From Candidatus Palauibacter scopulicola (GTDB lineage Bacteria > Gemmatimonadota > Gemmatimonadetes > Palauibacterales > Palauibacteraceae), in contig NZ_CANPWG010000003.1 of the NCBI RefSeq assembly GCF_947581915.1, positions 1 to 37,110 of the forward strand: a DNA stretch of 37,110 nucleotides. Direction: 5' to 3'. The notes below the pieces were generated by a model. The model was not told the DNA's origin, searched no databases, and worked only from the letters and a program-made list of their open reading frames with translations. Both the position numbers and the translations under genes were made by a program. Positions 1 through 37,110 of the stretch are shown piece by piece. Numbering within the stretch: position 1 is the first letter of the stretch; every line of letters starts with the position of its first letter.

Positions 1-2806
1 AGCCAGCTCATCGCGGGCCGCGAACCCGGAGTGGTGGCGCTGCCCTCGTCGGGCTACACCGGCGAAGGCGCCCGCATCCGGATCCGCGGGTCCGCGTCGC
101 TGTCGCAGCTGAACGAACCGATCGTGTACGTGGACGGCATCCGCGTGGACCGCTCCGCCGTGCAGAGCTTCAACGGACAGGGGAGCCCCTCCCGCCTCGA
201 CGCCCGAGTCCATCGAGCGCGTCGAGATCCTGAAGGGCGCCGCGGCCGCGACGCTGTACGGGACCGAGGCCTCGAACGGCGTGATCCAGATCTTCACGAA
301 GCGCGGCACCATCGGGACCCCGCGCTTCACCTTCCGGGGCGACCTGACCGGGATCTCCGTGCCGACCAACCGCATTCTGCCGGTCGCCGACTTCGCCGGC
401 CGCGTCTGCTCCAGTCCCGGATGCACGGGAGACGGCGACGCCCAGCGTCTGTCGGATGCCGTCAACCTGATGTCGTCGCGCTGGGGGCAGCCCGTGTCGC
501 CCTGGGAGCCGATCGAGCGCGACCTGATTCCCGAGCTGCTCACCACGGGATTCGGCCAGACCTATTCCGGATCGCTGCAGGGTGGATCGAGCGTGTTCCA
601 GTACTTCGCTTCGGCGCGCCTCGCCAGCGAGGACGGGCCGTACGACGCGGCGAGGAACTTCGACGTGGTGGAGGGGCTGGACCCCGAGGACGACACCAAC
701 CGCCGCGCATCGATCCACACCAACTTCACGCTGATCCCGAGCAGCGACCTGCGGATCGGCGTGACGACGCTCTATTCCGACATGGCGCACAGCACGCCCG
801 ACAACTCGAACAACATCTACGGCGTGTTCTCGTCGGCGCTCATGTCCCAGCTTCGGCTCGCCAACGCCGACCCGGAACTCGGGCAGATCAACTACTACGG
901 CCAGCCGGCGTTCGCGACGCTGCGCGAGAACGCCTATCAGCTGAACCAGGTGAACTCGCAGCATTTCGCGGGATCCACCAACATCGACTTCTCGCCCAGC
1001 GAGGCGTTCAACATCAACGGAACCTTCGGGATCGACTTCACGTCGGACGACGCGGCCAGCTTCCGCCCCTACCGGTGGAACGTGGACGGCTTCTCGGGCT
1101 CGACGCCGGACGGAAGCCGGAACGTCCAGGAGAACCGTAGCCGCGAGCTGACGGCCGACATCAAGGGATCGTACGTCTTCAGCACGCCCCGGCTCGAGAA
1201 CACGCTGCTGTTCGGCGGCCAGGGCTTCCTGCGCCAGTCGCAGTCGGCCGGCGGCAGCGGACGCGACTTCCCCGGTCCCGGCCTGGAGACGCTTTCGGCG
1301 CTGGGCTCCGAGTCCTCGTTCGAGAACTGGCTGCGGGTGACACAGATCGGCGGATACGTGCAGGACCAGGTCGCGTGGGACAACTGGCTCTTCCTGACCG
1401 TGGGCGCTCGCTGGGATGCGAACTCGGCGTTCGGCGAGGCGTTCAACACCGCCCTCTATCCGAAGGCCAACTTCGCGATCGTCCCGAGCGAACAGTGGGA
1501 TAGCGAGGTCTTCTCGTCGATGCGGATCAAGGGAGCCTACGGCACGTCCGGGCTGCAGCCGGGCGCCTTCGACAAGTTCACGACCTTCTCGTCGCTGGGC
1601 ACCGAAGTGGGTCCCGGCGTCCAGCCGTCGAATCTCGGCAACGAGCAGTTGAAGCCCGAGGTGTCCACGGAGCTGGAGTTCGGGATCGATCTGGGCCTTT
1701 TCAACGACCGGTGGTCCGTCGAGGCGACCTACTGGGACCGGGTGGTCACCGACGCCATGGTCGCGCGGCAGTTCCCGGTCACGGGCGGGTTCACGCAGAC
1801 CCAGCTCGACAACATCGGCGAGGTGACGGCCCACGGCGTCGAGTTCGGCATCCGCGGCAACCTGATCCAGGCGCGGGATATCTCGCTCAACGTGTTCGCG
1901 AACACGGCCTTCCTGTCCGAGAAGATCACGGACATGGGCGGGGCGCCTCCGCTGAAGACCGGCGGCAGCTATCCGCGCTACCGCAACTACCTGGTCGAGG
2001 GCTTCACGCCGGGCGCCTTCTTCGGCGCCAGGGTCGCCGATGTGGCGATCCCGCTGAACATCCTCGATCCGGTCGACGGCCAGTGCGTCGTGCCGACGCG
2101 CGACCAGGCGCTCGCGTACTTCAGTCAGCCGCGCAATCCCAACAGCTTCAAGCCGCTGGCGATCGGCAACGAGGACTTCGGAACGCCCAACGGAGGGCTG
2201 GCGTCGCATAACTGCGGGGCCGGATTGCTTGACACGCACCTCGGCGATCCCACTCCGGACTACGCGGGCTCCTTCGGCTTCGACCTCGCGTTCCTGGGCA
2301 ACTTCCAGCTGACGACGCTCATGGAGTACAAGTTCGGCCACCAGGTGCAGGATCTGTCGGGCATGTTCCGGCGCGCCAACAACTTCATCGGGCGCAACAC
2401 GCCGCGCTCGGCCGAACTGTACGCCACGATGCTGAACCCCGGTTCGTCGGCGGACGAGCGGCTCGATGCGGCGGTCGCCTGGGCCCACGAAGTCGAGGGT
2501 CTCTCCCCGATGAGCGGCATGAACGGGATCTACGATGCCGACTGGATCCAGTGGCGGGAGCTGTCGCTCAGCTACCGTGTGCCGGCCACGTTCGTCCAGC
2601 GCTGGGGCTTCTCGGCCGCTACGGTGAACATGGGCGTACGCAACCTGCTGCTCTTCATGCTGGGCGACTATCCCGGCATGGACCCGGAGGGCAACGTCCT
2701 CGGGCGCTGCAACGGAGGCCTCAACTGCAACTTCCTGAATTCGACGGAAGGCTGGGGCATCCCGGTGCCACGGCGCTTCACGATGTCCGTGCGCGTCACT
2801 TTCTAG
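1..2806 (+). CDS. SusC/RagA-type TonB-linked outer-membrane receptor, 5'-partial, with an apparent frameshift
   Basis: Outer-membrane channel of the SusC/RagA type, which imports oligomers or peptides together with a SusD lipoprotein. The 5' end lies outside the window. The first bases encode the end of a plug domain in frame 1 (GREPGV, RIRIRG, IVYVDGIRV, then SPSRLD). From about base 200 the homology continues in frame 2 (PESIERVEILKG, TLYGTEASNGVIQIFTKRG) and runs as a long beta-barrel to the stop, ending in VRVTF with the terminal Phe typical of outer-membrane barrels. Neither frame alone gives the full plug, so there is a frameshift between roughly bases 195 and 205: a real mutation or an assembly error. 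From base 281 the frame is open for 841 residues. The SusD gene follows 22 bases downstream, which supports the family call. The substrate cannot be told from sequence. Confidence 0.9.
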
Positions 2807-2828
2807 ATCCAAGCGGGAGAACCATACC

Positions 2829-4160
2829 ATGAGGAATCGAAACATGAAGGCCTGGTTGGCCACGCCTCTTCTGGCCGCTTTCACGCTTGGGTGCGGCGAC
2901 CTGCTGGACGTCAACAACCCCAACGATCTGGTCGAGGAGGACATCCGCCAGGAGGCCGCCGCCGCGGCCGTCGTGAACGGAACGCTCACGCTCGTGGCGT
3001 CTTCCATATCGCAGTCCTGGCAGCCGTACCTGGTGGCGTCCGACGAGATGCGCTGGATCGGCTCCAGGGATGCCTGGCTCTCGCTCGATCTCGGATTCGT
3101 GGATGATCCGCTGAACGAGTTCATCGATGGCCCGTTCCCGGCCATGGGACAGGCCCGGTGGATGAGCGACGAAGCCATCGAAATCGTCCAGGAGCACCAC
3201 GGCAACAACCCATCCACCCAGATCAAGACCGATCTGGCGCGCGCCTACCTGTACTCCGGCCTCATCTACATGGTGATCGGGGAGATCCAGGAGGACTTCG
3301 CGTTCTCGGACAAGACCGAGAGCGGGCCTCCGATCGGACCGGCCAACATGTACCAGGTCTTGGACGGCGCGATCGACAAGTTCTCCTCGGCCATCGCCGG
3401 CTTCAACGAGGTGGGGGCGACCGACATGGCGACGCAGGCCAGGGCTCTCCGCGCCCGCGCCAGGCAGTCCCGCGCGATATGGGACGTGATCAACCCGTCG
3501 CCATCCGGGAACGGCCTGGCCTCCTCGGCCGAGGCCGGCATGGACGCCAGCGCGGTACTGGCGAGCGTCCAGTCGGACTGGACGTACAACTTGACGTTTT
3601 CGAGTGCCAGCAGGTCCAACTCGATGGCGTCCTGGGTCAACGACCGCAAGGAGAACCAGATCGACCTCTCGATCGCCACGGTCGACGACCAGAACGACAT
3701 CAACGGCATCGCGCTCCAGGATCCCATCGACAACGTCGATGATCCGGCCGTCATCAAGTGGCTGAATCAGTGGAAGGGCGGCAGCTATCTCGACAAGGGC
3801 GGGATCTATCCGCCCTTGACGCTCGCCTCCGCCCGGATGATGCACCTGATTCTGGCCGAGAACGCGTTGGCGGGCGGGGATTCCAACGGCTTCGCCATGC
3901 ACATCAACAACATCCGCGCGCTGGACGGCCTGACGCCGTACTCCGGCCAGATCTCCGAGATGGAGATGCTCCAGCACACGCGACGGGTGAACGTGCTGTT
4001 GCAGGGCCTCCGTCTGGCGGACATGTACAGGTGGGGTCTCACGGATCCCAAGTGGCAGGGCGCGGCCGCCGCGTCCAACGCTCCGGGCACGATGCTCCCG
4101 ATTTCGATCATCGAACTGCGGGCGAACTGCCACCTGAACGGACTGGGTTGCGGAGGTTGA
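2829..4160 (+). CDS. SusD/RagB-like nutrient-binding outer-membrane lipoprotein
   Basis: Surface lipoprotein that forms the lid and substrate-binding partner of the SusC channel encoded just upstream. The 443-residue product starts with a short lipoprotein signal with lipobox TLGC (lipidated Cys22), followed by the GDLLDVNNPNDL segment usual at the mature N-terminus of SusD proteins. The body is alpha-helical and TPR-like. It ends with the typical SusD tail: VNVLLQGLRLADMYRWG, then ISIIELRANC. GGGAGA at 2815-2820 lies 8 bases before the ATG and supports this start; an ATG at 2844 is the alternative. Its stop overlaps the next gene's start by one base. The family call is firm; the ligand is unknown. 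Confidence 0.92.
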   Translation: MRNRNMKAWLATPLLAAFTLGCGDLLDVNNPNDLVEEDIRQEAAAAAVVNGTLTLVASSISQSWQPYLVASDEMRWIGSRDAWLSLDLGFVDDPLNEFIDGPFPAMGQARWMSDEAIEIVQEHHGNNPSTQIKTDLARAYLYSGLIYMVIGEIQEDFAFSDKTESGPPIGPANMYQVLDGAIDKFSSAIAGFNEVGATDMATQARALRARARQSRAIWDVINPSPSGNGLASSAEAGMDASAVLASVQSDWTYNLTFSSASRSNSMASWVNDRKENQIDLSIATVDDQNDINGIALQDPIDNVDDPAVIKWLNQWKGGSYLDKGGIYPPLTLASARMMHLILAENALAGGDSNGFAMHINNIRALDGLTPYSGQISEMEMLQHTRRVNVLLQGLRLADMYRWGLTDPKWQGAAAASNAPGTMLPISIIELRANCHLNGLGCGG

Positions 4161-4636
4161 TGTCAGGGGGGAGGCGGCGGGTTGCACCCGCCGCCTCTGC
4201 CACCCCCTTTGTGGGACTGCCGCTCCTGCTGGCGGCGATCGCCCTTGGCGGGTGCTCGGAGATTTTCGATGACCCGACGCCCGAGAACATCTATTTCGAG
4301 ATGCGGGGCGAGGCGGGCGACCGGGTGAGGGCGATCTACTCCACGCAGTTCGTGGCCGGCAGCAACGAGTTCGGAGTGACGCGGGTGCAGGTCGTCCGGT
4401 CGGACACGGTCATTCACGAGATCCCCTTCCAGAGAACGATGGATATCTCCATCGACCGGCGGTGGTTCGTCCAGGCGGAGTCGCTGGAAGGGGATACGCT
4501 TGCGGTCCAGGTCATCGTGAACGTGGACGACCGCGGCCTTCTCAACGAAACCGGCGGGATTTTCCCCGACGAACCTTGGCACTTCGTCTACTCGTTCAAC
4601 CAACTCCTGACACGAGACCTCGATGTTGAGTTCTGA
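4160..4636 (+). CDS. small lipoprotein of unknown function downstream of SusD
   Basis: A 158-residue predicted lipoprotein that I do not recognise. The ATG at 4160 shares its A with the last base of the SusD stop (TGATG), and GGAGG at 4152-4156 sits just before it, so translation is probably coupled to susD. After a basic N-terminus and a hydrophobic stretch (about residues 17-30) there is a lipobox ALGGC with Cys32. The rest is rich in alternating polar and hydrophobic residues (TRVQVVRSDTVIHEI, TLAVQVIVNVDDRG), as expected for a beta-sandwich. Its position suggests an accessory part of the SusCD uptake complex, for example an extra surface ligand-binding subunit; that is inference from context. 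Confidence 0.75.
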   Translation: MSGGRRRVAPAASATPFVGLPLLLAAIALGGCSEIFDDPTPENIYFEMRGEAGDRVRAIYSTQFVAGSNEFGVTRVQVVRSDTVIHEIPFQRTMDISIDRRWFVQAESLEGDTLAVQVIVNVDDRGLLNETGGIFPDEPWHFVYSFNQLLTRDLDVEF

Positions 4637-5192
4637 TTCTTCGCCGACCGGTGGAGCACGCGGAGCACGGCGGCCCTGGCTCGTCGCCTGTCTGGGGGTC
4701 GTGCTCGCGGTTCCGGGGTGCTACTCCTACCGGCTCGTAGAGGACGCGCCCGTGGGCGCGGTGGCCCGGCTGCGCGTACCGATCCAGTCCGCGATCGTCG
4801 ATCCCAACTCGCCTCCCGGGACGGTCGCCGTAGAGGGAACGGTCATCAGCGTGGGAGATACGATCGAGTTCGAAGCAAGCACGCGGCATACCCTCGGCCT
4901 GTTCCAGGATGTCGTGCAGTACGACACTCTGCGGGTGGCCCGGGACGGTGTCACAAGCATCGAAGTGCGTGAATTCTCCACGACGAAGAGCGTCCTGCTC
5001 GGGGCCGGGATCCTGGCGGGAACGGCGGCCCTGGCTGCCGCCGCGGCGGGGGTCGGCGGAGGCGACGCCGGCGAGGTGCCGGGCACGCTGCCGCCGCAGA
5101 ATGCCAGAGTCCTGGGCGTGTCGGTACCGGTGAGCACGATCGGACGATGGTTCGGGCGCGCGATCCCCTCCGTCCTGGGAATGAGGCCCTGA
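4623..5192 (+). CDS. lipoprotein with internal hydrophobic segment, unknown function
   Basis: A 189-residue product whose start lies 14 bases inside the preceding gene, so the two are probably co-translated. The N-terminal hydrophobic stretch (about residues 19-31) ends in a lipobox AVPGC with Cys33. The middle reads as a small beta-rich domain (RLRVPIQSAIV, GTVAVEGTVISVGDTIEF). A Gly/Ala-rich hydrophobic stretch at about residues 122-145 could be a membrane segment or glycine-zipper. I see no catalytic motif. The ORF ends 10 bases before the convergent propeller gene, with no obvious terminator between them. It is the last gene of the SusCD cluster. Confidence 0.7.
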   Translation: MLSSDSSPTGGARGARRPWLVACLGVVLAVPGCYSYRLVEDAPVGAVARLRVPIQSAIVDPNSPPGTVAVEGTVISVGDTIEFEASTRHTLGLFQDVVQYDTLRVARDGVTSIEVREFSTTKSVLLGAGILAGTAALAAAAAGVGGGDAGEVPGTLPPQNARVLGVSVPVSTIGRWFGRAIPSVLGMRP

Positions 5193-5202
5193 CGGCTGAC
5201 TG

Positions 5203-7011
5203 CTAGTTGGCGTTTGCGCTCCCGGTAGCGAGCGCGACGACCTCGATCGCGGCGTCACGCATCGTAACTGCGAGCGTGCGTCCGTCAGGGCTCAAGCTCG
5301 GCTGGAGTGCGCCGAGCGCGCCGGTCGTCACGGGTTCTGTCGCGCCGGTGGCGATGTCCACCCACCACACCTGGAAGGCCCCGACCCCGTCGTTGCGCGA
5401 GTAGAAGAGCGACCTGCCATCGGCGCCCCACTCGGGCGCGCTGTACGGTTCGCCATTGACGAATGAGACCACGGCGGTGGGCGCTCCTCCCGCGGCCGGC
5501 ACCGTGTAGACAGTGACGCGTCCGTCCTCGAGCGAGCGTCCGTAGAAGGCCAGCCGCTCCCCGTCCGGAGAGAACCGGGCTCCCATGGCGTACCCCTGGA
5601 ACCCGTCGAGCGGGACTCGGACGGGGTCGGCGGCCGCGCGTCCCGTGGCGGGATCGACGGCGACCGAGTACACCGACCCCGGGTTCCCTTCGAGCGGGGG
5701 GCCGTGACTGCTGAAAGCGAGCGTCCGCCCGTCCGGGCTCCAATCCGGCTCGCCCGTGTCCGCGCCCGGTCCGAAGTGTGTAAGTCGTGTGAGTCGCTCG
5801 CTCCCGCCGACCGGGACGAGCCATATGTCGTCGCTCTGCTCCACGTGTGAGTGGAAGGCGAGCCACCGGTCGTCGGGCGACCAGGCGGCTCCGTAGTCTT
5901 CACCCTCCTCCGAGAGGAGCGTTCGGGGCGCGCCGGCCGGGAGGCCCTCCGCATCGAGGTCAAGGGTGCCCAGGTCGAAATCGATCGGCATGCGGACGCG
6001 CCGCCAGGAGAAAGTGATGAATCCCAGCGCCCTCCCGCCGGGGTGCCAAGAAGGCAGAAAGGCGCTCGTGGCACCCGCCGTTGTCACATCGGTGGGTTCC
6101 CCTCCGGTCGCTGGCACGAGGCCCACCGCGGTGCGCGTATGGTACTCACTGAGCGCGACGCGCCCGTCGGCGAGCGGCGTGACCGCGAGCACGTCACGGC
6201 TGCGCTCCAGCCGTTCGGTCGGACTTCCGTCCAGCGGCACGCGCCAGGCGACAAAGAGGGAATCCCGGGTGCCCGCTGCCGCCAGATGGAGCGCTCTGCC
6301 CGTGGAGGACCACTCCACGCGGCGGTCCCATCCGAGACGGAGGTCGGCGGCGAGCGTGCGCGTCTCACCCGTCGCGAGCTCCGTCACGGCGAGGGCCGCG
6401 CGTCCGCCCGCGGAACGGAGGTATGCGACTGCGCGCCCGTCGGGCGATCGCACGGGCGCAACCCATCCGCCGGCGCCGTCGACGATTACGGATATCGCCC
6501 GACCGGCTCCCGGTGCGTACGCGACCCACGCCGTATCGGCGCCGGCGTATCGAAGCGCCGTCACCGTCCCATCGGGCAGCAATCGCGGATAGTCGATGCG
6601 GGTGTCTCCGGGATCCACGATGCGCGACTCCCGGCCGGAGGAGGGGTCCAGGGTCCAAACTCCATGACGGTCGGACTGGCGGTCGACGTAAACGATGCGG
6701 GAACCATCCGGCGACCACGTCACCCGCGTCCGTCCCCCCTGTGTCGCCGTCACCACGCGGCCGACCCCGGTCGCCACGTCGTAGACCGTCAGCGATCTCT
6801 TGTCCGCGGCATAGTCGGCGAATACGACTTGATCACCGGCGGGCGAGGGAATGCCCGGGTAAGCGTCGTAGAGGTCCGTGTGGACGTGTCGTGCGAGCAC
6901 GACCTCCGAGACCTCTTCGACGTTGCTCCCGCACGCCGCCGCCGAGAGTAGTGGCACTGCCGCGAGGCCGCGGCACACAGCCGGTAGCGGCCGGCTGAGC
7001 GTGAAGGTCAT
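5203..7011 (-). CDS. WD40-like (PD40/TolB-type) beta-propeller lipoprotein
   Basis: Predicted 602-residue exported lipoprotein with repeated PD40-type blades. SPDGR/SPDDR-type turns recur (WSPDGSRIVYV, WSPDDRWLAFH, WSPDGRTLAFSS, FSPDGERLAFYG, LSPDGRTLAVT), the hallmark of TolB and DPP-IV N-terminal propellers. The signal ends in SAAAC with Cys27 as likely lipidation site. No C-terminal hydrolase domain follows, so this is a propeller-only protein, probably a binding scaffold in the periplasm or on the outer membrane. GAGG about 9 bases before the ATG supports the start. It lies 28 bases after the GcvT/DmdA-type gene on the same strand and may share its transcript. Confidence 0.85.
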   Translation of the reverse strand: MTFTLSRPLPAVCRGLAAVPLLSAAACGSNVEEVSEVVLARHVHTDLYDAYPGIPSPAGDQVVFADYAADKRSLTVYDVATGVGRVVTATQGGRTRVTWSPDGSRIVYVDRQSDRHGVWTLDPSSGRESRIVDPGDTRIDYPRLLPDGTVTALRYAGADTAWVAYAPGAGRAISVIVDGAGGWVAPVRSPDGRAVAYLRSAGGRAALAVTELATGETRTLAADLRLGWDRRVEWSSTGRALHLAAAGTRDSLFVAWRVPLDGSPTERLERSRDVLAVTPLADGRVALSEYHTRTAVGLVPATGGEPTDVTTAGATSAFLPSWHPGGRALGFITFSWRRVRMPIDFDLGTLDLDAEGLPAGAPRTLLSEEGEDYGAAWSPDDRWLAFHSHVEQSDDIWLVPVGGSERLTRLTHFGPGADTGEPDWSPDGRTLAFSSHGPPLEGNPGSVYSVAVDPATGRAAADPVRVPLDGFQGYAMGARFSPDGERLAFYGRSLEDGRVTVYTVPAAGGAPTAVVSFVNGEPYSAPEWGADGRSLFYSRNDGVGAFQVWWVDIATGATEPVTTGALGALQPSLSPDGRTLAVTMRDAAIEVVALATGSANAN

Positions 7012-7039
7012 CCGGTCAACCTCGTCTGGAGCGTTTTCG

Positions 7040-8203
7040 CTAGGACTTGGGGATCTCCTTGCCCGGATCCACGAAGGGTCGGGGCACCACGACGGCGTCC
7101 CTCTCTCCGTCCGGCGTCGTCACGGCCAGGCGCGTGCCCAGCTCTCCGACCGCGGTCGGGACGAGGGCGTAGCCGATGTTCTTCCCGAGCCGCGGCGAAT
7201 ACACGGCGGACGTGACGAATCCGATCGCGCCGCCGTCCCCGTTCGCGCCGCCGCCGCGCACGGGCCAGCGGTCCATGTTCAGGTCGAGCGGCGCGCCCGA
7301 GATTTCGATGCCGGCGAGCAGCCTCCGGGGCCCCTCCTCGGCGATCCGGACCAGCGCCTCGCGGCCGATGAAGTCGCCCTCCTGGTCGAAATCGACCTGC
7401 CAGCCGAGCCCGACTTCGTACGGGTTCGTGTCCAGCGTCATGTCGATGCCGTAGTTGAGGATGCCGGCTTCGATGCGGCGGATGTCCGACGGGCCGGTGG
7501 GGGAGATGCCCAGGTCGCGGCCCGCTTCCAGCACGCGGTCCCACAGTTCGACGCCCCGGCTTCCGTCCCTCAGGTAGATTTCGTAGCCGACCTCGCCGCT
7601 CCACCCCGTCCGGGTCACGACCACGGGGATGCCGTCCAGGTCCGTCTCCAGGAACCAGTAGTAGGGGAGCTTGACGACGTCGTCCCCGAACAGCCGGCGC
7701 ACGACTTCCTTCGACTTCGGGCCCTGCACCTGCATGGGCGAGACGTCCGGCTCGCGGATCTCGACGTCGAGGCCGGCGTTGAGCGCGATCCCCTTCGCGT
7801 ACAGCAGCACGTCGCTGTCGGCCAGCGCGAGCCAGAAGTGATTCTCGGCGAGGCGCAGCAGCACCGGGTCGTTCACGATGCCCCCGTCGGCGGCGCCGAT
7901 GAGGACGTACTTGCCCTGCCCGACGGCACACTTCGACAGGTCCCGGGGCGTGAGCAGGTTCGTGAACTCGAAGGCGTCCGGCCCCGTGATCTCCACCTGC
8001 CGCTCGACGCTCACGTCCCACACCGTGACGCCGTTCAGGAGCTTCTCGTACTCCGCGTGCAGGTCGTCGTAGCGCGTCGGCAGAAACATGTGGTTGTAGA
8101 CCGTATAGCTCCGGCACCCGTCCCGGAGCGTGGCCTCGAAGTAGGGCGAACGGCGTAGCCGGGCCCCGCGCTGAATCAAGGCCATGTCAAAGGTTTCGGT
8201 CAT
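7040..8203 (-). CDS. GcvT-fold aminomethyltransferase/DmdA-like protein
   Basis: A 387-residue protein of the tetrahydrofolate-dependent GcvT family (glycine cleavage T protein, DMSP demethylase DmdA, sarcosine and dimethylglycine oxidase C-termini). Several stretches resemble DmdA more than GcvT as I remember them: SYTVYNHMFLPT, VWDVSVERQVEITG, LLTPRDLSK, IVNDPVLLRLAENHFWLALADSDV and YAKGIALNAGLDV. By contrast TRTGWSGEVGYEIYL resembles the GcvT version of that loop. It could therefore be a true DMSP demethylase or a demethylase for another methylated amine or sulfonium compound. There is no other glycine-cleavage gene nearby. GGAGGGGAG a few bases before the ATG is a strong ribosome-binding site. 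Family call firm, substrate open. Confidence 0.82.
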   Translation of the reverse strand: MTETFDMALIQRGARLRRSPYFEATLRDGCRSYTVYNHMFLPTRYDDLHAEYEKLLNGVTVWDVSVERQVEITGPDAFEFTNLLTPRDLSKCAVGQGKYVLIGAADGGIVNDPVLLRLAENHFWLALADSDVLLYAKGIALNAGLDVEIREPDVSPMQVQGPKSKEVVRRLFGDDVVKLPYYWFLETDLDGIPVVVTRTGWSGEVGYEIYLRDGSRGVELWDRVLEAGRDLGISPTGPSDIRRIEAGILNYGIDMTLDTNPYEVGLGWQVDFDQEGDFIGREALVRIAEEGPRRLLAGIEISGAPLDLNMDRWPVRGGGANGDGGAIGFVTSAVYSPRLGKNIGYALVPTAVGELGTRLAVTTPDGERDAVVVPRPFVDPGKEIPKS

Positions 8204-8313
8204 CGGGTCTCCCCTCCGGTCTACAGGTCTGGTGGCTTCGAGCGGGGACGAAATCAGTGTCGAAAAACGCCCTTGGGGTTTGCAGCGCGCAAGATCATAT
8301 GCGCCAACCTGAA

Positions 8314-8328
8314 CGGACGGCCAGTCCG
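8314..8328 (-). terminator. possible stem-loop after the Fic gene
   Basis: A perfect 5-base stem (CGGAC/GTCCG) with a 5-base loop lies just past the stop of the Fic gene. There is no T-tract, so it would be an atypical terminator; it may be chance in GC-rich DNA. Confidence 0.25.
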
Positions 8329-8335
8329 CCCGGGG

Positions 8336-9820
8336 TCAGCGCGGCATGCGCAGCCGCTTGCCTTCGGCCTCCGCTTCCGCAGGATCCAGGAAGGCGTGGC
8401 ACGCGTCGAGTTGCTGCTGCGTCTCGGGAATCGAAGTCCATTCGACCGCGATCGTCCAGCGCTGCGCGTAGTCGAGCGCCTGGATGAGCGGCTCCGGACG
8501 CCGCGTTCGCGACAACGCCCTCAGCGCGGCGAGGTAGTCGTCACGAAAGGCGGTCGGGATGACGACCCGCTCCGCTCCTCCGGCGACGAGTTCCGCGTTC
8601 ATCATCACGCGCGCGACACGCCCGTTGCCGTCGGCGAAGGGATGTACTTCGCTGACCAGGAACATCATGTAGACGGCGCGATCGAACGGCGATTCCAGGC
8701 TCCGGTAGAGGGCGAAGCCCTGTTCCAGCGTGCCGGGTACGAGGTCGGGGGCAACGAATACGGTCTGTCCGGCACGGTTGCCGGCCACCTTGAACTCGCC
8801 GGGTCCCGTCTCGGGCCGCTCGCTCATGATCCGCCGGTGGCGTCCCTGGAGAAGGCTCACGAAGGCTTCCGGATCCTCCGGCGTCCGGCGCATCTCCGCC
8901 CTGTCGGAAACGATACGCCAAGTCCCGATCACGTCGTGTGCGTCCGCCGGCCGTTGCGGCGGAATCCTGCCCTCAAACACGATTTCGACGGCTTCGCTCA
9001 CGAGGAACTCAGTTCCCTCGACGAAGTTGGAGAAGTACGCCTCAAAGAATGCCAGCGTCGTCGGCCCCGGTGAGTCGCGCCGCACCTCCGGTCTGTCGCG
9101 GGGAGGGTGGTCGCGAAGTGCCTGGTGCAGGGTGTGGAACAACTCCATCCGATCCGGGTCGTAGGCACGCCCGCGGCTGCGACCCCGTGCCACATGCGAA
9201 TCGAGCCGGCTCTCGCGCGTGCCGAGCAGCGTGCCGATGAGCGTGTCGAGGTGTGCGGCCTCCCGCTCCAGGTCGAGTTCGGTGGCGATCGCCCGGGCTT
9301 CGTCGCGCAGCCGGTTGATGGCTGCTTCGCCCGAGACGCGAATGAGACGATCGAGACGCTCTTCGACCTGGGCTTGTGTGAGCGTGCGCGGCACGCGACC
9401 GCTCCGGGCCCGCGATGGGCGCATGTTCTCCAGAAAGGCCCTGGCTTGCGAGCTGAGGTACAGGCCGTCGAGGAAGGGCATGTCTGATGAGATCGGCCCG
9501 GGTCCACGACGCGGGCGCAGCACGATGCCGGGCAGTTCGGTCGTCCTCCCGCGCTCGCTGACGAGGCAAACGGTTCCATCGGGAGCGGGAACGGTCTCAA
9601 AGGCGGTACGGTCCACGACCAGGGCCCCTGGAAAATATCCGGCGACGATCGCCCAGAGATTGCGCCGAACGATCTCCTCGGGAGAGTCCTCGAAGTTCTT
9701 CGTATAAAGGCGCGACGCCAGCTTCCGGAGTCTCCCCGCGCTCACGGCCCGGGATACCTCCCGGCTGATGGCCGTATGGGACACGAAAGCTTCGGGCAGT
9801 TCGTGCAACACCCGGTTCAT
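8336..9820 (-). CDS. Fic-domain protein (AMPylase-type) with AbiEi-like N-terminal winged helix and inhibitory helix
   Basis: A 494-residue Fic family protein, predicted to transfer AMP or another nucleotide part to a hydroxyl of a target protein. The complete Fic motif HPFADGNGRVAR is at residues 393-404, with catalytic His393. At 264-269, SNFVEG matches the (S/T)xxxE(G/N) inhibitory-helix motif, placed before the Fic core as in self-inhibited Fic proteins. The N-terminal ~110 residues (TAISREVSRAVSAGRLRKLA, RLYT, GALVVDRTAFE) look like the winged-helix start of AbiEi-type antitoxins, which bind DNA; this second call is by pattern only. The gene stands alone behind a promoter flanked by repeats, so self-regulation is plausible. 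A weak GGAT precedes the ATG. Confidence 0.9.
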   Translation of the reverse strand: MNRVLHELPEAFVSHTAISREVSRAVSAGRLRKLASRLYTKNFEDSPEEIVRRNLWAIVAGYFPGALVVDRTAFETVPAPDGTVCLVSERGRTTELPGIVLRPRRGPGPISSDMPFLDGLYLSSQARAFLENMRPSRARSGRVPRTLTQAQVEERLDRLIRVSGEAAINRLRDEARAIATELDLEREAAHLDTLIGTLLGTRESRLDSHVARGRSRGRAYDPDRMELFHTLHQALRDHPPRDRPEVRRDSPGPTTLAFFEAYFSNFVEGTEFLVSEAVEIVFEGRIPPQRPADAHDVIGTWRIVSDRAEMRRTPEDPEAFVSLLQGRHRRIMSERPETGPGEFKVAGNRAGQTVFVAPDLVPGTLEQGFALYRSLESPFDRAVYMMFLVSEVHPFADGNGRVARVMMNAELVAGGAERVVIPTAFRDDYLAALRALSRTRRPEPLIQALDYAQRWTIAVEWTSIPETQQQLDACHAFLDPAEAEAEGKRLRMPR

Positions 9821-9856
9821 GGAACCATCCGCAGATTAGGGGCCCGACAACCACGA

Positions 9857-9896
9857 AAACGCGAATTATTGTAACTTAGAAGGCCCCAAACGCGAA
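9857..9896 (-). promoter_or_regulatory. Fic gene promoter flanked by two direct repeats (candidate operator)
   Basis: On the minus strand TACAAT (9868-9873) is a near-consensus -10 box about 48 bases before the Fic start codon. No good -35 box is visible. Two identical 9-base repeats, AAACGCGAA on the + strand at 9857-9865 and 9888-9896, are 31 bases apart (about three helical turns) and bracket the -10 box. This is an AT-rich island in GC-rich DNA. Binding by the Fic protein's own N-terminal domain is inference. Confidence 0.5.
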
Positions 9897-9898
9897 AA

Positions 9899-9908
9899 AA
9901 CCGCGGTT
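9899..9908. promoter_or_regulatory. 10-base palindrome AACCGCGGTT
   Basis: Perfect 10-base palindrome directly upstream of the Fic promoter repeats. It could be part of an operator; it is short enough to be chance on its own. Confidence 0.3.
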
Positions 9909-9922
9909 ATCGGAAACCGGCA

Positions 9923-9938
9923 CGTTCCCGCGGGAACG
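9923..9938. promoter_or_regulatory. 16-base perfect palindrome in the Fic upstream region
   Basis: CGTTCCCGCGGGAACG reads the same on both strands with no spacer. It lies in the intergenic region between the Fic gene and the aminotransferase gene, about 100 bases before the Fic start and just downstream of the aminotransferase stop. A dimeric regulator site is the simplest reading; a loop-less palindrome makes a poor terminator. Confidence 0.45.
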
Positions 9939-10029
9939 CTCAGCGGTGACGGAGGATCCGCCGCCGACGTCCCATGTTCGTCGCCGGATGAGGCGGACCG
10001 CGGCGACGCCTACCCGATCCGTCCGCGCG

Positions 10030-11334
10030 TCAGGCCGGGATGCCGTGCTTCACCGCGCGGGTCATCGCGTCCACGAAGCGGTCGAGTTCCTCGAGCGTCG
10101 TGTAGGTGGACGGCGAGATGCGGAGCCCCGTGAACTCGGCGTGGTTGATGCCGACCGTGAAGATCCGGTGCCGGTTCCACAGCCAGTTGCGGAGCGCGCT
10201 CGTGTCGATGCCCTCGACCTGGACGTTGGCGATCCCGCACGCGAAGCCCGGCTTGAGGCTCGTGTTGAGCCGCACGCGGTCGTGCTCGAGGAGCTGCTCG
10301 GCCCAGTAGTTCCGCAGGTGTACGAGGCGCGCCTCCTTGCGCTCGCCGCCGACGAGCTGGTGAAAGGTGAGCGCTTCGCCGATGGCGAGGAAGTTGGCCT
10401 CGGGGTGCGTGCCGATCGCCTCGAACTTCCGGATGTCGTCGTCTCGGCTCTCAGCCGCGGCCTGCAGCGGCCAGATCTCGGGGATCTTCTCCCGCCTCAC
10501 GTAGAGGAGGCCGGTCCCGACCGGGGCGTGCAGCCACTTGTGCAGGCTGACGGCGTAGTTGTCGCAGTTCAGATCGGAGAGGGTAAAATCATGGTGTGCA
10601 AGTGAATGGGCGCCGTCGACGAGGACCGGGATGCCGTAGCCGCGCGCCATCTCCACGACCTCGCGCACGGGCAGGATCTGTCCGGTGATGTTGATCATGT
10701 GGCACATGAGGATGAGCCGCGTGCGGTCGGTGATCTGCTCCTCGAACAGTCGCACGATTTCGGCCGGATCCTCGGCCGGGATGGGGATCTTGAACTGCTT
10801 CATCACGATTCCCTCGCGGCGCTCGCGCTGCTGGAAGGTCGTGATCATGCGCCCGTAGTCCTGGGTCGTCGTCACGACTTCGTCGCCGCGCTCGAGGTCG
10901 TACCCGTTCTGGAGGATCTGGAGGCCCTCGGACGCGTTGCGCGTGATCGCGACCTCCTCCGGGTCCACGTCCCACTGCCGGGCGAGCCGGGCCCGGACGC
11001 CCTCCCGCTGCGGCTCCAGGATCTGCCACCCGTTGTAGACCGGGATCTGGTTCGCGAAGTCGAGGTCCCGCTTCATCGCCTCGAGCACGTGGGCGGGCGT
11101 CGGACTCACGCCCCCGTTATTGAGGTTGACGAGAGAGCGGTCGGTGGTGAACGCCTTCTGGATCTCGATCCAGAACTCCTCGTCGCGCGCGATCTCCTCG
11201 GCGGAGCCGGGCGTGCGGGACAGGTCGCGGGCCGCCGCGACCGCGGTGCTCCACTTCGTGGGAACGACGGTCATGGCTCCGGCGGCAGCGGCGGAGCCCC
11301 CGAGGCGGGCGAGGAATCGTCGGCGGGTGGGCAT
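10030..11334 (-). CDS. Tat-exported class V aminotransferase-fold PLP enzyme
   Basis: A 434-residue PLP-dependent enzyme of the class V fold (cysteine desulfurase, selenocysteine lyase, isopenicillin-N epimerase-like group). The N-terminus carries TRRRFLARLGG, a twin-arginine signal followed by an Ala-rich hydrophobic core, so it is predicted to be exported already folded with cofactor. The PLP pocket is visible: NASEGLQ at about 133-139, VDGAH at 239-243 (Asp240 for the pyridine N), and SLHKWLHAP with the Schiff-base Lys266. AGGAGG just before the ATG at 11334 fixes the start; upstream in-frame codons are less likely. It lies 103 bases after the selenoprotein gene on the same strand. The substrate is unknown; selenocysteine chemistry is not implied by the fold alone. 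Confidence 0.88.
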   Translation of the reverse strand: MPTRRRFLARLGGSAAAAGAMTVVPTKWSTAVAAARDLSRTPGSAEEIARDEEFWIEIQKAFTTDRSLVNLNNGGVSPTPAHVLEAMKRDLDFANQIPVYNGWQILEPQREGVRARLARQWDVDPEEVAITRNASEGLQILQNGYDLERGDEVVTTTQDYGRMITTFQQRERREGIVMKQFKIPIPAEDPAEIVRLFEEQITDRTRLILMCHMINITGQILPVREVVEMARGYGIPVLVDGAHSLAHHDFTLSDLNCDNYAVSLHKWLHAPVGTGLLYVRREKIPEIWPLQAAAESRDDDIRKFEAIGTHPEANFLAIGEALTFHQLVGGERKEARLVHLRNYWAEQLLEHDRVRLNTSLKPGFACGIANVQVEGIDTSALRNWLWNRHRIFTVGINHAEFTGLRISPSTYTTLEELDRFVDAMTRAVKHGIPA

Positions 11335-11437
11335 GCGGCCTCCTGGCTGGTTCGATACCGATCCGGCAGCTGTCAATTGGGCCGTTTTCGGCGCCGCGAG
11401 CAAGTCCGGCGCCCGCCGCGCCCGGCGGCCCGACGCG

Positions 11438-11992
11438 TCAGTCCGACGCCGTGATCATGGCGAGGATCGGGTCGATCGCCTCGTCCGCCAGCGCCTCGAG
11501 TTCGGCGGCGGTGCGGTTCTGGATGGGGTGCGGGACCCAGACGATGCCGGGCTCGAAGCCGAGCGTGCGCGACTGGCTGTGCGCCGCCTCCTCGAACTCG
11601 GTCGTGACGACGAAGCAGCCGGGGATCCCGCGTTCATCGAGGTCTCTGAGATCGTGCAGACCGCACGACGTGCAGGACCCTCAATCGGCCAATGCCTGCA
11701 CCACGACATCGGCCTCCGTGGCGATCCTCTGGAGCAATTCGGTCGGGGCCCGGCGCGCGTTGGTCGGCTTGTCCGTGCGGATCGTCGCGATGCCGCGCGC
11801 ATCGAGCCGCGTCTTCACGTGGTCGAGGAACTCGTCGCTGCGGAGCTTGCCGATCCCCTGCAGCGCCACCACGCGTCCTTCGAGCGACGGGGGAGGTGCC
11901 CGCCGCGGGCGCATCTCCGGGGCGAGTTCGGAGGTCGGGTCGTGGAGGACGGAGGCCGGCGTCGCCGGATTCGCTGCGGTCAGAGCGGTCAT
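11438..11992 (-). CDS. UGSC-type selenoprotein with in-frame TGA as selenocysteine
   Basis: A 184-residue protein read through an in-frame TGA at 11681-11683 (residue 104). The reading frame continues 80 codons past it to a second TGA at 11438-11440. Around it the product reads ALAD-U-GSCTSCG, so the redox centre is UGSC followed by another Cys. The downstream part is clearly protein-like (LHDLRDLDERGIPGCFVVTTEF, GFEPGIVWVPHPIQNRTA). I recall a family named for this motif (UGSC-containing selenoprotein); its biochemical role is not known to me. A SECIS-type hairpin follows the UGA. The ATG overlaps the stop of the thioredoxin-fusion gene in an ATGA arrangement. A standard annotation would truncate the product at residue 103. 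A redox role is inferred from the Sec/Cys motif and the partner. Confidence 0.9.
11651..11669 (-). promoter_or_regulatory. bacterial SECIS hairpin for selenocysteine insertion
   Basis: In the mRNA, beginning 12 bases after the UGA, GUCGUGC pairs with GCACGAU (six Watson-Crick pairs plus one G-U) around the apical loop GGUCU. The loop starts 18 bases past the UGA and opens with two G residues, which fits the known bacterial SECIS layout. The loop and neighbouring UGC/GCA pairs resemble the E. coli fdhF element bound by SelB, from memory. Confidence 0.85.
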
Positions 11993-13440
11993 GTCTCGAT
12001 CTCTCTCGTGATGGGGTGTGAGTGCTGCCAGGCGCGGCCGCCGGGCCAGCCGGCCAGGATGGCGGAGTACAGTCCGGCCGCGCCGCCGGCCCGGGCAAGG
12101 AGCAGTCCCCCGGGCGGGAACTTGGGCACGTGGCGGCGCGTCTCCGAGTCCGGCACCCCCTCGGCCAGGCCCCCCGCGCCGCGCGTCACCTCGCTCAGCG
12201 GTCGCGTCGTCGCCTCGAGCAGCGCCTCGGTGATCCGCGCCCGGCCCCAGCCCGCCTCCCGGTAGATGGCGTAGTGCTCGGGCGAGAGGAGCAGCACCGC
12301 ATGTGCCCACTCGCAGATCTTCGGATGGCACACGGCCAGCAGGCACGCCGCCAGCGACGCGGTCAGTTCCTCCGGCGTGCGCGAGCGCTGGTCCATGATC
12401 CCCTGCACACCCTCCCCCTGGAAGAGTGTGACCGCGCTCACCCCGGCCGGGACGCCGCGCGACACCGAGAGCGGTTCCCACTCCTCGTCCGACTCATCCT
12501 CCGCGAAACAGAACGTGTACTTGCTGGGGGCCCCGAAGGTGGAGCGGTCGATCTCGCCGGGCCGGCCGCCGCCGACGTTGCGCACGATGAGGTTGAGGGC
12601 ACGTCCGATGGTCGCGTTGGCGCGGTTTCCCTGGCCAAGGACGTTCAGCCCCGAATTCATCCCGATGCGGCGGGCGATCGCGCCGTTGACGATGACGAGG
12701 GGCGCGGTGAAGCACGTGCTGCACAGGATCCCGTGCAGCGTGAAGTCGGGGTCGAGCGCCGCCTCGAGCGCCGCGAGCACGACGGGCATGTATTCCGGCT
12801 TGCAGCCCGCGAGCACGGCGTTGATCGCGACCTTCTCCACCGTGCACTCCCCGTAGTCCGGCGGCACGGTGCCCAGGATCTCGTCCGGAGCCCGGGGCGT
12901 GCCCGCGAGCATGCGCAGGATCCGCTCCGGAGTTGGCGGGACGACGGGCAGCCCGTCCGTCCACCCGCGCTCGAAGCACGCTTCGAGGGCGTCCGCATGC
13001 GGTTCCAGCGCCACCTGCCGCGCTTCGAGGCCGGTTTCCCCGAAGCGCGCGCGCAGCCGCTCCGCCGCGCCGGGTTCGACGGACCGCGAACCGCAGCCCG
13101 GCTGGAACTCGGGCAGTTCCGCACCCAGGTCCGGAATCGACGTCAGATCGCGCCACTCCGCCCGGTTCCAGCCCACCGCGCGGCCCGCCTCCTTCCCGTC
13201 CTCGAAGCGCACGAGGGTGGGGACGGTCTCGATCCCGAGGTGGAAGGATTGTTCGAGTTCCGTGTCGTCGACCCCGCCGGAAAGCGCCGCGGGAAAGTCC
13301 GGGTCGTCCTGGCTGAGAACCACGAGACCGCCGGGACCGTCGGCGAGCCGCTCAAGCACCGGTTCGACCAGCCGACACGTGGGGCAGTCGCGCTTCACCA
13401 CGACCGCGAGCCCTTCCTGCGGGAGCGGAGAGTGTTCCAT
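11989..13440 (-). CDS. thioredoxin-domain fusion protein, partner of the UGSC selenoprotein
   Basis: A 483-residue protein with two parts. Residues 1 to about 105 form a thioredoxin fold: redox motif CPTC at 19-22 and the cis-Pro segment ETVPTLVRFEDG near 71-82. After a linker containing PGCGSRSVEP, residues from about 145 form a large domain I cannot name. Its features are ERGWTDGLPVVPPT, a CSTC motif at 240-243, IGMNSGLNVLGQGNRANATIGR, and ALEAALDPDF. The stop overlaps the start of the selenoprotein gene (ATGA), indicating coupled translation and probably a shared complex or redox relay. I chose the ATG at 13440 because upstream codons read as Arg-rich noise and the thioredoxin fold begins here. 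No signal peptide, so cytoplasmic. Confidence 0.83.
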   Translation of the reverse strand: MEHSPLPQEGLAVVVKRDCPTCRLVEPVLERLADGPGGLVVLSQDDPDFPAALSGGVDDTELEQSFHLGIETVPTLVRFEDGKEAGRAVGWNRAEWRDLTSIPDLGAELPEFQPGCGSRSVEPGAAERLRARFGETGLEARQVALEPHADALEACFERGWTDGLPVVPPTPERILRMLAGTPRAPDEILGTVPPDYGECTVEKVAINAVLAGCKPEYMPVVLAALEAALDPDFTLHGILCSTCFTAPLVIVNGAIARRIGMNSGLNVLGQGNRANATIGRALNLIVRNVGGGRPGEIDRSTFGAPSKYTFCFAEDESDEEWEPLSVSRGVPAGVSAVTLFQGEGVQGIMDQRSRTPEELTASLAACLLAVCHPKICEWAHAVLLLSPEHYAIYREAGWGRARITEALLEATTRPLSEVTRGAGGLAEGVPDSETRRHVPKFPPGGLLLARAGGAAGLYSAILAGWPGGRAWQHSHPITREIET

Positions 13441-13658
13441 GTCCCCACCGTAACGCGCGCGTCGCCTCCATCCAAACGGATGCACACCGAACCCGGACGG
13501 ATCCGGGTTGTCGGATCGCGTCCGCCGCCGCCGCGCGGGCGTTGACCGGGTGGGGGACTGAACGGAGATTTACTCAGGCGTGTTGTGAAGGGATGTGCAG
13601 GGGTTTGTTTCACCTGCGATGGACCCGTGATGGACCTTCGGGGAAGGATGTATCTCTC

Positions 13659-15368
13659 ATGAACCGCACCGCACTCGCGCGCCGGCTGGCGGGCGGGGTC
13701 GTTCCGGGGCTGCTCCTCGCGTCGCTGTCGGGCCTTGCCGCTCCGGCGCCCGCCGACGCGCAGTACATGCCGAGCCAGGCCCCGGTGCCTCCCCCGTTCT
13801 TCGCCCTCCAGAACGCGCGCATCGTGACCGGCACGGGCGCCGTCATCGAGAACGGCACCGTCGTCATCGCCAACGGCCTCATCGAGGCGGTCGGAGCCGA
13901 TGTCGAGGTCCCGGGCGACGCCTGGCTGATCGACGTCTCGGGCCTGACCGTCTACCCCGGCCTGTTCGACGGGCTGTCCCGGATCGGGATGGCCTCGCAG
14001 GTGGGGAATCCGGGCGGCGGGGGAGGCAACCCCTTCGCCGCGTTTGTCGAGCAGGCGAACCAGCCCCGCACCGTGGGGCCCGAGGACCGTCCGGCGACGA
14101 ACTCCTGGGTCAACGCGGCCGACATGCTCGATCCCGACTCCGACGAGATCGAGACGTGGCGTAGCGGCGGGTTCACGAACGCGCTCGTGGCGCCCGATGA
14201 CGGGATCGTGACGGGGCAGGCCGTCGTGGTGAACCTCGCGGGCGACGAGCAGGAGATGGTCGTGAAGGCGCCCGCCGCCCTCCGCGTGACGATGAGCGGA
14301 GCCGGCGGATTCCGGAGCTTCCCGGGTTCGCTCATGGGCGTCATCGCCTACATCCGGCAACTGTACCTGGACGCAGATCACAGCCAGCAGTACGAGGCGC
14401 GCTACACGGCCAACCCGAGCGGCCAGCCGCGGCCCACCTACGACCGGGCGCTCGGTCCGATCCAGGACGCGATCGCCGCAGGATGGCCGACCGTGATGCC
14501 GGCGAACGAGGTGCGGCAGATCCGGCGCGCGATCAAGCTCGGGCGCGACACGGGCGCGCGGCCGGTCCTCCAGGGCGCGCACGAGGCGTACGGACTCGCC
14601 GACGAGATCGCGTCGGCCGGGGTCCAGGTGCTCGTGAACGCCGACTGGCCCGAGCGGAACCGCGATGCGGATCCGGAAGCCGAGGAGTCGCTCTCGTCGC
14701 TGAAGCGCCGCGCCTATGCGCCGACGACGCCGGCCCGGCTCGAGGAGGCGGGCGTCGAATGGGCCTTCTACAGCGGTTCGGCCGGGAGCCCCCGCGCGAT
14801 GATGGAAAAGGTGCGGACGGCGATCGAGAACGGGCTCTCCGAGGAGGCGGCGCTGGAGGCGCTCACCGTCGCGCCCGCCCGCATCTACGGCGTGGACGCG
14901 ATGCTCGGCTCCGTCGAGGCCGGCAAGATCGCGAACCTCGTCGTGACCGACGGCCCGCTGTTCGAAGAGGACACCGACATCCGGATGGTGTTCGTCGACG
15001 GCCACAGGTTCGAGGAGGAAGCGCCGGAGCCCCGGCCGACGGAGCCCCCGGCGGTCGACATGAACGGCACCTGGCTCCTCTCCCTGAACAACGACTCGCA
15101 GGAGGCGACGGCCGAACTCGAGGTTTCGGAGGACGGCACGATTTCAGGCGTCATCCAGGGCGAGCGGGGCGAGCAGCAGATCACCGACGGCTGGGTGAGC
15201 GGCAGCGAGTTCAGCATCACGGTCTCCGCCACGATGGGGCCGGGCATGGACGTGGAGATCGTCTACACCGGCACGGTCGAGGGCGATTCGATCGAGGGGA
15301 ACGCTTCCTTCGGTGGCATGCGCAACATGGACTTCACGGGCACGAGGCCCGGAGGAGGTGTCCGATGA
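13659..15368 (+). CDS. exported amidohydrolase-fold protein without the HxH metal motif (first of three)
   Basis: A 569-residue exported protein with signal peptide (cleavage near ADAQ, residue 35). The composite fold typical of imidazolonepropionase-like amidohydrolases is clear: FFALQNARIVTGTGAVIENGTVVI at the start, and SVEAGKIANLVVTDGPLF with VFVDGHRFE at the end of the fold. Where active members have an HxH after the PGLxD turn, this one reads YPGLFDGLSRIG (99-110), so the first metal ligands are missing and activity is doubtful or different. About 100 extra C-terminal residues (NGTWLLSLNNDSQEA, GTISGVIQGERGEQQI) look like a small beta-barrel domain. The start is set by the signal peptide and GGGAAGGA about 11 bases upstream. 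Overlaps the next gene by ATGA. Confidence 0.88.
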   Translation: MNRTALARRLAGGVVPGLLLASLSGLAAPAPADAQYMPSQAPVPPPFFALQNARIVTGTGAVIENGTVVIANGLIEAVGADVEVPGDAWLIDVSGLTVYPGLFDGLSRIGMASQVGNPGGGGGNPFAAFVEQANQPRTVGPEDRPATNSWVNAADMLDPDSDEIETWRSGGFTNALVAPDDGIVTGQAVVVNLAGDEQEMVVKAPAALRVTMSGAGGFRSFPGSLMGVIAYIRQLYLDADHSQQYEARYTANPSGQPRPTYDRALGPIQDAIAAGWPTVMPANEVRQIRRAIKLGRDTGARPVLQGAHEAYGLADEIASAGVQVLVNADWPERNRDADPEAEESLSSLKRRAYAPTTPARLEEAGVEWAFYSGSAGSPRAMMEKVRTAIENGLSEEAALEALTVAPARIYGVDAMLGSVEAGKIANLVVTDGPLFEEDTDIRMVFVDGHRFEEEAPEPRPTEPPAVDMNGTWLLSLNNDSQEATAELEVSEDGTISGVIQGERGEQQITDGWVSGSEFSITVSATMGPGMDVEIVYTGTVEGDSIEGNASFGGMRNMDFTGTRPGGGVR

Positions 15369-16789
15369 GACATCCGATGACACGGGCTGCCGGGCGAGTC
15401 GGAGCCGGATGCCTGGCGCTCGGCCTGGCGTACGCCGTCGCGCTCGCGGTCCCGGGCGGGGCGGCCGCGCAGGAGCAGCCGATCCTCATCACGGGCGCGA
15501 CGATTCTCACCGCGGCGGACGCCGGGCGGATCGAGGACGGCGCCGTCCTGTTCGAGAACGGGCGCATCGTCGCCGTCGGGCCGGCCGCCGAGGTGGAGGC
15601 GCCCTCCGACGCGGTGGTCATCGACGGGACGGGCAAGTTCATCACGCCCGGCATCGTCGACGCCCATTCCCATATCGCGGCCGACGCGATCAACGAGGGG
15701 GCGGTCTCCGTCTCCTCCATGGTGTCGATCCACGACGTGATCGACCCGACGGACATCGCGCTCTACCGCGAGGCGGCGGGCGGCACGACGACGTCGCACG
15801 TCATGCACGGGAGCGCGAACCCGATCGGCGGCAACAACGCCGTCATCAAGCATCGCTGGGGCGCGGACGCGCAGGGTCTCCTCTTCCAGGGCGCCCCGCC
15901 CACCATCAAGTTCGCGCTCGGCGAGAACCCGAAGCGGGCCGGGAGCCCCAACCTACCCGGCCAGGAGGCGCGCTATCCCGCCTCCCGCATGGGGGTGATG
16001 GACGTGGTTCGGCAGGCCTTCATCGAGGCCAGCGAGTACAAGGCCGAGTGGGACACCTACCGGGCGCGCGTGGCCGACGGCGACCGCGATGCGATCCCGC
16101 CACGCCGCAACCTGACCATGGATCCGCTGGTTGAAGTGCTCGAAGGCACGCGCTACGTGCACGCGCACAGCTACCGCGCGGACGAGATCCTGCAGCTCAT
16201 GCGGGTGGCCGAGGAGTTCGGCTTCCGCATCCACGTCTTCCAGCATGTCCTGGAAGGCTACCGCGTGGCCGACGAGATGGCGGAGCACGGGGCCCACGCC
16301 TCCACGTTCTCGGACTGGTGGGCCTACAAGATGGAGGCCTACGAGGCGATCCCGCACAACGCGGCGATCATGACGCAACGCGGCGTCAACGTCTCCATCA
16401 ACTCCGACAGCGGGGAAGAGGGACGGCACCTCAATCAGGAAGCCGCCAAGACGATGAAGTGGGGCGGCCTGACCGAGGCCGAGGCCCTCGCCACCGTCAC
16501 GATCAATCCGGCGATCCAGCTCATGATCGACGACCGCGTGGGTTCGCTGGAGGCGGGGAAGGACGCGGACATCGTCCTGTGGGAGAACTATCCGCTCTCC
16601 TCCTACGCCAGGGTCCGGACGACGTATATCGACGGCGAGGTGGTGTTCGATATCGACGCCGACATGGCGATGCGGGCCGAGATCGCGGCGGAGAAGGAGG
16701 AGTTGAGAGAGATGCTCGGCGAGGCGGACGAGGACGACGACTCGGATAACGAGCGCGAACCGGGCCGGTGGCCCGGAGGTGGACGATGA
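15365..16789 (+). CDS. exported amidohydrolase (imidazolonepropionase-like) with intact HxH
   Basis: A 474-residue exported amidohydrolase of the metal-dependent hydrolase superfamily. The signal peptide ends near AAAQ (residue 36). Metal motif DAHSHIA has His101 and His103. Further candidate ligands follow: YVHAHSYRADEI, FRIHVFQHVLEGYR, and the Asp of SINSDSGEEGRH. The fold closes with SLEAGKDADIVLWENYPLSSYARV. This is the only member of the three-gene group with a normal active site. GGAGGAGGTG at 15351-15360 is a strong ribosome-binding site, and the ATG overlaps the previous stop (ATGA). The C-terminus is Asp/Glu-rich. The substrate is unknown; the family cleaves cyclic amides, dipeptides and related bonds. 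Confidence 0.92.
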   Translation: MRHPMTRAAGRVGAGCLALGLAYAVALAVPGGAAAQEQPILITGATILTAADAGRIEDGAVLFENGRIVAVGPAAEVEAPSDAVVIDGTGKFITPGIVDAHSHIAADAINEGAVSVSSMVSIHDVIDPTDIALYREAAGGTTTSHVMHGSANPIGGNNAVIKHRWGADAQGLLFQGAPPTIKFALGENPKRAGSPNLPGQEARYPASRMGVMDVVRQAFIEASEYKAEWDTYRARVADGDRDAIPPRRNLTMDPLVEVLEGTRYVHAHSYRADEILQLMRVAEEFGFRIHVFQHVLEGYRVADEMAEHGAHASTFSDWWAYKMEAYEAIPHNAAIMTQRGVNVSINSDSGEEGRHLNQEAAKTMKWGGLTEAEALATVTINPAIQLMIDDRVGSLEAGKDADIVLWENYPLSSYARVRTTYIDGEVVFDIDADMAMRAEIAAEKEELREMLGEADEDDDSDNEREPGRWPGGGR

Positions 16790-18186
16790 TGGACGGATCC
16801 ACGAACACCACAGGTGACAGGATCGGCACCATGCTGAAGTCGATCGTGGGGACCGCGACGGTCCTCGGCATTGTCGGGCTCGGCGCGCCGAGCCCGGCCG
16901 TCGCGCAGGACGGCGGCACGTTCGCGGTGCAGGGGGCCACGATTCACACGGTGGCCGACGGCGTGATCGAGGGCGGTACGATCGTCATCAGGGATGGCCG
17001 CATCATCGCGGTCGGAGCGGACGTCGACATTCCGGCGGACGCCGAGATCATCGACGGGGAAGGGAAGCACGTCTTTCCCGGCATGATCGATTCGTTCAGC
17101 TCGCTCGGGCTCACGGAGGTCGGCGCCGTCGCGGTGACGAACGACGCGAGCGAGCTGGGGCGCTGGAACCCGCATCTCAACGCGCACACGGCCATCCACC
17201 CCGCCAGCGAGCACATCCCGGTCGCGCGCGCGAACGGGATCACGCACTCGATGGTCGCGCCCGGCGGCGGCGGCCGCTTCGGTGGCGGCGGAGGTTCGGG
17301 CATCCAGGGTCAGGCCACGCTCGTCCACCTCGACGGCTGGACGGTGGAGGAGATGGAGATCGAGAAGACCGCGGCCATGGTCCTCGGCTGGCCCACGCTC
17401 TCGACGGGGTTCCGCGCCTTCGCCGGTTTCGGTCCCCCGGCGGGCGGCCGTTCCTTCCGGCGGGCGCAGGAGCGCTTTGACGAGGAGGTGGCGGAGATGG
17501 ATTCGTGGTTCGTCGCCGCGGAGCACTACCGGCAGGCGGTGGCGTCCGGATCGAGCCGCGTGCCGCGCAACATCCAGCTCGAACACCTGTCGCGCGTCCT
17601 CGACCGGGGGATGAAGGTCATCGTGCGCGCGAACGGGTGGCGCGAGATCGAGTCGGCCATCGAGTTCGCGGAGAAGTGGAACCTGGACCTCGTCATCGCG
17701 GGCGGAAACGGGGCGCGCGAGATCGCAGGCACGCTGGCCGAGAAGAACATCCCCGTGATCCTGGGGCCTGTGCAGCGGCTGCCGCAGGGCGAGGACACCG
17801 CGTACGACGATCCGAACACGCTGCCCGGCGTGCTGCGCGACGCGGGGGTCGAGATCGCGTTCGCGACCTTCAACTCGTCCGACGCGCGGACGCTCCCCTA
17901 CGAGGCCGCGAACTCCGTGTCGTGGGGGCTCTCGAAGGAGGCGGCGCTGGAAGCCGTGACGCTGGGCCCCGCGCGCGTGCTCGGCGTGGACGACCGGCTG
18001 GGGTCGCTGGAGGTGGGGAAGGTGGGGAACCTGATCGTGACCGACGGAGATCCGCTCGAGATCACGACCCGGATCGAGTGGGTCTTCATCAAGGGCGTGC
18101 CGTCCGACCTGGACAACAAGCACGATAGCCTGTGGGAGGAATACAGGAACCGCCCGGCGCGGCGGGTGACCACGACGACGACCTAG
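16786..18186 (+). CDS. exported amidohydrolase-fold protein without the HxH metal motif (third of three)
   Basis: A 466-residue exported amidohydrolase-fold protein; cleavage is likely after AVAQ near residue 41. It follows the family plan (FAVQGATIHTVADGVIEGGTIVI, then SLEVGKVGNLIVTDGDPLEI near the end), but the expected HxH position reads FPGMIDSFSSLG. Residual His in ANGITHSMVAPGG does not restore the motif. A Gly-rich loop (GGGGRFGGGGGSG) is notable. The ATG overlaps the preceding TGA as ATGA, with GGAGG at 16775-16779; an ATG at 16789 is equally possible. It probably forms a complex with the intact middle protein or is a binding protein; inference. The stop is 3 bases from the convergent release-factor-like gene. 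Confidence 0.87.
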   Translation: MMDGSTNTTGDRIGTMLKSIVGTATVLGIVGLGAPSPAVAQDGGTFAVQGATIHTVADGVIEGGTIVIRDGRIIAVGADVDIPADAEIIDGEGKHVFPGMIDSFSSLGLTEVGAVAVTNDASELGRWNPHLNAHTAIHPASEHIPVARANGITHSMVAPGGGGRFGGGGGSGIQGQATLVHLDGWTVEEMEIEKTAAMVLGWPTLSTGFRAFAGFGPPAGGRSFRRAQERFDEEVAEMDSWFVAAEHYRQAVASGSSRVPRNIQLEHLSRVLDRGMKVIVRANGWREIESAIEFAEKWNLDLVIAGGNGAREIAGTLAEKNIPVILGPVQRLPQGEDTAYDDPNTLPGVLRDAGVEIAFATFNSSDARTLPYEAANSVSWGLSKEAALEAVTLGPARVLGVDDRLGSLEVGKVGNLIVTDGDPLEITTRIEWVFIKGVPSDLDNKHDSLWEEYRNRPARRVTTTTT

Positions 18187-18189
18187 CAG

Positions 18190-18540
18190 CTACTCGTCGG
18201 ATTCGGGACGGCGCCGCTGCCTCTTCGTGAGGGAGCGGCGCCGTTTCTTTTCCAGTCGTTCCTCCCGGGAGGCCCGGGTAGGCTTCGTCGGACGGCGCGG
18301 CCTGCGCGTGTGCTCCCGCTCCCGGAGGGCGGCGCGGAGCCGGTCCAGGGCGCGGGCGCGGTTGCGGTGCTGGCTGCGGGACTCGCGCGCGGTCACGACG
18401 ATGCCGGTGGGACGGTGCGTGAGCCGGACGGCCGACTCCGTCTTGTTCTGGTGCTGGCCGCCCGGACCGCCGGCCCGGAACGTCTCGACCGTGCACTCGG
18501 CGAGCAGTGCTTCGTCGCTGCGTGACTTCGCGGCGCTCAC
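18190..18540 (-). CDS. stand-alone GGQ-domain release-factor-like protein (ArfB/RF-H type)
   Basis: A 116-residue protein with the class I release-factor catalytic domain only. [19 protein letters not shown] contains GGQ at residues 27-29, which hydrolyses peptidyl-tRNA in the ribosome. The codon-recognition domain is absent. The C-terminal ~45 residues are very basic ([27 protein letters not shown]), as in ArfB (YaeJ), whose basic tail enters the empty mRNA channel of stalled ribosomes. A role in ribosome rescue is therefore likely, though other short release-factor-like families look similar. I chose the GTG at 18540 because GGGAGGG precedes it and domain homology begins right after; upstream residues look non-coding. 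Confidence 0.87.
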
Positions 18541-18625
18541 GGTTCCCTCCCATCGGATCGCCGGCCGGTTCCCGCCGGCCCCGCGCGCCGACACGAAAAC
18601 CCTTCGATCAGCGTAACTTGTCCAC

Positions 18626-19243
18626 ATGAACGAGTCGACGCACAGCATCGAGACGCCGGAAACGCCGGAAACGCCGGAAACGGCCGCGGCGGCCGAGACA
18701 GCGGAGACGGCGGGCTCGGTGGACCCGGCGGACCCGGCCGCAGACGGCATCGCGGACGGGGTGCGCCGTTCGCTCGATCCGAAGGTGATCCCGCTGCAAC
18801 GCACGATCGGCGGTATCGTCACGGGTTGCGTCTCGCTCCCGCTCGGCGCCGCGGTCGGCGTGCTGTGGGCGGCCTTTGGACCCCCTCCGGTCGTATGGGG
18901 CCCGATGCTGGGAGGTTGGGCCGCGGTCACCGGCGCGCTCGGCTGGTGGCTGTACCGGTGGCCCGTCCTTCACCACCGCTACGCCTCCTACGCCGTACAC
19001 CCGGACGGGATCGAGATCCGCAAGGGCGTGATCTGGCGGCAGGCGATCAGCGTGGCGCGTTCCCGTGTCCAGCACACCGACGTGTCGCAGGGGCCGCTCG
19101 AGCGGAAGTATGGCCTCGGGACGCTGGGCATCTACACCGCGGGCACCGACCACGCCAAGGTCTCCCTCGACGGACTTGAGCACGAAACGGCGCTCCGCAT
19201 CCGGGATCATCTCCTGCCGCCGGCGGGGGACGATGCCGTCTGA
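18626..19243 (+). CDS. PH-domain (bPH2/YdbS-like) membrane protein
   Basis: A 205-residue membrane protein. A low-complexity acidic N-terminus ([15 protein letters not shown]) is followed by two hydrophobic segments (about 65-85 and 90-110) and a bacterial PH domain. The most telling part is [28 protein letters not shown], the conserved core of YdbS-like proteins. In many bacteria this protein is encoded next to a larger YdbT partner, as here. The function of the pair is poorly known. The next gene begins 11 bases before this stop. The promoter is not clear; TAACTT lies about 10 bases before the ATG. Confidence 0.85.
18652..18678 (+). repeat. three 9-base tandem copies inside the YdbS-like gene
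   Basis: Three near-identical units (RACGCCGGA) encode the repeated Glu-Thr-Pro in the N-terminal tail of the PH-domain protein. The unit is a multiple of three, so copy-number change would keep the frame. Confidence 0.7.
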
Positions 19244-20873
19244 GGCGGCGGCGCCGCCGCGGGCCACCGAGCACCGCCTCCATCCGCTCTCCATCGGCTT
19301 CTCGCTCGGAAGCCAGCTCCGGCGGGCGATCCTCCCCCTGATCATCGGAGGCGCGTCGGCCAACGTCCTGGGCGTCGTGGAGATGCGTTTCGTCCTCCTG
19401 GTCGGGCTCATCCCGCTCGTCGTGGGGGCCGTCGTGCGCTACCTGACGTTCCGGTACCGGTACGAGGAGGCGGAACTCGTGATCCGGAGCGGCCTCCTAT
19501 TTCGACGGGAGCGGCATGTCCCCTACGCGCGGATCCAGAACCTCGACGCCGTGCAGGGCGTGTTCCACCGCGTGCTGGGCGTCGTGGAGGTCAAGCTCCA
19601 GACGGGCGGAGGACAGGAACCCGAGGCGACGCTGACCGTCCTCCCCCTGCCGGCCCTCGAAGCGCTGCGCCAGCGGGTCCGCGAGGGAAAGCGGGAGGCC
19701 GCCGGGGAGGTGGCGGCTGCCGGAGAGGTGACGGACGCCGCGACGGGGACGGCTGCCGACGCGGCGGCGACTCTCGACGCAGCGGCGACCGGTATGCCCG
19801 CCGAGGCGGCGGATCCCGCTCCGGCCGATTCCGCGGAGGGCCGCACACTGCTGCACCTTCCGGCGCGCGAACTCCTGCTCCACGGTCTCCTCCAGAACCG
19901 CGGCATGGTGCTGATCGCCGCCGCTTTCGGCCTCGCGTGGGAGACGGGCCTCTTCGAGCGGGCCTCCGACTGGGTCGCCGGGGAGCAGTCGCGGATCGGG
20001 CCCGCGGTCGAGGGCGCGGCTGCCGACGTGGTGGCGGCCGGCATTCTCGTGACCGTGCTCGCCATAGCGGCGCTGGTCGTCGCCTTCGTGATCTTCGCCC
20101 GGCTGCTCTCGATCGTCTGGACGCTCGTGCGCCTGCACGACTACCGGGTCGTGCGCTCCGAGGAGGGGCTGCGCGCCACGTTCGGCATGCTGACGCAGGT
20201 CGCCGCCACGATCCCGCTACGGCGCGTTCAGACGGTGACGATTCACGAGGGGCCGCTGCAGCGCTGGGTGGGGCGCGTCGCGGTCGGCGTCCAGACCGCC
20301 GGAGGCAGCCAGGCCGGGCCGCAGGGGAACGCGGATCCGCACCGGCACCAACTCGCGCCGATTCTGAGACGAGAACGCCTGCGCGAATTCCTCCGGGAGG
20401 TGGTCCCGGAGCTGGACGCGCCCGAGGTCAATTGGGAGCCAGTATCTCCGCTCGCCTTCCGGCGCGTGTTGAGGGGAACGTGCTTCCTCGCCACGCTGGC
20501 CGCGGTGCCGCTCTACTTCGGGCTCGAAGCCTGGGGCGTGGCCTTCCACGCCGCCTTCCTCGCCTGGGCCGTGCTCTACGCGCGGCGTTACGTCGACCAC
20601 CTCGGGTGGGCGCTGAAGGACGACATGGTCTGGTTCCGGAGCGGCTGGCTGTGGCGCCGCACGACCATCGCCCGCTACACCCGCATCCAGGTCGTGGCGC
20701 TACGCGCGTCCCCGATCGACCGCTGGCGGGGCATGGCCAGCCTCCGGGTGGACACGGCCGGAGCAGGGGCCGCCGCCCACAAGGTGGACATCCCCTACCT
20801 GCCCCTCGACACGGCCCGACACCTGCGAACCCTCCTCGCCGCGGAAGCCGCCCGAACCGCCTTCCGCTGGTAA
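19233..20873 (+). CDS. multi-PH-domain (YdbT-like) membrane protein
   Basis: A 546-residue membrane protein with repeated bPH2 modules, each a pair of hydrophobic helices followed by a PH-like domain. The module signatures are visible three times: VPYARIQNLDAVQGVFHRVLG near 98-118, IPLRRVQTVTIHEGPLQRWVG near 325-350, and IARYTRIQVVALRASPIDRW near 485-505. An Ala-rich low-complexity linker (about 150-205) separates the first and second modules and is probably unstructured. The ATG at 19233 has a GGGGGA just upstream and overlaps the preceding gene by 11 bases, so the two proteins are probably made together. Longer upstream frames lack coding character. Confidence 0.86.
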   Translation: MPSEAAAPPRATEHRLHPLSIGFSLGSQLRRAILPLIIGGASANVLGVVEMRFVLLVGLIPLVVGAVVRYLTFRYRYEEAELVIRSGLLFRRERHVPYARIQNLDAVQGVFHRVLGVVEVKLQTGGGQEPEATLTVLPLPALEALRQRVREGKREAAGEVAAAGEVTDAATGTAADAAATLDAAATGMPAEAADPAPADSAEGRTLLHLPARELLLHGLLQNRGMVLIAAAFGLAWETGLFERASDWVAGEQSRIGPAVEGAAADVVAAGILVTVLAIAALVVAFVIFARLLSIVWTLVRLHDYRVVRSEEGLRATFGMLTQVAATIPLRRVQTVTIHEGPLQRWVGRVAVGVQTAGGSQAGPQGNADPHRHQLAPILRRERLREFLREVVPELDAPEVNWEPVSPLAFRRVLRGTCFLATLAAVPLYFGLEAWGVAFHAAFLAWAVLYARRYVDHLGWALKDDMVWFRSGWLWRRTTIARYTRIQVVALRASPIDRWRGMASLRVDTAGAGAAAHKVDIPYLPLDTARHLRTLLAAEAARTAFRW

Positions 20874-20892
20874 AGGGCTGTCGCCGCCGGGG

Positions 20893-23136
20893 TCAGCGCG
20901 TGCCGTCGGTTTCGCGAAGCGCCTCGACGCGCCAGGCGAACTCTTCGTCGAGCTTCAGGGCCGTGCCGATCTTCACGAACTGGATGTAGCCTTCGCGGTC
21001 GACGAACCAGGTGGTGGGCCAGGCGCTCACCCCGGCGCGCGTCACGTAGTCGTCGTCTACGAGCACGGTGAAGTCGAAGTTGTTCTTCGCCAGGTACTCC
21101 TCGATCACGTCGTTCGTGCGGTCGTTGCTGATCGAGAGCACCGCCACTTCGGCGTCGTCGCGGTAGCGCTCGTCGAACTTCTGGTACTCCGGCATCTCCA
21201 CGATGCACGGGCCGCACCACGTCCCCCAGAAGTGGAGTACGGCAATCTTCCCCTCGAGGTCGGCCGAGTCGACCATCTCGCCGTCCAGCCGCGCGAGCGT
21301 GAACGGTTCGTACGTCCCCGCCGCCTCCACCCGCGACTCGAGGATGCGATCGCGCCGCCGGATCCGGTCACGCTCGTCCAGCGTCGCGAGGTACTCCTCG
21401 ATCCCCTCTCGGCTCCCGTTCCGGCTCTCGTACAGGGCCTCGAGAGCGGCTTGATTGGGGTTCGCGCCCCGGCTGGCCCCGAATCCCGCGATGTAGGAAT
21501 CCTCCGCCTGGTCCAGCCAGGCCGTGACCGCTTCGGCGTCTCCATCTTCCTCCGCCTCCGCGGCCAGGTGCTCATAAACCTGCCCCAGATGGTAGCGGAC
21601 GTCGCGGGTGTCCTCGGAAATCGCCAGCGCGCGCTCGAGCGTGTGACGCCCATCCTCCACACGGCCAGCCTTGAAGTGGGCCCACCCGATCACGTCGTAC
21701 GTGTCCGTGAGGAAGCTGCGGAGCAGTTGATCGAACTCGCCTTCCGTGTCGAAGCGGTCTCGCGACTCGTTCAATCGCTCCAGCATGACGGGCACGCCCT
21801 CGCGTACGATGTCGACTGCTTCGAGCGCGTAGGGTGTGTGATCGATCATGGCGAGCGGGGCCGCCCCGAACGTGATGTGAGGATTCATGGTTTCGTATGC
21901 GGCGAGTCCCCGCACCGCGTCGGCGAAGTCCTCCACCGGAAGCGGATCCATGGACCTGAGCGCAAAATACAGAGTGATGTAGGCCGTTCCCTTGTAGGTG
22001 TCGCTGTAAAGCGGCCGCTCCAGGTATTCGTGCACGGCGTCTCGTACGACGCCGAGCTGGGCGCGATGTTCGGGCGAGTCCGGGCCGTGCTCTTCCCGGA
22101 GTTCGCTCAGCTTGTCGTTCGCGCTACGCACCTCGCCCAGATAGATGAGCGATGCGTGATAGCTGGCCGGATCGCTCTCGACGATCTGCGTCTCGAGTTG
22201 AGCGGCGCGCTCTTCATCGCCCATCTCCCGGTGCATTGCGGCGATGGCTCCAAGCCCGTGCAGGGTCTCCGGGGCGGCATCACGGAACGCCGCCATGCTG
22301 GCCCTGACGGCCGGGCCTCGCTCGTCCTGCGGGAGAAGTTCCGACATCCACAGGCCGCGCCAGTGCTGTCGTCGAACCTCCGACGATCCAGGCGCAAGCT
22401 CGAGAGCCGCGTCCATGAGTGAGGTCCACTCATCCATGCGGCGGGCGTTATAGGCCTCGTTGGCCAACCTGGTGTATCCCAGTACGTGGTCCGGAAACCG
22501 TTCCTTAAACTCGGCCCACGTCGCTCGGCTGGAGTCCGCCCACGTCGGGTCGCTCAGCATGTAGCGGGCCTGTGACTCCAGTTCGGCCTGCATGCGCAGC
22601 ATCTCCGGCCAACCGCGGGTCTCCTCATCGAGCCCTTCGAGGAACTCCCGCGCCGCATCGAAGTCTTCCCGGCTCAACGCCCGCAGGTAGAGGAAGGCGA
22701 ACTCGGGTCGCGGAGAGGCCTCCCACGCCTCGCGGGCCAGCTCGAGGGCGGGTGTCGTCTCGTTGTCCGCGTAGTGTGCGTAGGCTTTGGCGTATAGGCC
22801 CCAGGGACTCTCGGGGTCATCCGCCAGGATCGCGTCGGCCTGCTCGTGGACCTCCTTCGAGAGCCGCCAGCCCACGAGCTGGTAGGCGTAGAGGCCCCGG
22901 AGTTCCGCGTCGTCCGGAGCACGGGCGACCCACTCTTCGCCGAACAGCTTGCCGGCCTCGAAGGTGCGCAGCCGGGCATGGTCGCGAAGCTCCTGCTTCG
23001 CCGCCGCGAGTTCTTCGGCCGTGTAGTCGGGCGGAGCGGCACCTTCCACGCACGCTCCGAGCAGCACGCCCGCAAACACGACGAGCGGAAGAAACGGTCC
23101 GAAGTTCGGGCCGGATCGGCGGGAACGCGTCGACAT
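20893..23136 (-). CDS. TPR lipoprotein with C-terminal TlpA-like thioredoxin domain
   Basis: A 747-residue lipoprotein. The signal peptide ends in VLLGAC (Cys about 31). Residues from about 45 to 590 are helical repeats of tetratricopeptide type (for example DDPESPWGLYAKAYAHY, HTLERALAISEDTRDVRYHLGQVYEHLA). The last ~125 residues are a TlpA/ResA-like thioredoxin fold with FWGTWCGPC (CGPC at 641-644) and cis-Pro segment SAWPTTWFVDREG. It should act in the periplasm as a thiol reductase or oxidase attached to a protein-binding arm. The length is well above simple TlpA proteins (about 170-350). GGAGGTG before the ATG at 23136 fixes the start. The gene is alone on its strand. Confidence 0.9.
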   Translation of the reverse strand: MSTRSRRSGPNFGPFLPLVVFAGVLLGACVEGAAPPDYTAEELAAAKQELRDHARLRTFEAGKLFGEEWVARAPDDAELRGLYAYQLVGWRLSKEVHEQADAILADDPESPWGLYAKAYAHYADNETTPALELAREAWEASPRPEFAFLYLRALSREDFDAAREFLEGLDEETRGWPEMLRMQAELESQARYMLSDPTWADSSRATWAEFKERFPDHVLGYTRLANEAYNARRMDEWTSLMDAALELAPGSSEVRRQHWRGLWMSELLPQDERGPAVRASMAAFRDAAPETLHGLGAIAAMHREMGDEERAAQLETQIVESDPASYHASLIYLGEVRSANDKLSELREEHGPDSPEHRAQLGVVRDAVHEYLERPLYSDTYKGTAYITLYFALRSMDPLPVEDFADAVRGLAAYETMNPHITFGAAPLAMIDHTPYALEAVDIVREGVPVMLERLNESRDRFDTEGEFDQLLRSFLTDTYDVIGWAHFKAGRVEDGRHTLERALAISEDTRDVRYHLGQVYEHLAAEAEEDGDAEAVTAWLDQAEDSYIAGFGASRGANPNQAALEALYESRNGSREGIEEYLATLDERDRIRRRDRILESRVEAAGTYEPFTLARLDGEMVDSADLEGKIAVLHFWGTWCGPCIVEMPEYQKFDERYRDDAEVAVLSISNDRTNDVIEEYLAKNNFDFTVLVDDDYVTRAGVSAWPTTWFVDREGYIQFVKIGTALKLDEEFAWRVEALRETDGTR

Positions 23137-23263
23137 CGCACACCTCCGGGGCAGGGGCAGGGACAGCCGCAGGCTGAGCCTCTCAACCTGTAAGGACGTT
23201 GACATGACGAAAAGGGTTTTCCGCCGTTGAGGTTCCGTTGAGCCGGGGGCGGATATCCGTGGT

Positions 23264-24856
23264 ATGTTGCGAACGATGATCGAGCCGCGCGCCCCCCACC
23301 CGGAATCCGTCCTCCGCGACGTGTTCGGCTACGACGAATTCCGGCCCGGGCAGGCGCACATCATCGACGCGGTGCTGGCGGGACGCGACTGCATCGGCGT
23401 CATGCCCACCGGGGCGGGGAAGTCGCTCACCTTCCAGATTCCGGCGCGGCTCATGCCGGGGACGGTCGTCGTCCTCTCGCCCCTCATCAGCCTGATGAAG
23501 GACCAGGTCGACGCCCTCCTCGACCTCGGGTTCCGGGCCACGGCGATCAACTCGTCGCTCGCGGCGGACGAGCGCCGGCGCCGGCTGCGGGGGTTCGAGC
23601 GCGGAGACTATGAACTCGTCTACCTGGCTCCGGAAGCGCTGGGTCCGCACATGCGGGCGCGCCTGCGTCACGCGCCGCTCTCCCTGATCGTCGTCGACGA
23701 GGCGCACTGTATTTCGCAATGGGGACACGACTTTCGCCCGTCCTACCGGGCGCTTCAGGGACTGCGGGACGAAATTCGCGACGGAGGCGCGACCGGGAAC
23801 GGAGGCGCGGGGGAAAACGGACTGCCGATCCTCGCGCTCACCGCCACCGCCACCCGCCGGGTCGCGGCCGACATCATTCGACAGTTGGGGATGAGGAAAC
23901 CAGAGGGATACAAGGGTTCCTTCTTTCGCTCGAACCTCCGCGTCGTCTGCCGGAAGAAGGGGGAGGGGAATACGCGGGCCGAGATTTTGGGGCTCATCCG
24001 CCGGCACCGGGGGGAGAGCGGGATCGTCTACTGTCTCTCGCGAAAGTCCGTGGAACAGATGGCGGAGTTCCTGCGGCGCGAGGGCGTCGACGCGGTCCCG
24101 TACCACGCGGGACTCGACGACGGCGCACGGGCGGAGCACCAGGACGCGTTCGCCCGCGATGAGGTCGACGTGGTCGTGGCGACGATCGCCTTCGGGATGG
24201 GGATCGACAAGTCCAACGTGCGCTTCGTCATCCACCGCGACATGCCGTCGGACATCGAGTCGTGGTACCAGGAGATCGGACGCGCCGGGCGGGACGGCCT
24301 GCCCAGCGACTGCGTGCTCTTCTACTCGTGGGCGGACGTGAAGGTGCGCGAGCGGTTCCTCGCCGAGATCGACGATCCGACGGTGCGCGAGGCCAAGCGT
24401 CGGGCGGCCGTCGACCTCTTCCGGCTCGCGGACCGCGACGCGTGCCGCCACCGCGGGCTGCTCGCCTACTTCGGGGAGGACTTCGAGGCGTGCGGCGAGT
24501 CGTGCGACGTGTGCACGGGAATCGGCGTGACGGATCTCGTGGACGTGCTCCCCGTGCTCAAGCGCAAGCCTCGGGCTGGACGCGCGGGCGGCCGCGTTGC
24601 CGCGGGGCGGGCCACCACCACCGAGATCGACCGGTCGCCGTCGGACCCCACCTTCCAGCGCCTCCGCACGCTGCGGAAGGAACTGGCGGACGCGCGCGGC
24701 GTCCCCGCGTACATCGTGTTCAGCGACCAGGTGCTGTGGGACCTGATCGACCTGCGTCCCGGCTCGCCCGAGGAGATGCTGCGCGTGCCCGGCATCGGCC
24801 CCGCCAAGCTCGAGCAGTACGGCGAGGTGTTCCTCGACGCGCTGCGCGAGGGCTGA
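23264..24856 (+). CDS. recQ: RecQ-family ATP-dependent DNA helicase
   Basis: A 530-residue 3'-5' DNA helicase used in recombination and repair. Walker A MPTGAGKS is near 47-54, DEAH at 145-148 with the RecQ-specific aromatic-rich loop HCISQWGHDFRPSY, and motifs IAFGMGIDK and QEIGRAGRDGLPSDC follow. The RQC zinc-binding cysteines are seen in DACRHRGLLAYFGEDFEACGESCDVC (CRH...C..C..C). The C-terminus is an HRDC domain (RLRTLRKELADARGVPAYIVFSD, RVPGIGPAKLEQYG). The winged-helix part of RQC appears very short, so the protein is more compact than E. coli RecQ (about 610). No clear ribosome-binding site; an ATG at 23276 is the alternative start. Confidence 0.95.
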   Translation: MLRTMIEPRAPHPESVLRDVFGYDEFRPGQAHIIDAVLAGRDCIGVMPTGAGKSLTFQIPARLMPGTVVVLSPLISLMKDQVDALLDLGFRATAINSSLAADERRRRLRGFERGDYELVYLAPEALGPHMRARLRHAPLSLIVVDEAHCISQWGHDFRPSYRALQGLRDEIRDGGATGNGGAGENGLPILALTATATRRVAADIIRQLGMRKPEGYKGSFFRSNLRVVCRKKGEGNTRAEILGLIRRHRGESGIVYCLSRKSVEQMAEFLRREGVDAVPYHAGLDDGARAEHQDAFARDEVDVVVATIAFGMGIDKSNVRFVIHRDMPSDIESWYQEIGRAGRDGLPSDCVLFYSWADVKVRERFLAEIDDPTVREAKRRAAVDLFRLADRDACRHRGLLAYFGEDFEACGESCDVCTGIGVTDLVDVLPVLKRKPRAGRAGGRVAAGRATTTEIDRSPSDPTFQRLRTLRKELADARGVPAYIVFSDQVLWDLIDLRPGSPEEMLRVPGIGPAKLEQYGEVFLDALREG

Positions 24857-24858
24857 TC

Positions 24859-25947
24859 TCAAGACTTCGTCCAGATCACGACGACGCCGCAGCGCGATTC
24901 CATCCCGGCGAACTCCGCCGGCAGCTCGGAGGGGCCCAGGTACACTTCGACCCCCGCGATCTCGATCGGAAGAACGAAATCGTTGATGTTCGGTACGTCA
25001 CCGCCCCCGATCCGACCCCTGCGCACGATGAGGCTGCCGTCCAGGTAGATGTTCATCAGGCAGCCATCGGTCGAAGAGATATCCGATATCCGGGTGTTGT
25101 ACAGCCTGCAGCTGTTCTGCCGCGCGCCGCAGTTCCGGAGTCGGATGCCCGGGATATCGGCGACCATCTGCGTGATCCGGAGGGGACTTCGGCGCTCGAT
25201 GTCCTCGGCCGTGAAGAAGGTGCCGCCTGCGACCAGTTCGCCCCAGTATTTTCTCTCATAGAAGCCCTGGGTTTCCAGTCGGCGAGACCGTACGACGGTC
25301 GCGACCAGCGGCTCCAGCTCCACCGGTTCCGGGACGAGACCGATCTCGATTTCCGTCGTGTGCCCGCGGGCCACCGCGACCGGATGGCTGAAGGGCGCAT
25401 ACCCGATGTGGCGCACGGCGATCTCGCGCCGGCCGACGGGGACGCCGCTGAGGACGAAGCGGCCCCTGCGGTTGCTCGAGACTTCGCCGGCGTCGCCGAG
25501 GATGGACACCGCCGCCGCGGCCACGGGCTCATCCGTAGCGGCATCGCGGACAAGGCCCACGAGCCGTCCGGTGCCGGCCTCCGAGAGCAGGAGCCGAAGC
25601 TCCACGTCGTGCGGCATCCCCGCTTCGAGGGCCACGACGGCTTCCTGGCTGGATGCGTCTCCGAACTCGGCCCAGAGCGTGGCTTCCCCCGCGTCCCGCG
25701 GAGCGCAGAGCAGCAAGTGTCCGTCCGTGCCGGCGCTTTCCCGCACCGGTCGCCGCTCCGCGTCCGTCCAGCGCAGGACCACGGTGGCTCCGGGGATCGG
25801 AATGAAGCCGGATTCGTCCACCACCGAGACCCGGAGGGAGGCCCGGCCGTCGCAGTCGTCTATCGACTGGCCCTCCACACCGAGGGGGACGACAACCGGT
25901 TGCAGCGCGACCAGAACGGCCAGCGCCAACGCTCGTCCGTGCTGCAT
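24859..25947 (-). CDS. carboxypeptidase-regulatory/TonB-plug protein without a barrel
   Basis: A 362-residue exported protein. After a signal peptide (cleavage near VEGQ) come two carboxypeptidase-regulatory-like beta-sandwich stretches (LRVSVVDESGFIPIPGATVVLRW; GLVRDAATDEPVAAAAVSILGD, RFVLSGVPVGRREIAVRHIGYAP). A TonB-receptor plug-like region follows (FFTAEDIERRSPLRITQMVADIPGIRL, CLMNIYLDGSLI, IAGVEVYLGPSELPAEFAG). It ends at CGVVVIWTKS, exactly where a plug should meet its barrel, and there is no barrel. Such stand-alone plug proteins may gate or regulate other outer-membrane complexes; the role is unknown. A GGGAG 8 bases before the ATG at 25947 favours it over GTG at 25956. Confidence 0.85.
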   Translation of the reverse strand: MQHGRALALAVLVALQPVVVPLGVEGQSIDDCDGRASLRVSVVDESGFIPIPGATVVLRWTDAERRPVRESAGTDGHLLLCAPRDAGEATLWAEFGDASSQEAVVALEAGMPHDVELRLLLSEAGTGRLVGLVRDAATDEPVAAAAVSILGDAGEVSSNRRGRFVLSGVPVGRREIAVRHIGYAPFSHPVAVARGHTTEIEIGLVPEPVELEPLVATVVRSRRLETQGFYERKYWGELVAGGTFFTAEDIERRSPLRITQMVADIPGIRLRNCGARQNSCRLYNTRISDISSTDGCLMNIYLDGSLIVRRGRIGGGDVPNINDFVLPIEIAGVEVYLGPSELPAEFAGMESRCGVVVIWTKS

Positions 25948-26139
25948 GTCCGTCACTCCCGCGAGGTGTATCGCCCGTCCCGATGGAGGCGTGGCGAGGC
26001 TACGTTCCCGGATGCTGTCCGGAAGACGCCGAAATCGCTCCCGGCGTCACATGGCCCCGATACCCGACGCCGAGGTCCGAACCATGAAACGCTCACACGC
26101 TGCAGCGCTGAAGACGCGCCGCTCCGGGTAGTGCAGCCG

Positions 26140-26973
26140 ATGCCGGAGGTCTTTTTCCACGTGGGGGCGGGGCGGGCGGCGTCGCGCTGGCTGCAGGAAC
26201 GGGTGTTCCCGCACTTCCGGGGCGTGCGTTACGTGCCGCGTACCCGGTTTCGGCAGAGCGCGAAAGTGGTGCGGCGGGGCGGAGACCTTCCCGTTCTCGT
26301 ATCCCGGCAGCTCGGCTACCGCGAGTTGACGCCCGCTGTGGAGTGGTTCGCGCGCGCCGCGCCGGCGGCCCGGCCGATCCTGGTCCTGCGCCGCCACGAT
26401 GAGTGGCTCCGGTCGGTGTATCTCCGTGAGATCAAGGAACTGCGCTACGTCCCGTTCGAGGCCTTCATCGACTTCGAGCGCGACGAAGGCGCCCGGCCCC
26501 GGTCCTCGGCACTCTTCCGCGAGCGCATACGGGTGATCGAGGATCACTTCGAACATCGGCCCCTCGTCCTCTTCTTCGACCGACTCGTCGAGGATCCCCG
26601 GGGGTTCGTTCGGACGATCGCCGACTACGTGGGCGCGTCGTATGACGAGGCTCGGATCTCGTTCCGCCCGTCGAACCGTTCCTACCGCGACCGGCAGTAC
26701 CGATTCCTGCGCGAGGTGGGCCGCCGCTGGCCGGTGAAGCGGCGCGAAGAATCCGGGCCCGCCGCCGCCCGGTGGCTCCGCGTGAGGTCTCGCCGTCTCG
26801 CCTGGCACGCGGGCGTGGCGCTCGGACGGGTCGCGCCGGAGCGGATCCTTGGTTCCGACCCCCTCCTCACCGAAGCGCAACTCGGGTGCGCCCGAGACTT
26901 CTACGAAGCGGACTGGGAGGCTTGCGTGGACTATGCCCGCCGGCACAACCCGGGACTCATCGCGGGGGACTGA
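26140..26973 (+). CDS. sulfotransferase-family protein
   Basis: A 277-residue protein resembling PAPS-dependent sulfotransferases. The N-terminal FFHVGAGRAASRWLQERVFP takes the place of the 5'-phosphosulfate loop (usual form GxxKxGTTWL). The canonical Lys is replaced by Arg. LVLRRHDEWLRSVYLREIKE supplies the 3'-phosphate-binding Arg/Ser pattern (RxxxxxxRSxY), and FDRLVEDPRGFVRTIADYVG matches the usual late helix. It probably modifies a surface glycan, lipid or small molecule. The preceding 190 bases contain no gene I can support. The start ATG lacks a strong ribosome-binding site; GTG at 26131 is possible. Confidence 0.72.
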   Translation: MPEVFFHVGAGRAASRWLQERVFPHFRGVRYVPRTRFRQSAKVVRRGGDLPVLVSRQLGYRELTPAVEWFARAAPAARPILVLRRHDEWLRSVYLREIKELRYVPFEAFIDFERDEGARPRSSALFRERIRVIEDHFEHRPLVLFFDRLVEDPRGFVRTIADYVGASYDEARISFRPSNRSYRDRQYRFLREVGRRWPVKRREESGPAAARWLRVRSRRLAWHAGVALGRVAPERILGSDPLLTEAQLGCARDFYEADWEACVDYARRHNPGLIAGD

Positions 26974-27087
26974 CCTGAACCCCGGACCGACCGAACGCCG
27001 CGGACGGTGGCGGACTCGCCGCATCCGAGCGTGCCCCCCAGATTCCCGCCCCTGAGATCCGTTTGCCGACGACATTCCGGAGGACGC

Positions 27088-27582
27088 ATGCCCCGACTAC
27101 CCTTCGCCACCCGCCGCACCGCCCGGATCATGCCGGTCGCCTTGCCGCCGGCCGCGCCGCTGCCGGTTGCCTTGCTCCTGGCCGCCTTGCTTCCGGCGCT
27201 GAGTGCGGCGCCCGCCGCCGCCCAGAAGCGCTTTCCCGACCCGCCTCCGGAGCACGGCCTGTACTCGGATGCGGTGCGGGTGGGAGATCTCGTATTCCTC
27301 GCAGGTGTCGTGAACCGCGATCCCGATCCCGCCACCCAGTTTCGCAACGCGTTCCGCCACATCGGCCAGGTTCTTGAGGAAGCCGGGTCGAGCCTCGATC
27401 GGGTGATCGACATCACCACCTATCACCTCGACATGCACGCCCACATCGACACCTTCATCGAGGTCAAGGACGAGTTCCTTCCCGAGCTTCCATCCTGGAC
27501 CGCGGTGGGGGTGACCGAACTCTACAGTCCAGGCGTGCTGATCGAGGTCAAGGTGATCGCGGCGGTCGATGACAAGGGCTGA
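27088..27582 (+). CDS. exported RidA-like (YjgF/UK114) protein lacking the catalytic Arg
   Basis: A 164-residue protein: a signal peptide (cleavage near AAAQ, residue 46) followed by a RidA/YjgF fold (VRVGDLVFLAGVV, QFRNAFRHIGQVLEEAGSSLDRVIDITTYH, VGVTELYSPGVLIEVKVIA). RidA enzymes hydrolyse reactive enamines/imines and are normally cytoplasmic. Here a secretion signal is evident. The position equivalent to the RidA Arg (E. coli Arg105, in the PxR segment) reads PSWTAV, so Trp137 replaces it and imine deaminase activity is doubtful. GGAGG at 27079-27083 supports the ATG. The next gene starts 14 bases before this stop, so the product is probably linked to the PQQ enzyme. Confidence 0.85.
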   Translation: MPRLPFATRRTARIMPVALPPAAPLPVALLLAALLPALSAAPAAAQKRFPDPPPEHGLYSDAVRVGDLVFLAGVVNRDPDPATQFRNAFRHIGQVLEEAGSSLDRVIDITTYHLDMHAHIDTFIEVKDEFLPELPSWTAVGVTELYSPGVLIEVKVIAAVDDKG

Positions 27583-29581
27583 CGGCGGATCCGTCACTCC
27601 GGATCGCGCGCGCCGGATCGCGCTCGGTCTGGCGTTCGGGATCGGGGTGGCTCTCTCGGGCTGCCGCGGCGACGAGGCCGCCATCGATAGCGGCGAACGT
27701 TCGGAGCCGCTGACGGCGTACGCGGGCGACGACTGGCCCGTGTACGGTGGCGACCCCGGCGGCCTCAAGTATTCCTCTCTCACGGAGATCGACCGCTCGA
27801 ACGTCGCGGAACTCGAGGCGGCCTGGGTCTGGGAAACCGGGGAGGAACCGATTCCCGACGCGGCGAGCCCGATCCAGGGCGAACGCGTGGCGCCGGGCGC
27901 CTTCGAGGCGACGCCGATCGTCATCAACGACACGATGTGGGTCTCGACCCCCTACAGCCGAGTCGTCGCGCTGAACGCGGAGACGGGAGAGGAGTTCTGG
28001 AGCTACGATCCCAAGGCGTGGGAGTGGGGGAACCTTCACCGCGGCTGCCGCTTCTGCCACCGCGGCATCGCGCAGTGGAGCGACGGGAGCGAGCGCCGGA
28101 TCTTCCTCAACTCCCGCTGGCGGCTCATCGCGCTCGACGCCGCCACCGGCGAGCCGATTCCCGGTTTCGGGGACGGAGGCGAGGTCGACCTGACGGAGGG
28201 GCTCGCTTGGGACGCGAACCGGCTTCACATCTCCAACACATCTCCCGCCGTCGTGTACGAGGACATCGTCATCGTGGGCAGCGGCGTCCCGGACAACCGG
28301 ATCTACCGCCACAACCCGCCCGGCGATGTGCAGGCATTCGACGCGCGCACCGGCGAGCTGCGCTGGACCTTCCACACGATCCCCAAGGAAGGGGAGTTCG
28401 GGGTCGAGACGTGGGAGGACGAATCCTGGTCCTACACCGGCTCGGCGAACGTGTGGGCGCCGTTCTCGCTGGACCCGGAGCGCGGGCTCCTCTACCTGCC
28501 CGTCTCCACCCCGAACAACGACTTCTACGGCGGGCACCGGCGGGGACAGAACCTGTTCGCCGAATCGCTCGTGTGCCTGGACGCGCGGACGGGCGAGCGC
28601 GTGTGGCACTTCCAGACCGTTCACCACGGGCTGTGGGACTACGACCTTCCCGCGCCGCCCGGCTTGGTGACGATCCAGGTCGACGGGCGCGAGATCGACG
28701 CGGTCGTGGCGGTGGGCAAGACGGCTTTCACGTACGTGCTGGACCGCGAGACCGGCGAGCCGGTGTGGCCGGTCGAGGAGCGCGCCGTGCCCGAGAGCAC
28801 GGTCCCCGGCGAGGTGCCGTGGCCGACCCAGCCGTTCCCGACGCGGCCCGCGCCGTTCTCCCGACAGGGGATTACGGAGGACGATCTCATCGACTTCACG
28901 CCCGAACTGCGCGCGGAGGCGCTGGAGGTATTCCGCCGCCACCGGACCGGGCCGATCTTCACCCCGCCCTCCGTCGAGGGGACGATCATGATGCCGGGCC
29001 TCATCGGCGGGGCGGGGTGGGGCGGCGCGGCCATCGATCCCGAGAGCGGCCACATGTTCGTGAAGGCGTATGACGATCCCTTCCTGGCCCGCGTCGCCGA
29101 AGCGGAGCCGGGGGAGGGAGACGCGGACTATCTCCCGAACTTCGCGAGCACGCTCTCGGTGGCCGGCGGGCTTCCGATCCTCAAGCCGCCCTACGGCACG
29201 ATCACGGCGATCGACCTCAACACGGGAGACCACCTGTGGCAGCGTCCGTTCGGGGACGACTCCGCGATCCGCGAGCACCCGGCGCTGGCGGGACTCGACC
29301 TCCCGCCCATGGGGGGCACGCCGCAGAGCCACGGCACGACGTCGGGGCCGCTGGCGACGGCGGGCGGAGTCGTCTTCCTGGCGGGTGGAACGCCGTGGAT
29401 CGAGGCCATGGATGTCCGCGACGGCGCCACCCTGTGGCGGGGGGACCTGGGCGAAGGGCTGGGGCGCGGCAACCCGATGACGTACCGCACCCGGTCCGGG
29501 CGCCAGTTCGTCGTCGTCGCGACCTCCGCCGCCGGCCAGGTCGATTCCAGGCTGCAGGCGTTCGCCCTGCCGGTCCGATGA
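27569..29581 (+). CDS. PQQ-dependent dehydrogenase lipoprotein with internal CxxCH
   Basis: A 670-residue quinoprotein dehydrogenase of the eight-bladed propeller type. Trp-docking blade motifs recur (VVALNAETGEEFWSYD, RLIALDAATGEPIPG, VQAFDARTGELRWTFHTIP, VCLDARTGERVWHFQTVHHGLWDYDLP). The last blade reads TPWIEAMDVRDGATLWRGDL. The signal ends in ALSGC with Cys32 as lipobox, so it is anchored on the periplasmic side of a membrane. The enzyme oxidises an alcohol or sugar and passes electrons to quinone or cytochrome c; the substrate is unknown. Unusual: RGCRFCHRG gives CxxCH (Cys160, Cys163, His164), a possible covalent haem site inside an early blade rather than a separate cytochrome domain. 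Overlaps both neighbours. Confidence 0.92.
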   Translation: MTRADGGSVTPDRARRIALGLAFGIGVALSGCRGDEAAIDSGERSEPLTAYAGDDWPVYGGDPGGLKYSSLTEIDRSNVAELEAAWVWETGEEPIPDAASPIQGERVAPGAFEATPIVINDTMWVSTPYSRVVALNAETGEEFWSYDPKAWEWGNLHRGCRFCHRGIAQWSDGSERRIFLNSRWRLIALDAATGEPIPGFGDGGEVDLTEGLAWDANRLHISNTSPAVVYEDIVIVGSGVPDNRIYRHNPPGDVQAFDARTGELRWTFHTIPKEGEFGVETWEDESWSYTGSANVWAPFSLDPERGLLYLPVSTPNNDFYGGHRRGQNLFAESLVCLDARTGERVWHFQTVHHGLWDYDLPAPPGLVTIQVDGREIDAVVAVGKTAFTYVLDRETGEPVWPVEERAVPESTVPGEVPWPTQPFPTRPAPFSRQGITEDDLIDFTPELRAEALEVFRRHRTGPIFTPPSVEGTIMMPGLIGGAGWGGAAIDPESGHMFVKAYDDPFLARVAEAEPGEGDADYLPNFASTLSVAGGLPILKPPYGTITAIDLNTGDHLWQRPFGDDSAIREHPALAGLDLPPMGGTPQSHGTTSGPLATAGGVVFLAGGTPWIEAMDVRDGATLWRGDLGEGLGRGNPMTYRTRSGRQFVVVATSAAGQVDSRLQAFALPVR

Positions 29582-30483
29582 CGGAGGCCGTGGATGGGGC
29601 GGGGCGCGACCTGAAGGGGCAGGTCGCCGTCGTCACCGGCGCCAACTCGGGCGTCGGGAAGTCCGCCGCTCAACTCCTCTCGCGCGCGGGCGCCGACGTG
29701 ACCATGGTGTGCCGCAGCCGCGAGCGGGGGGAGCCGGCGCTTGCCGACGTGCGGCAGGCGGGGGCCGCGGCGGGCGCGGATGTCCGCCTCGAACTCGCCG
29801 ACCTCTCGCTCCAGGCCGACGTCCGCGCCCTCGCCGACCGCCTGGCCGCCCGCCTCCCGGCGATCGACATCCTCGTGAACAACGCCGGCGTCTGGCTCCA
29901 TCGGCGCCAGATCTCGTCCGAGGGCTTCGAGGTGACGTTCGCGACGAACCACCTCGGCCATTTCCTCCTCACCCATCAGCTTCTCGAACCGCTCGCGGCC
30001 GGGCGCGGCCGGATCGTCAACGTGAGCTCCGAAGCACACCGGAACGGGGACCTGCGCCGCGCCGCACTCGATGCCATCGTCCGCGGCGACGCCTGGAAGG
30101 GCGGCTTCCAGGCCTACGGCGATACGAAGCTGGCCAACGCCCTTTTCACCTTCGAGTCCGAGCGCCGCTGGGGTGCCCGCGGGATCACCGCGAACGCCGT
30201 TCACCCCGGCGTCCTGCGTACGCAGATCTGGCGGAAGAACCGGAGCGCCCTGGGCCTGCTCCTGAATGCGGCGAAGGGCCTGATGGCGAAGCCCGAGGTC
30301 GGCGGCCGGGCCGTGATGCAGCTCGTCGAGGACCCTGCCCGCGACAAGGTGACCGGGCGGTACTTCAAGGTGGAATCCGAGGTCGCCGCGACGGCGCAGG
30401 CCTACGACGAGGATCTCGCCCGGAAACTCTGGGACCAGAGCCTCGAATGGACCGGCATCGCCCGGACAGACGGCCCCGGCTAG
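29578..30483 (+). CDS. short-chain dehydrogenase/reductase (retinol-dehydrogenase-like)
   Basis: A 301-residue NAD(P)-dependent oxidoreductase of the classical SDR fold. The cofactor loop TGANSGVG is near 20-27, NNAG near 101-104, catalytic Ser in IVNVSSEAH, and YGDTK holds the Tyr and Lys. The overall pattern (FEVTFATNHLGHFLLT, NAVHPGVLRTQIW) resembles the retinol dehydrogenase/WWOX-like branch, which prefers hydrophobic alcohols or ketones. No signal peptide, so cytoplasmic. The start overlaps the PQQ dehydrogenase stop (ATGA). It may act on the same or a related substrate as that enzyme; inference. Confidence 0.92.
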   Translation: MTEAVDGAGRDLKGQVAVVTGANSGVGKSAAQLLSRAGADVTMVCRSRERGEPALADVRQAGAAAGADVRLELADLSLQADVRALADRLAARLPAIDILVNNAGVWLHRRQISSEGFEVTFATNHLGHFLLTHQLLEPLAAGRGRIVNVSSEAHRNGDLRRAALDAIVRGDAWKGGFQAYGDTKLANALFTFESERRWGARGITANAVHPGVLRTQIWRKNRSALGLLLNAAKGLMAKPEVGGRAVMQLVEDPARDKVTGRYFKVESEVAATAQAYDEDLARKLWDQSLEWTGIARTDGPG

Positions 30484-30546
30484 CGACAGCCGCGCTGAGT
30501 CTTGCCATCCCCCCGCGAGCGCTTCATCTTCATCTGACCTTCCTAA

Positions 30547-30575
30547 TTGAGAATGATTCTCATTATCATTATTAC
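30547..30575 (+). promoter_or_regulatory. Fur-controlled promoter of the chelatase/HmuY/receptor operon
   Basis: TTGAGA (30547-30552) and TATTAC (30570-30575) are 17 bases apart, a plausible sigma-70 promoter. Between them TGAGAAT-G-ATTCTCA (30548-30562) is a perfect 7-1-7 inverted repeat of the Fur type. A second, weaker copy (TGATTCT-C-ATTATCA, 30554-30568) overlaps it by 9 bases, as in overlapping Fur dimer sites. Binding would block the -35 box and spacer, giving repression when iron is plentiful. The AT-rich island contrasts with the surrounding GC-rich DNA. Confidence 0.85.
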
Positions 30576-30588
30576 CAAGGTCGGACCG

Positions 30589-31629
30589 ATGCCGAACAGA
30601 CTGCGGGCGTCCTTCGGCGCCCTGGGAGTGATCTGGACACTGAGCGGGTGTGCGTCCGCAGGGGGGACGCGGCCCGCCGCCGAACCGACCTCTCGCCCGG
30701 AGCGCTCGGAAGTTGCGACCGAATCGGAGCCCCGCCCGGGGATTCTCGTCATGGCGCACGGGGGCGGGGAGGAGTGGAACGGACGGGTCGAGGACGCAGT
30801 GCGGCCGCTGCGCGACAGGGTCCCCGTGTCCCTTGCGCTGGGGATGGCCAACCCCGAGACGATGCAGGCCGCCCTCGACGCGCTCGCCGACGAGGGCGTG
30901 AACACGGTGGCGGTCGTGAGGTTGTTTGTATCCGGGGCGTCGTTCCTGCACCCGACGGAGTACCTGCTCGGCCTCCGTCCCGACCCGCCCGAGCGCGCCA
31001 TGGTGGGGCACCGAATGGTGAGTGGGGCGGAGCTCGATCCGCTCGCGAACAGCAGCCGGATCCTGCTGGAGATGGGGGGGTTGGGAGGATCCGGCCAGGC
31101 GGCTCGCACTCTGGTCGACCGGGCTGCGACGGCCGGTGTAACTCCCGCTGAGAGCGGCGTGCTGTTGCTCGCGCATGGCATGGGGGATGAAGGAGAGGAC
31201 CGACAGGTGCTCCGCTCCATGGAGGACGCGGCCGGGGCCCTGCGGGGCGGCGGCTACGCGGAAGTCCACGTCGGCACGCTGAGAGAAGACTGGGCCAGCG
31301 CGAGGGAAGAGGCGGAGGCGCGGATCCGAGCCCTGGTGGCGGGAATGGGGGAGCGTCACCGGCACGTCCTCGTGATCCCGTACCGCGTGTCCGGCTTCGG
31401 GCCCTACGCCGACGTACTGGAAGGTCTCGAATACACCGGCACCGAGGGCTTTCTGCCCCACCCCCTCATCACCGACTGGATCGAGACGAAGGCTACGGCG
31501 CGCTTCTGCGCCACCGGTCTCGATTCACCCCTCGGACCTTGTACCACTGCCGCGGGAGGGCGCGCGCCTTCACCCCTCCGCGAGCAGCCATCGAACCCCG
31601 AACCGCGCCAGCTCTCGACACGGAGGTGA
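30589..31629 (+). CDS. CbiX/SirB-like chelatase-fold lipoprotein, first gene of Fur-box operon
   Basis: A 346-residue lipoprotein (lipobox TLSGC, Cys21) with two tandem class II chelatase-type halves. In half 1, ILVMAHGGG gives His57 and VVRLFVSGASFLHPTEYLLG gives His121, the places of the two metal-handling His of CbiX/SirB. In half 2, VLLLAHGMGD keeps His196 but LVIPYRVSGFGPYADVLEGL lacks the second His. The end, FLPHPLITDWI, is also CbiX-like. Normal family members insert Co or Fe into sirohydrochlorin in the cytoplasm; here it is exported and iron-regulated. Removing metal from a tetrapyrrole or binding one is a plausible new role, but inference. I start at ATG 30589 because an earlier frame would translate the Fur box. 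Confidence 0.82.
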   Translation: MPNRLRASFGALGVIWTLSGCASAGGTRPAAEPTSRPERSEVATESEPRPGILVMAHGGGEEWNGRVEDAVRPLRDRVPVSLALGMANPETMQAALDALADEGVNTVAVVRLFVSGASFLHPTEYLLGLRPDPPERAMVGHRMVSGAELDPLANSSRILLEMGGLGGSGQAARTLVDRAATAGVTPAESGVLLLAHGMGDEGEDRQVLRSMEDAAGALRGGGYAEVHVGTLREDWASAREEAEARIRALVAGMGERHRHVLVIPYRVSGFGPYADVLEGLEYTGTEGFLPHPLITDWIETKATARFCATGLDSPLGPCTTAAGGRAPSPLREQPSNPEPRQLSTRR

Positions 31630-31634
31630 GTCGC

Positions 31635-32711
31635 ATGCGCAGCAGTCCGGCCGTCTCGCCGCGGATTCCGCTCCGCGCGCTGACGATTCCATTCATGCTC
31701 GCGGCCGTTGCGGCATGCGAGTCGGAAGTCGCCGCCCCCGACGAGGAGACGTTCGAAGAAGGCGTGATCTCGATCGACGCCTCGTCGCCCGTCTCCCTCG
31801 CCTATGTGAGTTTGGCCGGTGGCGGCGTGCTCTCGAACCCGGCGGACCCCGGTAGTTCCACATCCTGGGACATGGCCTTCCGCAGGTTCTCCGTCCGGTT
31901 GAACGGGGGCGTTGCGGGCCCCGGCTCGGTGTCCGCGGTCAGCCTGGGGAACAACGCGAACCTGACGGCGGATCAGGTCACGGCGCTGACCCCGCAGGAC
32001 GGGGAAGCGGCGTTCGCGGCGGTCACTGAGGCCGACATTCCGGCGGCGGGATTCGTCGAGGATGCCCTGGCGCCGGAGACCGGTCCATCGTGGTTCCGCT
32101 TCGACCGCCAGTCGGGCGCGATCGTGGCGAACCCCGGTGCGGCCTGGAAGCTGCGCGAGGGTTCGGGGCGCGGGTACGGCGTGATTCGGATGGTGGACAT
32201 CGCGATGCAGGGAGAGCGGCCCGTGGGCGCGACCATCCAGTTCCGCCGTCACGACCCGGGCGGCAGTCTCGGCGCGCCGGAAACCGTCGCGCTGGATCTC
32301 ACTCGCGGCCCCGTGTACCTGAGCCTGTCGAACGGGATCGTGCGCGACCCCGCAAGCTGTGACTGGGATGTCGCGACGTCGCCCGAGTTCACGATACGGG
32401 TGAACGAAGCCTGCGGCGCGGGAACCTTCCCGCTCGACGCAACGGACGACTTCACGGCGCTGGCCCGGGCTGACGATGCGCCGGACTATGCCGGCTTCCT
32501 CTCGACAATCGCCGGCGCATTTCCGGCCACGGTGGGAGACGCGCAGGGCACGTTCTGGTACAGCATCCGGCAGAACAATCGAATGTGGCCGACCTACAAT
32601 GTCTTCCTCGTCCGCGTGGGCGCTGAGGTCTACAAGGTGCAGGTCTTCGACTACTACAATGCGACAGGCGATTCGGGTTATCCGTCCGTGAGGTTCCAGC
32701 GGCTCCGGTGA
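31635..32711 (+). CDS. HmuY-like lipoprotein
   Basis: A 358-residue lipoprotein (lipobox VAAC, Cys28) resembling HmuY, the haem-binding lipoprotein of Bacteroidetes. The hallmark segments are SSTSWDMAFRRFSVRLNGG near 75-95 and VYKVQVFDYYNATGDSGYPSVRFQRL at the C-terminus. It probably binds haem or another ligand on the outer surface and hands it to the TonB receptor encoded next. The protein is longer than P. gingivalis HmuY (about 216). GGAGGTGA at 31622-31629 overlaps the previous stop, so translation is coupled. Haem ligands of HmuY (two His) cannot be assigned here by eye. Confidence 0.85.
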   Translation: MRSSPAVSPRIPLRALTIPFMLAAVAACESEVAAPDEETFEEGVISIDASSPVSLAYVSLAGGGVLSNPADPGSSTSWDMAFRRFSVRLNGGVAGPGSVSAVSLGNNANLTADQVTALTPQDGEAAFAAVTEADIPAAGFVEDALAPETGPSWFRFDRQSGAIVANPGAAWKLREGSGRGYGVIRMVDIAMQGERPVGATIQFRRHDPGGSLGAPETVALDLTRGPVYLSLSNGIVRDPASCDWDVATSPEFTIRVNEACGAGTFPLDATDDFTALARADDAPDYAGFLSTIAGAFPATVGDAQGTFWYSIRQNNRMWPTYNVFLVRVGAEVYKVQVFDYYNATGDSGYPSVRFQRLR

Positions 32712-34918
32712 GCGGGCGCGGCGCCCGGCTGGCGCTCTGCATCGCCATCGGGTGTGTCGGCATTTTCGGGCCGGACGCGGCGCGGGCTCAGTCGCAGGCG
32801 CGCGTCTACGACCTGGAGTCGGGAGCGGGGATCCCGGATGCCGAGGTGGCGTGGATTCCGGCTCCGGTCGCGGGCGTCACCGCGGATTCCGCCGCGCGCG
32901 GGGCCGCGGTGCGGACGGACGCTGTCGGCTTCTTCGTTCCCGACCCGAGCTGGGGCTCGGGAGGCGCGATCACGGTGTCGGCGCTCGGGTACCGGGCTCG
33001 CGCCATCGCCCGGGAGGAAACAGCGGCGGCGGGGTGGCGGATCGGGCTTGAACGCGACCCGCTCGCGCTCGACGAAATCGTCGTCACGGCGAGTTCGCTC
33101 CCGCGGCTCCGCTCGCAGGTCGCCGTACCGATGGAGACGGTGGAAGCCGAGGAGATCGACGCGGCCGGCGTTGCTTCCGCAGACCGGTTGCTGGCGGAGC
33201 TTCCCGGTGTCCAGGTGACGGCGGCCACCCCGGTCGGTTCGAATCTCATGATCCGGGGCGTTGGCGGCGCCCGCGTCCTCGTCCTGCTCGATGGTCAGCC
33301 GACCGCGGGCGCGCTGCTCGAGAACCGCGACCTGAGCCGCACGTCGCTGGCGGGCGTGGAGCGGGTGGAGATCGTAAAAGGCCCCCTCTCGTCCCTGTAC
33401 GGTTCCGATGCGCTGGGCGGTGTCATAAACGTCATCACGCAGCTTCCCGCCTCGGGGTTCCGGGTCGACGCGCGCGCCGTGTCGGGCGGCGCCGGACGTC
33501 GCGAGGCGGAGGCGACGGCAAGTGGCGGAGGCCGTCTCCGGTATCGAATCACGGGTGGCTGGCGCCAGGAAGATCGGATCCCGGGACTCGCCGATGGAGG
33601 GCCGAGCGCGTTCGCCCGCGTCTGGGACTTCCGGTCGCGCCTTCAGTTCAAGGCATCGGACGCCTGGGACGTGCGCGCCACCGCCACCTACCTTCGCGAG
33701 CGGCAGCGCTGGCCCGTGGGCGGCGCCTTCTCGGGGTTCAACGACAACGCGGGGTTCTCGGGGTGGGTGGAGGCGCGCCGGCCGTTGGGTCCCGGGACGT
33801 GGAGCGGAAGCCTCTTTCTTCAGGAATACGAGCACCTGTTCCGAAGCGCCCGCGGAGATGCTCCCATCGCCGATGACGGCGAATCCACCCAGTGGGAGCG
33901 TCTCGCGAAGGGCGCCGCGGGATATTCGGCCGCCTTGGGCGGGCATTCCGTCGATGTCGGTCTCGAGGTCGCGAGCCGTGCGATCCGGTCGCCCGACAAG
34001 TTGATCGAGGAGCGGGCGGCCGACCGGCAGCTCGCGCTCTTCGCCCAGGACGCCTGGCGCCTCGGGGAGACCGTGGTGAGCGGCGGCGCCCGCCTCACCT
34101 GGAACGATCGCTGGGGCTCCAACCTCTCGCCGACCGTGGGCGTGACTCGGCGTGCCGGTACGCACGTGCGTCTGCGGGCGGCGGTGGCCCGCGGCTTCCG
34201 GGCGCCCTCCTTCAAGGAGCTGGCCTGGAACTTCGTCAACGTGGGGGGCGGCTATGTCCTCCAGGGGTTCCCGGATCTGGATCCGGAACGCTCGTGGAAC
34301 ATCTCCGGCGGGGTGGACTGGCAACCGGCGTCGACCGTTCGGATCGAAGTCGACGCCTTCACGAACCGGATTCGGAACCTCATCGAGCCGGGGTTCGTCG
34401 GGAACGCCGAGAGCGGTCTCCTCGTCTTTTCCCCCCGGAACGTCGCGGACGCGATCACGCGCGGGTTCGAGTTCAGCCTTCGCGCCGTCCTGGATCGGGC
34501 TGAGTTTGCCGCAGGCTACGCGCACCTCGACGCGTACGCGGTCGACTCCGGACTCCCTCTGGACCGGCGCGCCGCACACTCGGCGCGCGCCCGGGCCGCG
34601 TGGACCGCCGAGGCGCTCTCGGGATTTCGGCTGGATGCCACGGCACACCTCACGGGCGCCGCGCCGATCATCGGAACGGGTCCCGATGGGAGCGACGCAA
34701 GGATCGGCACGCAGGAGCGATTCGTGGCCATCGACCTGCAGACCTCCGTAGATCTCGGGCGAAGCCTCCGGCTGGTGGCCGGCGTGGACAACCTGTTCGA
34801 TGCCCGTCCGGCGGGTTGGCAGGGGGCGATAGAAAGGAAGCTGCGGGTGGGGCTTGCCGTCGAGGATCTGTTCGCACGCCGAGTCGACGAGCGCGGAGTG
34901 CCACTTCAGCCGCAGTAG
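32708..34918 (+). CDS. TonB-dependent outer-membrane receptor (haem/siderophore/cobalamin type)
   Basis: A 736-residue receptor. A signal peptide (cleavage near ARAQ, residue 28) is followed by a beta-sandwich extension and TonB box DEIVVTAS at 122-129. The plug has LAELPGVQV, LMIRGVGGARVLVLLDGQP and VERVEIVKGPLSSLYGSDALGGVINVIT. The barrel contains the haem-receptor-like FRAPSFKEL box and PDLDPERSW, but no His lies between them, unlike most HmuR proteins, so the ligand could differ. The GTG start overlaps the HmuY stop (GTGA). The C-terminal residue is not the usual Phe or Trp. Expression should follow the Fur-controlled operon. Confidence 0.93.
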   Translation: MSGRGARLALCIAIGCVGIFGPDAARAQSQARVYDLESGAGIPDAEVAWIPAPVAGVTADSAARGAAVRTDAVGFFVPDPSWGSGGAITVSALGYRARAIAREETAAAGWRIGLERDPLALDEIVVTASSLPRLRSQVAVPMETVEAEEIDAAGVASADRLLAELPGVQVTAATPVGSNLMIRGVGGARVLVLLDGQPTAGALLENRDLSRTSLAGVERVEIVKGPLSSLYGSDALGGVINVITQLPASGFRVDARAVSGGAGRREAEATASGGGRLRYRITGGWRQEDRIPGLADGGPSAFARVWDFRSRLQFKASDAWDVRATATYLRERQRWPVGGAFSGFNDNAGFSGWVEARRPLGPGTWSGSLFLQEYEHLFRSARGDAPIADDGESTQWERLAKGAAGYSAALGGHSVDVGLEVASRAIRSPDKLIEERAADRQLALFAQDAWRLGETVVSGGARLTWNDRWGSNLSPTVGVTRRAGTHVRLRAAVARGFRAPSFKELAWNFVNVGGGYVLQGFPDLDPERSWNISGGVDWQPASTVRIEVDAFTNRIRNLIEPGFVGNAESGLLVFSPRNVADAITRGFEFSLRAVLDRAEFAAGYAHLDAYAVDSGLPLDRRAAHSARARAAWTAEALSGFRLDATAHLTGAAPIIGTGPDGSDARIGTQERFVAIDLQTSVDLGRSLRLVAGVDNLFDARPAGWQGAIERKLRVGLAVEDLFARRVDERGVPLQPQ

Positions 34919-36078
34919 TCGGCTGCGGCCCCGGCGAGGATCTCGGCCAGCCTCGCACACGATTCGAGGTCGACCCACTCGACATCGGCATGCGCTCCTT
35001 CCCCGTGCGGGCCGATCACGACGCTGTCGACGCCCGCGGCCTGTGTCAGGGCGGAGTCCATCCAGGGGGAGTCTCCGATGACCTCCGGCTCCCGGCCGAG
35101 CACCCGCTGGGCGGCGCGCGACACGCAGGCCGCGACCGGCGCGTCCGGCGTCGTCTCGAAGGGTTCGCGGTGGAAGAAGGTCGACCAGTCCACCTCGAGG
35201 GACGGGTCCTCCGCCCGCAACTCCTCGATCAGCGCCGCGATCTCTTCTTCCACGGACTCCCCCGTCTCGGGCGGTACGGTGCGCCGCTCGACCCTCAGGG
35301 TGCAGCGCGGGGAGTAGGTGCTGATCCCGCTCCCGCCCTCCAGCAGCGCCGCGTGCATCGACGGTGGGCCGAGGAGGGGGTGCCCCGGCCGCGACTGGAG
35401 TTCGTCTATGAACGCCTCCAGCCGGTGCAGGACGCGTCCCATGCGCAGGTTCGCATCGATGCCGTCCCTGTAGCGGCTTCCGTGCGCGGCGCGCCCGCGC
35501 GTCGTGATCTCGATCCACGTGAATCCCCGATGGGCCACGCACAGGTCCAGCGACGTGGGCTCGGTGACGATCGCGGCGTCGAAGGACAGTTCCCCCCCCG
35601 CGCGCCGTTCGAGCAGGTCCGCGGTGCCCAGGCTCGCGTATTCCTCGTCGGCCACGGCGGCCACGAGGATGTCGCCGGCCAGGCGCGTCTCGGATTCGCG
35701 GAGCAGCCGGGCGGCCTCGATGCAGGCGGCCAGCGACCCCTTCATGTCGTAGGCGCCCCGTCCGTAGAGCCGTCCGTCCCGTATGCTCGGCAAGAACGGC
35801 GCCTCCATGCCCTCCACGCCGACCGTGTCGTAGTGGGCGTTCAGCATCAGCGCCGGCCCTCCCCCGGCCCCCGCGAGGCGCCCGACGACGCTCGGCCTGC
35901 CCGCCTCGGGCTCGTACCGCGCCACCTCCAGACCCGCCTCGCGCATGTGTCGGGTCGTGAGGTCCGCGATCTCCGCCTCGCCGGGCGCCCCCTCCACGAG
36001 GGTCGGATTCACGGAGTTCGTGGAGACGAAGTCCGTGAGGATGGTTGTGAGGCGCAGCGGGTCTGCGGAGAAGGTCAA
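34906..36078 (-). CDS. M20-family metallopeptidase (ArgE/DapE-like)
   Basis: A 390-residue zinc-dependent deacylase/peptidase. Metal ligands are visible: NAHYDTVG (His, catalytic Asp), GRGAYDMKGSLA (bridging Asp), VADEEYASLGT (catalytic and ligand Glu), AAIVTEPTSLDLCVAHRG (Asp/Glu) and PHGEGAHADVEWV (late His). The family deacylates amino acids or trims small peptides in the cytoplasm. The start is TTG at 36078, whose last bases overlap the TGA of the membrane-protein gene (TTGA), so translation is coupled; a long upstream extension in this frame is Arg-rich and not coding. The 3' end overlaps the TonB receptor's by 13 bases (convergent). Confidence 0.9.
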   Translation of the reverse strand: MTFSADPLRLTTILTDFVSTNSVNPTLVEGAPGEAEIADLTTRHMREAGLEVARYEPEAGRPSVVGRLAGAGGGPALMLNAHYDTVGVEGMEAPFLPSIRDGRLYGRGAYDMKGSLAACIEAARLLRESETRLAGDILVAAVADEEYASLGTADLLERRAGGELSFDAAIVTEPTSLDLCVAHRGFTWIEITTRGRAAHGSRYRDGIDANLRMGRVLHRLEAFIDELQSRPGHPLLGPPSMHAALLEGGSGISTYSPRCTLRVERRTVPPETGESVEEEIAALIEELRAEDPSLEVDWSTFFHREPFETTPDAPVAACVSRAAQRVLGREPEVIGDSPWMDSALTQAAGVDSVVIGPHGEGAHADVEWVDLESCARLAEILAGAAADYCG

Positions 36079-36359
36079 GGGCTCGGGAGGCGCTTGATCT
36101 CCCTTCGGCCCGCCGCCACGCCGGTACCGACCCCGATCCCGAACAGAACGGCCGTGAGGGGAGTGACGAGCGGCAGGGCCGCGGCGAGCAATCCGACGAA
36201 GCCGCCTGCGATCCCGGCCACGAGCGGGACACCGCGCCGATGAACGCCGTCCACGAAGCGCAATCGTCTGTGTACGAACCTCTTCATCGTCACGAAGCCG
36301 CCGATCGAAGCGGCGCCGGCGATGGCGAGCCAGAGAAAATTCCCGATGAATTCGAACAT
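36075..36359 (-). CDS. small membrane protein, unknown function
   Basis: A 94-residue protein with two to three hydrophobic helices (about 6-24, 45-62 and 63-83) separated by a basic stretch MKRFVHRRLRFVDGVHRR. I do not recognise a family. GGGAGGTG about 6 bases before the ATG at 36359 is a strong ribosome-binding site. Its stop overlaps the TTG start of the M20 peptidase gene, so the two are probably co-translated. Confidence 0.72.
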   Translation of the reverse strand: MFEFIGNFLWLAIAGAASIGGFVTMKRFVHRRLRFVDGVHRRGVPLVAGIAGGFVGLLAAALPLVTPLTAVLFGIGVGTGVAAGRREIKRLPSP

Positions 36360-36510
36360 GTCGCACCTCCCGAAGAGCCCGTACGCCCGCCATCCCGGGG
36401 CGGTTTCAGCGGTTCGGCAGCCCGTTTGCCACCGGTTGCCGGCCGCGTTGTACTATGTTGCCGAAGTCCGGACCCAGTGTAGTGACACTATGCCAGCCAC
36501 GGAGATCGAG

Positions 36511-36933
36511 ATGAGCAGGGATGGGATCCAGGTCCGATGGGACGGCGGCCTCAAGTTCAGCGCCGACCGGGCCGACCACGAGACGCGAATCGACGGGGAC
36601 GAGGGGATCGCCCCGAGCCCGGTCGCCCTGATGGTGGAATCCGTCGCCGCCTGTGCCGCGATCGACGTGGTGGTCATCCTCGAGAAGGGGCGCCAGGAAC
36701 TCACCGGGCTCTCGGTCCGGGCACGGGCGCGCAGAGCGGAAACGGCGCCGCGCTACGTGAAGGGCCTCCAGTTCGACTTCCACGTCTCCGGCAAGGTGGA
36801 CGAAGCCAAGGCCCGACGGGCCGTCATGCTCTCGTTCGAACGCTACTGCTCCGTCTACCATTCGCTCCGGAAGGACATGGAACTCGAATGGACGCTGACC
36901 CTCAACGGCGAGCCCGCCGGCGGGCGGGACTGA
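36511..36933 (+). CDS. OsmC-family protein
   Basis: A 140-residue OsmC/Ohr-fold protein. The two redox Cys of the family are present, in VESVAACAAIDVVVILEKGRQ and in SFERYCSVYHSLRKD; this spacing fits OsmC-like thiol peroxidases that reduce organic hydroperoxides. The opening GIQVRWDGGLKF is the usual OsmC start. I prefer the ATG at 36511, with GGAG at 36501-36504, over the ATG at 36490, which has no ribosome-binding site. Divergent from the small membrane protein, with about 150 bases between that hold no other gene. Confidence 0.9.
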   Translation: MSRDGIQVRWDGGLKFSADRADHETRIDGDEGIAPSPVALMVESVAACAAIDVVVILEKGRQELTGLSVRARARRAETAPRYVKGLQFDFHVSGKVDEAKARRAVMLSFERYCSVYHSLRKDMELEWTLTLNGEPAGGRD

Positions 36934-36955
36934 CGCGGGGTCTTCCCGCGCGCCG

Positions 36956-37110
36956 CTATTCGAAGGGATCGGGAACTTCCCCGGTCCAGTCCAGGAAGCC
37001 CGCGCCGTCCGGCGTCCAGACGACGATCGCACCGCAGGTCGAACCCGTGCGCATGAACTCCATGGGCGTCTCGACGTCCCGCCTGTAGACCTCGACCGCG
37101 CCGAGAACCT
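36956..37110 (-). CDS. C-terminus of a plug-only TonB-type protein, 5'-partial
   Basis: The last 50 or so codons of a gene that runs off the window edge. The product ends LGAVEVYRRDVETPMEFMRTG, then STCGAIVVWT, then a short tail DWTGEVPDPFE. It matches in plan the end of the plug-only protein at 24859-25947 (VEVYLGPSELPAEF, CGVVVIWT). Again there is no barrel after the plug. Confidence 0.75.
   Translation of the reverse strand, partial: VLGAVEVYRRDVETPMEFMRTGSTCGAIVVWTPDGAGFLDWTGEVPDPFE

What the first reader, a model, noticed from the sequence alone, without database searches (positions are those of the whole stretch)
11438..11992. UGSC-type selenoprotein hidden by an in-frame TGA
Reading through the TGA at 11681-11683 joins two coding halves of one 184-residue protein with the centre U-G-S-C-T-S-C. 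The downstream 80 codons are protein-like and in frame. A hairpin (11651-11669) has six Watson-Crick pairs, a GGUCU loop and an 18-base gap from UGA to loop, as expected for a bacterial SECIS and close to that of E. coli fdhF. A normal gene caller would truncate it at residue 103. I recall a UGSC-named selenoprotein family of unknown biochemistry; selenium use in this lineage would be notable.
Basis: partly seen in the sequence, partly recalled or inferred. Interest (0 to 1): 0.88.

Follow-up and report, generated by a model that had tools for sequence, protein, structure and literature searches.

The report
UGSC selenoprotein with thioredoxin-linked partner
A sponge- and coral-associated bacterium (genus Palauibacter) almost certainly reads this in-frame stop codon as selenocysteine, making a protein of the known but functionally unsolved UGSC family; the gene always sits beside a thioredoxin-linked partner and resembles the selenium domain of glycine reductase, which suggests how it might work.

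Summary
The finding holds, on the minus strand. The ORF 11992→11438 has one in-frame TGA (11683-11681) at residue 104 of 184. The read-through protein matches Pfam UGSC (PF24696, 115.5 bits, cut-off 25) across residue 104. The genome has tRNA-Sec, selA, selB and selD. All 48 clear homologues found among 395 Gemmatimonadota genomes carry one TGA; in a collection of 62 loci, 37 are Sec and 25 are Cys (CGSC) forms. The hairpin is a SECIS by comparison: all six core pairs form in 38/38 Sec genes but 8/25 Cys genes, and the loop codon is GGT in 37/38 against 24/382 for other glycines. It is therefore a new member of a known selenoprotein family. Selenium use is common in this lineage. New leads on function: (1) an uncharacterised partner, fused to thioredoxin here, lies next to UGSC wherever contigs allow and is fused to it on an Acidovorax plasmid; (2) UGSC is distantly related to the Sec domain of GrdB; (3) the predicted fold is flavodoxin-like, not thioredoxin-like as published. 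Best explanation: the Sec-bearing catalytic half of a thioredoxin-dependent two-protein reductase. Substrate unknown.

The parts
11438..11992 (-). UGSC-family selenoprotein gene, 184 codons (ATG at 11992-11990, TGA=Sec at codon 104, terminal stop TGA 11440-11438)
   Evidence: Read-through translation; Pfam PF24696 115.5 bits over residues 16-181, NCBIfam NF041046 120.9 bits; conserved with TGA in relatives
11681..11683 (-). In-frame TGA read as selenocysteine (residue 104)
   Evidence: TGA in 38/38 Sec-type sequences compared, TGC/TGT in 25 Cys-type homologues at the same codon
11651..11669 (-). bSECIS hairpin: 6 Watson-Crick pairs plus an outer G-U, loop GGUCU (11662-11658)
   Evidence: Fold; covariation and loop constraint in Sec genes but not in Cys genes
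11989..13440 (-). Partner gene, 483 aa from the ATG at 13440 (open to GTG 13485): thioredoxin domain fused to an uncharacterised 'DGLPVVPPT' domain; 4-bp ATGA overlap with the UGSC gene
   Evidence: Translation; thioredoxin match; adjacent to UGSC in all 61 of the 62 fetched loci in which it could be seen, the other being at a contig end; co-occurs genome by genome
13126..13416 (-). Thioredoxin-like domain of the partner (C-P-T-C motif here; first C, the T and second C nearly invariant in the alignment)
11992..12993 (-). C-terminal partner domain with no Pfam model (invariant AGC and (F)CxxE cysteines)
   Evidence: 0 of 18 members have a significant Pfam hit; invariant columns in A8

Best explanation
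The gene makes a genuine selenoprotein of the UGSC family. UGA codon 104 is decoded as Sec by tRNA-Sec/SelB with the help of a SECIS hairpin directly downstream (shown by comparison, not by experiment). The protein is most likely the catalytic Sec subunit of a two-protein, thioredoxin-dependent reductase made with the overlapping upstream gene product. The partner's uncharacterised domain would hold the substrate. Sec104 in U-G-S-C-x-x-C would attack it, as the Sec of GrdB/PrdB is thought to do, and reductively break or reduce a bond in a small organic metabolite. The resulting Se-S bond with Cys107 would be reduced by the partner's own thioredoxin domain, recharged by thioredoxin reductase and NADPH. 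Shown: gene, SECIS, Sec machinery, obligate pairing, thioredoxin fusion, distant homology to the GrdB Sec domain. Inferred: complex formation, reaction type, electron path. Unknown: substrate.
For: Family: PF24696 115.5 bits, NF041046 120.9. Machinery: tRNA-Sec 79.7 bits, selA 484.7, selB 370.5, selD 366.1, itself with an in-frame TGA at the usual Sec site. TGA in all 48 clear homologues of 395 Gemmatimonadota genomes. SECIS: six pairs in 38/38 Sec and 8/25 Cys genes; GC to AU double change at two synonymous sites (24 GC, 14 AU, none broken); loop codon GGT 37/38 against 24/382 elsewhere. Partner: adjacent in every locus whose contig extends; 47 of 48 genomes shared, log10 p about -58, and the two exceptions lie at contig ends. 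Fused to UGSC on Acidovorax p2-T1; trxB-trxA-partner-UGSC in Arthrobacter. GrdB link: all 37 members hit TIGR01917 (best 1.4e-5); hhalign probability 87, E 3.8e-6, Sec on Sec and both cysteines aligned; a Gemmatimonadota GrdB itself reads U-G-S-C-N-R-C-G.
Against: No experiment here shows selenium in the protein, a complex, or activity. The partner has no detectable similarity to the pyruvoyl subunits GrdG or PrdA, so the glycine-reductase chemistry cannot simply be transferred. The GrdB similarity covers only about 88 columns and is weak. Neighbours beyond the pair differ between lineages, so no substrate can be read from context.
Confidence: 0.68

Rival explanations
1. UGSC is a general thiol/selenol oxidoreductase or peroxidase-type antioxidant with a thioredoxin-like fold, as the marine metagenome literature assumes, and the partner is its electron donor only.
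For: UxxC motif; thioredoxin domain in the partner; [quoted passage not shown]
Against: AlphaFold2 model (pLDDT 91.5) shows five strands alternating with helices, and the PDB fold search returns flavodoxin-, TIR- and FMN-reductase-like folds, with no thioredoxin among the 50 matches listed. The partner has a 330-residue conserved domain beyond its thioredoxin part. The family is sporadic: 48 of 395 genomes of the phylum.
Confidence: 0.2
2. The TGA is a true stop and the 103-residue product is the functional protein; downstream similarity is a decaying pseudogene or an assembly or sequencing error.
For: Standard gene callers would end the gene there.
Against: The same TGA in 38 sequences from many assemblies, an intact conserved downstream half, mainly third-position changes downstream, SECIS covariation, Cys homologues running through, and complete Sec machinery.
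Confidence: 0.02
3. UGSC and its partner act in one particular catabolic route, for example breakdown of a betaine or carnitine or a sulfonate, so that the pair is a substrate-specific reductive lyase like betaine reductase.
For: A BKACE (3-keto acid cleavage) family gene lies upstream of the pair in several Bacteroidota and a few kb from it in Halorientalis; a DMSP-demethylase-like GcvT protein lies nearby in the window; phosphosulfolactate synthase lies nearby in Arthrobacter and Natrinema.
Against: None of these neighbours recurs across lineages, and other loci show a dicarboxylate transporter, acyl-CoA ligases or KARI instead.
Confidence: 0.1

Closest known systems
UGSC-containing (seleno)proteins (Pfam PF24696, NCBIfam NF041046; prominent in the Global Ocean Sampling data, PMC2398784)
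   Same: Sequence over the whole length, U-G-S-C motif, Sec in some lineages and Cys in others, bSECIS.
   Different: The window's subfamily scores just under the NCBIfam equivalog cut-off (120.9 of 125) and has a thioredoxin-fused partner; related Gemmatimonadota of other genera carry forms above the cut-off.
GrdB / PrdB (selenoprotein B of glycine, sarcosine and betaine reductase, and D-proline reductase; PF07355, TIGR01917)
   Same: Sec-containing segment aligns Sec on Sec with the U-G-(S/T)-C-x-x-C motif and its flanks; thioredoxin system as electron source in both (for glycine reductase from general knowledge).
   Different: UGSC lacks the approximately 330-residue N-terminal part of GrdB, and its partner is not a pyruvoyl subunit.
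Thioredoxin
   Same: The partner's N-terminal domain is thioredoxin-like with CxTC.
   Different: UGSC itself is not predicted to have this fold.

Membership tests
UGSC family (PF24696 / NF041046) | Pfam gathering score 25 bits | tested here: met
   115.5 bits, residues 16-181 on profile 2-171 of 172
UGSC family (PF24696 / NF041046) | NCBIfam equivalog cut-off 125 bits | tested here: not met
   120.9 bits with C in place of U; 113.7 bits in the genome search. It is a divergent subfamily; NCBI's rule would not name it, although it covers profile 2-146 of 147
UGSC family (PF24696 / NF041046) | [U/C]-G-S-C motif with Sec/Cys exchange among homologues | tested here: met
   37 Sec and 25 Cys loci; motif invariant in 37 aligned members
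Bacterial selenoprotein | In-frame UGA followed by a bSECIS with the right spacing and conserved loop | tested here: met
   Cys-form control
Bacterial selenoprotein | selA, selB, selC and selD in the genome | tested here: met
Bacterial selenoprotein | Selenium in the protein | not testable with these tools
   needs 75Se labelling or mass spectrometry
GrdB/PrdB family | Homologous Sec domain | tested here: met
   37/37 members hit TIGR01917; hhalign probability 87, E 3.8e-6; remote similarity only
GrdB/PrdB family | Full-length match to the family model | tested here: not met
   Only profile 333-399 of 431 aligned, 15.7 bits against a cut-off of 602; the GrdB N-terminal part is absent
GrdB/PrdB family | Pyruvoyl proprotein partner (GrdE/GrdG or PrdA) | tested here: not met
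   Partner against GrdG and PrdA: hhalign probability 0.6 and 0.1
Thioredoxin-fold selenoproteins | Thioredoxin fold of the Sec domain | tested here: not met
   Predicted alternating beta/alpha sandwich with Sec between strand 3 and its helix; fold search lists flavodoxin/TIR-like matches

The most novel reading that the evidence does not exclude
UGSC and its obligate partner form a previously unrecognised family of thioredoxin-coupled reductive enzymes, found in aerobic bacteria and halophilic archaea, that uses a GrdB-like selenol (or thiol) with a new, non-pyruvoyl substrate subunit. It would be an aerobic counterpart of glycine/proline reductase.
Probability: 0.35. Interest if true: 0.78.

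Novelty: new member of a known kind. Interest (0 to 1): 0.5.

Why it matters
UGSC proteins are among the most abundant selenoproteins in marine metagenomes (PMC2398784, PMC9402790), yet a 2026 review still counts them among selenoproteins whose function is largely uncharacterised (PMC13188914). The conserved UGSC-partner-thioredoxin unit, its fusions, and the GrdB relationship turn that into a testable biochemical question with a defined two-protein system. It also shows that automatic annotation cuts these genes at the TGA and that the window's subfamily falls below the current NCBI naming threshold.

Tried and rejected
Plus-strand reading of the coordinates: unrelated protein, and the plus-strand fold is not better than shuffles. 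Rfam: no SECIS match; the only hit is a chance snoRNA at E 3.5. Thioredoxin fold for UGSC: not supported. PDB relatives by sequence: none for UGSC and none for GrdB/PrdB. Partner as a GrdE/PrdA-type pyruvoyl protein: no similarity. Partner as a class I fumarase relative: Foldseek E 5e-4 but TM-score 0.22 and a low-confidence core, not used. Neighbourhood as a guide to substrate: inconsistent. In Palauibacter the PLP enzyme usually follows UGSC, but not always directly (L065), and it is not a constant neighbour elsewhere. Phage origin: no match.

Full report
What is there. The feature lies on the minus strand. Reading 11992→11438 with TGA as Sec gives a 184-residue protein with U104 in D-U-G-S-C-T-S-C-G. 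Third-position GC is high on both sides of the TGA (0.87 and 0.93), and in twelve close relatives changes are concentrated at third positions in both halves. The gene starts inside the stop of an upstream gene (ATGA, 11992-11989), so the two are probably translated as a pair.

Family. The protein scores 115.5 bits against Pfam UGSC (cut-off 25) and 120.9 against NCBIfam UGSC_fam (cut-off 125, just missed). The match runs through residue 104. The NCBIfam miss reflects a subfamily difference: other Gemmatimonadota genera carry forms above the cut-off.

Genome and lineage. Homologous loci are labelled Candidatus Palauibacter and other Gemmatimonadota; by kinship the window genome belongs with them. 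It has tRNA-Sec (79.7 bits against a cut-off of 47; ARAGORN agrees), selA, selB and selD, and the selD gene itself has an in-frame TGA at the usual site (G-U-A-C-K). Selenium use is common here: 67 of 80 relatives have selA over the cut-off. Among 80 relatives UGSC occurs in 16 of the 17 genomes of the genus (own included), in none of the other genera of its family sampled, and again in one other family of the class. Across 395 genomes of the phylum there are 48 clear cases, each gene with exactly one TGA.

Sec against Cys. In the GTDB collection 62 loci were found: 37 Sec and 25 Cys at the same codon, the Cys forms in Proteobacteria and Bacteroidota. Of 20 genomes checked, all 4 Sec-form genomes have selA over the cut-off, against 4 of 16 Cys-form genomes.

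SECIS. The hairpin has six Watson-Crick pairs, an outer G-U, a GGUCU loop and an 18-nt spacer. In 38 Sec genes all six pairs form in every case; in 25 Cys genes they form in 8. One pair shows a double change, G-C in 24 and A-U in 14 with no mismatch, at two synonymous third positions; in Cys genes the same pair is broken in 11 of 24 distinct sequences. The loop codon is GGT in 37 of 38, while other glycines of the same genes use GGT in 24 of 382. Many of these sequences are related, so the counts are not independent, but the Cys control differs in the expected direction. The similarity to the fdhF SECIS loop is from general knowledge and was not tested.

Partner gene. The upstream gene (13440→11989) has an N-terminal thioredoxin domain with C-P-T-C and a C-terminal domain with no significant Pfam match in any of 18 members. 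Its homologue is next to UGSC in every locus whose contig reaches far enough, Sec and Cys alike. By genome the two coincide in 47 of 48 cases of each (log10 p about -58); the two exceptions, G263 and G139, lie at contig ends. In the two Natrinema plasmids the partner lacks thioredoxin and follows UGSC; Halorientalis has a partner copy on each side. In Arthrobacter the order is trxB-trxA-partner-UGSC. On Acidovorax plasmid p2-T1 a TGA-containing UGSC and the partner form one reading frame, annotated only as a 96-codon hypothetical protein. A UGSC/'Unknown_1' fusion was already noted in 2008 (PMC2398784); whether Unknown_1 is this partner could not be checked.

Fold and remote relatives. AlphaFold2 gives a confident alternating beta/alpha sandwich (pLDDT 91.5) with Sec at the turn between strand 3 and its helix. 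The fold search lists TIR, flavodoxin and FMN-reductase folds at modest TM-scores (about 0.4-0.5) and no thioredoxin among the 50 shown. This argues against the published suggestion of a Trx-like fold. All 37 aligned members hit glycine reductase selenoprotein B (best E 1.4e-5). A profile comparison with three GrdB-type proteins gives probability 87 and E 3.8e-6 over 88 columns, Sec on Sec. A GrdB from the same phylum carries U-G-S-C-N-R-C-G. The partner shows no similarity to GrdG, PrdA or GrdB, so UGSC is not a member of the glycine/proline reductase systems, though it may work like their Sec subunit.

Mechanism. The most likely reading is a two-protein reductase: the partner holds the substrate, Sec104 is nucleophile or reductant, Cys107 resolves the Se-S bond, and the partner's thioredoxin domain (or a separate TrxA/TrxB) restores it. 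The thioredoxin link, the pairing and the GrdB-like motif are shown; complex, reaction and electron path are inferred. The substrate is not suggested by any constant neighbour.

Novelty. The selenoprotein is a new member of a known family. I found no paper, among the eight held papers that name UGSC together with selenoproteins or selenocysteine, that reports the GrdB relationship or the thioredoxin-linked partner in the passages read, but most subscription papers are not in that library, and one of the eight (PMC7435645) was seen only in the search list.

Noticed in passing
G000 contig C30:54584-55510 (L061): selD of this genome is itself a selenoprotein gene (Y-S-H-G-A-G-U-A-C-K-L), with an in-frame TGA.
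   Followed up: partly
L128 (Acidovorax sp. T1 plasmid p2-T1) about 6986-8700: UGSC with an in-frame TGA continues in one frame into the partner domain; the record annotates only a 96-codon hypothetical protein.
   Followed up: partly
L130 (Arthrobacter sp. ERGS1:01 plasmid) 5567-8741: Gene order trxB-trxA-partner-UGSC (Cys form), with phosphosulfolactate synthase upstream; the latter also lies near UGSC in Natrinema zhouii (L127).
   Followed up: partly
window 10030-11403 (-): PLP enzyme most like PvdN/EgtE/SufS models but far below their cut-offs, with a Tat-like N-terminus; follows UGSC in most Palauibacter genomes but is not a constant neighbour elsewhere.
   Followed up: partly
window 7040-8203 (-): GcvT-family protein scoring 386 of 410 bits for dimethylsulfoniopropionate demethylase.
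   Followed up: no
L133-L141 (Gemmatimonadota relatives): Short proteins (about 160-215 aa) matching only the C-terminal Sec region of GrdB (PF07355), in genomes without UGSC; possibly another small branch of this domain.
   Followed up: no
L091:1678-2568 and similar Bacteroidota loci: A BKACE-family (3-keto acid cleavage) gene lies directly upstream of the Cys-form pair in several Bacteroidota.
   Followed up: partly
L148 (G259:C100): Two copies of the partner domain on one short contig with a single UGSC gene.
   Followed up: no
window 8336-9820 (-): Fic-domain protein two genes downstream of UGSC.
   Followed up: no
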